From: a virus
IMG/VR virus record: IMGVR_UViG_3300023174_006265
Location: 1-45,268 of that record
Strand: one strand, 5' to 3'
Length of the DNA: 45,268 bases
The translations under genes and the position numbers were made by a program. Below the pieces are notes generated by a model, which saw only the letters and a program-made list of their open reading frames with translations, ran no database searches and was not told the origin of the DNA. Shown piece by piece: positions 1-45,268 of this stretch (its first letter is position 1; every line of letters begins with the position of its first letter).

Positions 1-217
1 CGAAGGAGTAGACAATGATCGTAATATTCGTGTTAATGTGGGCAGTGGCCTTTCCGATGCTGATCGTGATGAATATTGGCATTCCCGAGATGACCTACTT
101 GGCCGAGTGGTTGAGGTTGCGGCAGACGCTGTCACCCAAAATCAAGACGGCAGTTACAGCCTGAGATTCCCCCGCTTTGTCCGCTTCCGTGGATTTGAAC
201 AAGGAGAAAAACTGTGA
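1..217 (+). CDS. ATP-dependent DNA ligase, C-terminal part (5' truncated)
   Basis: The frame starting at base 2 is open from the window edge to TGA at 215-217 and gives about 71 residues. It contains GSGLSDADRDEYW, then LLGRVVEV and LRFPRFVRFR. This is the signature of the C-terminal OB-fold of phage and bacterial ATP-dependent DNA ligases, where motif VI and the final RFPR segment close on the nucleotide. The catalytic lysine and adenylation domain lie upstream of the window. The protein would seal nicks during phage replication or repair. The next gene starts with GTG inside the final codons (214), so the ligase heads or sits within a tightly coupled gene string. Confidence 0.85.
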   Translation, partial: EGVDNDRNIRVNVGSGLSDADRDEYWHSRDDLLGRVVEVAADAVTQNQDGSYSLRFPRFVRFRGFEQGEKL

Positions 218-360
218 TACTTGATCAATATGTTAAATTATTTAATATTAGTTGGATTGAAGTCTGGATGGTCGAAGCCTTGGCCATCATAGGCGGAGCA
301 TTGGTGTTGGGTTTGTTGGTAGCCAAAACTATGGATTTCTTGAATGGAGATCAACGATGA
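214..360 (+). CDS. Small single-span membrane protein (48 aa)
   Basis: GTG start at 214 with AAGGAG at 201-206 eight bases upstream, overlapping the ligase stop (GTGA). One hydrophobic segment at about residues 20-40 (MVEALAIIGGALVLGLLVA) follows a short polar N-terminus. The stop overlaps the next start (ATGA at 357). Coding is supported mainly by the ribosome binding site and coupled overlaps on both sides. Function unknown; small inner-membrane proteins like this are common in large phage genomes. Confidence 0.6.
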   Translation: MILDQYVKLFNISWIEVWMVEALAIIGGALVLGLLVAKTMDFLNGDQR

Positions 361-440
361 TACATCCCAAGGAATGGATCCATTATATTAAATGGCGCAT
401 TGAAAAAGCACTGAAACGCATTCGCCAATTCATGGCATGA
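357..440 (+). CDS. Tiny basic hypothetical protein (27 aa)
   Basis: ATG at 357 overlaps the previous stop and its own TGA overlaps the next ATG (437), so it is bracketed by two 4-base ATGA couplings. The product is amphipathic and lysine/arginine-rich with two tryptophans. There is no recognisable domain. The position in an unbroken coupled string is the main argument that it is real; otherwise 27 codons would be weak evidence. Confidence 0.45.
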   Translation: MIHPKEWIHYIKWRIEKALKRIRQFMA

Positions 441-709
441 AAACACAACACGACTATTGGCAAGAGGCCCATGATCGGACCCTAGAGGAAATGAAATCGG
501 ATCCATTCTATGGCGCCATTCCTCCTGGCACATTACCAATGAACAACATAACCTGCTTGGCCGGCGGTGAGGAAATGTTACGGGTCAGCCCAGACGGATT
601 CTGGGTGCGTGGTGAGAAGGTCGAACAGGATGACCGCGAAGCAGAAACAGTGTATAATGCATTCAAGGCCTGGATGAGCTGGGCACAGTTAAACAAAGAT
701 TACCAGTAA
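437..709 (+). CDS. Hypothetical protein (90 aa)
   Basis: Soluble, acidic product starting MKTQHDYWQEAHDRTLEEMK. The central part (about 45-60, LRVSPDGFWVRGEKVEQ) resembles the short beta segment of many small T4-like marine phage hypotheticals, and a helical C-terminus follows. ATG overlaps the preceding stop. It ends 6 bases before a TAAGGAAAG ribosome binding site for the next gene. Function not recognised. Confidence 0.75.
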   Translation: MKTQHDYWQEAHDRTLEEMKSDPFYGAIPPGTLPMNNITCLAGGEEMLRVSPDGFWVRGEKVEQDDREAETVYNAFKAWMSWAQLNKDYQ

Positions 710-715
710 GGAAAG

Positions 716-1915
716 ATGATGGCAACCAAAGAAGAGAAACAACAACTCATAGACACACTGAAGTTCACACCCAGAACCTACAAGATTTCGATGTGGGGCT
801 ACGGTGGCGAAAAGGTCATGGGCACAGTAGATCCCAAGGTCTGGGACTACTGCATGAAGCATCAAGTCAACTTGGTTGATATAGCCTGGAGTGACGAAGA
901 CACTGTGCAAGATGAAATGGGTCTGGATCTAGACATGTTGCCATTCACGCCAGGACAATGGTATGAATGTGATGGCATGGCTCATACCAATGGTGTAAGC
1001 CGCAATGCCGGCAACATACAGATCGAAGACGAAAACGGCAACACTGTGTTTGAAAAGAGCTTAGAAGACTGTGATGGCTGTGAAGACAGTCCAGCCTGGT
1101 CCTGCCAAGACGAAGCCTGGGTAGGCAGTCGCAAGAAAGGCGAAGTGGTGTTCATCGGTAGCAGCAACGAAAAAGGCACATTTTTTGAAGGTGAGATCCC
1201 ACTACGAGCACCCTTTGACATTACCAAACTAGAACTCTACTACGACGAAGTGGATGGAGAAGAGCTGGTCAACTGCGTGTATTATGATGGTGAAGAGATT
1301 GAAAACTATGGCGGCAGCACAGACGGTAAGAGTTCAGACATGGACATGGTACGCTTGACCGATGATGCTGGCAACTGGGAACGCTATGAACCTGAAGAAA
1401 AGGACTGGGGCCATCCGCCCTATGGTACCAGCCCCAGTGACTGGGAACAATCCGAAACATTCAAGTTCAAAAAACAAAGACCCACAATTCCGGGATATTA
1501 TAGTTGCAACTACGGGCATGGCAGTACCTATGGTAGTTTATACTGGGACGGTAAGAACTTTGGTGAATGGGAATACGGCAAGTTCCATGCCAAAGATGAT
1601 GACGGTATAGTATCGTGGTCGGGCTACAACTGGGACACAAGCTCATGGGTCAATCAACCTCCCGAGCCGCCTGGCTTGATCTGCGACAACAAAAAATGTG
1701 GCTGGGTAGGATCAAGTGATGACCGCAGAGAAGATGCGGAATACAACAGCCATTGTCCTGCTTGTGATGGTACAGAGTTTACCTGGATTGATTACAGTGC
1801 TGATACGGCCAAAGGTCGCAAGAATCGGGCCAAATATTGTCGTGAATGGGATCCAGCAGTGGCCTTAGAAAAAATCTATAAAGAGTTTCCTGCAGAAGAA
1901 AAGGAGACAGCCTAA
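716..1915 (+). CDS. Large acidic hypothetical protein with C-terminal zinc ribbon (399 aa)
   Basis: Starts after TAAGGAAAG. The product is rich in Asp, Glu, Trp, Tyr and Gly. Two Cys clusters are visible: CDGCEDSPAWSC at about 120-130, and a C-terminal pair CDNKKCGWVG plus HCPACDGTEF (about 330-360) that looks like a zinc ribbon or rubredoxin-like knuckle. The middle contains repeated Trp/Gly turns and YEPEEKDWG-type segments suggesting beta structure. The C-terminal tail AKGRKNRAKYCREWDP is basic and could bind nucleic acid. I do not recognise the family. ATG at 719 is an equally possible start. The stop overlaps the next start (TAATG). Confidence 0.8.
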   Translation: MMATKEEKQQLIDTLKFTPRTYKISMWGYGGEKVMGTVDPKVWDYCMKHQVNLVDIAWSDEDTVQDEMGLDLDMLPFTPGQWYECDGMAHTNGVSRNAGNIQIEDENGNTVFEKSLEDCDGCEDSPAWSCQDEAWVGSRKKGEVVFIGSSNEKGTFFEGEIPLRAPFDITKLELYYDEVDGEELVNCVYYDGEEIENYGGSTDGKSSDMDMVRLTDDAGNWERYEPEEKDWGHPPYGTSPSDWEQSETFKFKKQRPTIPGYYSCNYGHGSTYGSLYWDGKNFGEWEYGKFHAKDDDGIVSWSGYNWDTSSWVNQPPEPPGLICDNKKCGWVGSSDDRREDAEYNSHCPACDGTEFTWIDYSADTAKGRKNRAKYCREWDPAVALEKIYKEFPAEEKETA

Positions 1916-2163
1916 TGATGGCCAAGCCTGAAACAGCAGGACGATGCGGTTGTGGTCGTAGCCCCACTGGCCAATGTTGTGGCTGGCATGCACTCACTGA
2001 AGAAGCCTACCAACAACGCTTGGCCGAATACCGTGACAGTGAACACCAAAAGCAACGACAAGATGAGTTAGAATCTTACCGCGATCAGGCCATGAGCCTG
2101 TGGTTTGACAACGGCGGTTCGTGTACCGGAGCCAAGAGCTCGGGTACACCAAATATCAACTAA
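1915..2163 (+). CDS. CDGSH-like small Cys/His protein (82 aa)
   Basis: Residues 11-25 read C-x-C-G-R-S-P-T-G-x-C-C-G-W-H. This closely tracks the CDGSH iron-sulfur signature (C-x-C-x2-S...C-D-G-x-H) but has Cys in place of Asp and Trp in place of Ser. CDGSH proteins bind a 2Fe-2S cluster through three Cys and one His; all four candidate ligands are present. A charged helical tail follows. It overlaps the upstream Zn-ribbon gene by one base and is followed by a clear AAGGAG for the BI-1 gene. A plain zinc-knuckle role is the alternative. Confidence 0.65.
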   Translation: MMAKPETAGRCGCGRSPTGQCCGWHALTEEAYQQRLAEYRDSEHQKQRQDELESYRDQAMSLWFDNGGSCTGAKSSGTPNIN

Positions 2164-2173
2164 GGAGAATGAT

Positions 2174-2845
2174 ATGAATACCTATGCAAGTGTGAGTGAT
2201 ATCAACAACCGAATGATTTCGGTTTACAACAACATGTTCTTGGCCGTGGTCAACAGCATGTTGGTCAGTCTATTAGTGGCTTCAAGTCCGGGACTCATGG
2301 CATTCCTGTTTACTGGAATCATAAAATGGATTGTGATCTTTGCACCACTGGTGATGATTTTTGCCATGACTTGGGTAATGGAAAAGGCCACCTATGGCGA
2401 AGCCCGAGGCATGTTGCATGTCTTTGCGGCTTTGATGGGTCTCAGCATCAGCACCATATTCATTACGTTTACTACCACCAGTATAGTCACTGCTTTCATG
2501 GGCGCAGCCATCTTGTTTGGCACCATGAGCCTGTGGGGGTACTTTACCAAGAAAAGCCTGGAAGGTTGGGGCAGTTTCTTGATGGTAGGTGTGGTTGCAG
2601 TTGTGATTGCCAGTGTTGTAAATGTTTTCATTGGCAGTAGCACCTTGGCCATGGTTGTAAGTGCAGTGGCCATCATAGTGTTCCTAGGTCTCACTGCCTA
2701 TGACACACAACGCATTCGTCAAGAAGTCAGCATTCTTGAACCTGATTCAAAGGCCGAGATTCTTGGAGCATTGAGCCTGTACATGAACTTTATCAACATC
2801 TTTGTCAGCCTGTTGCAACTGTTTGGCGGGCGCAACGATGAATAA
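2174..2845 (+). CDS. Bax inhibitor-1 / YccA-like membrane protein
   Basis: 223 aa with about seven hydrophobic segments and the family's C-terminal signature TAYDTQRIRQ (about 175-184), followed by a last membrane hairpin. Start chosen at ATG 2174 behind TAAGGAGAATGAT, which gives the usual length and N-terminus; a longer reading from 2105 would overlap the previous gene. In E. coli the homologue YccA is a substrate and modulator of the membrane protease FtsH, and BI-1 relatives act as pH-sensitive Ca2+ leak channels. In a phage it could restrain FtsH or stabilise the inner membrane (inference). It lies in a membrane-protein cluster with DUF389-like and antiporter genes. Confidence 0.88.
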   Translation: MNTYASVSDINNRMISVYNNMFLAVVNSMLVSLLVASSPGLMAFLFTGIIKWIVIFAPLVMIFAMTWVMEKATYGEARGMLHVFAALMGLSISTIFITFTTTSIVTAFMGAAILFGTMSLWGYFTKKSLEGWGSFLMVGVVAVVIASVVNVFIGSSTLAMVVSAVAIIVFLGLTAYDTQRIRQEVSILEPDSKAEILGALSLYMNFINIFVSLLQLFGGRNDE

Positions 2846-3029
2846 TGATCACGTTCCATCTTCTATTGAGGTAAATGGTCGGGTTTATCATTATGATTAT
2901 GATTATGATTGTTATTATCGTATTCCTAATACTAAACCAGAGTCTAATCGCGAACGTTTTCTCAAGGTTGTAGCTGCGAGTTTGTTTTTGATAGCAATGG
3001 TAGTGTTTGCTGATTTTTCCCACAGATAA
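2838..3029 (+). CDS. Small tail-anchored membrane protein (63 aa)
   Basis: ATG at 2838 lies inside the end of the BI-1 gene (8-base overlap). The N-terminal 38 residues are polar and Tyr/Asp-rich (YHYDYDYDCYYR). One hydrophobic helix follows (about 43-60, VVAASLFLIAMVVFA). The DNA from about 2887 is a short run of GATTAT repeats. Function unknown. Confidence 0.6.
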   Translation: MNNDHVPSSIEVNGRVYHYDYDYDCYYRIPNTKPESNRERFLKVVAASLFLIAMVVFADFSHR

Positions 3030-3033
3030 AATA

Positions 3034-3573
3034 GTGAAATTTACAGTTCTTGATGATCTTCCGTTGTTGACTCGATCCTTGATGCTGACCTTGTGCGGCA
3101 TAACTTGTTGTTGGGGATTTGTCAACAATACTATACTTTTGGTGTTGGCCGGAAAGATAGGATTTCCTTTGGCTGTAACCTCGTGCGCTCTAAGTAACAA
3201 TCGTCAACAAATAGTTAGTATGATTTGGTATACTTTTTTATTAGTGGCATTAGGAACACTTTATTTTTATTTGAACTCTGTAACTATCAGTTTAGATTTA
3301 ACAAAAAATTATATACCTACCTGGCACGATTTGTTGTTGGCCATTGGTCTGGGAGCAGCGTTATCGGCGTTTTGGAATCATGCCATACGCATCAATGTTA
3401 TTGTAATGAGTGCAGGATTGGCCAGCTTGTTACCAGCCTGTATCATGGCTGGTTACTGGATCAGTCAGACCAATTGGATTGGAATGTGGAACAGTATAGC
3501 ACTTTATCTACAATATGTGCTGGGCATGTGTGCCGGAGCATACGCTGTAAACAAAATTATCAAAGAGCACTAA
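3034..3573 (+). CDS. DUF389-like multi-pass membrane protein
   Basis: About 179 aa from GTG 3034 (TTG 3007 is possible but overlaps the upstream gene more). Five or so membrane segments are visible. The C-terminal part (GLASLLPACIMAGYWISQ, then a tryptophan and a long hydrophobic helix) resembles the 'VALLPPLAxxG' core of DUF389 proteins. There is no clear ribosome binding site, so translational coupling to the upstream gene is likely. It ends 1 base before the antiporter gene, so the two probably form one unit. Family assignment is by remembered motif only. Confidence 0.6.
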   Translation: MKFTVLDDLPLLTRSLMLTLCGITCCWGFVNNTILLVLAGKIGFPLAVTSCALSNNRQQIVSMIWYTFLLVALGTLYFYLNSVTISLDLTKNYIPTWHDLLLAIGLGAALSAFWNHAIRINVIVMSAGLASLLPACIMAGYWISQTNWIGMWNSIALYLQYVLGMCAGAYAVNKIIKEH

Positions 3574-4761
3574 ATGACCACCGTTGAACTTTTTTTAATT
3601 GCCTTGCTGGTAATATTTTCTGGTCCATATTTAATTTGGAGACTTGGGCGCACTGATTACTGGGCACCTTTGGTTGTGATTCAGATTTTTACAGGAATAT
3701 TTTTAGGGCCTGGTATATTGGGAACTTTGTCGCCGGAAACCTATAAGTTTGTGTTTACTCCACAAGTGATCACTGCCTTGAATGGCATTGCCTGGTGGGC
3801 AGTTACGTTGTTTGTGTTTTTTGCTGGTCTTGAATTAGATCTCGGCAAACTCAAAAATAACAAGATGGAAAGTGCTGTTACCGCGGGATTAGCGTTGGGC
3901 ACACCTTTGATATTTGGCAGCATAATGGCCTGGGCGTTGATAACATATTTTCCTGGAAATTGGATAGGAAGTCAAGCACAGACATGGCAGTTCGTGTTGG
4001 GCATAGGCATGGCCTGTGCTGTGACTGCTTTGCCAATCTTGATTTTGCTCATGCAGAAGCTGAACATATTCCGTCAGCCCATTGGTCAAAGAATTCTGAG
4101 ATATGCCAGTCTGGATGATATAGCCATATGGGGAGTCCTGGCTTTGATTTTGTTGGACTGGAATCGTTTGGGCCAGCAAGGAATATTTTTGACCATATGG
4201 ATTTTGGCCAGCTTTGGCATGCGCAAATTTATGCCCAGATTGCCCGAACAAGACAGAATTTACACAGCATTGATTTGGTTAATTGTTGTGGCCCTAGGAG
4301 CCGATTGGTGTGGTTTGCATTTTATGGTAGGCGCATTTTTAGCTGGTATGGTGTTGGACCGACACTGGTTTGATGAACGGGTGTTAGACTTTATGCGTGA
4401 ACATGTATTGTTGTTTATCATGCCCGTGTTTTTCCTTAGTACCGGTCTACGCACCAGTTGGGAATTAAGTGGACTATTAGTAATTGGCGTGGCTTTGTTG
4501 ATGTATGTAACCCAGGCATCTGGAAAAATTTTGGGTATACAAATAGCAGGAAAAATTTTTAAATGGCCGCCCGGTGAGGTCAAGCTGATTGGTTGGTTAT
4601 TACAAACTAAGGCTTTGATTGAAATTATTTTTGTTAGTGTGTTGTTGGACAAAGGCATCATAACCAGTCAGATGTTTACTGTGATGTTGCTAATGGCCTT
4701 GATCAGCACAATGAGCACTATACCAGCGGTAACACCGATGTTGAAACGACTTGGATATTGA
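3574..4761 (+). CDS. CPA2-type Na+(K+)/H+ antiporter
   Basis: 395 aa with about twelve membrane helices and no C-terminal TrkA-N domain. Two family marks are clear: FAGLELDL (83-90) and AVTALPILILL (149-159) followed by ASLDDIAIWGVL (178-189). The Asp-Asp pair (181-182) is the cation/proton binding pair of electrogenic CPA2 antiporters such as NapA. The length matches the transport domain alone. It would exchange Na+ or K+ for H+ across the inner membrane. A full-length antiporter is very unusual in a phage. The local base composition (2838-4770) is more AT-rich than the flanks, consistent with recent acquisition (inference). Confidence 0.88.
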   Translation: MTTVELFLIALLVIFSGPYLIWRLGRTDYWAPLVVIQIFTGIFLGPGILGTLSPETYKFVFTPQVITALNGIAWWAVTLFVFFAGLELDLGKLKNNKMESAVTAGLALGTPLIFGSIMAWALITYFPGNWIGSQAQTWQFVLGIGMACAVTALPILILLMQKLNIFRQPIGQRILRYASLDDIAIWGVLALILLDWNRLGQQGIFLTIWILASFGMRKFMPRLPEQDRIYTALIWLIVVALGADWCGLHFMVGAFLAGMVLDRHWFDERVLDFMREHVLLFIMPVFFLSTGLRTSWELSGLLVIGVALLMYVTQASGKILGIQIAGKIFKWPPGEVKLIGWLLQTKALIEIIFVSVLLDKGIITSQMFTVMLLMALISTMSTIPAVTPMLKRLGY

Positions 4762-4765
4762 AAAG

Positions 4766-4888
4766 ATGAGTAAATTTAGAATTTGGCTGGCACGCAAGAT
4801 TTTAGGCAATCATTGTTCTTGCTATAAAATGGGATATCATGTATTATGTGACTATACTCAACAAGGAATAGGTGGTCGCAAAAAATGA
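4766..4888 (+). CDS. Small basic Cys-containing protein (40 aa)
   Basis: ATG 4766, four bases after the antiporter stop; TGA overlaps the next ATG (4885). The product has an N-terminal basic helix (SKFRIWLARKIL), then CSCY and a later Cys, and a basic tail. Coding is supported by overlaps at the 3' end and same-strand continuity. No function recognised. Confidence 0.5.
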   Translation: MSKFRIWLARKILGNHCSCYKMGYHVLCDYTQQGIGGRKK

Positions 4889-5115
4889 ATCCCATCAACC
4901 TACTGACTTCAGCCATTGATAGCCTCTGGTGGTGGACCTATGGTATCATTGCCGGCTGGGGTCTGACTTTTACTCTGGTTGTAGCGGCCTTGATCATTTT
5001 GTTGATCAGGACCATTAATCTACAACGCAGAGTGGATAGATTGGAAAATCGGATTATTACCAACGAACGTGAATTCAATCTGTTCAGTAAAACATGGCCA
5101 GGCAAGAAACCTTAG
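4885..5115 (+). CDS. Single-span membrane protein with coiled coil (76 aa)
   Basis: A Trp-rich N-terminus is followed by one long hydrophobic helix (about 17-42) and then a charged helix, INLQRRVDRLENRIITNERE, with heptad-like spacing. This topology is typical of small phage or bacterial membrane-anchored coiled coils. ATG overlaps the preceding stop. The next gene begins inside its 3' end at 5094. Confidence 0.65.
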   Translation: MNPINLLTSAIDSLWWWTYGIIAGWGLTFTLVVAALIILLIRTINLQRRVDRLENRIITNEREFNLFSKTWPGKKP

Positions 5116-5273
5116 ACACTCATCAATGCTCGGTTTGTAGTTGCGACTACACCGATGACGAAGGTGGCATCCAAGGCTACTTTGGTATCCTACCTGTGAG
5201 TTTTTGTCCCACCTGCTTCTCGTGCATGTGCGACATGGCCAGCCAGTTCATTCTACCAGAAGGCACAGAATAA
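5094..5273 (+). CDS. Small zinc-ribbon protein (59 aa)
   Basis: ATG 5094 overlaps the 3' end of the upstream gene by 22 bases in another frame. The product has two Cys clusters, CSVCSC (residues 12-17) and CPTCFSCMC (about 38-46), spaced like a zinc ribbon with a Gly-rich hairpin between them. Zinc binding is likely; a nucleic-acid or protein-binding role is possible. Its TAA lies inside an AATAAATA box (5269-5276) thought to drive the next gene. Confidence 0.6.
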   Translation: MARQETLDTHQCSVCSCDYTDDEGGIQGYFGILPVSFCPTCFSCMCDMASQFILPEGTE

Positions 5274-5276
5274 ATA
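5269..5276 (+). promoter_or_regulatory. NTAAATA box (T4-late-like promoter) before 5284 gene
   Basis: AATAAATA ends seven bases before the ATG at 5284 and no Shine-Dalgarno sequence intervenes. In T4-type late promoters the TATAAATA box occupies about -13 to -6, so the transcript would begin within one or two bases of the start codon. One of about a dozen such boxes in the window. Confidence 0.45.
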
Positions 5277-5283
5277 TTAGATT

Positions 5284-6855
5284 ATGTGGTTTGGCCTACT
5301 AACTCTCGCAACCGCACTGATCATATCAGTCAGTGCTGCTTACTACAGCATCTTGGGCCTCACGGCTATATTTGCCTCGGCCTTTTGGCCCATAGTTATA
5401 CTTGGCTCAAGTCTCGAAGTAGGCAAAATTGTATCAACTCTGTGGTTGCACAAGTATTGGTCTCGAGCTGAACTACAATACAAGGTTTACTTATGCACGG
5501 CTGTGGCCATACTCATGTTGTTGACCAGCATGGGTGTGTTTGGTTTCCTGTCAAAAGCACACAGCGATCAAGGCATGATCAGTGGAGATGTCACAGCCAA
5601 GATCAGCATCTATGATGAAAAAATCAAACAAGCCCGTGACAACATAGACATGGCTCGAAAGGCTCTGGTCCAGATGGATGCCGCGGTAGATCAAACCATG
5701 AGTCGTAGCACGGATGAAAAAGGTGCTGACAAGGCCGCACAACTGCGTCGTAGCCAGGCTGCCGAACGCAACAGACTCCTGCGTGAAATAGAAACCGAAC
5801 AGAAAAAGATACAGGCACTCAATGACGAACGGGCACCCATAGCCGCCGAAGTGCGCAAGGTCGAAGCTGAAGTAGGACCCATCAAGTACATCGCGGCCTT
5901 GATCTATGGCGACAATCCCGAAGCCAATGTGCTGGAAAAAGCTGTGCGTTGGGTGATCATACTCATTGTCATAGTGTTTGATCCCTTGGCACTTACCTTG
6001 TTGCTGGCCGCTACCAAGACCCTGGAATGGGAACGTGGCATCAACATCATGGCACCTACGGCCAGACGACCCAGGTATGAGCCCGATGATGGAGCCTTGA
6101 CTGAGCATCAACTGAAACAGATCAATGATCGACTCCGAGAAGCCCAAGAAGATCCGGAGGTCCAGGAATTCTTTGATAGTGCTAGAAAAACAGCACAGGC
6201 CATAGACGCTGGCACCTACGAGCCGTCCGAACAAGAACCTGCGGCAAAGAAAAAAATACTGGATGGACTCAATACAATGTGGGCCTGGGGCAGGAAGAAA
6301 TTAGTAAAAGACACAGAAGCCGAACATGCTCCATTAGAATCTCCTAAAGTTGAAGAAGCGGAATATGAAATGCCAGATGATGATCATCTCATTGACGAAC
6401 TCGAAAAACAAGCCCGGAGAACCTGGAAGGATGCACACCCAGAAGACACAATCAAACGGCAACGTCGCATGTATGAAGCCGGCGCAATCAAAGAATTGCC
6501 TTGGATGACTGCCGAGTACTACCCAGACTATCAAGATCAACTGGGCCTAGAAGCCGACAACCTTCCAGAAGGACAGATGGGCGAAGTCCGGGGATTTGGT
6601 ACTGCGTTCCCACCAAATCCCAACAAGAGTGACATGTTCTTGCGTGTAGATCAATTGCCCAGTGTGCTATACAAGTTCAATGGCAAAACCTGGATCGAAG
6701 TAGATAAATCTCAAAGCGACACCCATGCCTACAATGACGCCTACATTGATCATCTCATTGAAAAAATCAGCACAGGCGAATACGATCTTGATCTGCTGAG
6801 CGATGCTGAACGAGACAGTATCGAGCAAAGATTGCGATCCACCGGACAGGCCTAA
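5284..6855 (+). CDS. Membrane protein with long coiled coil (523 aa)
   Basis: Three N-terminal membrane helices (about 2-24, 26-48, 67-89), an extended charged coiled coil (about 105-200), a fourth membrane segment (about 221-243, VRWVIILIVIVFDPLAL) and a long acidic cytoplasmic C-terminus. The block EVGPIKYIAALIYGDNPE followed by this last helix is one I associate with hypothetical membrane proteins of marine and freshwater T4-like phages; their role is not established. The start has no Shine-Dalgarno sequence and lies seven bases after an NTAAATA box. ClpX starts one base after its stop codon. Confidence 0.85.
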   Translation: MWFGLLTLATALIISVSAAYYSILGLTAIFASAFWPIVILGSSLEVGKIVSTLWLHKYWSRAELQYKVYLCTAVAILMLLTSMGVFGFLSKAHSDQGMISGDVTAKISIYDEKIKQARDNIDMARKALVQMDAAVDQTMSRSTDEKGADKAAQLRRSQAAERNRLLREIETEQKKIQALNDERAPIAAEVRKVEAEVGPIKYIAALIYGDNPEANVLEKAVRWVIILIVIVFDPLALTLLLAATKTLEWERGINIMAPTARRPRYEPDDGALTEHQLKQINDRLREAQEDPEVQEFFDSARKTAQAIDAGTYEPSEQEPAAKKKILDGLNTMWAWGRKKLVKDTEAEHAPLESPKVEEAEYEMPDDDHLIDELEKQARRTWKDAHPEDTIKRQRRMYEAGAIKELPWMTAEYYPDYQDQLGLEADNLPEGQMGEVRGFGTAFPPNPNKSDMFLRVDQLPSVLYKFNGKTWIEVDKSQSDTHAYNDAYIDHLIEKISTGEYDLDLLSDAERDSIEQRLRSTGQA

Positions 6856-6856
6856 C

Positions 6857-8056
6857 ATGAGCCCGGCCATAGAACATTGTAGTTTCTGTGACAAACACAA
6901 AGATCGTGTGGGCAAACTCATAGTCAGTCACAAGGTAGCCATCTGCAACGAGTGTGTGGATCTATGCGGTGGCTTGTTGAAAGACACCAAAGCAACTCCA
7001 GAAAAAAAGTCTGGAACCTTTTCAGTTCCAGATCCCAAAGACATTCGAGATTATCTTGATCAGCATGTGGTAGGTCAAGATTCGGCCAAGATAGTGCTCA
7101 GCGTGGCCATAGCCAATCATTACAAACGCATCGGCCACGCAGATCGACGCATAGCCAAAGCCAACATATTAATGATCGGTCCTACCGGTACTGGCAAAAC
7201 ACTCATGGCTCGCACAGTGGCCGAATATTTAGATGTGCCTTTTGTGATAGCAGATGCAACTTGCTTGACCGAAGCAGGATATGTAGGCGATGATGTAGAA
7301 AGCATGATCACAAGATTATACATGGCCGCCGATGGCAGTGTAGAACGCTGTCAGCGCGGCATAGTGTTCCTGGACGAAATTGACAAGATAGCTCGTAAAA
7401 GTGAAAGTGCCACGGTCAGCCGAGACGTCAGTGGCGAAGGTGTACAACAGGCCTTGCTGAAATTGGTTGAAGGCACTCGATGCAAGGTGCCTGTGCAAGG
7501 AACAAAAAAAAGCAACACCACAGAAACTGTGGAGATTGACACTTCAAACATATTGTTCATAGCCGGCGGTGCGTTTGTGGGCATGGACCGCATCGTACAA
7601 AATCGTGTGCAAGGCACAGCCATGGGGTTTGCCGCAAGAATTTCATCAGCAGATGACACCAAGCAGGAACCCATTACTCCAGAAGACCTGGTACGGTATG
7701 GCATGATACCCGAATTTGTAGGTAGATTCAGCAACTACGTAAATCTACATGCTCTGACTCAGTCACAATTGATCAGTGTGTTGACAGAAATCAAAAACAA
7801 TTTTGTGGGTCAATACCAATGGTTGTTTGATCAAGATCAGGTAAATCTACAATTTGATGCTGAAAGCCTGGATCTCATAGTAGAACGCACACTGAGAACC
7901 GGCACAGGTGCCCGCGGATTACACAGCGAACTGGAGCGGGTGTTATTGCCGCACATGTTTGATCTGCCCCGGTATCGCCGACAAAATATATTACAGGTCA
8001 CGATCAATAAAACCCAGGTAAATACACCCATGACACTATTACAGGAAAATTCGTGA
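6857..8056 (+). CDS. clpX: ClpX-like AAA+ unfoldase
   Basis: 399 aa, close to bacterial ClpX. The N-terminal zinc-binding domain has C8, C11, C30 and C33. Walker A is GPTGTGKT (108-115), Walker B IVFLDE (169-174), the substrate pore loop GYVG (141-144), pore-2 RDVSGEG (189-195) and the sensor-2 arginine is in GARGL (351-355). The ClpP-docking tripeptide, normally IGF, is MGF (256-258), so docking to a ClpP ring is probably kept. The start at 6857 gives the canonical zinc domain; the longer frame from 6803 lies in the previous gene. It should unfold substrates for the ClpP at 26302 or the host ClpP. The stop overlaps the bS21 start (GTGA). Confidence 0.93.
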
Positions 8057-8274
8057 AAGAGTATCGTAGAAGCGTGGTAGTCCGAGACGGCAATGTAGAA
8101 CGTGCTCTGCGCAAGTTTAAGAAGAAAATCCAAGAACAAGGCCTGCTGGAGGAACTGCGTGGCCGCGAAACTTACGAAAAACCCACTACAAAAAGAAAAC
8201 GCAAAAAAGGTGCTGCCGCCGCACGCTGGCGCAAAAAATTACGCGACCAACAACTTCCAAAAAAACTCTATTGA
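8053..8274 (+). CDS. rpsU: Ribosomal protein bS21
   Basis: 73 aa, GTG start overlapping the clpX stop. The sequence follows bS21 from end to end: [52 protein letters not shown] and the terminal LPKKLY. bS21 sits on the 30S platform beside the anti-Shine-Dalgarno helix and affects initiation. Phage-borne bS21 is known from some aquatic phages. The LPKKLY tail matches what I recall of betaproteobacterial bS21 and so suggests the host or donor. Translation is probably coupled to clpX. It could specialise host ribosomes for phage messages (inference). Confidence 0.92.
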
Positions 8275-8275
8275 T

Positions 8276-8500
8276 GTGTTTGTAGAATTTGCATTGCCTC
8301 AGGACGAAAGTTATGGGTTTGTTTTAAATCTTATTCGTCTTGATATTGTTGATTGGGCAACTCGCTACAACATTCCTTACACACAGAAAACAATAAAATA
8401 TACTCATAGATTGGCCTTTGATCAAGACCGTTTCTATACTGTGTTTGCCACAACCTGGAACAGCAAATTCGATTATCGACTTGTTGACAGACGGTGGTAA
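8276..8500 (+). CDS. Hypothetical protein (74 aa)
   Basis: Open frame after bS21 with GTG 8276 two bases past its stop; an upstream extension would overlap bS21 in another frame. The product VFVEFALPQDESYGFVLNL... is mixed alpha/beta and aromatic-rich, ending RLVDRRW. The coding frame covers the -35 box of the hsp20 promoter (8484-8489). No family recognised. Confidence 0.55.
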   Translation: MFVEFALPQDESYGFVLNLIRLDIVDWATRYNIPYTQKTIKYTHRLAFDQDRFYTVFATTWNSKFDYRLVDRRW

Positions 8501-8514
8501 ATGTGTTATAAATA
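8484..8514 (+). promoter_or_regulatory. Dual-type promoter of hsp20
   Basis: TTGACA (8484-8489), 17 bp, then TATAAA which continues as a perfect T4-late box TATAAATA (8507-8514). The same start site could be read by host sigma70 and by a phage late sigma factor. A hairpin begins at the predicted start (8520-8545). Confidence 0.7.
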
Positions 8515-8519
8515 TATTA

Positions 8520-8545
8520 TGTAGATGCCGATGGTCGGGTCTACA
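8520..8545 (+). other. 5'-terminal RNA hairpin in hsp20 leader
   Basis: TGTAGA (8520-8525) pairs with TCTACA (8540-8545), with an inner CCGA/TCGG stem and a TGG loop. It starts at the predicted transcription start, upstream of the AAAGGAG ribosome binding site. It may protect the 5' end, or act as a heat-sensitive element of the kind found in hsp20 leaders, although the ribosome binding site itself is not inside the stem. Confidence 0.5.
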
Positions 8546-8580
8546 CAACAGTCATACTTGCTTAACTAAAGGAGAAAAAC

Positions 8581-9021
8581 ATGACAAAAATCACAGCTCT
8601 GGACCTCAGTCCATTTTATCGTAACAGCATTGGTGTAGATCGTTTGTTTGGTCGTATCATGGACCAAATTGATCATGCCAGCACCAACAACTATCCACCC
8701 TACAACATACTCAAGACCGGCGAAGATACCTTTGAAATACAGGTAGCGGTAGCAGGCTTTGGTCAAGGTGAGATTGATGTTGCTGTCAAAGATGGCGAAT
8801 TGGTAATCACCGGAGAAAAACAACCTGAAGCCCTGTTGGTAGGTACCGAGTACTTGCATCAAGGCATCAGTGCTCGTCGTTTTATACGCACATTTACCAT
8901 GGCCGACTATGTGGAAGTAGTCGCAGCCGAGTGCAAAGACGGCATCCTTACAGTGCGGTTGGAGCGACGTGTGCCCGAGGCCATGAAGCCAAAGACCATT
9001 GCGATCACCTACGCAAAATAG
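8581..9021 (+). CDS. Small heat-shock protein, Hsp20/IbpA family
   Basis: 146 aa with a complete alpha-crystallin domain (about 35-130). FEIQVAVAGFGQGEIDVAV and ELVITGEK are the typical beta strands, the region from about 95 to 115 matches IbpA-type RRFIRTFTMADYVEV, and the tail has a KTIAI (I-x-I) motif for oligomer contacts. An AAAGGAG ribosome binding site lies 5 bases before ATG. It holds unfolding proteins for refolding or degradation. Phage Hsp20 proteins are known in T4-like cyanophages. It has its own strong promoter and sits between bS21 and ClpS. Confidence 0.93.
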   Translation: MTKITALDLSPFYRNSIGVDRLFGRIMDQIDHASTNNYPPYNILKTGEDTFEIQVAVAGFGQGEIDVAVKDGELVITGEKQPEALLVGTEYLHQGISARRFIRTFTMADYVEVVAAECKDGILTVRLERRVPEAMKPKTIAITYAK

Positions 9022-9027
9022 TATAAT
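8999..9027 (+). promoter_or_regulatory. Sigma70-like promoter of clpS
   Basis: TTGCGA (8999-9004), 17 bp, TATAAT (9022-9027), overlapping the end of hsp20. AGTAAATA (9030-9037), an NTAAATA box, follows directly, so early and late promoters may be stacked here. Confidence 0.55.
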
Positions 9028-9038
9028 GTAGTAAATAC

Positions 9039-9063
9039 AGTAAGGGGCATGTTGCCCCTTACT
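9039..9063 (+). other. Perfect 11-bp hairpin in clpS leader
   Basis: AGTAAGGGGCA pairs perfectly with TGCCCCTTACT around a TGT loop. There is no following T tract, so it is not a standard intrinsic terminator. It begins within a few bases of the predicted clpS transcript start and precedes the ACAAGGAAACGCA leader. A 5' stabiliser or a processing site is most likely. Confidence 0.6.
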
Positions 9064-9080
9064 ACTAACAAGGAAACGCA

Positions 9081-9389
9081 ATGTCACAAGCTGGAACAAT
9101 TACAAAAACCAAAACAAACTTGGGACTAGCCGAGCCACCCATGTTTAAAATTATCTATCTCAATGACAATGCCACCCCTATGGAGTTTGTGATTGAGACC
9201 TTGATAGAGTCTTTTAACTACAACGAACAAACTGCTGTGCAGATCACGCACGATATACACGAAGCAGGAAGTGCTGTGGTAGCTGTGTTGCCTTATGAAA
9301 TTGCTGAACAAAAAGGCATTGAAGTTACTGTGCAGGCACGCAACAACAACTATCCCTTGCAGATTAAACTCGAGCCCGAGACAGCTTAA
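9081..9389 (+). CDS. clpS: ClpS adaptor protein
   Basis: 102 aa. The N-degron pocket motif NDNATPMEFV (about 29-38) and the His of DIHEAG match E. coli ClpS, and the later YEIAEQKG keeps the Glu and Lys used to contact ClpA. ClpS delivers N-end-rule substrates to ClpAP and blocks SsrA substrates. No ClpA is visible in the window, only ClpX. This ClpS must therefore redirect host ClpA, work with a ClpA elsewhere in the genome, or have changed partner. ACAAGGAAACGCA precedes ATG. The 3' end overlaps the convergent phosphoesterase by four bases. Confidence 0.92.
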   Translation: MSQAGTITKTKTNLGLAEPPMFKIIYLNDNATPMEFVIETLIESFNYNEQTAVQITHDIHEAGSAVVAVLPYEIAEQKGIEVTVQARNNNYPLQIKLEPETA

Positions 9390-10177
9390 AAATCTATTTC
9401 GATCCGGCGAGGATAAAACACACTCTGACTCCACGGTGTGTTGCCGCGACCGCGTGGATTGCTTACATATCTGATACCGCCGAAATTCTGGTCAACAGGT
9501 CTGTGATAATGACCAAAGCACCAGGTATGGATTTTGTTTTCGGTATCTTCGTCGATGGCTCGGCTGATAACACTGTTGCCCATGCCGTTGTATCTCCAGG
9601 TTCCCACTAGATCAGGATCGTGTGATATGATCCACGGTGCAGGCACAGTATGACTGACCATGACTATGGCTCCTACTTCCATGTGAGTTTGAAGTTTTCT
9701 TATGCTGGTTATCATGTAATTGGCATCATTGTAGGCTATTCCTGTGATATTAGCGGCTGCTGAATTTGTAATGCCAAAATGATCTTGTATGTGTTGCACA
9801 CTGAGTTCAACGTCAATGGCTGTATCAAAATCATAGGTCCACCATGCATTGGTTCCTAGTAGAGCAACACCATTGACTATGATCACATTGTCCTGCATGA
9901 ATACCACATTTGATATAGAGCTGATATCTGCTGCTAGATCTCTGTAACTGGCTACCAGATCGTCCATGTAATCTTTGTGTTCTTCGTTGCCATCCACATA
10001 AAAAACACCGCCTGGATAGCATTTTCCTAGATGTTCCAGAGTCTCCAACAGCCGTTCACGATTGCGAGCTACGTCGCCCACTACCACACAGTATGGAGCA
10101 GTGGCCTGACCGGTCCAATCAAACTGATCCCAGGTTTCTACATGTAGATCAGAAATCAAATCAAATGCAAATCTCAT
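9386..10177 (-). CDS. Calcineurin-like metallophosphoesterase
   Basis: 263 aa on the minus strand from ATG 10177 (MRFAFDLISDLHVE). An in-frame extension to 10210 exists but puts the DLHVE motif too far in. Metal-binding blocks: SDLHVE (9-14), VVGDVARN, YVDGNEEHKD (the GNxE/H block), MVSHTVP and FGHYH, ending with a conserved NPRG. Such enzymes hydrolyse phosphate mono- or diesters with two metals. A paralogue lies at 38588. TGTAAATA (10182-10189) ends four bases before the ATG without a ribosome binding site, suggesting a leaderless message. Confidence 0.88.
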   Translation of the reverse strand: MRFAFDLISDLHVETWDQFDWTGQATAPYCVVVGDVARNRERLLETLEHLGKCYPGGVFYVDGNEEHKDYMDDLVASYRDLAADISSISNVVFMQDNVIIVNGVALLGTNAWWTYDFDTAIDVELSVQHIQDHFGITNSAAANITGIAYNDANYMITSIRKLQTHMEVGAIVMVSHTVPAPWIISHDPDLVGTWRYNGMGNSVISRAIDEDTENKIHTWCFGHYHRPVDQNFGGIRYVSNPRGRGNTPWSQSVFYPRRIEIDF

Positions 10178-10181
10178 GATG

Positions 10182-10189
10182 TATTTACA
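10182..10189 (-). promoter_or_regulatory. NTAAATA box four bases before phosphoesterase start
   Basis: On the minus strand TGTAAATA is followed by CATC and then the ATG at 10177. If it is used as a late promoter, the transcript would start at or next to the start codon. Confidence 0.45.
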
Positions 10190-10254
10190 GTGCAAGTCCA
10201 GGCCAAACATTTATTTGGATAATATATCCAGTTATCTCCATTTGGGCATACCAA

Positions 10255-10272
10255 CATAAATATCCATATAAT
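10255..10272 (+). promoter_or_regulatory. Late-like box and TATAAT before DUF4337 gene
   Basis: CATAAATA (10255-10262) and TATAAT (10267-10272) lie 26-36 bases before the ATG at 10298; the leader holds ACAAGGAG. No good -35 is seen for the TATAAT, so the NTAAATA box is the better candidate. Confidence 0.45.
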
Positions 10273-10297
10273 AAAAAGACTCTAACAAGGAGCAATC

Positions 10298-10852
10298 ATG
10301 AGTGTATCAACGGAAACAAAGCCGCTAAGTCGCAGCGAGCGTGAAGCACAAATCAAAGACAAAGCTGGATGGGTAATCACAGTGCTGGCTGCCATGTTGG
10401 CCATCAACACTCTCATGGGTGGTGCCAACTCTAGTAGAATACTCAACAACACCATAGACGCCAACAACACCTGGGCATTCTATCAAGCCAAATCAATCAA
10501 GCAGACCTTGGCTGAAATGGCCTATGAAGATGCTGTACGGGCAGGCGATCGCAAAAAAGCCTCGGACCTGCAGGCCAAGATCGATCGTTATGAAAGCGAT
10601 CCTAAAACTGGTGAAGGCAAGCAGGAACTCATGGCCAAGGCACGAGCTCTAGAAGCCAGCCGCGCCGAAGCCAAACATCGTAGCCCCTGGTACACCTATG
10701 CCGGCAGCCTATTCCAGATAGCTATAGTTTTATTGACAGCCAGCATCTTGGCTGTCAGCAACCGAATGTACAAAGCCAGTATCGCGGTCGGAGCTGCGGC
10801 CATGATCCTGCTGAGCCAGGCAATATGGCTGTGGTTGCCAGTGACCATATAA
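10298..10852 (+). CDS. DUF4337-like membrane protein (184 aa)
   Basis: ATG 10298 behind ACAAGGAGCAATC. A charged N-terminus is followed by a membrane helix (about 22-40, WVITVLAAMLAINTLMGG), the ILNNTIDANNTWAFYQAKSIKQ block typical of DUF4337, a charged helical region, and two C-terminal membrane helices (about 132-180). DUF4337 proteins have no known activity; the topology suggests a membrane-anchored coiled coil facing one side of the membrane. The next gene starts 10 bases after it. Confidence 0.75.
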   Translation: MSVSTETKPLSRSEREAQIKDKAGWVITVLAAMLAINTLMGGANSSRILNNTIDANNTWAFYQAKSIKQTLAEMAYEDAVRAGDRKKASDLQAKIDRYESDPKTGEGKQELMAKARALEASRAEAKHRSPWYTYAGSLFQIAIVLLTASILAVSNRMYKASIAVGAAAMILLSQAIWLWLPVTI

Positions 10853-10862
10853 AGTAAACATC

Positions 10863-11297
10863 ATGGATCCAGTGGCCGGAGCCAAATCAGCAGCCAACAC
10901 ACTCAAAGGCGCTCAGGCAGCAGGAAAAGAGCTAGGCTCGGTAGTGACCTCACAGCAGGCCGACATGGAAGCCGCTGTACAACAACAACATCGAGCTCGT
11001 CTCAAAGCTCAGGCCGAGGAAGCTCGCCGGGCCGCCATGGCCGAATTCAAGGCCGTAGAACGCTACGAAGCACAAAAGGCACATGAGCGTGAAGTAGAAC
11101 GCATCAAACAACAAACCATATCCAAGTATGGCAAAACGGCATGGACCGAAGTGGAAGCAGTCAAGGCCAAGATGGAACGTGAACGACAGGAAGAGCTAAA
11201 ATACATGGATAAGGACCGTGCTCGCCAAGTACAAGTTTTTTGGTGGTGCATGACTGCGGCAGCAGCGGTCACTTATTTTTTCAAATTGTATAAATGA
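10863..11297 (+). CDS. Coiled-coil protein with C-terminal membrane anchor (144 aa)
   Basis: A long Ala/Glu/Arg-rich helix (about 40-125) is followed by a single hydrophobic segment near the C-terminus (VFWWCMTAAAAVTYFF). This tail-anchored layout complements the adjacent DUF4337-like gene. There is no clear ribosome binding site. Its TGA overlaps the next ATG (11294). Confidence 0.65.
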   Translation: MDPVAGAKSAANTLKGAQAAGKELGSVVTSQQADMEAAVQQQHRARLKAQAEEARRAAMAEFKAVERYEAQKAHEREVERIKQQTISKYGKTAWTEVEAVKAKMERERQEELKYMDKDRARQVQVFWWCMTAAAAVTYFFKLYK

Positions 11298-11428
11298 ATC
11301 CGCAACCATTTATATTTGTAGCGGTGTTGTGTGTGTTACTTGCGCTGATAGTGATAGAATCCGATGTCATGCGCAAGAATGTGGCTCCGCCAAGAGTCAC
11401 ACCCGCTGTCCACATGAAAGGAGCATGA
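11294..11428 (+). CDS. Small membrane protein (44 aa)
   Basis: ATGA-coupled to the upstream gene. One hydrophobic helix (residues 5-22) is followed by a polar tail with VAPPRVTPAV. The proline-rich short exterior tail and single span resemble small spanin-like or holin-accessory proteins, but nothing specific proves that. A GGAGCATGAC ribosome binding site for the next gene lies in its 3' end. Confidence 0.5.
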   Translation: MNPQPFIFVAVLCVLLALIVIESDVMRKNVAPPRVTPAVHMKGA

Positions 11429-11429
11429 C

Positions 11430-11516
11430 ATGAATCTAGAACCTGTATTTTTTGTTTTGGTTGTTTTGGGATCACTAGGCATCATGATATTGGAATGCCT
11501 GCAAAAAATAACCTAA
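11430..11516 (+). CDS. Tiny membrane peptide (28 aa)
   Basis: ATG 11430 behind AAAGGAGCATGAC. The product is almost entirely one hydrophobic helix (residues 5-22, PVFFVLVVLGSLGIMILE). The good ribosome binding site and overlap with the next gene (11495) support it; 28 codons alone would not. Confidence 0.45.
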   Translation: MNLEPVFFVLVVLGSLGIMILECLQKIT

Positions 11517-11686
11517 ACTCAACGTTCCGTGTGGTCGAAGTCAAACACATCGCAGGCAAACTGTGGAATGTGACCTATTTGACTGAGGACGGAACTCAAG
11601 ACTTTGAAACCGTGGAGGCCTTGGATCACGAAGAAGCCTATAGCACAGCCTTGAGAGAGTTGAAAAACAAAGGACAAAAAGCATAA
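11495..11686 (+). CDS. Hypothetical protein (63 aa)
   Basis: ATG 11495 inside the 3' end of the previous small gene. The product is a compact alpha/beta protein (FRVVEVKHIAGKLWNVTYLT, then a DHEEAYSTALRELKN helix). It resembles the small beta-beta-alpha 'phage accessory' proteins that fill T4-like genomes, such as the gene at 31232. Function unknown. Confidence 0.65.
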   Translation: MPAKNNLNSTFRVVEVKHIAGKLWNVTYLTEDGTQDFETVEALDHEEAYSTALRELKNKGQKA

Positions 11687-11798
11687 AAACAAATAATGTT
11701 ATGTAGGAACATTTTTTCCAGTGTTTTTTCGTTAAATATATTTGATATTCCAACATAGGAATACACGGAGAAGATTGGCAAAACCAATCCAAAGAAAA

Positions 11799-12314
11799 AT
11801 GATCAACACAATTCAAAGCCTGGGCAGATGGGCCATCGTATCTGCCGTTTTAGCGGCCACACCTGCTGTGGCTGACACCAGCAACATTGTCACAGATTCA
11901 ACTACTCGCAGTGAAACCACGGTCAAAAGCCCGCCACCCACGGCTATAGCGCCGGCCATAACCACCATCAACAATGATGTGTGTGCCGTGGCAGCCTCTG
12001 GTGCTGTGCAGACACAGATCCTGGGTATTTCGATGGGCGGCACCATGCGTGACATGAACTGCGAACGCATCAAGTTGTCCAAGAACTTGTTTGACATGGG
12101 CATGAAGGTCGCGGCTGTGGCCACGCTGTGCCAGGACGATCGTATATTCACTGCCATGATTGCTGCAGGCACACCATGCCCAGTGGATGGCAAGATTGGT
12201 GCTGAAGCCAAAGAAGAATGGCAACGTCGTGGTGTGCTGGATGCGGTCAAGCGAGAAAATGTTGGCAATTATGCGCCACAGGCAGATGCAGTCAAACCCA
12301 TGAGCAGAAAATGA
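11799..12314 (+). CDS. Exported hypothetical protein (171 aa)
   Basis: Start at ATG 11799 gives a clean Sec signal peptide: basic start, hydrophobic core (about 9-23) and an AVA-D cleavage site near residue 27. The mature part is Ser/Thr/Pro-rich at first, then helical with CAVAASGAVQTQILGISMGG and three more Cys likely to form disulfides. A GTTAAATA box lies at 11731-11738. Its stop overlaps the next exported protein, so the two probably work together in the periplasm or on the virion. No family recognised. Confidence 0.7.
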   Translation: MINTIQSLGRWAIVSAVLAATPAVADTSNIVTDSTTRSETTVKSPPPTAIAPAITTINNDVCAVAASGAVQTQILGISMGGTMRDMNCERIKLSKNLFDMGMKVAAVATLCQDDRIFTAMIAAGTPCPVDGKIGAEAKEEWQRRGVLDAVKRENVGNYAPQADAVKPMSRK

Positions 12315-13792
12315 AACTGCTGATCACATGGTTGGTAACCGTGGGCTTGAGCATGACAGCTCAGGCACAGACACAGACCACACCCAACCTGATCAATCCT
12401 GCAGGCACAGCCTGGGGCATACCCAGCAACCAGGTGCTCAATATCAACGGCATCGCCTCTGTGGAAGGTGCGGGTTATACCACAGGCTCGGCCTACTACA
12501 ACTCCGACACCAACACCATACGATTTGGCTACTTGCCCAGCACAGTGTCTCAAACCATAGCCATTAATCAAGCTCTGCAAGGCTCGGGCATACAAATCAA
12601 CGGATTCAACTGGAAGTATCAGTGGATGAATGGTGGCTACAGCAGCGGCAACCTGGGTGTGGCTATCTTGTTGAGTGACCCCGGCGGCAACACGCTGGAA
12701 AGCCAGACCATGAGCCATACCACGCAGGCCGAGGCAATGTGGAACACAGAACAGGGCACCAAAACCTTCACGAATCCTTATGCCCTGGCATCCACTGGTT
12801 ATCTCAGCATGGCCATCTCAGGGCAGGATGACCGATTCTGGATGGGCTTGTATGGTCCCCGAGTGCGTGATCCCAGCCTGTCATTGAACTATACCTTTGA
12901 TCAGTGTGCGGCCAATCCCTTGAGCAGTCCTACCTGTCCCAACTACGCCACAGCCTATTTCAATCAGCAGTGCACCATCAGTGCTCTTTACAATCCCTCA
13001 TGTCCGGGCTACGCGGCTGCATATTTCACACAACAATGTACAGCCAACGCCTTGTACAATCCAGCCTGTCCTGGCTACCAAGAAGCCTATTTTTCTTATC
13101 AGTGCAGTCTAGATGGACTGTACAGCCAAAGTTGTCCCAACTATGCTGAAGCCTATGCCAAGAAAAACATACTGAATATAGGCACGACCACTACCACAAC
13201 TACCACCGCCACGTCTGCGGTCACAGAATCGGCCACCAGCACTGCCAAGACAGATCCGGTAAGTATAGCTACAACCAACACGACCACAAGCACAATCAGT
13301 CCTACATCAGTGACTTCTGTGACCAGTGTTGTATCAGGAGGATCTACAAATGCTACCACCGCTGTTGTTACATCTACACAACCGACTGCGCAATCGTCGA
13401 CAACAACCACAACAACCGCCTCTGCGCCAACCTCTACAGAAACCCGAAAAACCGACACCGAAGTAAAATCTGCTACCAGCACCTCGTCCAGCCGCGATGA
13501 CATGAAGGGTAGAATAGAAGCCCGTGCCAAGGAAGTAGCCCGTGCTGGCGCAGAAGCCAAGAGTTTTGAAGCACAGACCGCAGTACAAGGAACAGTGGTA
13601 GCACTCATGGGATTTGTGCCAGGCTTTGATGCCTACGGCTCAGCCCGTATTACGGATGTGAATGCTCAACAGATGGCCCGCCTCTATGGTCGAGCCACTG
13701 TGGACAATCGCGCGGCCTTGCGTGGATTAACTGGTGCCAGCGACCGCCTCCACTCGGACATGGTGGATCAACAATATCAAAGAGGAAAGTAA
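12311..13792 (+). CDS. Exported protein with Cys-rich repeats and Ser/Thr linker (493 aa)
   Basis: Start at ATG 12311 gives a signal peptide ending TAQAQ. A beta-rich N-terminal domain (about 25-195) is followed by four tandem repeats of about 28 residues of the form QC-x(3)-L-x(3)-S/C-PxY-x-AYF (about 198-315), each with two Cys. A Thr/Ser/Ala linker (about 320-400) and a helical C-terminal region with GFVPGFDAYG follow. The linker resembles those of surface or tail-exported proteins. This is probably a secreted or envelope protein; attachment or lysis-related roles are guesses. Confidence 0.75.
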   Translation: MKLLITWLVTVGLSMTAQAQTQTTPNLINPAGTAWGIPSNQVLNINGIASVEGAGYTTGSAYYNSDTNTIRFGYLPSTVSQTIAINQALQGSGIQINGFNWKYQWMNGGYSSGNLGVAILLSDPGGNTLESQTMSHTTQAEAMWNTEQGTKTFTNPYALASTGYLSMAISGQDDRFWMGLYGPRVRDPSLSLNYTFDQCAANPLSSPTCPNYATAYFNQQCTISALYNPSCPGYAAAYFTQQCTANALYNPACPGYQEAYFSYQCSLDGLYSQSCPNYAEAYAKKNILNIGTTTTTTTTATSAVTESATSTAKTDPVSIATTNTTTSTISPTSVTSVTSVVSGGSTNATTAVVTSTQPTAQSSTTTTTTASAPTSTETRKTDTEVKSATSTSSSRDDMKGRIEARAKEVARAGAEAKSFEAQTAVQGTVVALMGFVPGFDAYGSARITDVNAQQMARLYGRATVDNRAALRGLTGASDRLHSDMVDQQYQRGK

Positions 13793-13793
13793 C

Positions 13794-13931
13794 ATGAACA
13801 CACAACAAAGAATGGACTATATCCTAAACAACTCACGGTATATCCAGCAGTATATGGCTATACATGACGAAGAAGTCAAAACTCGCAAGCCCAGCATGAT
13901 CAAAGGATTATTAAAATGGCTACAGAAATAA
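13794..13931 (+). CDS. Small helical protein (45 aa)
   Basis: ATG 13794 behind AAGAGGAAAGTAAC. A helical, charged product with several Tyr and Gln (RYIQQYMAIHDEEVKTRK) and a basic-aromatic end, MIKGLLKWLQK, that could be an amphipathic membrane-binding helix. The 3' end overlaps the next gene by 16 bases. Function unknown. Confidence 0.6.
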   Translation: MNTQQRMDYILNNSRYIQQYMAIHDEEVKTRKPSMIKGLLKWLQK

Positions 13932-14392
13932 AAGACGTAAACTCCAAAGTGGATGAGCTAGAAGCTGCCGCTAAAAAATACATGAGCAAGGATACTGTGA
14001 TCAGTATCGGCGGCTACGAATTCACACCAGCCAAGCTCATGGTTGCTGCAACCATTGTCAGCAGTACCTTGGGTGCTCTGTATGGTGCCTTTGAAGTGTA
14101 CAAGGACTATCAAGGCATGAAGAAACGCATTGCCGAATATGTAGCACCTGATTTGAGTGAGCTCAACAAGAAGATGGAACTGACCATGCAGAATTCGGAA
14201 AAGTCTGTACAGTACACACAGGACATCAAAAACGATCTCAAGCAAGATATCCGTAGACTGGAAAAGATTGTGGAACAAGTAGAACGCGACGGCAAGCAGT
14301 TGAACCGTGAAGTAGATCAAGATCTACGTCAAATGCGCCGAGAAGTTGATGTCAAAATACAAAAGGCCATGGACAATCCTTTGGCCAAATAA
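13916..14392 (+). CDS. Coiled-coil membrane-associated protein (158 aa)
   Basis: The N-terminal helix is followed by a conserved-looking SIGGYEFTPAKLMVAATIVSS region with one hydrophobic span (about 39-58), then a long charged coiled coil (about 70-150) with heptads. I associate this architecture with small hypothetical proteins of pelagic T4-like phages, role unknown. It may form a membrane-bound oligomer. Confidence 0.7.
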   Translation: MATEIKDVNSKVDELEAAAKKYMSKDTVISIGGYEFTPAKLMVAATIVSSTLGALYGAFEVYKDYQGMKKRIAEYVAPDLSELNKKMELTMQNSEKSVQYTQDIKNDLKQDIRRLEKIVEQVERDGKQLNREVDQDLRQMRREVDVKIQKAMDNPLAK

Positions 14393-14413
14393 GTATCTGT
14401 AGGAGGATACTGT

Positions 14414-14578
14414 ATGGAAGGCAAGACTATTAAAACCTTGGCCGAGTATATCGTGAAGCTGAACAACAACCGACAACGACTGGAAAATCCAGAAGAATAT
14501 GAAGATCGTGAGACCGACACCAATGGTGTGGAACAGGATCATGTAGAAACATTTTGGCCGCCCGACGTTCGCTCTTGA
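14414..14578 (+). CDS. Small acidic protein (54 aa)
   Basis: ATG 14414 behind a strong TAGGAGGATACTGT ribosome binding site. Helical N-terminus (KTIKTLAEYIVKLNNNRQRL), acidic middle and a WPPDVRS end. Last gene of the plus-strand run before the terminator at 14675. Confidence 0.65.
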   Translation: MEGKTIKTLAEYIVKLNNNRQRLENPEEYEDRETDTNGVEQDHVETFWPPDVRS

Positions 14579-14619
14579 GCTGACACATAATATGCGTGGT
14601 AATCTGAAACCTACTGCCC

Positions 14620-14664
14620 TGTAAATACTGGGTCGATACGAAAACTACAAGGAGTCGACCCAGT
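14620..14664 (+). ncRNA. Possible small RNA: late-like box plus 10-bp hairpin
   Basis: TGTAAATA (14620-14627) is followed at once by ACTGGGTCGA (14627-14636), which pairs perfectly with TCGACCCAGT (14655-14664). The 18-base loop contains AAGGAG. An intrinsic terminator follows at 14675. The unit has no open frame, so it could be a short structured RNA or a structured 3' UTR of the upstream operon. Confidence 0.35.
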
Positions 14665-14674
14665 TACATATTTT

Positions 14675-14699
14675 AAAGCTCCGCGAGGGGCTTTTTTTT
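14675..14699 (+). terminator. Intrinsic terminator
   Basis: AAAGCTCC, loop GCGA, GGGGCTTT, then an eight-T run. Reads well on the plus strand only; it separates the plus-strand operon from the minus-strand terC, which ends at 14698. Confidence 0.85.
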
Positions 14700-15366
14700 A
14701 TTTTTTGATTTCTTTGCGATGGTACTGCAAGGCTGTGATCACTACAGCCGACAACATTGGCAACACCGTTAATACCCAGGCCTCGGTCTGTGCCCACCAT
14801 GCAGTCAACACAGGTTCTTTGATGGCCATTTGTACAGCCACCACAAACAATACAAAACTGCCAAGATAAACTGTGTTGGGCCAACGTTGTAATATGCGTG
14901 ATACTATACCAGCACCAAACAAGATGATAGGAACCGACACCAATAAACCAAAGATCACAAGATAAAAGTTTCCGCCGGCAGCAGCCGCAATGCCCAGGGC
15001 ATTGTCTATGCCCATGACAGCATCAGCAACCACGATAGTGGACATGGCACTCCAGAATGTGGCCTTGGCAGTGACATTGTGTCCTTGGTGTTGATCAAAA
15101 ACCAGTTTCCATCCAATCCAGATCAAGGCCGCGGCACCAATAATTCGTAGACCCGGAATCATCAATAGATAAGTCAACAGGGCCACACTGATGAAACGTA
15201 TAGCCACTGCACCAAATGTGCCCCAGAAGATTGCTCGCTTTCTTAGCTCGGGTGGTAGTTTGTTGGCGGCCATGCCAATGACCAAGGCATTATCGCCAGC
15301 TAGGACGATATCGATTAATATGATTGCTATAACGGCCCAGACGGCCTGTAGGGATAAAAGTTCCAT
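14698..15366 (-). CDS. TerC/YjbE-family membrane protein
   Basis: 222 aa, minus strand, with about seven membrane helices. Signature acidic helix motifs are DIVLAGDNALVIGMA (19-33) and VADAVMGIDNALG (about 112-124), which place conserved Asp/Asn pairs in the membrane. These mark the TerC family, specifically the YjbE group that is often controlled by the yybP-ykoY riboswitch. TerC relatives are linked to Mn2+ efflux or metal loading of exported enzymes. A weak AAGGA at 15372-15376 precedes the ATG. Its 104-base leader holds a convincing Mn riboswitch, so expression should rise with Mn2+ (inference). It is an unusual phage cargo gene. Confidence 0.92.
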   Translation of the reverse strand: MELLSLQAVWAVIAIILIDIVLAGDNALVIGMAANKLPPELRKRAIFWGTFGAVAIRFISVALLTYLLMIPGLRIIGAAALIWIGWKLVFDQHQGHNVTAKATFWSAMSTIVVADAVMGIDNALGIAAAAGGNFYLVIFGLLVSVPIILFGAGIVSRILQRWPNTVYLGSFVLFVVAVQMAIKEPVLTAWWAQTEAWVLTVLPMLSAVVITALQYHRKEIKK

Positions 15367-15371
15367 AATTT

Positions 15372-15470
15372 TCCTTGAAAGTTATGGTCTCACTGCTTGG
15401 TCCGATACCGGGCTTGTTTGGCCGTGTTGACGATATTAGGAACCAGCCCTCGCTGGTCAGTTACTCCCCA
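15372..15470 (-). promoter_or_regulatory. yybP-ykoY (Mn2+) riboswitch in terC leader
   Basis: Read on the minus strand, the leader has the conserved 5' loop TTGGGGAGTAACT (about 15472-15460). A P2 stem GACCAGC/GCTGGTT follows (15458-15452 with 15447-15441), then the internal segment TCGTCAACACGGCC, and near the 3' end GCAGTGAGACC. GGGGAGTA and GAGACC are the two conserved loops that build the Mn2+ site when docked in RF00080 RNAs. TTCCT at 15442-15438 can pair with AGGAA of the ribosome binding region, suggesting translational control. It lies directly before a TerC/YjbE gene, the classic target of this class. Confidence 0.85.
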
Positions 15471-15471
15471 A

Positions 15472-15503
15472 CAGTATTTACCGCTAAATACTGCATGGGT
15501 CAA
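15472..15503. promoter_or_regulatory. Divergent palindromic promoter region, terC / 15495 operon
   Basis: A perfect 9-bp inverted repeat, CAGTATTTA-CCGC-TAAATACTG (15472-15493), holds one NTAAATA box per strand. The plus box GCTAAATA (15483-15490) ends four bases before ATG 15495. The minus box GGTAAATA (15475-15482) would start RNA just at the riboswitch, and a TTGACC lies 17 bp upstream of it (15498-15503, minus strand). Confidence 0.55.
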
Positions 15504-15653
15504 TTTGTACAAATCTTGCTGTTGGTCACTGTGGTTTATCTTACTCTAATATTGGCTATTAAAACCATGTTTGGTGATTACACCCGATTGTTTGCCATCA
15601 TGACTGCCATGTTGTTGACTTGCATGGTGGTGCTCGCAACTGCTGTGTCATGA
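15495..15653 (+). CDS. Small two-helix membrane protein (52 aa)
   Basis: ATG 15495 with no Shine-Dalgarno sequence; the start codon is four bases from the late-like box. The product is two hydrophobic helices (about 5-25 and 30-52) joined by KTMFGDYTRL. Its stop overlaps the next gene (ATGA at 15650). Divergent from terC and sharing its promoter region. Function unknown. Confidence 0.55.
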   Translation: MGQFVQILLLVTVVYLTLILAIKTMFGDYTRLFAIMTAMLLTCMVVLATAVS

Positions 15654-15880
15654 TCCGAAACCTATCTTGGCAGGAAGTCTCACAACTCACAGGCTGGGAA
15701 TTTTACTGTCAACCCATGGATGCCTATGTCAACTGGTACCTGGACTGCGCGACATGGACTTTCTTAAACTTGTGGTTCTTGCCACATCGCATGCCCGGAT
15801 TGCATTCGGATGTAGATAAATTTGTAAGTCAGTTTACTTTAAATGGAATCAAGGCAAGCAATATCTGCCGACCTAGTTGA
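15650..15880 (+). CDS. Aromatic-rich hypothetical protein (76 aa)
   Basis: ATGA-coupled to the small membrane protein. The product is Trp-rich (SWQEVSQLTGWEFYCQ, WYLDCATWTFLNLWFL) with two or three Cys and could be membrane-associated. The 3' end overlaps the convergent gene by eight bases. No family recognised. Confidence 0.5.
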   Translation: MIRNLSWQEVSQLTGWEFYCQPMDAYVNWYLDCATWTFLNLWFLPHRMPGLHSDVDKFVSQFTLNGIKASNICRPS

Positions 15881-16286
15881 CAGGTATACGCAATCTCATT
15901 CCTATAACGTTGGCCCCTGTGTTTTCAACCCGCGGCGCAAATATACCGCACACCCAACCATAGCACACTTCTGGAAAGGCCATGGGCAATACTGTGGCAC
16001 GTTGATAACCGGTTACCGCTCCTACTGAAACGCCAATGTCCCAACGATCTTGGTTGTAAAAAGCATAGCGACCATAGGCATACCCACTGCCGCGACGTTC
16101 GCTGTTGTAGTACCAGCCGCCGGTTATGGTCCAATCTTTGGTCACAGTATGTTCAACGCCTGCACCATAGTTAACGCCGTTGTAGCCGGGTCGATCATGT
16201 ACACTGATGCCATTGACCTGTACATAGGTTTGAGACAAGGTGGACGTACAAAATAGTATAGGCAATATAGATAATAGAAATTTCAT
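15873..16286 (-). CDS. Exported outer-membrane-like beta-barrel protein (137 aa)
   Basis: Minus strand. A Sec signal peptide (MKFLLSILPILFCTSTLSQT) is followed by alternating Tyr/Gly/Trp strands such as GVNYGAGVEHTV, WTITGGWYYNSE and DIGVSVGAVTGYQ. The size and strand pattern suggest a small outer-membrane barrel or a related periplasmic beta protein. Two Cys near the end (CYGWVC) could form a disulfide. In a phage it might alter the host surface, for example superinfection exclusion (guess). It lies downstream of the glycosyltransferase-like gene. Confidence 0.65.
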   Translation of the reverse strand: MKFLLSILPILFCTSTLSQTYVQVNGISVHDRPGYNGVNYGAGVEHTVTKDWTITGGWYYNSERRGSGYAYGRYAFYNQDRWDIGVSVGAVTGYQRATVLPMAFPEVCYGWVCGIFAPRVENTGANVIGMRLRIPVN

Positions 16287-16299
16287 TTTTATTTGTAGG

Positions 16300-17613
16300 T
16301 TATTTGCACAGGTTGATTTTTTTTACCTTATCTAGTTTTTGTTGTGCTACTTTTATTAGATAATTAATTTGTTTTTCATTGGGAGAATGATAGGATTGAT
16401 TGGTTTTTAAAAATTTAATTATTTTTGGATAGGTCATTAAATGATGACAATAATTAATCCACGGTAGGTAGTTGTTGCAACCCTCGAGTTGCTCAAAGGC
16501 TAATTTTAGATTTGTGCTCAATTCATTTAATACAATATCAAAAAAGTTTTGACTAAAAAACCACTGACGATTGTAATCAGCAATAATTTGTGCTTGTGAT
16601 AGTTTATGTTGTCTTGTCAGTTGATCCCAATTAGCAATTTGTTTCATGAGATCAACAATGGTTTTTAATCTTTTTTCTGGATCTCCTATTAGATCATAAC
16701 TTTCATCCCACACACTGTCAAAAGTTTTAAATCCATAACTACGTAGGTATTCCAAACTACCCATTGTTCCTGCTATAATAAATGGTTGAGCACACGCAAT
16801 AGGGCGCAAACTTTTTTCAGTAAGATGCAACCTATCATCGTCAAACAGTGTTTCAAGGACCACTTCGATCTCTGTTGAATTGTAATCAGTAGTTACAAAA
16901 TCAGCACTGCTAGAAGGAACCACGCTAGTAGGCCTTAGAAAATTTTCTAATATGTTTTTTGGGCGACACCAAGATTTTTTAAATTTGTGTGCCGTATAAT
17001 GAATAGTTAAATCAGGATCTATAGCGTTGCAAGTGGTTTGACAATGCTCTGACAATTTATTTTCTATAAGTAGGTCCGCAAACCGTAATCGGTATTCTCT
17101 GGTGCCTGACCAGGCTCTGTTATAAATTAAAAATAATTTTTTCGTATCTTTTTTAAAAGTTTCATGCTCAGCATATCTAAACCAGTCTCGAGCAATAACC
17201 GCATGACTCCAATAATAAACAGGTATTAATTCATTACTATCTTGATATTTTTTCAAATTATGTGATCGTCTTTCACTGTGCAACAATAAATTTTTTTCAA
17301 ATATATTTTTTATATAATTTAAATTTTTCAGTGGCAGTCGAAGATTTAAAGACTTTAAAAGATTCGGCCATTCAAATGGTGATTCTTTAAGATTAACGCT
17401 GTAATAATCATGATCCAACGGTTCTTGATCATTGCACCAAATTCCAACAAACATTGTAGTTTCGATCCACGTGTTTTGGTCAGTTAATGTAGTTAAATCA
17501 TCAATGTTTTTTGAACCATGAGGCCAAAAACGATAAATTATTACACTATCACCGTGAATTTTTTCGGCTATGTTTTTGATATAATGGTATAATCTATCTA
17601 TAGGAACAGGCAC
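16300..17613 (-). CDS. Glycosyltransferase-like protein (437 aa), AT-rich
   Basis: Minus strand, GTG start at 17613. The C-terminal half has VVLETLFDDDRLHLTEKSLRP, then ACAQPFIIAGTMGSLEYLRSYGF and a DLIGDPEKRL segment. This fits the acceptor/nucleotide end of exostosin-like glycosyltransferases, where E-K-x-x-R-P and P-F-I-I are recurrent. The N-terminal part is not recognised. The gene is clearly more AT-rich than its neighbours, with many poly-A/T runs, which suggests recent transfer. It may decorate host or virion glycans. There is no strong ribosome binding site. Confidence 0.6.
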   Translation of the reverse strand: MPVPIDRLYHYIKNIAEKIHGDSVIIYRFWPHGSKNIDDLTTLTDQNTWIETTMFVGIWCNDQEPLDHDYYSVNLKESPFEWPNLLKSLNLRLPLKNLNYIKNIFEKNLLLHSERRSHNLKKYQDSNELIPVYYWSHAVIARDWFRYAEHETFKKDTKKLFLIYNRAWSGTREYRLRFADLLIENKLSEHCQTTCNAIDPDLTIHYTAHKFKKSWCRPKNILENFLRPTSVVPSSSADFVTTDYNSTEIEVVLETLFDDDRLHLTEKSLRPIACAQPFIIAGTMGSLEYLRSYGFKTFDSVWDESYDLIGDPEKRLKTIVDLMKQIANWDQLTRQHKLSQAQIIADYNRQWFFSQNFFDIVLNELSTNLKLAFEQLEGCNNYLPWINYCHHLMTYPKIIKFLKTNQSYHSPNEKQINYLIKVAQQKLDKVKKINLCK

Positions 17614-17650
17614 GAAACTATTTACGCAGAAACATCAAACTGTTAAAAAT

Positions 17651-18175
17651 ATGTCTCACCACATTCACAAATACCAGCTCTATCCTTTTTGGGACGATGA
17701 ATACAAGCGTCTCATTTATGTCAACGAACACTTTAATGACATTCATCAAACTCATGCATGGCAGGCGCAAGGTTATGCCAACAGGTTCACTGGCGACATG
17801 TGCGACATGCGCAGTGCCCAACCTACATGGAATCAAAGATTCATTGAAATCTTTGCTGGACAAGGCTGGAAGGACATTGGCACTAGTTACTATCGAATGA
17901 ACACAGGGACAGTTTTGCCCACTCATAGTGATCTTTACGTCAAATATATTGAACTTTTCGATTTAAAAGGTAAAGAAACCACCATACGCAGAGCTGTAGT
18001 TTTCCTTGAAGACTGGCAACCTGGACATTATGCTGAATACCGGGACGAAGCCTTTGTAAATTGGCGTGCTGGCGCAGTGGTAGAATGGACCTATGATACA
18101 CCGCATATGGCTGCCAATCTTGGACCTACTCCGAGATACACTTTACAAATAACAGGACATGTCAGTGATAGATAG
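17651..18175 (+). CDS. 2-oxoglutarate/Fe(II) oxygenase-like protein (174 aa)
   Basis: A double-stranded beta-helix pattern with the facial triad: H92-x-D94 in LPTHSDLY and a distal H152 in YDTPHMAANLG. R162 (PRYTLQITG) is ten residues later, as expected for binding 2-oxoglutarate. It resembles aspartyl/prolyl hydroxylase-like enzymes, which are abundant in aquatic T4-like phages. The target is unknown; the next genes are an amidinotransferase and a tail-fibre-like protein, so a fibre or a small molecule are candidates. The start has only a weak ribosome binding region. It overlaps the next gene by 17 bases. Confidence 0.78.
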   Translation: MSHHIHKYQLYPFWDDEYKRLIYVNEHFNDIHQTHAWQAQGYANRFTGDMCDMRSAQPTWNQRFIEIFAGQGWKDIGTSYYRMNTGTVLPTHSDLYVKYIELFDLKGKETTIRRAVVFLEDWQPGHYAEYRDEAFVNWRAGAVVEWTYDTPHMAANLGPTPRYTLQITGHVSDR

Positions 18176-19088
18176 TCGCAATGAGTGGGACCCACTAGAA
18201 AGCATTATAGTAGGCTCGGCTACACATGCGAATTGGCCTACATCAGATCCTGTGTTTGCCAATGAAGGCAAAAAAACTACCTGGACCAAAACTCCAGTGC
18301 CTGCAGGACCAGTGCCCGATTTTATTATTGATCAAGCCAACCGTGAACTAGACCTGTTGTGCGAAACAATTTTGCGATATGGAGCAACGGTCTACAGGCC
18401 CCGACCCATGGATTTTGTTGCTGAACAGGGCATGTATAATTATTGTCCCAGAGACCGACTGTTGGTCTGGGGTGACTCAGTGGTGGATTGTAACATGATG
18501 TATCCTTGCCGCAATCAAGAAATCAAAAACTACTACAGACTTTTGGAAGAAGCCCGTAACAACTTGTCCATGCCCAGAGATCAAGGCATGGTCATGGACG
18601 CGGCCAATGTGTGTAGGTTGGGCGATACCTGGCTGTTTTTGGAATCAGCCTCAGGAAATCGCGCCGCCTATGAATGGTTGTGTGAAAAATTTCCTGAAGT
18701 CAAAATAGAATTATGTAATTTTTATTCTGGTGTACACATTGACAGCACCATAGTGCCTGTTCGAGAAGGTCTGGTGCTGTTAAACGCCGATCGTGTGAAT
18801 GCCGACAACTGTCCTCGAGCATTCAAAGATTGGGAAAAAATTTGGATCACAGATGACATGATTGTAGCGCAGGACTTTTATCAATATCCTTATGCAAGTA
18901 AATGGATAGCCATGAACATGCTGGTTTTGGATCCAGAAACAGTTATTTTGGATGCCGCGCAAACACAACTAATTACACTATTGAAGTCCAAAGGTATTGA
19001 CAGCATTCCACTTACTTTGAGTCATAGTAGAACTTTGGGTGGTGGATTTCATTGTGTGACTTTAGACACTCGGAGACGACATGACTAA
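18159..19088 (+). CDS. Glycine amidinotransferase (AGAT)-like enzyme
   Basis: 309 aa. Matches the amidinotransferase fold at each catalytic block: MDAAN (D147), GVHIDST (H193) and GGGFHCVTLD (nucleophile C299). SKWIAMNMLVLD (248-259) and the final TRRR are also as in human AGAT. These enzymes move an amidino group from arginine to glycine or another amine through a Cys-amidino intermediate. The product would be guanidinoacetate if glycine is the acceptor; other acceptors are possible. It overlaps the 2OG oxygenase upstream and the fibre-like gene downstream (8 bases), so the three are co-translated. Confidence 0.88.
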   Translation: MSVIDSRNEWDPLESIIVGSATHANWPTSDPVFANEGKKTTWTKTPVPAGPVPDFIIDQANRELDLLCETILRYGATVYRPRPMDFVAEQGMYNYCPRDRLLVWGDSVVDCNMMYPCRNQEIKNYYRLLEEARNNLSMPRDQGMVMDAANVCRLGDTWLFLESASGNRAAYEWLCEKFPEVKIELCNFYSGVHIDSTIVPVREGLVLLNADRVNADNCPRAFKDWEKIWITDDMIVAQDFYQYPYASKWIAMNMLVLDPETVILDAAQTQLITLLKSKGIDSIPLTLSHSRTLGGGFHCVTLDTRRRHD

Positions 19089-20130
19089 CCCGGTAATTAC
19101 CCTAGATCCCAATACAGTAAAACAAATGGTGGATCATGCGGTTGAACAAAATATTTCTAGCGCCATACAAAGTCTTGCACAGGATCCAGCCTGGCTAGAA
19201 AAAATTGAGCGACAAATCAATCAAACTGTGGTTGATCGTGTGTTGAAACAACTTGCACAAACTGATATTGATCCTATCATACAACAATGTGTCAACCAAA
19301 ACATGGCACAGTTTCAACAGGATATATTGAAAAACTTTTCCAGCACTGGAATTGAAGACAAGGCCACTTCTTGTCAATTGACTGTGCTGGACGATATCAC
19401 TGTGGTAGAAAATCAACTTACCAGTAGAGATTTGACAGTGGTTAATGTTGCAACCATCAAAGATCTAGTGGTCAAAGGCACGGTCAACATAGACAACTCA
19501 AGTTGGACGGCCTTGGCCGAAGGCATTAGCCAAAACACTTTGAACAAACTGTCAGAGGAATGGAAAACCATATTAACGACACAGGTAGCTGAACATATCC
19601 AAGCCAGTGGCATCCAGTTTGATAGTGTAAAAATTGGTGACACCTACTTGGTTGAAGGCAATCGTTTAAGCAATCAAGTTACAGAAACCAACATTCAAGC
19701 AGTGGGACCTCTACGTGAACTCAAAGTGCGTGGTGAAGCACACATCAACAACAACACTGTAAACGTGCTCAACAAACGTCTGGGTATCAACACAGAAACT
19801 CCAGAAAAAGCTCTCAGCATCTGGGACGAAGAAGTCAGTGTGGTCATTGGCAAGCACAAAACAAATCAAGCCTATATTGGTACCAATCGAGATCAAAGTT
19901 TGGCCATTGGTGTCAATCGTGAACCGCAGATTGAAATCAGTGCCGACGGATTGACCACAGTCAAGCGCCTGCAGATTGGACTGCACAAGATCAGCCATGC
20001 CGCCATGGTGCCGGGCTGGGCTGGTACTAAAGGTGATCTGGTATTCAATACCAACATCGGAGATGACGGAGTGTTTGCCTGGGTGTGTATTGGCGCCCAT
20101 CGCTGGCGCACTCTCCGAAGCGTAGTATGA
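19081..20130 (+). CDS. Tail-fibre-like structural protein (349 aa)
   Basis: The N-terminal helical segment (about 1-95) is rich in Gln and hydrophobic heptads. A beta-repeat stalk (about 100-250) follows, with units such as LTSRDLTVVNVATIKDLVV and VNVLNKRLGINTETPEKALSI. The end, PGWAGTKGDLVFNTNIGDDGVFAWVCIG, is the type found at the tip of phage fibres and collar-like proteins. It is probably a virion fibre or baseplate-associated adhesin. It is co-translated with AGAT upstream (overlap of 8) and with 20127 downstream (ATGA). Confidence 0.78.
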   Translation: MTNPVITLDPNTVKQMVDHAVEQNISSAIQSLAQDPAWLEKIERQINQTVVDRVLKQLAQTDIDPIIQQCVNQNMAQFQQDILKNFSSTGIEDKATSCQLTVLDDITVVENQLTSRDLTVVNVATIKDLVVKGTVNIDNSSWTALAEGISQNTLNKLSEEWKTILTTQVAEHIQASGIQFDSVKIGDTYLVEGNRLSNQVTETNIQAVGPLRELKVRGEAHINNNTVNVLNKRLGINTETPEKALSIWDEEVSVVIGKHKTNQAYIGTNRDQSLAIGVNREPQIEISADGLTTVKRLQIGLHKISHAAMVPGWAGTKGDLVFNTNIGDDGVFAWVCIGAHRWRTLRSVV

Positions 20131-20678
20131 AAATCAGTTGGGTCTTTGCTGACGACGTAGAAATAGATCCTACACAGGACGTTGCGGAACTAAAACGTAT
20201 CGGCGCTTTCTGGGGTTCATGGCGTACCTGGCGTGCCTATCAAACCGACAATGTGGTTTGCCATGATCAGGCCAAGGCCGCAGAACTGCTGAAAAGGCGT
20301 TTCCAGACCTACTGTAATTTTTACATACCCGAACAGGTCTATAACAATCTAGAACGCCCTGAAGGCGTGCGACTTTATGCTGGAGAATTTGTGCATGATG
20401 TCGATCGTCAAGAGGAGCTGGTGGCCATGCACCTGGCAGCCACCACCAGCGATATAGTATTACTTTTGGGTTTTGATCTAGCCAAACTCCAACCAAATTC
20501 TGATAAATTATTGGCCAATCGGGCGCAACATCATCGTAATCTAATCCGGCAAGCCCTAACGGATTATAATAACATCCAATGGGTCATTGTTGATCACCCT
20601 GATCAATTAGATCCAAATCTCTCCAGTTTGGAAAACGTAGCAACCGATACCATGACTGGCATATTGACCATGAATTAA
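20127..20678 (+). CDS. Hypothetical protein (183 aa)
   Basis: Start at ATG 20127 (MKISWVFADDVEIDPTQD), overlapping the fibre stop by four bases. An alpha/beta product with a motif DIVLLLGFDLAKL and a later WVIVDHPDQLD, consistent with a Rossmann-like or nucleotidyl/sugar-binding fold. I associate similar proteins with phage tail-fibre operons, but no family is certain. The coupling suggests a role in fibre assembly or modification. Confidence 0.65.
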   Translation: MKISWVFADDVEIDPTQDVAELKRIGAFWGSWRTWRAYQTDNVVCHDQAKAAELLKRRFQTYCNFYIPEQVYNNLERPEGVRLYAGEFVHDVDRQEELVAMHLAATTSDIVLLLGFDLAKLQPNSDKLLANRAQHHRNLIRQALTDYNNIQWVIVDHPDQLDPNLSSLENVATDTMTGILTMN

Positions 20679-20680
20679 GA

Positions 20681-20709
20681 TTGACTTTTGGATCATATGG
20701 CTGTATAAT
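20681..20709 (+). promoter_or_regulatory. Sigma70-like promoter of uvsE
   Basis: TTGACT, 17 bp, TATAAT. The -10 ends six bases before the ATG at 20716, so transcription should begin at or within a base or two of the start codon. Confidence 0.8.
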
Positions 20710-20715
20710 AGTTGT

Positions 20716-21747
20716 ATGACTAAACTTAAACGCATAGGTTTCTGTTGCAAATGGCTCAATGATCCCAGCGAATGCGGCGGCATGAAAGTCAATGCCAAAG
20801 ATCGAGACCTTAACGGGCGTAGTACCACCATGCGTTGGTTGCGCGAACATCCTGCTGAAGCTGAACAACGCCAATGGGACATCATGAATCACAACGCCTC
20901 GGCTGCAGTCAAACTTATAGAACGTGTGGCCAGCTTGCCCGAGAATCGCAGAATGGTACGTCTTGGAAGTGAAATGCTACAGGGGTACACAGAGAAAGAT
21001 TGGAAGGCCTGGTGGCAAGATCCTGCAATACAGGCACATTGTGAGAAGATATTTGCTCCCATTGGGGAAACAGCTCGTAGGTTGGATGTCAGGCTCAGCT
21101 TCCACCCTGGACAATTCTGTGTGTTAGGGTCTGAATCAGAAGAGATTGTAAATAGAAGCATAGAGGAGTTTGAATATCATGCGGATATGGCCAGATGGAT
21201 GGGTTATGGGAAATCCTTCCAGGATTTTAAAATCAACGTACACATATCAGGTAAAGCCGGTGCCGCCGGTGCGCGACGTGCTTATGGACGCCTCAGCCCC
21301 GAAGCCCGCAGTTGTATTACATTTGAAAACGAAGAAATAACACATGGCCTGGATCGTTGTCTTGAACTTGCTGATATTGTTCCTACTGTGCTTGATGTTC
21401 ACCATCACTGGATCAAAACGGGAGAATATATTTCACCCCAGGACGAACGTGTCAAACGTGTCGTGGACAGTTGGCGTGGTGTTCGTCCTGCTATGCACTA
21501 CAGCGTTAGCCGTGAAGACGTACTTGTTGGTCATGCCGTTCACTATAAACCAGATCATGCAAGTTTGCTAGAGTCGGGCTACAAAAAACAAAAACTCCGA
21601 GCACATTCAGATTTTTACTGGAATCCAGTTGTCACTGACTGGGCTTTGAGTTTTTGGTCGCAGTTTGACATACAGTGCGAAAGCAAAGGCAAGAACCTGG
21701 CCAGTGAACAGGTTTACAATCGTGCAGTAGAACTAGGGTTGGTATAG
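20716..21747 (+). CDS. uvsE: UV damage endonuclease UvsE/UvdE
   Basis: 343 aa. Starts KLKRIGFCCKW as the family does, which fixes the start at 20716. TIM-barrel metal-site motifs: RLSFHPGQFCVLGS (about 120-133), VHISGKAG, TFENEEITHGLDRC, VLDVHHHWIKTGE and RAHSDFYW. UvsE nicks DNA 5' to UV photoproducts and begins repair without a glycosylase. Phage copies are known and would help survival in sunlit water. The promoter sits right on the start codon and there is no ribosome binding site, so the mRNA looks leaderless. Confidence 0.92.
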   Translation: MTKLKRIGFCCKWLNDPSECGGMKVNAKDRDLNGRSTTMRWLREHPAEAEQRQWDIMNHNASAAVKLIERVASLPENRRMVRLGSEMLQGYTEKDWKAWWQDPAIQAHCEKIFAPIGETARRLDVRLSFHPGQFCVLGSESEEIVNRSIEEFEYHADMARWMGYGKSFQDFKINVHISGKAGAAGARRAYGRLSPEARSCITFENEEITHGLDRCLELADIVPTVLDVHHHWIKTGEYISPQDERVKRVVDSWRGVRPAMHYSVSREDVLVGHAVHYKPDHASLLESGYKKQKLRAHSDFYWNPVVTDWALSFWSQFDIQCESKGKNLASEQVYNRAVELGLV

Positions 21748-21750
21748 ATC

Positions 21751-21924
21751 ATGTTTCTGGGCATACTATTTCTGATTGTAATCATGTTGACATTTTCGAT
21801 CTCACACATGGTAAAATATGATCCGGACATGACAAGTGTGGAAATAGCTGGCGAAACATGCATGATAATTCTTGCCGGAGTCATGATCTATGTGGGCATG
21901 TATTTCATACGTGGAGCCTTATGA
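21751..21924 (+). CDS. Small two-span membrane protein (57 aa)
   Basis: ATG 21751 just after uvsE. Hydrophobic helices at about 2-18 and 36-54 flank a short acidic loop (KYDPDMTSVEIAGE). Its TGA overlaps the next ATG (21921). Function unknown. Confidence 0.55.
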   Translation: MFLGILFLIVIMLTFSISHMVKYDPDMTSVEIAGETCMIILAGVMIYVGMYFIRGAL

Positions 21925-22211
21925 ACGACATAATATCAGATGTATGGTCCTGGATCTGTGAAGACTACCGTAGTTGGCCTTTGAGATTCGTTGCTGAGTT
22001 CACAGCCTGGATGATCAGTGTGGGGTGTGCCGTGGTCATGGCCATTACTATTCCTCATCCACCTTTCTTGATCTTGTATCCTTTGTTTATTGCTGGATGT
22101 GGCATGATGGCCTGGGCGGCATGGACACGCCGGAGTTTTGGCATGCTGGCCAACTATGCTCTGTTAGTCACCATTGACACTGTGGGTCTAACACGACTGC
22201 TGTTAGGCTGA
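21921..22211 (+). CDS. Membrane protein (96 aa)
   Basis: ATGA-coupled. The N-terminal soluble stretch NDIISDVWSWICEDYRSWPL is followed by three hydrophobic helices (about 27-95), including a proline-rich turn IPHPPFLIL. Its 3' end overlaps the convergent H1-like gene. A holin-like role is possible from size and topology, but nothing specific supports it. Confidence 0.6.
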   Translation: MNDIISDVWSWICEDYRSWPLRFVAEFTAWMISVGCAVVMAITIPHPPFLILYPLFIAGCGMMAWAAWTRRSFGMLANYALLVTIDTVGLTRLLLG

Positions 22212-22391
22212 TTTTTTAACGGGTTTTTTAACTGCTGTTTTTTTGGCCGCAGGTTTCTTGGCTGGCGCAACTGGCTTTTCTTCTTTGACTGTTCTGGGAA
22301 ATGGAAACTGACTTGGTTCTTCTACCTTGTAAGGTGCTGCTGTAGGTTCGGCTGGCTTGGCACCAAAAATTTTCTTTAATAATGATAACAT
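22203..22391 (-). CDS. Small Lys/Ala/Pro-rich histone H1-like protein (62 aa)
   Basis: Minus strand. Start at ATG 22391 with GGAGAATTATT directly upstream; the longer frame to 22463 lacks a ribosome binding site. A hydrophobic/basic N-terminus (MLSLLKKIFGAKP) is followed by a low-complexity tail, PAKKPAAKKTAVKKPVKKSA, like histone H1/AlgP repeats. It probably binds DNA or another polyanion through charge. Convergent with the gene ending at 22211. Confidence 0.65.
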   Translation of the reverse strand: MLSLLKKIFGAKPAEPTAAPYKVEEPSQFPFPRTVKEEKPVAPAKKPAAKKTAVKKPVKKSA

Positions 22392-22462
22392 AATAATTCT
22401 CCTTGTGGAATATTTATTTGCTTTAGGATCATTATGTTTTGTTATTATGTGGCAACGCAACA

Positions 22463-22515
22463 ACTAAATATCAGTAGAAACACTGAGAACACGGATCAAG
22501 AGTCTGTGTTGTTTC
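22463..22515 (+). promoter_or_regulatory. Late-like box with 5'-terminal hairpin
   Basis: ACTAAATA (22463-22470). From the predicted start, GAAAC (22477-22481) pairs with GTTTC (22511-22515) and AACACGGA (22488-22495) with TCTGTGTT (22503-22510), one pair being G-U. The AAAAGGAG ribosome binding site follows for the gene at 22538. A short U-rich tail makes partial attenuation conceivable. Confidence 0.45.
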
Positions 22516-22537
22516 TTTAACCCAAAAGGAGAAAACA

Positions 22538-22669
22538 ATGTTAAACTCAATCAAAGCAATAGCAAACACAATATGGGAAATTTTGTGTGCCACAGGCGAA
22601 GCCAAATATGCCGCAGAATTGGCACGCAATCAAAAATGGGCAGACGCACAAGCCCTTTATAAAAAATAA
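22538..22669 (+). CDS. Small helical protein (43 aa)
   Basis: ATG 22538 behind AAAAGGAGAAAACA. The product starts LNSIKAIANTIWEIL and is likely fully helical and amphipathic, ending ALYKK. Its stop overlaps the next ATG (TAATG). The strong ribosome binding site and coupling support coding. Confidence 0.6.
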   Translation: MLNSIKAIANTIWEILCATGEAKYAAELARNQKWADAQALYKK

Positions 22670-23226
22670 TGGTCAGCACACGATTTCTCAGCACCGAAGA
22701 ATACTACAAATTTGGTAATTGGCTCAAGGGCCTTAATGCTGAAGATCGTGCCCTTTATTTTGGAATAAGCGTCAGCGATGACTACATCAACGATCTTGTG
22801 CAACGCATTGAAAGTCGACCTACTCGGCACGATTTTTTGGTCAGCTACAATCATAACGGATGGTTGGGTGTGTTGCACATAGCCCGAGTAGATGACCTTA
22901 CCATTGAATTTGGTCTCAGCGTGTTTGAAGAATATCGCAACATGGGCATTGGCAGCGACTTGATCGGAGAAGGTATTCTTTGGGCCAGAAATCGTGGCTA
23001 CCGACGACTGTTTTTGCACTGTATGACCAGGAATCATGTCATGGCGCACTTGGCCGACAAACATGGTCTTGAAATGACCACACACAGCGGTGATGTGGAT
23101 GTGATGGCTAGCTTGTCCCCGCCCAGTTGGTACAGTCTGCAACGTGAAACAGCGCAGATTAATAGGCGCATATTCCACCTGTGGTTAAATCAAACCTGGT
23201 TGCCATTCCAGGAATCCACAGGCTAA
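22669..23226 (+). CDS. GNAT-family N-acetyltransferase (185 aa)
   Basis: Central fold matches GNAT: VLHIARVDDLTIEFGLSVFEEYRNMGIGSDLIGEGILWARNRGYRRLFLHC, where R/QNMGIGSDLI is the acetyl-CoA-binding motif A (about 85-100). It transfers an acetyl group to an amine of unknown identity. The C-terminal 40 residues are outside the core. Starts within the previous stop and is followed 17 bases later by the desaturase, so it is probably in the same transcript. Confidence 0.82.
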   Translation: MVSTRFLSTEEYYKFGNWLKGLNAEDRALYFGISVSDDYINDLVQRIESRPTRHDFLVSYNHNGWLGVLHIARVDDLTIEFGLSVFEEYRNMGIGSDLIGEGILWARNRGYRRLFLHCMTRNHVMAHLADKHGLEMTTHSGDVDVMASLSPPSWYSLQRETAQINRRIFHLWLNQTWLPFQESTG

Positions 23227-23242
23227 TTCAGCTAAGTACAAC

Positions 23243-23956
23243 ATGACAGCAATTATTGCGACCTTGGTAATGGTCCAAATTACCATAGCCTGTGTCACGC
23301 TGTATCTACACAGAAGCCAAGCTCATAGAGCTGTGCAGTTTCATCCAGTATTGGTTCACTTCATGCGTTTTTGGCTGTGGTTGACCACAGGCATGATTAC
23401 CCGTGAGTGGGTGGCCATACATCGGAAACATCATCAGAAAAGCGACAAAGAAGGTGACCCCCACAGTCCACAGATCTATGGTATCTGGCGTGTGTTGTTT
23501 GGTGGTGCTTTCCTGTATCACAAGGCCAGCAAAAATCGTGCCATGGTCAAAGATCTCAGTACAGGCACGCCCGATGACTGGATCGAACGCAACTTGTACG
23601 CTCGACACAGTAGGCTAGGCATACTGATCATGTTTATCATTGATTTGAGTGTGTTTGGTCCATGGGGATTTGTAGTTTGGGGTGTACAAATGCTGTGGAT
23701 TCCTTTCTGGGCGGCCGGCGTCATAAACGGTCTCAGCCACTGGTGGGGATATCGCAACACAGATACTCCAGACACCAGTCGTAATCTATGGCCCTGGGCT
23801 ATCTGGATCGGTGGCGAGGAACTACACAACGGGCATCATGCCGATGGCGCCAATGCCAAGTTCAGCCAAAAGTGGTGGGAGTTTGATATTGGATGGATGT
23901 ATATTTGCATACTGAAGGCTCTTGGATTAGCTAAACTCCGAATCAAATCAATTTAA
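23243..23956 (+). CDS. Acyl-CoA (delta-9-type) fatty acid desaturase
   Basis: 237 aa with all three histidine boxes: H23RSQAH28, H60RKHH64 and H195NGHH199, between four hydrophobic segments. These ligate the di-iron centre that inserts a double bond in an acyl chain. The length is a little shorter than usual bacterial copies because the C-terminus is trimmed after the HNGHH box. Membrane unsaturation by a phage could tune lysis, fluidity or adsorption in cold water (inference). Downstream of a GNAT gene and upstream of a phasin-like gene. Confidence 0.9.
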   Translation: MTAIIATLVMVQITIACVTLYLHRSQAHRAVQFHPVLVHFMRFWLWLTTGMITREWVAIHRKHHQKSDKEGDPHSPQIYGIWRVLFGGAFLYHKASKNRAMVKDLSTGTPDDWIERNLYARHSRLGILIMFIIDLSVFGPWGFVVWGVQMLWIPFWAAGVINGLSHWWGYRNTDTPDTSRNLWPWAIWIGGEELHNGHHADGANAKFSQKWWEFDIGWMYICILKALGLAKLRIKSI

Positions 23957-23998
23957 CCAAAATCTCCTAAAACGAGTAATATAGGTATATAATAATTG

Positions 23999-24027
23999 TT
24001 GCAGTGCAATAAATATTCATATATAAT
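23999..24027 (+). promoter_or_regulatory. Promoter of phasin-like gene
   Basis: TTGCAG, 17 bp, TATAAT (24022-24027), overlapping an AATAAATA late-like box (24008-24015). The leader has CATAGGAGAAAACAA before ATG 24066. Confidence 0.6.
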
Positions 24028-24065
24028 AGTTCAGTAGTAAACCATTTCAACATAGGAGAAAACAA

Positions 24066-24332
24066 ATGGAATTCAACAAAATCGACTTTGCAAAATTATT
24101 TGATGTAACTGTTGCCATCGACAACATGCACAAAGGTGTCACAAACATGATCACCTACATGCCTGAGCAAGTTCGTGCCAGTGCCCACACTGTGGCAGAT
24201 GCACAGTTCAGCTTGATCCGCACAACCAACAAGGCTGTGAAAGAGTTTGCTGAAACTGTGGAAGGTGTAGCCAAAGAAGCACAAAAAGAAATTACCAAAA
24301 CCATTGAAAAGGCTACCAAAGCGGCTGCCTAA
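24066..24332 (+). CDS. Phasin-like protein (88 aa)
   Basis: An all-helical, Ala/Lys/Thr-rich product with the phasin-type pattern FAKLFDVTVAIDNMHKG, then AQFSLIRTTNKAVKEFAETVEG and a KEITKTIEKATKAA tail. Phasins coat polyhydroxyalkanoate granules; short versions also act as chaperones. Strong ribosome binding site (AGGAGAAAACAA). It suggests a host that stores PHB. Free-standing transcript with its own promoter and terminator. A generic helical protein is the alternative. Confidence 0.6.
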   Translation: MEFNKIDFAKLFDVTVAIDNMHKGVTNMITYMPEQVRASAHTVADAQFSLIRTTNKAVKEFAETVEGVAKEAQKEITKTIEKATKAAA

Positions 24333-24355
24333 CGTGTCGTTTTAGAACCACAAGC

Positions 24356-24383
24356 AAGGGATCATTTTGGTCCCTTTCTTTTT
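24356..24383 (+). terminator. Intrinsic terminator after phasin-like gene
   Basis: AAGGGA (24356-24361), loop, TCCCTT (24371-24376), then TCTTTTT. Its T tract runs straight into the -35 box of the next promoter. Confidence 0.75.
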
Positions 24384-24410
24384 GACATTTTGTTCCATTT
24401 CGTGTACAAT
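24382..24410 (+). promoter_or_regulatory. Strong sigma70-like promoter of lipoprotein operon
   Basis: TTGACA, 17 bp, TACAAT. About 23 bases of leader with AAAGGTG before ATG 24440. Confidence 0.75.
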
Positions 24411-24439
24411 GATTGTATTGAAACTAGAAAAGGTGTAAC

Positions 24440-25123
24440 ATGAAACAACATATTTTGGTGGCATCAGTGGCCGCAGCAGTCATGATCATGTCTGGATGTA
24501 GCTCTACTAAATCCACCCAGGTCGCTCCGGGCCCGTCGGCCACCACAGCCATCAGCGAACAACGTCTGGCCACGTCAGATTTCAAACGTCTGGGTGTGCG
24601 TATTACTTACACCTTGTCTGGAGAACTAGACAGCATTGAAGCCACTGGTTATGCTCCTGTGTGGGGCAACAGCCAGAATGCCGCAAGGGAAGCGTTCCGT
24701 GTGGCCGAACTAGAAGCCAAAAAGAGTCTCAACGACTTTATCAACAAAGAAAGCATCAAGAGCACCACCTCAGTTCGAACCATCAGCCAGAATCTGGAAA
24801 GGGCACAGGACAACAAGACCAACAACTTTGCCAGCAACCGCAGTGGTGACGCAGACCGCTTGGTAGCCCTGGACGAAGAAGTGGACAAATCCAGCAACAC
24901 TGAAACCGCCCGAGAAGAAAACACAGCCACTCGCAAGGATGCACTGAACATAGCTAGTCGCTTGGACACAACCATAGTGACACAAAATCGTGGCATTTTG
25001 GGTGGTTTATATCTAGTGGAAGGTGCGGTGATCAACGATGGTAAAACGGTAAAAGCCGTGTATCGTTGGGATCGCAAGAGCAACAATACCCGAGTGCAAT
25101 TACGCAATTTGATGGCACAGTAA
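24440..25123 (+). CDS. LPP20-like lipoprotein (227 aa)
   Basis: A lipoprotein signal peptide ending MSGC (Cys at about 20). The mature part has FKRLGVRITYTLSGELDSIEATGYAPV and NAAREAFRVAELEAKKSLNDF, an alpha/beta unit like the LPP20/FlgT N-terminal domain. A charged helical insertion and a beta hairpin, GLYLVEGAVINDGKTVKAVYRW, follow. It should be lipidated and attached to the outer or inner membrane. Followed one base later by a related exported protein. I have not seen such a pair in a phage; a host-derived origin is plausible. Confidence 0.7.
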   Translation: MKQHILVASVAAAVMIMSGCSSTKSTQVAPGPSATTAISEQRLATSDFKRLGVRITYTLSGELDSIEATGYAPVWGNSQNAAREAFRVAELEAKKSLNDFINKESIKSTTSVRTISQNLERAQDNKTNNFASNRSGDADRLVALDEEVDKSSNTETAREENTATRKDALNIASRLDTTIVTQNRGILGGLYLVEGAVINDGKTVKAVYRWDRKSNNTRVQLRNLMAQ

Positions 25124-25124
25124 C

Positions 25125-26237
25125 ATGCGCCGCTTGCTGATAGCGGTGCTTTGTGCTGTGAGTGTGACAGCTCAGGCACAGATACCCGCGATCACTCCTC
25201 AGATGCTGATACCCAGTCCTTTGGGCGTAGTGCTCATGGTGGGCCAGTGGCTCATGCAGGACAAACGCCGGGTCTACTACATCAGGGTGCAAGGGCAAGG
25301 TGCCACAGCACAACAGGCCCGAGACAACGGTTTCCGCTTGGCTGTGGAACAGGCCGTGGGCACACTCATAGTCAGCGAAACCCAAACACGCAATCAACGC
25401 CTGGTACGTGATGAAATCATTACATATGCCTCGGGATTTGTGGATCGTTTTGAAATACTCAGGACTGATGTCACAGCTCAAGGTCATTTGGTCGTAATGG
25501 ATGTGTGGATTGCCGAAAGTGCCATAGCCGGTCGCTTACTCAACGACAGTGCCGGAACAGGAACCTTAGACGGTGCTCGATTGGCCACGCAGGTGGAAAC
25601 CTTGCAACAGGAACGTCAGTCCGGTGATCATTTGTTGGCCACAGTGTTACAGGATTTTCCACGCAAAGCATTCACGGTAGAAGTAGAAAAGACTCAGGTT
25701 GATTTTGATGCTCGTAGAACCTTGCAGATCGAAGTTCCTGTGACTCTGGGGTGGAATGCACAATACCTAACATCACTCAACGAAACCATGATTAGAACCA
25801 GCCAAAGTCGAGTTTCTTGTTTTAATTTTTTCAAAGCCTTGGCCGGATTTCCGCAAGATGCTGATTGTGTAGCACGACAAAATCGTCAGTATTTTTTCAA
25901 CAATGTAGCATTTGACGAACCTCACAAAGTGGGTGCTGTGGTCCAGTATTTTACCCAAAACAAACCGGCAATTCAAGTCAGCATTGTGGATGTGCATGGA
26001 ACTGCCTTGCAAAAAACCTGTAGACGATTTGTGTTTAGCAACGTGGAAGATCAGCCCTACAACATACCCAATCGCCACTTGTTTGTGGTGTATAATCAAA
26101 GCGTCAAAATTGATTCCAAATATCAACTTGGAGGCAAACTCAGTATGAATTTGGGCGGTAATCCTCGTGTTTTTGAGTCAGCTAATCGAGTAGACGTGCG
26201 AGTTGTGCCCGAAAAAGAATGTTCAAACTTCCAGTAA
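25125..26237 (+). CDS. Exported FlgT/LPP20-like protein (370 aa)
   Basis: Signal peptide MRRLLIAVLCAVSVTAQAQ. Next comes a domain with YYIRVQGQGATAQQARDNGFRLAVEQAVG (about 45-73), the FlgT-N/LPP20 type, repeated features to about 140, and a C-terminal beta-rich part with four Cys (QSRVSCF, DADCV, KTCRRF, KECSNF) likely to form disulfides. It is probably periplasmic or envelope-associated and partners the lipoprotein just upstream. The relation to flagellar T-ring proteins is only at fold level. Confidence 0.7.
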   Translation: MRRLLIAVLCAVSVTAQAQIPAITPQMLIPSPLGVVLMVGQWLMQDKRRVYYIRVQGQGATAQQARDNGFRLAVEQAVGTLIVSETQTRNQRLVRDEIITYASGFVDRFEILRTDVTAQGHLVVMDVWIAESAIAGRLLNDSAGTGTLDGARLATQVETLQQERQSGDHLLATVLQDFPRKAFTVEVEKTQVDFDARRTLQIEVPVTLGWNAQYLTSLNETMIRTSQSRVSCFNFFKALAGFPQDADCVARQNRQYFFNNVAFDEPHKVGAVVQYFTQNKPAIQVSIVDVHGTALQKTCRRFVFSNVEDQPYNIPNRHLFVVYNQSVKIDSKYQLGGKLSMNLGGNPRVFESANRVDVRVVPEKECSNFQ

Positions 26238-26301
26238 ATTTGTCATAAGTACTAGAGTGGCCCAGATGTTTGTGCTATAATATACGTAGATAATTCCAAT
26301 C

Positions 26302-26880
26302 ATGCCTATTTTACAAGAAACCGACAATTCTGAAAAAGAACCCAGTCGCTTGCTCCAAGAAGCCGGCATGTATGTGTTCATGGGCGGAGTCGACGATGAT
26401 ACTATCAGACCCATCATAGAGTGGATTTTGGTGGAAAATCACGTGGTAAAAAAGAAGAAAAAAGAGCTACTGCTTATGGTCTGCAGTGAAGGCGGCAGCG
26501 TGGAAGATGCTTTTGCCTTGATTGATGTGATGAAAGCCAGCAGTATTCCAATCAAGACCGTGGGTCTGGGCGTGATAGCCAGTGCAGGACTCATGATATT
26601 TTTGGCTGGACATGCAGGACGTAGAGTGCTAACGCCCAACACTTCAATACTAAGCCATCAATATAGCAACAGCCACGAAGGCAAGCATCACGAACTGTTT
26701 GCCATAGCCAAAGAACACAATCTCATACAGTGGCGCATGCTGGAACACTATCGTGCGGCCACGGGCTTGGACACTGATACTATATTGGAAAAATTGTTGC
26801 CACCCAGTGATATCTACTTGTCAGCAGAGGAAGCCTTAGAATTAAAAATCTGCGACTATGTCAGCGACTTGAAAAAATAA
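26302..26880 (+). CDS. clpP: ClpP-like serine protease
   Basis: 192 aa, the length of a mature ClpP. Catalytic triad all present: S94 in GVIASAGL, H119 in ILSHQY and D170 in PSDIYLSA. The substrate-binding strand LLLMVCSEGGS matches the family's NSPGG loop, here CSEGG. The lysine cluster KKKKK (50-54) is unusual. It should form a heptameric proteolytic chamber for ClpX. The sequence is diverged from host-type ClpP, so the ring may be phage-specific. A weak TATAAT (26276-26281) lies upstream and no Shine-Dalgarno sequence is seen. Confidence 0.9.
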   Translation: MPILQETDNSEKEPSRLLQEAGMYVFMGGVDDDTIRPIIEWILVENHVVKKKKKELLLMVCSEGGSVEDAFALIDVMKASSIPIKTVGLGVIASAGLMIFLAGHAGRRVLTPNTSILSHQYSNSHEGKHHELFAIAKEHNLIQWRMLEHYRAATGLDTDTILEKLLPPSDIYLSAEEALELKICDYVSDLKK

Positions 26881-28452
26881 TTACCGTTGTCTTTTACGGC
26901 CCAGGGTTTTTTCTGTGCCGTATTTCTTGGGCTCGTCAGGAGCGGCTGTGATAGCACTGCGTTTTTGTGTAACTACATCTAAATCTGGTGCAGTAGTTTT
27001 TGCTGGAGCAACGTCTACTTCAACATCAGTGTCTTTGTCTCCGCCACCGTTGTAACTAAAACTCACACGACCAATTGTGCCTGTGGCCGCATAAACTTTG
27101 CCAGCATCCAGACCCACAGTGCCTTTGAAGTCCGGCGGATACTTGCTGGTAAATCCTGTGACTGTATAGTTGCCAGCCTTGTCTGAGCCATTTAAATGTA
27201 GTTGTATGATAGGGCTGGTGTTCAAGAATTTCAAACAAGCTTCGCCAAACTTGGGATCTGAGTTGATGTTGACAGCCACTTTGCGTGCCAGGCTGGCCAA
27301 GGCATGATACCCAGCATTGTATCTAGGATTGTCAGTTTTGGCTTTGATGTCTTTCATTAAATTTAATACTTCTGGGTCATCAGTAGATGTCGCACCCGAT
27401 TTGATCAACTGTTTGATTGTTTGTGCTGTGTTTTGATCTATGAGGCCTTGTTCCATGCCAAACACCAGGGGAAACTCAATGGAGCTAAGTGTGCCAACTT
27501 TTTCAATTACATCAACCTGTGGAGCATAAGTTTTCAGCAACTTGTCCAGTCCTTTTTCTCTGGCCGCCACAATACCGTCGGCAATGTTTTTGACCGATGC
27601 AGAAGCACCCTTTTCACCCTTGCTGCTGATGCCAATTTCCACACCCGATGGATGCAACAAATAACTGTCGACCAAGCCATTGTTCTTGGCCGCCGGAAAG
27701 TTTATGGCACTGCCTGAAAATGTACCTTGTGGACCCAAGATATCTTTTCTTGCGGCCTCTGCTCCTCCCGACCGAATCATGCCTTGAACAAGAGCTATGG
27801 GTCCAATGGTTTCACCAAGATCATCACGCACCGCAGTGGCCATTTCGCCCACGTTGTCAAATGTAGGCAATTTTCCACCAAGCAATTGATCCATGCCAGG
27901 GCGTATTTTGTCAATGTTGGCTAATTCGTCAGGGGTAGTTCCAGGTCTGGTGCCCATGGCTGACACTGCATCTGCTGGAGTAGCAAATGTACTATTTTGA
28001 GGGAACAAGTCCACAGGTTTCAATTTGTAGTAACTGCCTTTAAGGCTAACTTGTTTGTTTAATTGCCAGCCACCGGGCAATTCGTTGTTTTTCCAAAGGC
28101 CGGCCATGTCCTGTTTGATTTCATTGAAGAATCGACCGTAATAGGTTTTTTGTCCTTTGGCCGGGCCGTCAAAGGTTATAATGGCAAAGGCCTTGCTGGC
28201 GTTGTTAGGTTTGTTGCTCCAGATGATATTGGGATACTGTCGAAACAGTTCTTGCCCGGCTTCGGCCATTTCTTCATAGTTGGCATAAGCACCGGGCTGA
28301 CTGGGGAAATAATCCACCCGATCAAAAACTATTTCGGCTGTGGGGTTGTCCTTGTTGCCTTGGAAAAAACCATCGCCTTTTTCGCGATACAATAAACCGC
28401 GACTTTTTTCGGTCAGTAACACCGTTTCTATTAAATTTATTAGATTTCTCAT
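26881..28452 (-). CDS. Hypothetical phage protein (523 aa)
   Basis: Minus strand, starting MRNLINLIETVLLTEKSRGLL. A basic C-terminus ends RKRQR. The middle has EIGISSKGEKGASASVKNI (about 278-296). Its Glu and Lys in a beta strand recall nuclease-type E-x-K sites, and a DxxGxL... pattern lies before it, but the match is weak. Homologues appear in T4-like aquatic phages as proteins of unknown function, often reported near the virion genes. Convergent with clpP, with no gap. DNA processing is possible but unproved. Confidence 0.75.
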   Translation of the reverse strand: MRNLINLIETVLLTEKSRGLLYREKGDGFFQGNKDNPTAEIVFDRVDYFPSQPGAYANYEEMAEAGQELFRQYPNIIWSNKPNNASKAFAIITFDGPAKGQKTYYGRFFNEIKQDMAGLWKNNELPGGWQLNKQVSLKGSYYKLKPVDLFPQNSTFATPADAVSAMGTRPGTTPDELANIDKIRPGMDQLLGGKLPTFDNVGEMATAVRDDLGETIGPIALVQGMIRSGGAEAARKDILGPQGTFSGSAINFPAAKNNGLVDSYLLHPSGVEIGISSKGEKGASASVKNIADGIVAAREKGLDKLLKTYAPQVDVIEKVGTLSSIEFPLVFGMEQGLIDQNTAQTIKQLIKSGATSTDDPEVLNLMKDIKAKTDNPRYNAGYHALASLARKVAVNINSDPKFGEACLKFLNTSPIIQLHLNGSDKAGNYTVTGFTSKYPPDFKGTVGLDAGKVYAATGTIGRVSFSYNGGGDKDTDVEVDVAPAKTTAPDLDVVTQKRSAITAAPDEPKKYGTEKTLGRKRQR

Positions 28453-28480
28453 TGTGTTTTCATAATTACTATGTTATACT
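28452..28480 (+). promoter_or_regulatory. Sigma70-like promoter before 28516 gene
   Basis: TTGTGT, 17 bp, TATACT, overlapping the start codon of the divergent 523-aa gene. The leader of about 30 bases has no clear Shine-Dalgarno sequence. Confidence 0.55.
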
Positions 28481-28515
28481 TATCAATGTATCTGTAAGAT
28501 TTTTCCAAAAACCAA

Positions 28516-29628
28516 ATGTTTTTTAGCATAACCAAACAACAAGATAGTAGATTTCCCAACCATTGGCAGTGCGGAAATCTATGGATCAACTGTGACCACG
28601 GTTGGCACCAACCCACGCTTGACCAGTGGAACAAGGGCTACTATGACAACCATTGTACGTTGCAAATGACTGAGATTGGCGTGAAGATCACCCACAGCAC
28701 TCCAAGAAGTTTTCCGCTGTGGCATGGCCCGGGTATAGCAACAAATTTGCCTTGCGATGCGGCCAGCACACAGGCCTGGGCCGACGACGATTTGCTGATT
28801 GATTTCGAAGGCAATGTGCTGGTCACCAAACGTCCAATTGATTGTTCTGTGCCCGATCAACCCTTGACCTTGCAACAAGCCAAGCAACTAATTGGCGATC
28901 ATTTGTCTCAGTCATTGGATCAATTATCGAGCCTGCAGGTTCGAAATTTAAAATTATTTTGTTCGGGCGGAGTTGATACCTTGTTGTTGTATGCAATGCT
29001 GATGAGAGATCGAATTGATTTTGAATTGATCACTCACGAGCACTATGACTATGATATGTTTACTTGTCATAATCATAAAACTCTTAAATCATTTTGGGCC
29101 TATGGACAGATACATCATTGGAATCAACCCACGTGGTTGGCCACCGGCAGTTGTGGCGATGAATATTTTATACGCGGACCTGCTGTCATCGCCATGTTGA
29201 CAAGTTGGCATGACATCAATTTTGGTCAGTTGTTGGAACAAAACAAAGACAAGTATCATTACTATCATTTCAGCAAATATCATGATCTCTGGAGTGAATC
29301 GTGGAACACAAGACATCAACTGCGACATCAATATCCTACAATACATGATCTCAATCAGCAAATTATCAATCATTTGGTCAATGATCATCAACATTGGCAT
29401 CTTGGCAATACCATGACATGGACACCTTTTAAAAATGTAGAAATAGCCAAAATCTTGTTGCGTTGCGACATACAGGATTTGTTGCCACAATTTTTGGATG
29501 GCAATTTAAGTAAATCTCTGGTTGAGGATTTTTACCCAGACGCCGTTGGTTTTCTCAGCAAATTTAAAAATACAAATCACAAACAGGTCTTGCCTGACTT
29601 TTTTCATTGGCATAGTAATCATGCGTAA
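28516..29628 (+). CDS. Asparagine-synthase-like ATP-pyrophosphatase domain protein
   Basis: 370 aa. The PP-loop LFCSGGVDTLLLYAML (148-163) carries the SGGxD ATP-pyrophosphatase motif of asparagine synthetase B and relatives. The N-terminal part (1-135) is not a normal glutaminase domain because no N-terminal Cys nucleophile is seen after Met. The rest is unusually His/Trp/Gln-rich (HHWNQPTW, WHLGNTMTW). It should adenylate a carboxyl group and join it to an amine; the substrate is unknown. It overlaps the radical SAM gene by 8 bases, so the two probably act on the same substrate. Confidence 0.75.
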   Translation: MFFSITKQQDSRFPNHWQCGNLWINCDHGWHQPTLDQWNKGYYDNHCTLQMTEIGVKITHSTPRSFPLWHGPGIATNLPCDAASTQAWADDDLLIDFEGNVLVTKRPIDCSVPDQPLTLQQAKQLIGDHLSQSLDQLSSLQVRNLKLFCSGGVDTLLLYAMLMRDRIDFELITHEHYDYDMFTCHNHKTLKSFWAYGQIHHWNQPTWLATGSCGDEYFIRGPAVIAMLTSWHDINFGQLLEQNKDKYHYYHFSKYHDLWSESWNTRHQLRHQYPTIHDLNQQIINHLVNDHQHWHLGNTMTWTPFKNVEIAKILLRCDIQDLLPQFLDGNLSKSLVEDFYPDAVGFLSKFKNTNHKQVLPDFFHWHSNHA

Positions 29629-30730
29629 GCCATTTTGTGTGGTTCCTTTTGTGGAGGCTTTCAGTGGCATGGATTCTGATTATAGGAATTGTTGTGCAAC
29701 TTATCCTCAGATATCTAGTTTGCCAGGACAAACATTTGAACAATGGCAACAAGATCCAAGACTGAAAGAATTCAGACAGCGACTTTGTCAAGATAAATGG
29801 ATCGATGAATGTCGTGCTTGTGAAGTACAGGAAAAACAGCATGGACACAGTTTCAGAACAGCAGTAAACTCCGCCGTGGAAATAAACGATGTTTTTGGAA
29901 TCTGGCCCAGCCGTTGGAATCTCAAATTCGGCAATGTGTGCAATTTGGCCTGTTGGAGTTGCTCCGAACACTCTAGTTCCGTGATTGCACATCATAAACG
30001 CCAAATTGATATTTTACCAGATGGATTTGTTGATCCTGAAAAAAAATTCCAAAAACTTTGGCCTCAATTGAAAGCGAATATTCTAAAAAGCTATGACTAT
30101 CACAAAACAGTTACATTGACTTTGCTGGGCGGAGAACCAATGTTCAATAAAACAGTGTTGACATTTCTAAACTGTCTGATTGAACTTGGCCTTGCTGGCA
30201 GGACTCGACTAGAATTTCATACCAATGCCACGCTGATCAATCAAAAATTATTTGCCACTGATCAGTGGCAGTATGTTTGTGTTTTTTTGAGTCTGGATGC
30301 AGTAGGGCAAAAAGCTGAATGGTTGCGTTATGGTTGCCACTGGAACGACATTGAAACCAATGTAGAATTTTTCAAATCTGTGGCTGACTATGTTGAGGTA
30401 CACTGCACCTTGGGAGTGCTCAACATCAAAGATTTGCCTGAGCTTGCTGACTTTTGTAGTTCAAAACAATTACCTTTGAAAGTAATGACTTTAAATAATC
30501 CAGAATTTATGAGTTTGCTTACATGGCCGGCTAGTCCAGATTTGATAGCGAACCGGGAACATTTAAAACAATTTGGTTATGAGCAATATTATGATATCAT
30601 CGGGGACAATGCCCGTTCGGACATGCCTATTAAATTGTTGCACCATATTCAACAATTTGATGGTATTCGTCAAAATTTAATGGATTTTGATCCAGAACTA
30701 CTGCATGCTTTAAAGGTTAGTGCTCACTGA
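29621..30730 (+). CDS. Radical SAM protein with twitch-like features
   Basis: 369 aa. The cluster motif C107NLAC111WSC114 (C-x3-C-x2-C) binds the 4Fe-4S cluster, and LTLLGGEPMF (about 166-175) is the SAM-binding GGE motif. N-terminal Cys pairs (NCC, CRAC) hint at an auxiliary cluster or zinc site. Proteins of this shape are frequent in T4-like phages without an assigned reaction. Start at 29621; the longer frame from 29522 lies in the previous gene. Translationally coupled to the asparagine-synthase-like gene. Confidence 0.85.
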   Translation: MRKPFCVVPFVEAFSGMDSDYRNCCATYPQISSLPGQTFEQWQQDPRLKEFRQRLCQDKWIDECRACEVQEKQHGHSFRTAVNSAVEINDVFGIWPSRWNLKFGNVCNLACWSCSEHSSSVIAHHKRQIDILPDGFVDPEKKFQKLWPQLKANILKSYDYHKTVTLTLLGGEPMFNKTVLTFLNCLIELGLAGRTRLEFHTNATLINQKLFATDQWQYVCVFLSLDAVGQKAEWLRYGCHWNDIETNVEFFKSVADYVEVHCTLGVLNIKDLPELADFCSSKQLPLKVMTLNNPEFMSLLTWPASPDLIANREHLKQFGYEQYYDIIGDNARSDMPIKLLHHIQQFDGIRQNLMDFDPELLHALKVSAH

Positions 30731-30749
30731 CCTAGTAATTCACAAACGG

Positions 30750-30778
30750 TTGACCAAAAATGCCCGATTTGCTATACT
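30750..30778 (+). promoter_or_regulatory. Duplicated-type promoter A
   Basis: TTGACC, 17 bp, TATACT. Shares CGGTTGACC[A/G]AAAATGCCCGAT with the promoter at 32172; the -10 and downstream bases differ. Drives the operon from 30808, which has AAAAAGGAG. Confidence 0.8.
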
Positions 30779-30807
30779 AGTTTTATAGTAAACAAAAAGG
30801 AGCAGAT

Positions 30808-31221
30808 ATGAGCAAACAAATCCAATACGCAGGTTACAGCATTTTAAAAGATGGCACCTGGAAATTCCGTACTGCCACTGACCAAAAACGCATTTTTCAG
30901 CTAGAAGCATTCGGTGAATCGGTTTACATGGTCAGTATCAAGCCCGTGGCCACCAAAGGTGCGGCCGCCAAAGAACTCTTGGCCATGGATTATATGGGCA
31001 AGGATCCGGCCTGTGTGGCGTTCTTCGTTAAACACGCAAAAGATGAGAATCCTTTCAAGCCCAAAAAGGTTCGCACTGTTAAAGTCAAGGTTTCCAAGTC
31101 AGATCCTGTAGAGTCATATTTTTTAGCAGTGGAGGCTGACCAGCCCATCAGTCGCAAAGAAGCAGCTCGTTTGCGTGCCGAGTTCAATGAGCGTGTACGT
31201 GTTGCTTATGAAGCCAACTAA
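30808..31221 (+). CDS. Hypothetical protein (137 aa)
   Basis: ATG 30808 behind AAAAAGGAGCAGAT. The N-terminus is beta-rich (IQYAGYSILKDGTWKFRT); a basic middle KPKKVRTVKVKVSKS and a helical end RKEAARLRAEFNERVRVAYEAN follow. The basic linker could bind nucleic acid. Heads a small operon. Confidence 0.75.
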   Translation: MSKQIQYAGYSILKDGTWKFRTATDQKRIFQLEAFGESVYMVSIKPVATKGAAAKELLAMDYMGKDPACVAFFVKHAKDENPFKPKKVRTVKVKVSKSDPVESYFLAVEADQPISRKEAARLRAEFNERVRVAYEAN

Positions 31222-31231
31222 GGAAGACGAC

Positions 31232-31411
31232 ATGGCCAAGTTTAGAGTATTAGCCAGCGAAACTGTGTTCTACGAGTTTGTGGTAGAAGCCGACAGCCTG
31301 GAAGAGGCGCAAGCCCGGATAGACCGCGGTGACTTTGACACTGGGCCGGCCTATGACGGCGACAATTTTGAAATCGACAGCATTGAACAGGAGACAGAAA
31401 ATGTCAGTTAA
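31232..31411 (+). CDS. Small acidic alpha/beta protein (59 aa)
   Basis: Start ATG 31232 behind AAGGAAGACGAC. Pattern FRVLASETVFYEFVVEADSLEEAQARIDRG is a beta-beta-alpha unit seen in many small phage proteins (compare 11495). Acidic end. Confidence 0.7.
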   Translation: MAKFRVLASETVFYEFVVEADSLEEAQARIDRGDFDTGPAYDGDNFEIDSIEQETENVS

Positions 31412-31673
31412 TCAAATAGTCACAGAACTCATGAGCGGTGCCTTGACCAACGATGACATTGAACAGGTGGCACAGGCTCTCAAATACGCCCGAGCTCAAG
31501 TTGGTCGCGAAGTAAAGCGTCAACTGGTTCCTGGAGCAAGTGTGAAGTTCTATCATCCCAAACAGAATTTTTACATCGCAGGCACTGTGAATCGCATCAA
31601 GCAAAAATACGTCTTGGTCGACACACCACGAGGTCGTTACAATGTGCCAGCCAATTTATTGGAAGTGGCATGA
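31401..31673 (+). CDS. Hypothetical protein with KOW/SH3-like barrel (90 aa)
   Basis: ATG 31401 inside the 3' end of the previous gene. A helical N-terminus (VTELMSGALTNDDIEQVAQALKYARAQV) is followed by a small barrel, GASVKFYHPKQNFYIAGTVNRIKQKYVLVDTPRGRYNVPANLL. That part resembles KOW/SH3-type RNA- or protein-binding domains. The ATGA overlap with 31670 keeps the operon tight. Confidence 0.7.
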   Translation: MSVNQIVTELMSGALTNDDIEQVAQALKYARAQVGREVKRQLVPGASVKFYHPKQNFYIAGTVNRIKQKYVLVDTPRGRYNVPANLLEVA

Positions 31674-31909
31674 AGCACTTGCCGGTAGAATCATTTATTT
31701 CTGGGAATGCACCGTTGTATTCAGTGGTGCGTGAATATCCAGAGTTGCGCATGGTGCCCATTGGTCATGTGGAAACCGTGAGAATGGGCCTGCACCGACT
31801 GGGCTACAGGTTCCGCATACGCTATCGCGGTCCACATGGACGCCAACGCGATACTCACAAGGCCGACGCCCGGGCATTCACAGTTTACATCGAAGAGGAC
31901 TTAATATGA
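31670..31909 (+). CDS. Basic hypothetical protein (79 aa)
   Basis: The product has VETVRMGLHRLGYRFRIRYRGPHGRQRDTHKADARAFTVYIEEDL. The Arg-rich beta hairpin (about 45-60) suggests nucleic-acid contact. ATGA-coupled on both ends. Confidence 0.65.
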   Translation: MKHLPVESFISGNAPLYSVVREYPELRMVPIGHVETVRMGLHRLGYRFRIRYRGPHGRQRDTHKADARAFTVYIEEDLI

Positions 31910-32070
31910 GAATTAACATCAGCGATTTTGTAACTACCAAGGACAAGAGCATCACGGGTCAAGTCATGGAAATCATCGGCAACCGTGCTGTGATCATCGA
32001 CGATGCGTCGGAATATGACTACCCAGAAAACTGCCTGGAATTTAAAATTTCGGACTTGCAACCATTGTAA
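31906..32070 (+). CDS. Small beta protein (54 aa)
   Basis: ATG 31906 overlaps the previous stop. Pattern RINISDFVTTKDKSITGQVMEIIGN, then AVIIDDASE and an acidic end resembles a small SH3/KOW-like barrel, perhaps a relative of the protein encoded at 31401. Last gene of the operon before the direct repeats at 32087. Confidence 0.6.
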   Translation: MRINISDFVTTKDKSITGQVMEIIGNRAVIIDDASEYDYPENCLEFKISDLQPL

Positions 32071-32086
32071 ACACAAGGAAAAAAGT

Positions 32087-32142
32087 CCTTGGAAATCAAT
32101 GACTTACAGCGTGTAAAAAAGCCTTGGAAATCAATGACTTAC
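32087..32142 (+). repeat. Two 21-bp direct repeats
   Basis: CCTTGGAAATCAATGACTTAC occurs at 32087-32107 and again at 32122-32142 (period 35), each preceded by an A-run. It lies between an operon end and a promoter. Only two copies, so not a CRISPR. It could be a phage protein binding site or the result of local duplication. Confidence 0.9.
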
Positions 32143-32171
32143 GCTACCTAAAAATACTGTATTTTGCCCGG

Positions 32172-32200
32172 TTGACCGAAAATGCCCGATCGGGTATAAT
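32172..32200 (+). promoter_or_regulatory. Duplicated-type promoter B
   Basis: TTGACC, 17 bp, TATAAT. The spacer contains AATGCCCGATCGGG (a CCCGATCGGG palindrome) and shares AAAATGCCCGAT with promoter A. Followed by AAAAGGAG for the gene at 32232. Confidence 0.85.
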
Positions 32201-32231
32201 GTATGTATAGTTAATTAAAAGGAGCGAACAA

Positions 32232-32495
32232 ATGGTTGGACTGACAATAGTAGATGGTGACACGATCCGTGCATATGACTTCAAACCCATGGCTGGTCGT
32301 GAAGACTGCTTCATCGAAGGTGAAGTGATCGACGCTCACAACAACGAGCAGGGCTATCAGGCCTACAAGATCCGTGTCACCCGTGACTCATGGTCGGATG
32401 CCGAAGACAAAGGCAGGGTTGGTATCGAAATGTTCGTACCTTGGAGAGTCAGCTTCAATGAGTTCCAGGGTCGCATCATGAACCTGAGCCGTTAA
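32232..32495 (+). CDS. Hypothetical protein (87 aa)
   Basis: ATG 32232 behind AAAAGGAGCGAACAA. A beta-rich product: GDTIRAYDFKPMAGREDCFIEGEVIDAHNNEQGYQAYKIRVTRDSW and a later MFVPWRVSFNEFQGR. It looks like a compact barrel. The stop overlaps the next start (TAATG). Confidence 0.75.
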   Translation: MVGLTIVDGDTIRAYDFKPMAGREDCFIEGEVIDAHNNEQGYQAYKIRVTRDSWSDAEDKGRVGIEMFVPWRVSFNEFQGRIMNLSR

Positions 32496-32866
32496 TGAAA
32501 GCCTTTTTAGAAATCACAGAATGGGACAGCGATTTTGCTGTCCCCAATCACATCTACTTCTTGAACGACGGCCGAGACAAGATGTATGGTTATGTGCAGG
32601 CCGGCACTGGTACGGTGCAGACCATGAGGACACCATATAGATTTCACACTCGTGGTCGCAAGTTCAAGGAAGTGACTAATACCTGGGGCTTTGGTGTTGA
32701 TGAGACTCCAGAACTCAGCCGTGGTAAGGAATACAAGGTATTGGGTAGCAAGGGCAATATCTACACTGTCACAGATGAAAGTGGCGCATGGTCATGTACC
32801 TGCCCAGCATCAAAATGGCAAAAGGGCGAGTGCAAACATATTGCGAAGTTAAAGTCCGAAGCGTGA
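32495..32866 (+). CDS. SWIM zinc-finger protein (123 aa)
   Basis: The C-terminus carries the SWIM signature C-x-C-x(n)-C-x-H: AWSCTCPASKWQKGECKHIAKLK (about 98-120). The N-terminal 85 residues are beta-rich. SWIM domains bind DNA or proteins. Start overlaps the previous stop by one base. Convergent with the LamG-like gene (18-base overlap). Confidence 0.8.
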   Translation: MKAFLEITEWDSDFAVPNHIYFLNDGRDKMYGYVQAGTGTVQTMRTPYRFHTRGRKFKEVTNTWGFGVDETPELSRGKEYKVLGSKGNIYTVTDESGAWSCTCPASKWQKGECKHIAKLKSEA

Positions 32867-33580
32867 TCGATAGTAGTTGAAGTTTTGAGCAATTTCTGCG
32901 CCGCTTAATGCTGAGTTGTAGACATTGACAATGGCCAACCGGCCTCCCCATAAACCACCTGGATCCCAACGAGTCATCAAGCCATAGCCAATTGAAGGAT
33001 TGGCGGCACCGCCTGGTGGCTCCGTAGCAGTTCGTACCAGGGTGTTGTTTACATATAGGTTGAGAGTGGTGCCATCGAATGTGCCCACAATTTGATACCA
33101 AGCCCCAGGAGTCAATGAATATGACGGAGTACCGTGAAAGCCACCACCGTACCACCAGGCCTGTAATTCATTGTCAGCTCCGCTGCCATTTCCCCAGCCC
33201 AGGCCAAGATTGATAGTTCCGCCCGCATATTGATATTCTGTGAATATGTTGGGTCCAGAGGATGTGTTGGTCCCATCATAGTAGTGCCAGGCTTCAATAC
33301 TCCAGTTGGCCAAGGTGCCCAAGTTTGTAGTGCTGTAGCCATACTGTCCACTGCCGGGATTGAATTGTATGTAACCACCATTGGCACTGTTATATGCAGG
33401 TGCGTTTACTAGAGTAAACGGTATACCTCCTACTGTGTCAGTCCAAGTAGAACCTGTGCCTGGATAACTGGCAGGATTGCCAGCGTCAAGACTCAGCAAT
33501 GGGATTAGTGGAGGGGCTGACGTTGAAGTAACTGTTACACCCCCTCCGACAGCGATGCCAGGTCCTATTGTTACGGACAC
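32849..33580 (-). CDS. LamG/concanavalin-like lectin domain protein (243 aa)
   Basis: Minus strand. A short Gly-rich N-terminus (SVTIGPGIAVGGGVTVTS) is followed by a jelly-roll LamG-type domain: LLSLDAGNPASYPGTGSTWTDTVGG, WSIEAWHYYDG, AWYQIVGTFDGTTLNLYVNN and GGRLAIVNVYNSALSGAEI. These domains bind sugars; here it would form a receptor-binding tip. It starts five bases after the large fibre gene ends, so it is probably its partner. Confidence 0.85.
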   Translation of the reverse strand: MSVTIGPGIAVGGGVTVTSTSAPPLIPLLSLDAGNPASYPGTGSTWTDTVGGIPFTLVNAPAYNSANGGYIQFNPGSGQYGYSTTNLGTLANWSIEAWHYYDGTNTSSGPNIFTEYQYAGGTINLGLGWGNGSGADNELQAWWYGGGFHGTPSYSLTPGAWYQIVGTFDGTTLNLYVNNTLVRTATEPPGGAANPSIGYGLMTRWDPGGLWGGRLAIVNVYNSALSGAEIAQNFNYYRSRFGL

Positions 33581-33584
33581 ACCG

Positions 33585-36170
33585 TTATCCTACGTACCAG
33601 TTACTGCCATCTGACCACACAGGTACCACGTTTGATCCACCACTGCCCACCTGATTTCCAAAGTTGCCAGCGGCCACCAAGTTGGCGTTGTTGATAAATG
33701 CACGCCCTCCGGCCACAGCAGTCAAGTTGGCCAAGGCTGTGGGAGTTGTTACAACTATGTGAGCACCGGTGATATTACCACCGGTCAGGATGATATTGCC
33801 GCCTGAGCCCGAAGTAACGATATTACCACCTGTGACATTACCAGTGACACTGACATATCCATTGGCAGTGACATTACCTGTGGCACTAAAGTTTACGGAG
33901 TTAATGCTGCTAAAACCGCTGATGGTTGGTGCTGGACTTGCTACACCAGAGACTCCGATACTGGCTGTGACCAAGACATTATCAGCTACTACATTACCAA
34001 CAATGTCAACACCCGTTGAACTAATGGTTTGGACCACATTGGCCTGTGCGGTGTTGCCCACAAACATCTTGATGTTGCCATTGGTACTGCCTAAAATTAA
34101 GTTCCCTGTACCTGTGCCGCTTGGACCTGTGGCAGCGCTTGCAACCACATAAAGATAAGCATCGTTGGCCGTAGAAGTATCGCCAAAGAATGCTGAGTCT
34201 GAATGGTTGTTGCTGGTTATGCCCAAGTCAACAAAATAGGTTGTGTCATCACCATTGTTGGCTGTGAGTATGTAATCAGTGCTGGCCAGGCTCCCGTCGT
34301 TGATGTTCTGGAAATTGATCTGGCTGTAGCTGTTGCTGTTGGCACCAAACTGTGCCACCACATTGCTGCCCAACGGAGTAAAGTTAGCACTACCGGCATA
34401 AAGACCATCATTACCAGTTACAGTATTGCCTTGTAGATAACCTCCACCTCCAGAAACAATGAGATTGCCATTGAGTATGTCCACATTGCCAGTGGGGCTA
34501 ATAGTCATATTCAGTATGGGATTGCTTCCGTCGTTGTAACCAGTGGTATAAAAGCTGAGTCGGCTAGGAACGTTTCCTAAGGCCCAATTATCAAATGCTT
34601 CAACACTGATCTGTGCCACCGGATTTGAAAAAGCTGATCCATCGTATCCTTTACCTTTGAACGCCGCCAGCTGATCACCGGCTTGCACAGCGGCTGGGGC
34701 GGACAATGTGCCACGTGAATACCTACCAACAAATGTTCCGCCGATGTTGTTAGCACTTCCAAAATTATCAATTTCAATGCGATTTTGAGTATTGGCTACA
34801 TCAGATTGTATCAACAACAGTGGACTTGTGCCACCCTTTATAACAACCAGACCTGAGTTGCTAGGCTTTAAAACTATATTGCCATTGGAACCAATTGGTG
34901 TTCGTATGACACAATTGGCCGGCAAAGTTACATTACCAGTGTTGTCAAATGTCCAAGTATGGCTACCAGTTTGAATATTGACATTGCCATCATATAAATC
35001 ACCATTGCCACTATCACCACCTTGGATGTTTATAGCACCACCAGATCCATCACCACCATAGCCGCCTTGGAGTGTCACGTAGCCACCAGATCCAAAGTTG
35101 GCATCGCCGCCTCTGAGATACACGTAGCCAGGCGTGCCTACATTGCCTACATCACCTGCTTCTATACGGATGTAGCCACCCTGGCCATTGCCTGGACCAT
35201 AACCACCGCGGACCTTGACATCGCCGCCGTTGCCGTTGACGTCACCACCGCGACCTGCCCAAAGATAAATGTCTCCACCTTCACCTGCAGTGGTATCAGC
35301 ACCTGCACCAGGATTGATCACCAGGCGTTGGCTGTTGGGATTGCCATCAGCATCACCGTTGGCCGTGGTGATAACAGCTTCTTGTACTCCATCAGTGAGG
35401 TTCAGTGTGTAGCCATAGATGTTACCGCTGGAAACATCTCCACGTGCTGTGTTTACCAGTGGACCTTTGAAGGTTGTATCTTCCCCAAAAATCCAATTCA
35501 GTGAGTTGGTGCCAATGACTATGTTACCTGAGTAGCCTGCTTCCAGTTTGACATACTTGTTGTCATCGCCAAAGTATTGATCATAGTAGGCGGTGTTGCC
35601 GGTGTCAAAGTGTATGTGTGTGGGATAATCACCGCCGCGCACTCGCAGATACTGTAGATTGCCTGTGCTGTCGGTGCCTGGAGCTAGATACAGACCACCG
35701 CCACCATATTGATCACCGGTACCTTGTATGACTTGATTGTCGAAGGTCACATTACCGGTGTTGCCGCTACCGCTGGGCAAGTTGGTGAGTTGGCTGCCGT
35801 CTCCAATAAAGTAATCGGCGGTGATGTTGCCAGTTAGACTTGCGGAACCGACTGTAAGAGTTTCGGTGCCGGGATTGTACTTGAACAAATTAGTACTGGC
35901 AAGATATCCAGTAGCGTTTGTATAAGTTACCGCATTGCCATAAAAGTTAGGTGAATACACAGTACCTACAGTAACATTGTTAGCACTGAGATCTCCTGTG
36001 TAAGTTGGCAAGAAAGCAGCCACATTGGCATTGCTATAATTGACGTTGCCAGAAAATGGTTGCCCGTTGGCATATTGAAAATTGTTGGTTAGCACCACAT
36101 TGGCAACTACATTTCCACCGATTATATTACCGGTAGTGCTTACGGCTAGTTCAGTTAGTCTTGTTGTCAT
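33585..36170 (-). CDS. Large tail-fibre-like protein (861 aa)
   Basis: Minus strand. Composed of beta-repeats of the type NITGNVTANGYVSVTGNVTGGNIV and the module YFIGDGSQLTNLP (about 118-130). A Gly-rich tract (about 310-405) of GGxGG-turns follows, such as RIEAGDVGNVGTPGYVYLRGG, and the end reads VPVWSDGSNWYVG. This build is typical of virion fibre/appendage proteins of aquatic T4-like phages. GCTAAATA (36192-36199, minus) lies 21 bases before the ATG. It shares modules with the gene at 36210. Confidence 0.85.
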   Translation of the reverse strand: MTTRLTELAVSTTGNIIGGNVVANVVLTNNFQYANGQPFSGNVNYSNANVAAFLPTYTGDLSANNVTVGTVYSPNFYGNAVTYTNATGYLASTNLFKYNPGTETLTVGSASLTGNITADYFIGDGSQLTNLPSGSGNTGNVTFDNQVIQGTGDQYGGGGLYLAPGTDSTGNLQYLRVRGGDYPTHIHFDTGNTAYYDQYFGDDNKYVKLEAGYSGNIVIGTNSLNWIFGEDTTFKGPLVNTARGDVSSGNIYGYTLNLTDGVQEAVITTANGDADGNPNSQRLVINPGAGADTTAGEGGDIYLWAGRGGDVNGNGGDVKVRGGYGPGNGQGGYIRIEAGDVGNVGTPGYVYLRGGDANFGSGGYVTLQGGYGGDGSGGAINIQGGDSGNGDLYDGNVNIQTGSHTWTFDNTGNVTLPANCVIRTPIGSNGNIVLKPSNSGLVVIKGGTSPLLLIQSDVANTQNRIEIDNFGSANNIGGTFVGRYSRGTLSAPAAVQAGDQLAAFKGKGYDGSAFSNPVAQISVEAFDNWALGNVPSRLSFYTTGYNDGSNPILNMTISPTGNVDILNGNLIVSGGGGYLQGNTVTGNDGLYAGSANFTPLGSNVVAQFGANSNSYSQINFQNINDGSLASTDYILTANNGDDTTYFVDLGITSNNHSDSAFFGDTSTANDAYLYVVASAATGPSGTGTGNLILGSTNGNIKMFVGNTAQANVVQTISSTGVDIVGNVVADNVLVTASIGVSGVASPAPTISGFSSINSVNFSATGNVTANGYVSVTGNVTGGNIVTSGSGGNIILTGGNITGAHIVVTTPTALANLTAVAGGRAFINNANLVAAGNFGNQVGSGGSNVVPVWSDGSNWYVG

Positions 36171-36191
36171 GATGTATTCTCGTTGTTTTTG

Positions 36192-36199
36192 TATTTAGC
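36192..36199 (-). promoter_or_regulatory. NTAAATA box before fibre gene
   Basis: Minus strand GCTAAATA, 21 bases upstream of ATG 36170; the leader is A-rich with only a weak AACGAGA. Confidence 0.45.
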
Positions 36200-36209
36200 G
36201 TATTACAGG

Positions 36210-37175
36210 CTATAAAATTACCCAGTCACCATCGGTGATGTCAATCACAACTCCGGCGGCTATGTCAATAGGTCCTACACTTTCGGCATTGTAGCCATCT
36301 AGCGTGAATCCTTGCGTGATGGTTTTGCTGTTAAAAACTACGCCGTTTAAAGCACGCAGTTGTTGGCCTGTGATATTGCCGGCTGTAACGTTGCCAGTTG
36401 CTGAAATAATATTTGAGCCAAAGTTGGCCATAAGTGCTACCACATTGGCATTTGAATAATTACCCATTGGCAAATTGGTTAATTGGCTGCCATCACCAAT
36501 GAAATAATTGGCGGCAACGTTGCCTGTAAAGTTGCTGTTGATCGCAGCGATGTTGCCATACACTGTGGCACTGCTGACAGCCAGGCTTGCGCCCGTAACT
36601 GGGCCACCTACTTGTAATCCTATGTTCGTGGTCCAAACATTATCGCCACTGTGGTAAAGCAAAGTGGCTATGTCATCCGAGGCACCCACTGTGATACCCG
36701 AACCATTGGCAGCTGCATCTGTTGTGGCTGTGTTGGCCAACTGTATGGTTTTAGAATCAGTAACGATATTACCGATTTGTATGATATTGCCCTGCACTGT
36801 GAGATTGCCATCCACGACAAGATCACCGTTGTAAATTATGTTGCCGGAGATATTGAGGTTGGCACTAACGTCTAAATATTGAGTATAAACCGTAGCCCAG
36901 CGTCGATCACTGGCACCCAAATTCCTGATATTGGCTGTGTTTGGAACAACATGCACATTGCTCTGCACCACACCCGTGCCGTTGGGTGCCAAAATAAGGT
37001 TGCCATTGGTGGTGGTTGTAAGTATGGTATTGTTGGCTATCCGGATATTGCTCAATACCGGACCTGCGGCAAAAACCTGATCAAAGTTGAGGTTGGTTTC
37101 GTTGAAAGCGGTTCTCAGCGGATCGCCGGTGCCATCGTTTGGTAGTGCGCCGATGTTGATAACATATTGGGTCAT
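36210..37175 (-). CDS. Tail-fibre/appendage protein (321 aa)
   Basis: Minus strand. The N-terminus VINIGALPNDGTGDPLRTAFNETNLNFDQVF is a signature I associate with aquatic-phage fibre proteins and may be the virion-attachment module. It is followed by repeats with GNLILAPNGTGVVQSNVH and NYFIGDGSQLTNLPMGNYSNANVVALMA; the latter is also found in 33585. The end, VVIDITDGDWVIL, differs from its neighbour. It is probably co-expressed with the downstream fibre genes. Confidence 0.85.
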   Translation of the reverse strand: MTQYVINIGALPNDGTGDPLRTAFNETNLNFDQVFAAGPVLSNIRIANNTILTTTTNGNLILAPNGTGVVQSNVHVVPNTANIRNLGASDRRWATVYTQYLDVSANLNISGNIIYNGDLVVDGNLTVQGNIIQIGNIVTDSKTIQLANTATTDAAANGSGITVGASDDIATLLYHSGDNVWTTNIGLQVGGPVTGASLAVSSATVYGNIAAINSNFTGNVAANYFIGDGSQLTNLPMGNYSNANVVALMANFGSNIISATGNVTAGNITGQQLRALNGVVFNSKTITQGFTLDGYNAESVGPIDIAAGVVIDITDGDWVIL

Positions 37176-37197
37176 AGGTGGATTCAGCCTTTTTCAT

Positions 37198-37205
37198 TAT
37201 TTATG
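37198..37205 (-). promoter_or_regulatory. NTAAATA box before appendage gene
   Basis: Minus strand CATAAATA, 22 bases upstream of ATG 37175, with AAAAAGG between. Confidence 0.5.
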
Positions 37206-37227
37206 GCTAAATGCTGATCCAAACTGT

Positions 37228-37257
37228 GTTGCGCATTGTGCAACAGCATGTTATACT
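37228..37257 (+). promoter_or_regulatory. Promoter with overlapping dyad before HTH-like gene
   Basis: TTGCGC (37229-37234), 17 bp, TATACT (37252-37257). GTTGCGCA-T-TGTGCAAC (37228-37244) is a dyad with one mismatch covering the -35, placed as an operator for the product of 37306. Confidence 0.6.
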
Positions 37258-37305
37258 AGTCCTACGCTGTGTAAAAGCAGTGAACTATTTAGAAAGGTAA
37301 CACAA

Positions 37306-37569
37306 ATGAAGTTTATCAATCCAGAAACCAAGACGTTTCGTGTATTCCAAGCACTACAAAGTGGTAAAGCCTTGACAGCCAGCCAGGCCAAGAAAATGGG
37401 CATTGGCAACTTGGGCGCAGAAGTACACCGCATCCGCCAACATGGATTCGCAGTATATACGAATTCACGCAAGGCCGGCAATGGTGTAAACGTAACCGAG
37501 TATGTGATCGGGAAACCAAGCCGTAATTTGGTAGCCGCTGGCTATCGTGCTCTTGCATTAGGTATCTAA
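37306..37569 (+). CDS. Small winged-helix-like DNA-binding protein (87 aa)
   Basis: Start at ATG 37306 behind AGAAAGGTAACACAA; longer frames would overlap the promoter. The sequence FRVFQALQSGKALTASQAKKMGIGNLGAEVHRIRQHGFAVYTN is a classic winged helix-turn-helix (recognition helix about 30-45, wing about 45-55). It is very like small phage HTH proteins. Own promoter, terminator and an operator-like dyad suggest an autoregulated repressor or transcription factor. Confidence 0.75.
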   Translation: MKFINPETKTFRVFQALQSGKALTASQAKKMGIGNLGAEVHRIRQHGFAVYTNSRKAGNGVNVTEYVIGKPSRNLVAAGYRALALGI

Positions 37570-37609
37570 TACCCAACCGCTGCCTGATTCAGACCAGGCA
37601 CTGAGCACC

Positions 37610-37640
37610 AAGCCCTAGTGCAACGCTAGGGCTTTTTCTT
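37610..37640 (+). terminator. Intrinsic terminator
   Basis: AAGCCCTAG pairs perfectly with CTAGGGCTT (9 bp, loop TGCAACG), then TTTTTCTTT. It ends the HTH gene. Confidence 0.9.
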
Positions 37641-37644
37641 TGGC

Positions 37645-37673
37645 TTGACCATAAAAGCAGTATCTTGTATAAT
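37645..37673 (+). promoter_or_regulatory. Sigma70-like promoter of 37703 operon
   Basis: TTGACC, 17 bp, TATAAT; the leader has TAGAGGTATAAC before ATG 37703. The operon may run with little interruption to 41725. Confidence 0.85.
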
Positions 37674-37702
37674 ACAGTTTTACAGTTAAATAGAGGTATA
37701 AC

Positions 37703-38218
37703 ATGCCCAATTGGTGTAGTAATCGTGCAACAATTTCTGGTCCGGCTCCGGTCATAAAGGAGATCACGGACATCTTGAATCAAGAAGATACTCCACTCTT
37801 GGCCTGGATGGTTCCCGAGCCAAAATATGAGGGTGATCAGGACTGGTACATGTGGCGGGTCAATGCCTGGGGTTGTAAGTGGGACATCGGTGATGTGTAT
37901 TTTGAACACAATGCCGATGAAGATCAGATCGTGTTTGAATTTTCCAGTCCATGGGGACCACCCACTCAGGCGTTTCAAACCTGGGCCGAGCAAGATGGGC
38001 GTGTGCAGTTCACCCTGGAATACTGGGAACCGGGCATGGCATTTGTGGGTCGTACCGAATGGGACGGAGAGTCGTTAAGTGAAGATCACCGAGATCATCA
38101 AACAGATTCACAAGGGTACCGAGAAATGGCCGAAGAAGTGTTTGGATATGTGGAAGACGACGAAGAACCACTAACTGAGTGGTATGTGCAAGGCGTAGCG
38201 GACAAAGGATTGAAATAA
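37703..38218 (+). CDS. YubB-ferredoxin-like (DUF1281-type) protein (171 aa)
   Basis: MPNWCSNRATISGP is the family's N-terminus, and WDIGDVYFEHNADEDQIVFEFSSPWGPPTQAF is the conserved middle. The fold is ferredoxin-like (no iron-sulfur cluster) and is common on plasmids and phages without a proved role. The acidic C-terminal third is poorly matched. Overlaps the next start (TAATG). Confidence 0.85.
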   Translation: MPNWCSNRATISGPAPVIKEITDILNQEDTPLLAWMVPEPKYEGDQDWYMWRVNAWGCKWDIGDVYFEHNADEDQIVFEFSSPWGPPTQAFQTWAEQDGRVQFTLEYWEPGMAFVGRTEWDGESLSEDHRDHQTDSQGYREMAEEVFGYVEDDEEPLTEWYVQGVADKGLK

Positions 38219-38610
38219 TGGAATATGACATCACAACTATAGTGGCAAACATCTTGATCGGCCTAGGACTGGGCATTGGCCTGGTGGTGTTCTGGATCTG
38301 GCGCACAGTGCGCCGTTTTGAAGATGATGTGCGTGGCCTGGTGCGTGAAACCATACGCGAAGTTGAAGCCGACATGGTGGGCATAGTGGTCGAAGAAGAT
38401 GCTGGACAACTATATTTTTACCGTGAAACTGATCGCCAGTTTTTGTGCCAGGGCTCCGACTTGATGGAAATAAGAAAGCGGTTCAACGCCATGTATCCAG
38501 AAAAAATTGCGTACTTGGCCGGTGGTGATCCAGTCCTGATCGAGAGATTAAAGGCGGAATTAAAAACCTTGAAAGAACAGGAAAAAGGTGAAAATAGCAT
38601 TAGCGTCTGA
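38218..38610 (+). CDS. Membrane-anchored hypothetical protein (130 aa)
   Basis: Start at ATG 38218. An N-terminal helix (about 5-25, IVANILIGLGLGIGLVVFWIW) anchors a soluble domain with GIVVEEDAGQLYFYRETDRQFLCQG and LMEIRKRFNAMYPEKIA. I recall similar small proteins in T4-like cyanophages. The 3' end overlaps the next gene by 23 bases. Confidence 0.7.
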   Translation: MEYDITTIVANILIGLGLGIGLVVFWIWRTVRRFEDDVRGLVRETIREVEADMVGIVVEEDAGQLYFYRETDRQFLCQGSDLMEIRKRFNAMYPEKIAYLAGGDPVLIERLKAELKTLKEQEKGENSISV

Positions 38611-39406
38611 CATCCATCTTGAGTTTGGTGCCATTGAGCTTGAAAATACAGAATCAGCCGATGTGCTGATTCTTGCTGGCGATATCTGCCAGGCCGTGGA
38701 TGTTAACAATGAAACAAACATGGGTAGAACCTGCCGCACATTCTTTCGGCAGGTCAGTGCTCGCTTTCCGAAGGTGATCTACATCATGGGCAATCACGAG
38801 CACTATGAAGGTGACTATGCCCGTAGCCGCGAGCGCATTGAGGCCATGTTGGCGGACCTTGGTTGTGACAATGTCCACTTGTTGGAAAAAGATACCATGG
38901 TCATAGATGACGTGACTTTCGTTGGTGGCACCTTATGGACTGATTTCAACCGTGAAGACAGCCTGTGCATGTGGAATGCTGGACAAAGCATGAATGACTA
39001 CAGAGTTTGTAAAAACAGTGGTCGTGGCATCTCAGGTGGTGGATATGCCAGCCGACTACAGCCCGAAGATACCTTGGCCGATCACAAGACCATGCTGGAA
39101 TATATACGCATGGTCACAGAAGGGCAGAAAGACAAACGGTTTGTGTTGGTCATACATCATGCGCCCAGCAGTGCCAGTGTGGCTGAATGTTATAAAGGCG
39201 ATCTGTTGATGAATGGCAACTTCTACACCGACCTGTCGGAGTTTATCCTTGATCGTCCACAGATCCGATTGATTTGCCATGGTCACATGCACAATGTATC
39301 AGATTATCTAATTGGCACCACCAGAGTGGTTTGCAATCCTCGAGGCTATGTGGGCCACGAGCGTCGTGCCGAATTGTTTGAATTAAAATACCTGGAGGTT
39401 TTATGA
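38588..39406 (+). CDS. Calcineurin-like metallophosphoesterase
   Basis: 272 aa, GTG start at 38588. Metal motifs: ASDIHLEFG (7-15), LAGDICQ, MGNHEHYEG (the GNHE block), VIHHAPSS and CHGHMHN; it ends RVVCNPRG as the paralogue at 9386 does. Likely phosphodiesterase or phosphatase of unknown substrate. Overlaps genes on both sides, so co-translated. Confidence 0.9.
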   Translation: MKIALASDIHLEFGAIELENTESADVLILAGDICQAVDVNNETNMGRTCRTFFRQVSARFPKVIYIMGNHEHYEGDYARSRERIEAMLADLGCDNVHLLEKDTMVIDDVTFVGGTLWTDFNREDSLCMWNAGQSMNDYRVCKNSGRGISGGGYASRLQPEDTLADHKTMLEYIRMVTEGQKDKRFVLVIHHAPSSASVAECYKGDLLMNGNFYTDLSEFILDRPQIRLICHGHMHNVSDYLIGTTRVVCNPRGYVGHERRAELFELKYLEVL

Positions 39407-39777
39407 GTGATAACACACCAGACCGTTGGACCATTATACGCATACAAGCACCGGGAGAAGTCATCTACAAGGTGTTTGCTTCATGGTCAGGAGGAGGGCT
39501 CATGGGTTCAGATAGCTGGCAGTTGAATTCCGGCATCGTGCGTGCCACCTTTGCAGATCCCTACTGGGAGTTTGATGGCACTTCAGGATCGGTGTATCGT
39601 TGCCACCGGGACAGCTATGGCACCAACGGCTATGGTGGCCGGGTCTTGAGCAACTTGATCGACCAGGCTGAAAAACAAGGCATGCAAATCGATGTGCTCA
39701 GCAGTGAAACCGATTGGGGTCGATTGCAGTATGAGCCCTTGGCACAGTGGGTGGAAAGTGGGGTACAAGATGTTTAA
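39403..39777 (+). CDS. Hypothetical protein (124 aa)
   Basis: ATG 39403 overlaps the phosphoesterase stop. WTIIRIQAPGEVIYKVFASWSGGGLMGSDSWQLNSGI is a beta-rich domain also met in marine phage hypotheticals; a small alpha-helical end follows with NLIDQAEKQGMQIDVLSS. Function unknown. The next gene starts within its last codons. Confidence 0.7.
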   Translation: MSDNTPDRWTIIRIQAPGEVIYKVFASWSGGGLMGSDSWQLNSGIVRATFADPYWEFDGTSGSVYRCHRDSYGTNGYGGRVLSNLIDQAEKQGMQIDVLSSETDWGRLQYEPLAQWVESGVQDV

Positions 39778-39952
39778 ATGGTTGCGGTACAGCGGAGCCT
39801 GTGTTATAATAACAGTGAATCCTGCCCACTGGCGTTGGATTCCCTGGGCCAATCGTTTCCAAGACGAGTGGGCCGGTCCCAAAGAACGCACAGTAAGCAT
39901 GGGGTGGTTGTTCTTGACTGTAAGACTATGGAAGGATGATGGGAGTTGGTAA
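39770..39952 (+). CDS. Small Trp-rich protein (60 aa)
   Basis: ATG 39770 overlaps the previous gene by 8 bases. The product has nine Trp (KWLRYSG, HWRWIPW, WLFLTVRLW) and may be membrane-associated. A TATAAT at about 39810 falls inside the frame and is not counted as a promoter. Stop overlaps the next ATG (TAATG). Confidence 0.55.
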   Translation: MFKWLRYSGACVIITVNPAHWRWIPWANRFQDEWAGPKERTVSMGWLFLTVRLWKDDGSW

Positions 39953-40173
39953 TGACAAGTAAAACTGCAAATGGTGTGGTAGGAGATCTGATCTACTGCC
40001 ATGCTACTAAAGAATACATGTTTAGGGTCTATGATCAAGACCACAATTTCACGGACTATGACATACGTCACTGTGACATGCGGATCAAGATCATAGACGC
40101 TGACGCACATTTTTATGATCACGATGGCGAATTGACCCTGGATCACAGTCCAGCTACCTTGGGAATCAAATAG
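39952..40173 (+). CDS. Small beta protein (73 aa)
   Basis: ATG 39952. VGDLIYCHATKEYMFRVYDQDHNFTDYDIRHCDMRIKIID is a beta-sheet protein; His/Asp-rich near the end (DADAHFYDHDGELTLDH), which could bind metal. No family recognised. The next gene starts with no gap. Confidence 0.65.
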   Translation: MTSKTANGVVGDLIYCHATKEYMFRVYDQDHNFTDYDIRHCDMRIKIIDADAHFYDHDGELTLDHSPATLGIK

Positions 40174-40557
40174 ATGGGCATGTTTGATTGGATCGAGTGG
40201 GAAGGTCACAAATATCAGACCAAAGACACTCCCAATCAACTGTGTGATGAATATGTCATAGACCAGCTGGGTCGTTTGATGGTGGAAGAATATGACGCTG
40301 AGTTGGTACGGGATCCCGAGCATGTATTTGGAGTATACATACAACAAAACAACAAGCGTTGGCGTGAGTGCGTGGAATTTTCGGGCAAGATAAGATTTTA
40401 TCGCGAAGATACAGACTTCGGTGGCTACAAAAACAACGCCTGGATAGAATGGGAAGCTGAGTTCAAATGCGGACTCATGATAGGATTGAAAATGTTGGAA
40501 GGTGACAAATTTTTGGAGTGGTACGAACAAGGCATTGAACAACGGGGCTTAAAATGA
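40174..40557 (+). CDS. Hypothetical protein (127 aa)
   Basis: GMFDWIEWEGHKYQTKDTPNQLCDEY resembles the small 'MGLFD...' proteins found widely in phages and plasmids. The remainder is beta-rich and then helical (CGLMIGLKMLEGDKFLEWYEQG). Overlaps the next ATG by 4 bases. Confidence 0.75.
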   Translation: MGMFDWIEWEGHKYQTKDTPNQLCDEYVIDQLGRLMVEEYDAELVRDPEHVFGVYIQQNNKRWRECVEFSGKIRFYREDTDFGGYKNNAWIEWEAEFKCGLMIGLKMLEGDKFLEWYEQGIEQRGLK

Positions 40558-41228
40558 AGATATACAAATCAAACTATCGAAATCATTGGATTTCACCTTA
40601 CACAGTGTTGGAGTATGTGTTCTTTTGGACTGCATGGTCCAAGTGCGGCCGCAACAAGGGTGTTATAGAGGACCGGGACTATGTGGACCATCCAGCCTGG
40701 GTAGAACGTGTGACTGTTTACATTGAGCCTGCGTGCCGAGCCATCAAGTGGGTGCTGGATCTAGTTCATCCACAAATCAATATAATTAAAATTGATCGTT
40801 ATGATACCTGGAGCATGGATCATACCTTGGCCGACATCGTCCTACCTATGTTAAAGCAGTTAAACGCTACCAAACATGGTGCTCCACATGTGGACGATGC
40901 AGATGTGCCTGAGTACCTACGCAGCCACATGGCACAACCCAAAGAGAACGAATGGGACACCGACAGCCTACATTTCATGCGTTGGGACTGGGTCTTGTCC
41001 GAAATGATCTGGGCCTTTGAGCAGAAAGTCCAGGACGATGCCGAAGGCCAGTTTTTTGATCACAGCGCCTACGAAAACGATAACGTGCCAATCAAAGAGT
41101 GGTTGGCTGACGTAAACAATCGTGTGAGCAAAGTCAAGTATGACCAAGAGGGGCACCGTGCCTGGCAGGCTCGCAAGGCCAATGGCTTCCGACTCTTTGG
41201 CAAATACTACGAAGCACTCTGGGACTGA
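40554..41228 (+). CDS. Hypothetical phage protein (224 aa)
   Basis: Starts KIYKSNYRNHWISPYTVLEYVFFWTAW, then VDHPAWVERVTVYIEPACRAIKWVLDLVHPQINIIKIDRYDTWSMDHTLADIVLPMLKQL. This arrangement is common in T4-like phages (unknown role). The DLHFMRWDWVLSEMIWAFEQ region is likely helical and the end, GFRLFGKYYEALWD, is basic-aromatic. Tightly coupled upstream and downstream. Confidence 0.8.
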   Translation: MKIYKSNYRNHWISPYTVLEYVFFWTAWSKCGRNKGVIEDRDYVDHPAWVERVTVYIEPACRAIKWVLDLVHPQINIIKIDRYDTWSMDHTLADIVLPMLKQLNATKHGAPHVDDADVPEYLRSHMAQPKENEWDTDSLHFMRWDWVLSEMIWAFEQKVQDDAEGQFFDHSAYENDNVPIKEWLADVNNRVSKVKYDQEGHRAWQARKANGFRLFGKYYEALWD

Positions 41229-41725
41229 TGGCCAAGTCCAAAACAAAAAGCAATGTTGCGGATGGTCGCAACAGTGCGGACATGGAGGTGGGTGGTGACC
41301 TAGTAGCGTTCATCAATCGCAATGTCACACCATATCCCACCGAAGTTGGCGGTCCTGCGTTTGATCTTATACCTGTTGAAAAACAAAAAGACATCATGGT
41401 CAACGTGGCCCGCATGCATGCTCAACAGGAATATGACCGAATCATGACCCTTGTGGCTGTGTTGCAACAGCAGGCCGAATCAGTCCGACGTCGACTTGAA
41501 ATCACAGATTGGGTGCATGCAGCCAAGTACGGTTTCCAAATCTACCATGGACAATGCTATTGGTTGGCACATGATCTACGCCATGGTGGAACCTTGTTGA
41601 CCCAAACCGGACCTGAGGATTGGACCACGGGCCAACCGGTTGATTGGGAGTATATCTGTAGGGTAAAATGGTTGGGAGATTACACCTGGGTAGAAGTTGA
41701 CACAAATGGTGACAATGTAGTATAA
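41228..41725 (+). CDS. Hypothetical protein (165 aa)
   Basis: ATG 41228 overlaps the previous stop (TGATG). An acidic N-terminal region with ADMEVGGDLVAFINRNVTPYPTEVGGPAFD, a helix (KQKDIMVNVARMHAQQEYDRIMTLVAVLQQQAESV), then a C-terminal domain FQIYHGQCYWLAHDLRHGGTLL and RVKWLGDYTWVEVD. The C-terminal strand pattern resembles a small DUF2452-like unit (weak). Its end overlaps the -35 of the next promoter. Confidence 0.75.
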   Translation: MAKSKTKSNVADGRNSADMEVGGDLVAFINRNVTPYPTEVGGPAFDLIPVEKQKDIMVNVARMHAQQEYDRIMTLVAVLQQQAESVRRRLEITDWVHAAKYGFQIYHGQCYWLAHDLRHGGTLLTQTGPEDWTTGQPVDWEYICRVKWLGDYTWVEVDTNGDNVV

Positions 41726-41726
41726 T
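41697..41726 (+). promoter_or_regulatory. Sigma70-like promoter of 41733 gene
   Basis: TTGACA, 18 bp, TATAAT ending six bases before the ATG at 41733. Predicts a leaderless transcript. Confidence 0.75.
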
Positions 41727-41732
41727 AAAAAG

Positions 41733-41960
41733 ATGAAGAATATATCCGCTGTAGAAACAATGAAATGGATTAGCACTGGTATCATGTTGCTGGCGGCCTT
41801 GGCCATAGTAGAAGGTCTACACCCTACCAGCATATACCTGCTCAACTTAGGTAGCTTGGCCTGGTTGATCACGTCCATCATGTGGCGTGAGTGGAGCCTG
41901 ATCGTGGTCAATGCTAGCCTGTTGTTGGTTTATGTTTATGGGTTAACCAAGGTATTATAA
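41733..41960 (+). CDS. Small membrane protein (75 aa)
   Basis: Two or three hydrophobic helices: ISTGIMLLAALAIVEG, IYLLNLGSLAWLITSIMW and LIVVNASLLLVYVYGL. ATG 41733 is six bases from the -10; ATG 41760 is an internal alternative that would leave a short leader. Overlaps the next ATG (TAATG). Confidence 0.65.
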   Translation: MKNISAVETMKWISTGIMLLAALAIVEGLHPTSIYLLNLGSLAWLITSIMWREWSLIVVNASLLLVYVYGLTKVL

Positions 41961-42211
41961 TGACAGGACAACAAGTGTTTGAACAAGTGGTTGCTTTTGC
42001 TGATCAGTCGCGCCGAATCAACCGAGCTAAAGCTATCACTCAGGAAGATTACGAACAGTGGCGACACGACTACATCTGGGAAGCCTTGCATGGCATCAGA
42101 TACGGTCAAAGTTTTTGCAATCATTTTGGCATCACTGACAACCATCTCTACTACGGCACCGGCGGTATAGAGTGGTCAGACAACTACATCAAGAAGACCT
42201 ATCTTGCGTGA
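41960..42211 (+). CDS. Hypothetical protein (83 aa)
   Basis: Helical basic-acidic product (VFEQVVAFADQSRRINRAKAITQEDYEQWRHDYIWEALHG) then GQSFCNHFGITDNHLYY. The last part recalls small helix-turn-helix or beta-alpha phage proteins. Overlaps the next gene by 8 bases. Confidence 0.65.
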   Translation: MTGQQVFEQVVAFADQSRRINRAKAITQEDYEQWRHDYIWEALHGIRYGQSFCNHFGITDNHLYYGTGGIEWSDNYIKKTYLA

Positions 42212-42440
42212 ACCTGGGTACACATGGCCAGTGACTATAATGTGGGGTACCGGCGCCGAAAATGAAACTCAATGGAATGATATCAGCATCTGGTGCATAG
42301 AAACTTTTGGTTTGCCTGGCGATCGTTACATCACAGACATCAGTGCTGAGCATATGACATGGTTTTTTCGAAATGATCGAGATGCGGTTTTTATGAAACT
42401 CAAATACGGCCCAGTGGCTCACTTATATGACTATAGATAA
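42204..42440 (+). CDS. Hypothetical protein (78 aa, TTG start)
   Basis: TTG 42204 within the previous gene's end (ATG 42240 is the other choice). GTGAENETQWNDISIWCIETFGLPGDRYITD then MTWFFRNDRDAVFMKLKYG. Small alpha/beta protein also seen in aquatic phages. Function unknown. Confidence 0.6.
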   Translation: MREPGYTWPVTIMWGTGAENETQWNDISIWCIETFGLPGDRYITDISAEHMTWFFRNDRDAVFMKLKYGPVAHLYDYR

Positions 42441-42834
42441 TTTATATTTTGCTTATGGTGCCAACATGCACCCGGGTCAGATGCATTGGAGATGTCCGCA
42501 GGCACAAGCCCAAGGAGCATTCATATTGCGTGACTGGGAACTGAAATTTTATTGCCATGCCACCATCGAACCCCGGACAGGTAGTGAGTGTGCTGGAGTG
42601 CTGTGGAGCCTTACTGCCGAATGTGAACAGGCCCTGGACAGATTTGAAGGATTTCCATATTATTACACCAAACGCACCTGGATCCAAGACGGTGTACAAT
42701 TTTTCTTCTACGAAATGAATGATCCCAAAACTGGCACACCAGGTTCGGGTTATGTGCGTGACATAGTGGAAAGTTATGACTTTTGGAATATACCCCGACA
42801 GCGCCTAAATCGCTTGATCTATGACCCAGCTTAG
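42427..42834 (+). CDS. Gamma-glutamylcyclotransferase-like protein (135 aa)
   Basis: N-terminal YFAYGANM (7-14) is the substrate loop of the GGCT fold, and the catalytic Glu is E74 in LDRFEGFPYYY. These act on gamma-glutamyl amines, releasing 5-oxoproline; the fold is also used by AIG2-like enzymes. Phage copies are known and unassigned. Overlaps the genes on both sides by about 14 bases. Confidence 0.85.
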   Translation: MTIDNLYFAYGANMHPGQMHWRCPQAQAQGAFILRDWELKFYCHATIEPRTGSECAGVLWSLTAECEQALDRFEGFPYYYTKRTWIQDGVQFFFYEMNDPKTGTPGSGYVRDIVESYDFWNIPRQRLNRLIYDPA

Positions 42835-43087
42835 ACGCAAAACTGCTTCGTGTCGTCAGTTACCGCCCATGGACTGGATGCGTGACAAAGATAGTTTTGA
42901 CCATGCACACGAGATCGTCAAGGCCTTTGGAGTAATCGAACATGTGCTCAACTGGTGCAAGATCGAACTGCGTGGCGAATGGCGCTGGCAATTGATAGAA
43001 ATGAGCAGTGATATCAAACCCGGACGTTACATATTTTATTTTGACGACGAGCGTGATTACTTGGCATTCCTGATGAAATGGTCCTAG
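42821..43087 (+). CDS. Hypothetical protein (88 aa)
   Basis: A basic N-terminus (RRKTASCRQLPPMDWMRDKDSFDHAH) is followed by ELRGEWRWQLIEMSSDIKPGRYIFYFDDERDYLAFLMKW. The latter part looks like a small phage beta-alpha domain. It ends one base before the FkbM gene. Function unknown. Confidence 0.65.
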   Translation: MTQLRRKTASCRQLPPMDWMRDKDSFDHAHEIVKAFGVIEHVLNWCKIELRGEWRWQLIEMSSDIKPGRYIFYFDDERDYLAFLMKWS

Positions 43088-43088
43088 C

Positions 43089-43838
43089 ATGAGTATAGAC
43101 AATTTTGTGGTCCTAGACAGTGTTTATGGAAAATTTATCGTGGCCAGAACTTGTTTGTTCCAGGCCGAGGCCTTGGTCAAAACGGGCCATACTCACATTG
43201 AACCGGAATTAAACAATATTTTTGCTATTGTTGATACCTTGGCCAATGACGCGGTTGTTGTTGATGGCGGTGCCAACATTGGATTTTTTACTGTGCCTGT
43301 TGCCCATAGAACACAAGGTCGTGGTACTAGGATTATCGCATTTGAACCACAACGTCAACTATTCCAAGCACTTGGTGGCAGTTTAGCCATCAACGGTTAC
43401 CGTCATGTATATCTACATAACTGTGGACTTGGTAAAAAACCTGGCACGGCACAACTACCTGCGGTGGACTACGGCATGGCACAAGACTTTGGTACTGTGT
43501 CACTGAGTGATGAAACCACTATTGACGAACATGGATGGATGGCGGATCGTGTGATCGATGTTACCAGTATTGATGCCATGGATCTACCCAGACTTGATTT
43601 CTTCAAGCTAGATGTAGAAGGTTATGAAGTTCCGGCACTGACTGGTGCTATAGAAACGATAAAAAAACACAGGCCTTGGATCTGGGTGGAATATTTTATC
43701 ACCGGAGCGGAACCAATCAAACAAGCTCTGTGCTCGGTTCCAGATTATGATTATTACATTGTAGATTATCAAAACATGCTGTGCATGCCCCGAGAACAGG
43801 CCAATCGGGTCAATGTGTCTGGGCTGCAAAAAGCGTGA
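43089..43838 (+). CDS. FkbM-family methyltransferase (249 aa)
   Basis: Class I SAM site: VVVDGGANIGFFTVPVA (about 56-72), IIAFEPQRQLFQAL (the acidic end of strand 2), and the FkbM C-terminal block LDFFKLDVEGYEVPALTGA. These O-methylate sugars or related hydroxyls. With the glycosyltransferase-like gene it could modify virion or host glycans. A TTGACC-17-TATAAT promoter begins one base after its stop. Confidence 0.88.
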   Translation: MSIDNFVVLDSVYGKFIVARTCLFQAEALVKTGHTHIEPELNNIFAIVDTLANDAVVVDGGANIGFFTVPVAHRTQGRGTRIIAFEPQRQLFQALGGSLAINGYRHVYLHNCGLGKKPGTAQLPAVDYGMAQDFGTVSLSDETTIDEHGWMADRVIDVTSIDAMDLPRLDFFKLDVEGYEVPALTGAIETIKKHRPWIWVEYFITGAEPIKQALCSVPDYDYYIVDYQNMLCMPREQANRVNVSGLQKA

Positions 43839-43867
43839 TTGACCATTAACAACTTTTATGGTATAAT
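43839..43867 (+). promoter_or_regulatory. Sigma70-like promoter of 43873 gene
   Basis: TTGACC, 17 bp, TATAAT, ending five bases before the ATG at 43873. Predicts a leaderless transcript. Confidence 0.8.
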
Positions 43868-43872
43868 ACATT

Positions 43873-44280
43873 ATGAATAATATTTTTACTACAACCCAAC
43901 CCATAGAGTTCCAGCCCAATCGCACAGATCTACGCAACTGGCGATTCCTTGGCATGGAAATGGAGGCCCTGGGCACTAGACTGGATGCGGCCCGTGCGGC
44001 CCTGGCTCAGGCCAAAACAGACTGGGCCCGTTGGTACTGGACTGAAGTGGTGGATAGGTTGATGTTGCAGTGGCGTGGCATGCCGGCCTTGCACGACGGT
44101 GATGCCACCATGACACGCTTGCCACGCTGGACGGTGGACTACTATTGGTGGGATGGCACCTCGGAAATTGGCGGCTGGGACATCAGCGACAAATTGTTTG
44201 ACAAGATATTCAGAGCCGATCTGGAAGAATCATGGAACAGGATACGAAATGCAAGGTTGATGAAATGCAACTGTCAGTAG
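43873..44280 (+). CDS. Hypothetical protein (135 aa)
   Basis: Start ATG 43873. Helical N-terminal half (EMEALGTRLDAARAALAQAKTDWARWYWTEVVDRLM), Trp-rich C-terminal half (WTVDYYWWDGTSEIGGWDISDKLF). No recognised domain. No ribosome binding site; the -10 ends five bases upstream. Ends inside the next gene (16-base overlap). Confidence 0.7.
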   Translation: MNNIFTTTQPIEFQPNRTDLRNWRFLGMEMEALGTRLDAARAALAQAKTDWARWYWTEVVDRLMLQWRGMPALHDGDATMTRLPRWTVDYYWWDGTSEIGGWDISDKLFDKIFRADLEESWNRIRNARLMKCNCQ

Positions 44281-44453
44281 GTAGTCGTTGGACAGACTCA
44301 CAAGGTCGTGAATTTGTGATTGATGAAGTTGGTGAAAACGGTGCCGAAACCTGGGTGACCTATACTCGCGTAGGTGATCGGACCAGTTACAGATGTTTGG
44401 CTGAAGCTTTTACTTATAGATTTTCAAGGACAGAACATGACTCCAGAGCGTGA
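44265..44453 (+). CDS. Small hypothetical protein (62 aa)
   Basis: ATG 44265. VGSRWTDSQGREFVIDEVGENGAETWVTYTRVGDRTSYRCLAEAFTYRF resembles small 'phage W-x-D' proteins that cover a beta-barrel core. It overlaps both neighbours. Confidence 0.7.
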   Translation: MQLSVGSRWTDSQGREFVIDEVGENGAETWVTYTRVGDRTSYRCLAEAFTYRFSRTEHDSRA

Positions 44454-44631
44454 AATGATTGTGTGGGCAGTGTTGGAGGGCAAATTGCCCGAGCAGATGC
44501 TGACCCAGGAAGAAGTAGACGAAGTCTTGGTCTTAGTGCAGGAAGCCATCATGGACAAGCGCCTGCAAGAGGCCGAAGCCGCAGGTAACCCTAGTGTGTT
44601 TTGGGGCTTTGATGAGGATACCTTGCATTGA
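44437..44631 (+). CDS. Small acidic helical protein (64 aa)
   Basis: ATG 44437 in the end of the previous gene. EREMIVWAVLEGKLPEQMLTQEEVDEVLVLVQEAIMDKRLQEAEAAG is helical and strongly acidic. Function unknown. Confidence 0.6.
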   Translation: MTPEREMIVWAVLEGKLPEQMLTQEEVDEVLVLVQEAIMDKRLQEAEAAGNPSVFWGFDEDTLH

Positions 44632-44951
44632 AGAACTTTGTGGTCATGTGGTGCAACCAAGGTCTGGAGTGCGTGTTCGACATTACGGCCGACAAATACA
44701 ATGCCTTGATTACCCGTCTCCGAGGTCAAGAGTTCATACCTCAGCACAACTTGTACCACATGCGGCTGAGAGCACAGTACAACCCACAGCGCCACTATGA
44801 GATATATTTCATAGGCGTGGATGATGAAATTAAGGAATCGGATATCACAGAGATGTTTGAAGCCAACCCGCAACAGGCCGCAAACACTGTGCGTGAGCGA
44901 GGTGAATGTTTTTACAGTGACCGAATCAGTGACAATGCGGTCATAGTTTAA
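44628..44951 (+). CDS. Hypothetical protein (107 aa)
   Basis: TTG 44628 overlaps the previous stop; ATG 44646 would be a shorter choice. Compact alpha/beta: KNFVVMWCNQGLECVFDITADKYNALITRL, then QYNPQRHYEIYFIGVDDEIKESDITEMFE. I associate similar proteins with aquatic phages. Last gene before the non-coding end of the window. Confidence 0.7.
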   Translation: MKNFVVMWCNQGLECVFDITADKYNALITRLRGQEFIPQHNLYHMRLRAQYNPQRHYEIYFIGVDDEIKESDITEMFEANPQQAANTVRERGECFYSDRISDNAVIV

Positions 44952-45192
44952 CGGTAACGTGTTCTGTAGCAGGAACTAGTCTGACCCGGACGATTGAACT
45001 GGAGTAGCTACCAGGGGTGGTTCTGGTCCAACCCAACCGGCGCTGGCAGTGCGTCAACGGTCCCTGTCGTGGAGTGGATGGTGAGGTTAGGATAGGTGGT
45101 CTTGCTGAGTCCGATGGGACAACCAAGATGTGCTGTCATTGGATTATAGCACGGATCTTAACTATAGTAACCACCGGGGGACGCAGAGCATT
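44952..45192. other. Non-coding stretch with short stems
   Basis: I find no convincing gene here on either strand. Short pairings can be drawn (GTCTG/CGGAC near 44980, ACCAG/CTGGT near 45010-45027, GTCC/GGAC near 45107-45122, TATAG/CTATA near 45146-45170), so it may hold a structured RNA, but no known family was recognised. It does not look like a tRNA. Confidence 0.4.
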
Positions 45193-45247
45193 ATGTTAGT
45201 GAGCACTAACATCAGTGGTTGACAAAGTGCGTCATTTTTAGTATAAT
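45193..45247 (+). promoter_or_regulatory. Promoter with upstream perfect dyad
   Basis: ATGTTAGTG-AG-CACTAACAT (45193-45212) is a perfect 9-bp inverted repeat six bases upstream of TTGACA (45219-45224), 17 bp, TATAAT (45242-45247). The layout suggests an operator or activator site for a regulated gene beyond the window edge. Confidence 0.8.
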
Positions 45248-45268
45248 TACGATTAGCTAGCCAATTTA

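Follow-up and report, generated by a model that had tools for sequence, protein, structure and literature searches.

The closest known relatives of the leader analysed here are the manganese-sensing RNAs of the yybP-ykoY family (RF00080). Both have the L1 motif GGGGAGUA...GAGACC, an L3 loop CGUCA with the Mn2+-sensing A, the helices P1.2, P2, P3.1 and P3.2, a position before a Mn2+-related membrane gene and an expected ON-type logic. In the solved structures of the family, P4 and a four-way junction are present, the Mn2+-sensing adenosine is A41/A48 (PMC9190785, PMC6754395), and in one solved relative the weak P1.1 helix is stabilised by Mn2+ (PMC6754395). The phage form differs in having no P4, a three-way junction and a P1.1 of 2 bp. 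Also unlike RF00080 members, it lies in a viral genome behind a putative T4-late-type promoter, at what would be the very 5' end of the transcript, its start-codon hairpin and P1.1 have two nucleotides in common, and it falls below RF00080 detection.

The Escherichia coli alx and mntP Mn2+ riboswitches belong to the same aptamer family, and the control reported for them in the literature is translational. In some phages the module described below stands before an Alx-type gene, but the alx leader itself is longer, has a large P4 and lacks TAAATA, and the gene studied here is of the short YjbE-like type rather than an Alx. The nearest cellular TerC proteins (59-66% identity) are those of Polynucleobacter, encoded behind yybP-ykoY leaders (L082-L088, L117) that differ from the phage form by a short P4, a cellular promoter in place of TAAATA and another expression platform.

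To our knowledge, reports of riboswitches in phages are rare. In the open-licence literature we found no paper joining yybP-ykoY with a phage gene and no report of a metal riboswitch in a phage, which agrees with the sequence-only reading of this DNA, where such an arrangement was thought to be rarely or never described. A glutamine riboswitch has been proposed to control a gene of methylophage Melnitz (PMC9004378); it is likewise phage-borne but differs in class, ligand and gene. The terC gene is itself already known in phages (PMC11256456, PMC7824862). In Pseudomonas syringae phages it has 29-37% identity, and there it was taken as a tellurite resistance gene and no riboswitch was reported (PMC11256456).

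The locus lies in a stretch of 45,268 nucleotides (hereafter the window) taken from an IMG/VR virus record. Homologues in other viral loci were found for 30 of the 43 window ORFs tested, many of the best being in L045, L002 and L048/L185, in agreement with the phage origin proposed earlier. The ORF read as terC proved to encode a TerC protein by Pfam (PF03741 over residues 14-183, 147.5 bits where the cut-off is 27.8, E 4e-43); it was assigned to PHROG 7180, category moron/AMG, and a sequence search of the PDB gave no match. We consider it probable that this gene, as a late-expressed TerC-type metal exporter, is controlled by a phage-adapted minimal yybP-ykoY riboswitch acting as a translational ON switch. 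The window also contains several genes of other functions (Table 1). UvdE-family enzymes often require Mn2+. Homologues of the desaturase-like gene were found ~0.8-9 kb from terC in 69 related viral loci (some contigs counted twice), Alx-type loci included, and mostly on the opposite strand.

Table 1. Coordinates of the features discussed, numbered along the window.
Feature	Position	Strand	Basis or remark
T4-late-promoter-like box TAAATA	15475..15480	-	conserved in viral leaders
Adjoining TAAATA boxes on both strands, TATTTAGCGGTAAATA	15475-15490		
Compact yybP-ykoY-type (Mn2+) aptamer, 84 nt	15386..15469	-	alignment, covariation, covariance model
L3 core CGTCAACAC/CGTCA region	15424..15432	-	42-leader alignment
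Hairpin CCATAA...TTATGG	15363..15387	-	pairs start codon, encloses Shine-Dalgarno AAGGAA
terC, 222 aa, YjbE-like TerC-family membrane protein	14698..15366	-	PF03741, PHROG 7180
Terminator-like hairpin 3' of terC, AAAGCCCCTCGCGGAGCTTTAA	14671..14692	-	read off sequence
Na+/H+ exchanger family gene	3574-4761	+	PF00999
ClpX-like gene with zinc finger	6803-8056	+	
HSP20 gene	8581-9021		
UV-endonuclease UvdE-family gene	20716-21747	+	PF03851
Fatty-acid-desaturase-like gene	23243-23956	+	PF00487
ClpP-like gene	26302-26880	+	

The leader motifs quoted in the sequence-only reading were all located on the minus strand, in the order GGGGAGTA (15469-15462), P2 stem, TCGTCAACACGGCC, GCAGTGAGACC (ending at 15386), AAGGAA and the ATG at 15366, the 3' end of the aptamer being 20 nt upstream of terC. 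The aptamer runs through P1.1 (2 bp), L1, P1.2, P2, P3.1 (with one mismatch and one bulge), L3 and P3.2, and P4 is absent. Viral relatives were gathered by a protein-only search, which yielded 80 loci; in most of those with a TerC starting MEL, GGGGAGTA...CGTCA...GAGACC was present directly 5' of terC. The recurrence in related phages that had been suggested as a check was thus observed in loci found by protein alone, and the association of aptamer and terC is confirmed as real and well beyond chance.

We aligned 42 distinct compact viral leaders, window included. Standard pairs filled 98.3% of the pair cells, against 28.7-42.2% for slid partners, two-sided changes occurred at 15 of the 25 pairs, and none of 500 shuffles reached any of the pairing measures. 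The 42 leaders thus back one structure, and its L1, L3, P1.2, P2, P3.1 and P3.2 agree with the yybP-ykoY family, as first proposed. The L1 motif and its 3' strand (A/G)AGACC were (nearly) invariant in the set, and C38 G39 U40 C41 A42 of L3 were invariant in all 42, including the loop adenosine equated with the Mn2+ contact. In the window this is base 15428, which we take to be the counterpart of A41/A48 of the solved aptamers.

A search of the window with RF00080 (Rfam 15), the check proposed together with the first description, gave no match at E<=10. The same model, however, did not match the E. coli alx leader, the viral leader L017 or two leaders from Bacillota in which the motif is complete, and it gave 40 bits to a Paenibacillus leader against a cut-off of 45 and 26 bits, under its own cut-off, to the Polynucleobacter leader L085. 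Since alx is missed too, the negative result is non-discriminating and carries no weight, and RF00080 was dropped as a deciding test. The model has 177 positions and, as seen with L001, L085 and L096, it misses alx and leaves clear members under its own cut-off.

A covariance model built from the viral leaders without L054 and L209 recovered both, with 92 and 82 bits (E ~1e-20 or better), whereas it gave 44-48 bits to the Polynucleobacter leaders and 15 to E. coli alx. Compact viral copies scored 75-96 bits under the viral model; the window, whose leader is included in the model, scored 82.8. Of 300 Burkholderiales genomes, two matched at E<=0.001 (39.7 and 47 bits). A scan of IMG/VR for box plus aptamer returned 78 stretches, with contigs of 190-364 kb among them, and the module is now known in nearly 70 distinct viral versions; no match was obtained when annotated phages were searched at the nucleotide level. 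One of the viral copies, at 4884-4963 (-) of L209, has the box and an intact aptamer with no terC downstream.

The absence of P4 distinguishes the viral from the cellular leaders. In most parsed compact viral copies the linker from P3.1 to L1 is ~9 nt long and has no hairpin, whereas in nearly all parsed cellular copies it is 15-55 nt long and contains one; without P4, the junction becomes three-way instead of four-way. The P4-less form was not found among the parsed cellular leaders, save for two parsing artefacts (L101, L121). A short P4 is retained in a viral minority (L053, L065, L078, the L002 group and L239), and since these copies bridge both forms we call the compact form a variant; it looks like a derived one. 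P1.1 is shortened to GG:CC because there is so little 5' sequence. As P4 is present in solved members, its absence means that metal affinity may differ. The kind of element had been rightly recognised from the sequence, but the missing P4, the 2-bp P1.1 and the abutting, putative T4-late-type promoter had been overlooked, and the detail of the switch was wrong. The element is more unusual than first stated because it is a phage-specific form.

The window TAAATA ends 5 nt from the aptamer. The same box was present in all 42 distinct viral leaders, which had been selected without reference to the promoter, against none of 54 cellular leaders, and it stood 10-14 nt before GGGG (mode 11). Once leaders found partly by the box were added, the count became 68 of 70. 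The two exceptions were false leads, L187 being a host-type alx leader without box in a viral contig and L197 a coding-sequence coincidence picked up by the pattern scan. In 38 relatives, 44% of TAAATA occurrences were followed at 5-110 nt by an ORF in the same orientation (7% expected; 14% for the reverse complement), as were 9 of the 24 occurrences in the window. In T4 late promoters, gp55 recognises a TATA box of 8 bp that spans -13 to -6 (PMC2988020), and we compared the window box with the TATAAATA-like box that T4 has at these positions. The modal spacing together with the T4 geometry would place +1 on the first G of the aptamer. Homologues of gp55 were detected in two Alx-type relatives and in five of the six relatives above 190 kb searched first. 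In the largest relatives their E values were 1e-23 to 1e-27, and 14 control genomes had no homologue; the gp23 capsid protein was found in six relatives. The window record itself (45 kb) had no gp55 or gp23 match. The divergent pair of TAAATA boxes listed in Table 1 recurs in 17 of the 70 viral leaders, a sequence pattern that suggests a two-way late promoter.

The IMG/VR scan also revealed a second target. In about ten contigs (L188, L238, L243, L244, L249, L250, L253, L255 and L256, with L237 assigned by its start), the same P4-less promoter-aptamer module precedes an Alx-type TerC gene, with a short ORF in between in L188 and L243. The protein encoded in L188 shares 41.6% identity with E. 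coli Alx, whose annotation is that of a Mn2+ exporter, whereas BLAST found no significant similarity between the L188 protein and the window TerC. One sensor before two different exporters is the best functional clue obtained in silico. Riboswitch control and the Alx-type alternative in other phages lead us to infer that the window TerC may export Mn2+.

The transplanted sensor could also have been altered, the loss of P4 and the short P1.1 having changed or abolished Mn2+ sensing in a yybP-ykoY homologue, so that the leader may respond to another divalent ion or to pH, or be a constitutive structured element. This would fit the compact viral copies, with their missing P4 and P1.1 of 2 bp, and also three sequences (L038, L044, L047) in which the promoter box and terC are retained while the 5' part or most of the aptamer is deleted. 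These are natural sensor losses, and they imply that sensing is dispensable in some phages. On the other hand, the metal-binding loops are invariant in the 42 leaders while the stems covary, and two TerC types that differ widely stand behind one and the same aptamer. We therefore judge an altered sensor unlikely, though it is the most serious rival of a Mn2+-responsive switch.

The conserved, covarying expression platform is a CCAUAA:UUAUGG hairpin around the start codon, whose CC is common to P1.1. In silico folding gave hairpins of this type a probability above 0.5 in 38 of the 42 leaders (median 0.99). The arms covary, CCATAA/TTATGG being replaced by CCATTTTAA/TTAAAATGG, possibly by GTGAGA/TCTCAC in L054, and none of 5000 arm swaps reached the observed pairing. 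Removing CC brought the median hairpin energy from -5.25 to -0.05 kcal/mol, and that of the window from -5.6 to 0.0. The start codon is paired within this hairpin and the Shine-Dalgarno sequence lies inside it, which supports the earlier proposal of translational control as the likely level. A transcription terminator platform was rejected, as the hairpin lacks a U-run and extends over the AUG. In L002, L030, L034 and L037 the AUG of the hairpin opens a short ORF (MD start) 61-89 nt upstream of terC.

From this arrangement, Mn2+ binding and a direction of switching can be proposed. RNA polymerase with a gp55-type sigma factor would use TAAATA to start on the aptamer's first G or on an adjacent base. 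At low Mn2+, the CC of GACC, the last bases of the aptamer, would be paired to both Gs of AUGG, so that the start codon is masked in the CCAUAA:UUAUGG hairpin. Docking of L1 to L3 by Mn2+ would stabilise P1.1 (GG:CC) and withdraw both Cs; the leftover hairpin would be nearly without stability and terC would be translated. Mn2+-induced translation is likely, as the simplest reading of the modelled competition between hairpin and P1.1. Nearest-neighbour energies without ligand put the OFF state ahead by a median of 5.4 kcal/mol; with a P1.1 of only 2 bp, much would thus have to be supplied by Mn2+ docking or co-transcriptional folding.

In some T4 late genes, a hairpin at the start region silences read-through early transcripts. 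The terC hairpin could likewise act in timing only, with no metal control, and the T4-like promoter and the phage relatives would fit such a role. The entire hairpin, however, lies downstream of the putative late start, and late transcripts would therefore form it too; in addition, its CC is common to the aptamer and its arms covary beside a conserved metal-binding core. A pure timing device thus appears very unlikely. Still less credible is the platform of the sequence-only reading, in which a TTCCT element, located in the P2/P3 linker, would pair with the ribosome-binding AGGAA. The window contains both strings, but TTCCT occurs at that place in one of the 42 leaders, and the minimum-energy fold of the window has CCAUAA:UUAUGG instead. 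Finally, although terC genes related to the viral ones occur in Polynucleobacter behind a leader with P4, host DNA or an assembly artefact can be ruled out almost with certainty by the 78 viral stretches, among them contigs of 190-364 kb of which several have gp23 and gp55, and by the absence of TAAATA from all 54 cellular leaders.

In a quick tree, the viral TerC and eight Polynucleobacter TerC formed one clade apart from the other sampled cellular TerC (SH-aLRT 100), and this TerC type was present in five of 81 Polynucleobacter genomes. It is probable that terC was transferred jointly with its riboswitch between phages and the Polynucleobacter lineage. Beyond the switch of the window itself, we hold it evenly balanced whether T4-like phages evolved a minimal module of their own, consisting of a late promoter, a P4-less aptamer from +1 and a two-nucleotide toggle between P1.1 and the start-codon hairpin, and placed before YjbE-type and Alx-type TerC genes so that late Mn2+ export is gated by direct metal sensing.

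A widespread bacterial metal sensor is found here cut to ~84 nt, on a putative viral late promoter and before two types of TerC. With its 2-bp switch helix and absent P4, it would be unusually small for a Mn2+ aptamer, and it would put the purpose of the four-way junction to a direct test. The arrangement points to an adjustment of manganese export by the virus in late infection. If the module works as proposed, manganese would be a resource or a hazard that large phages manage in the late phase.
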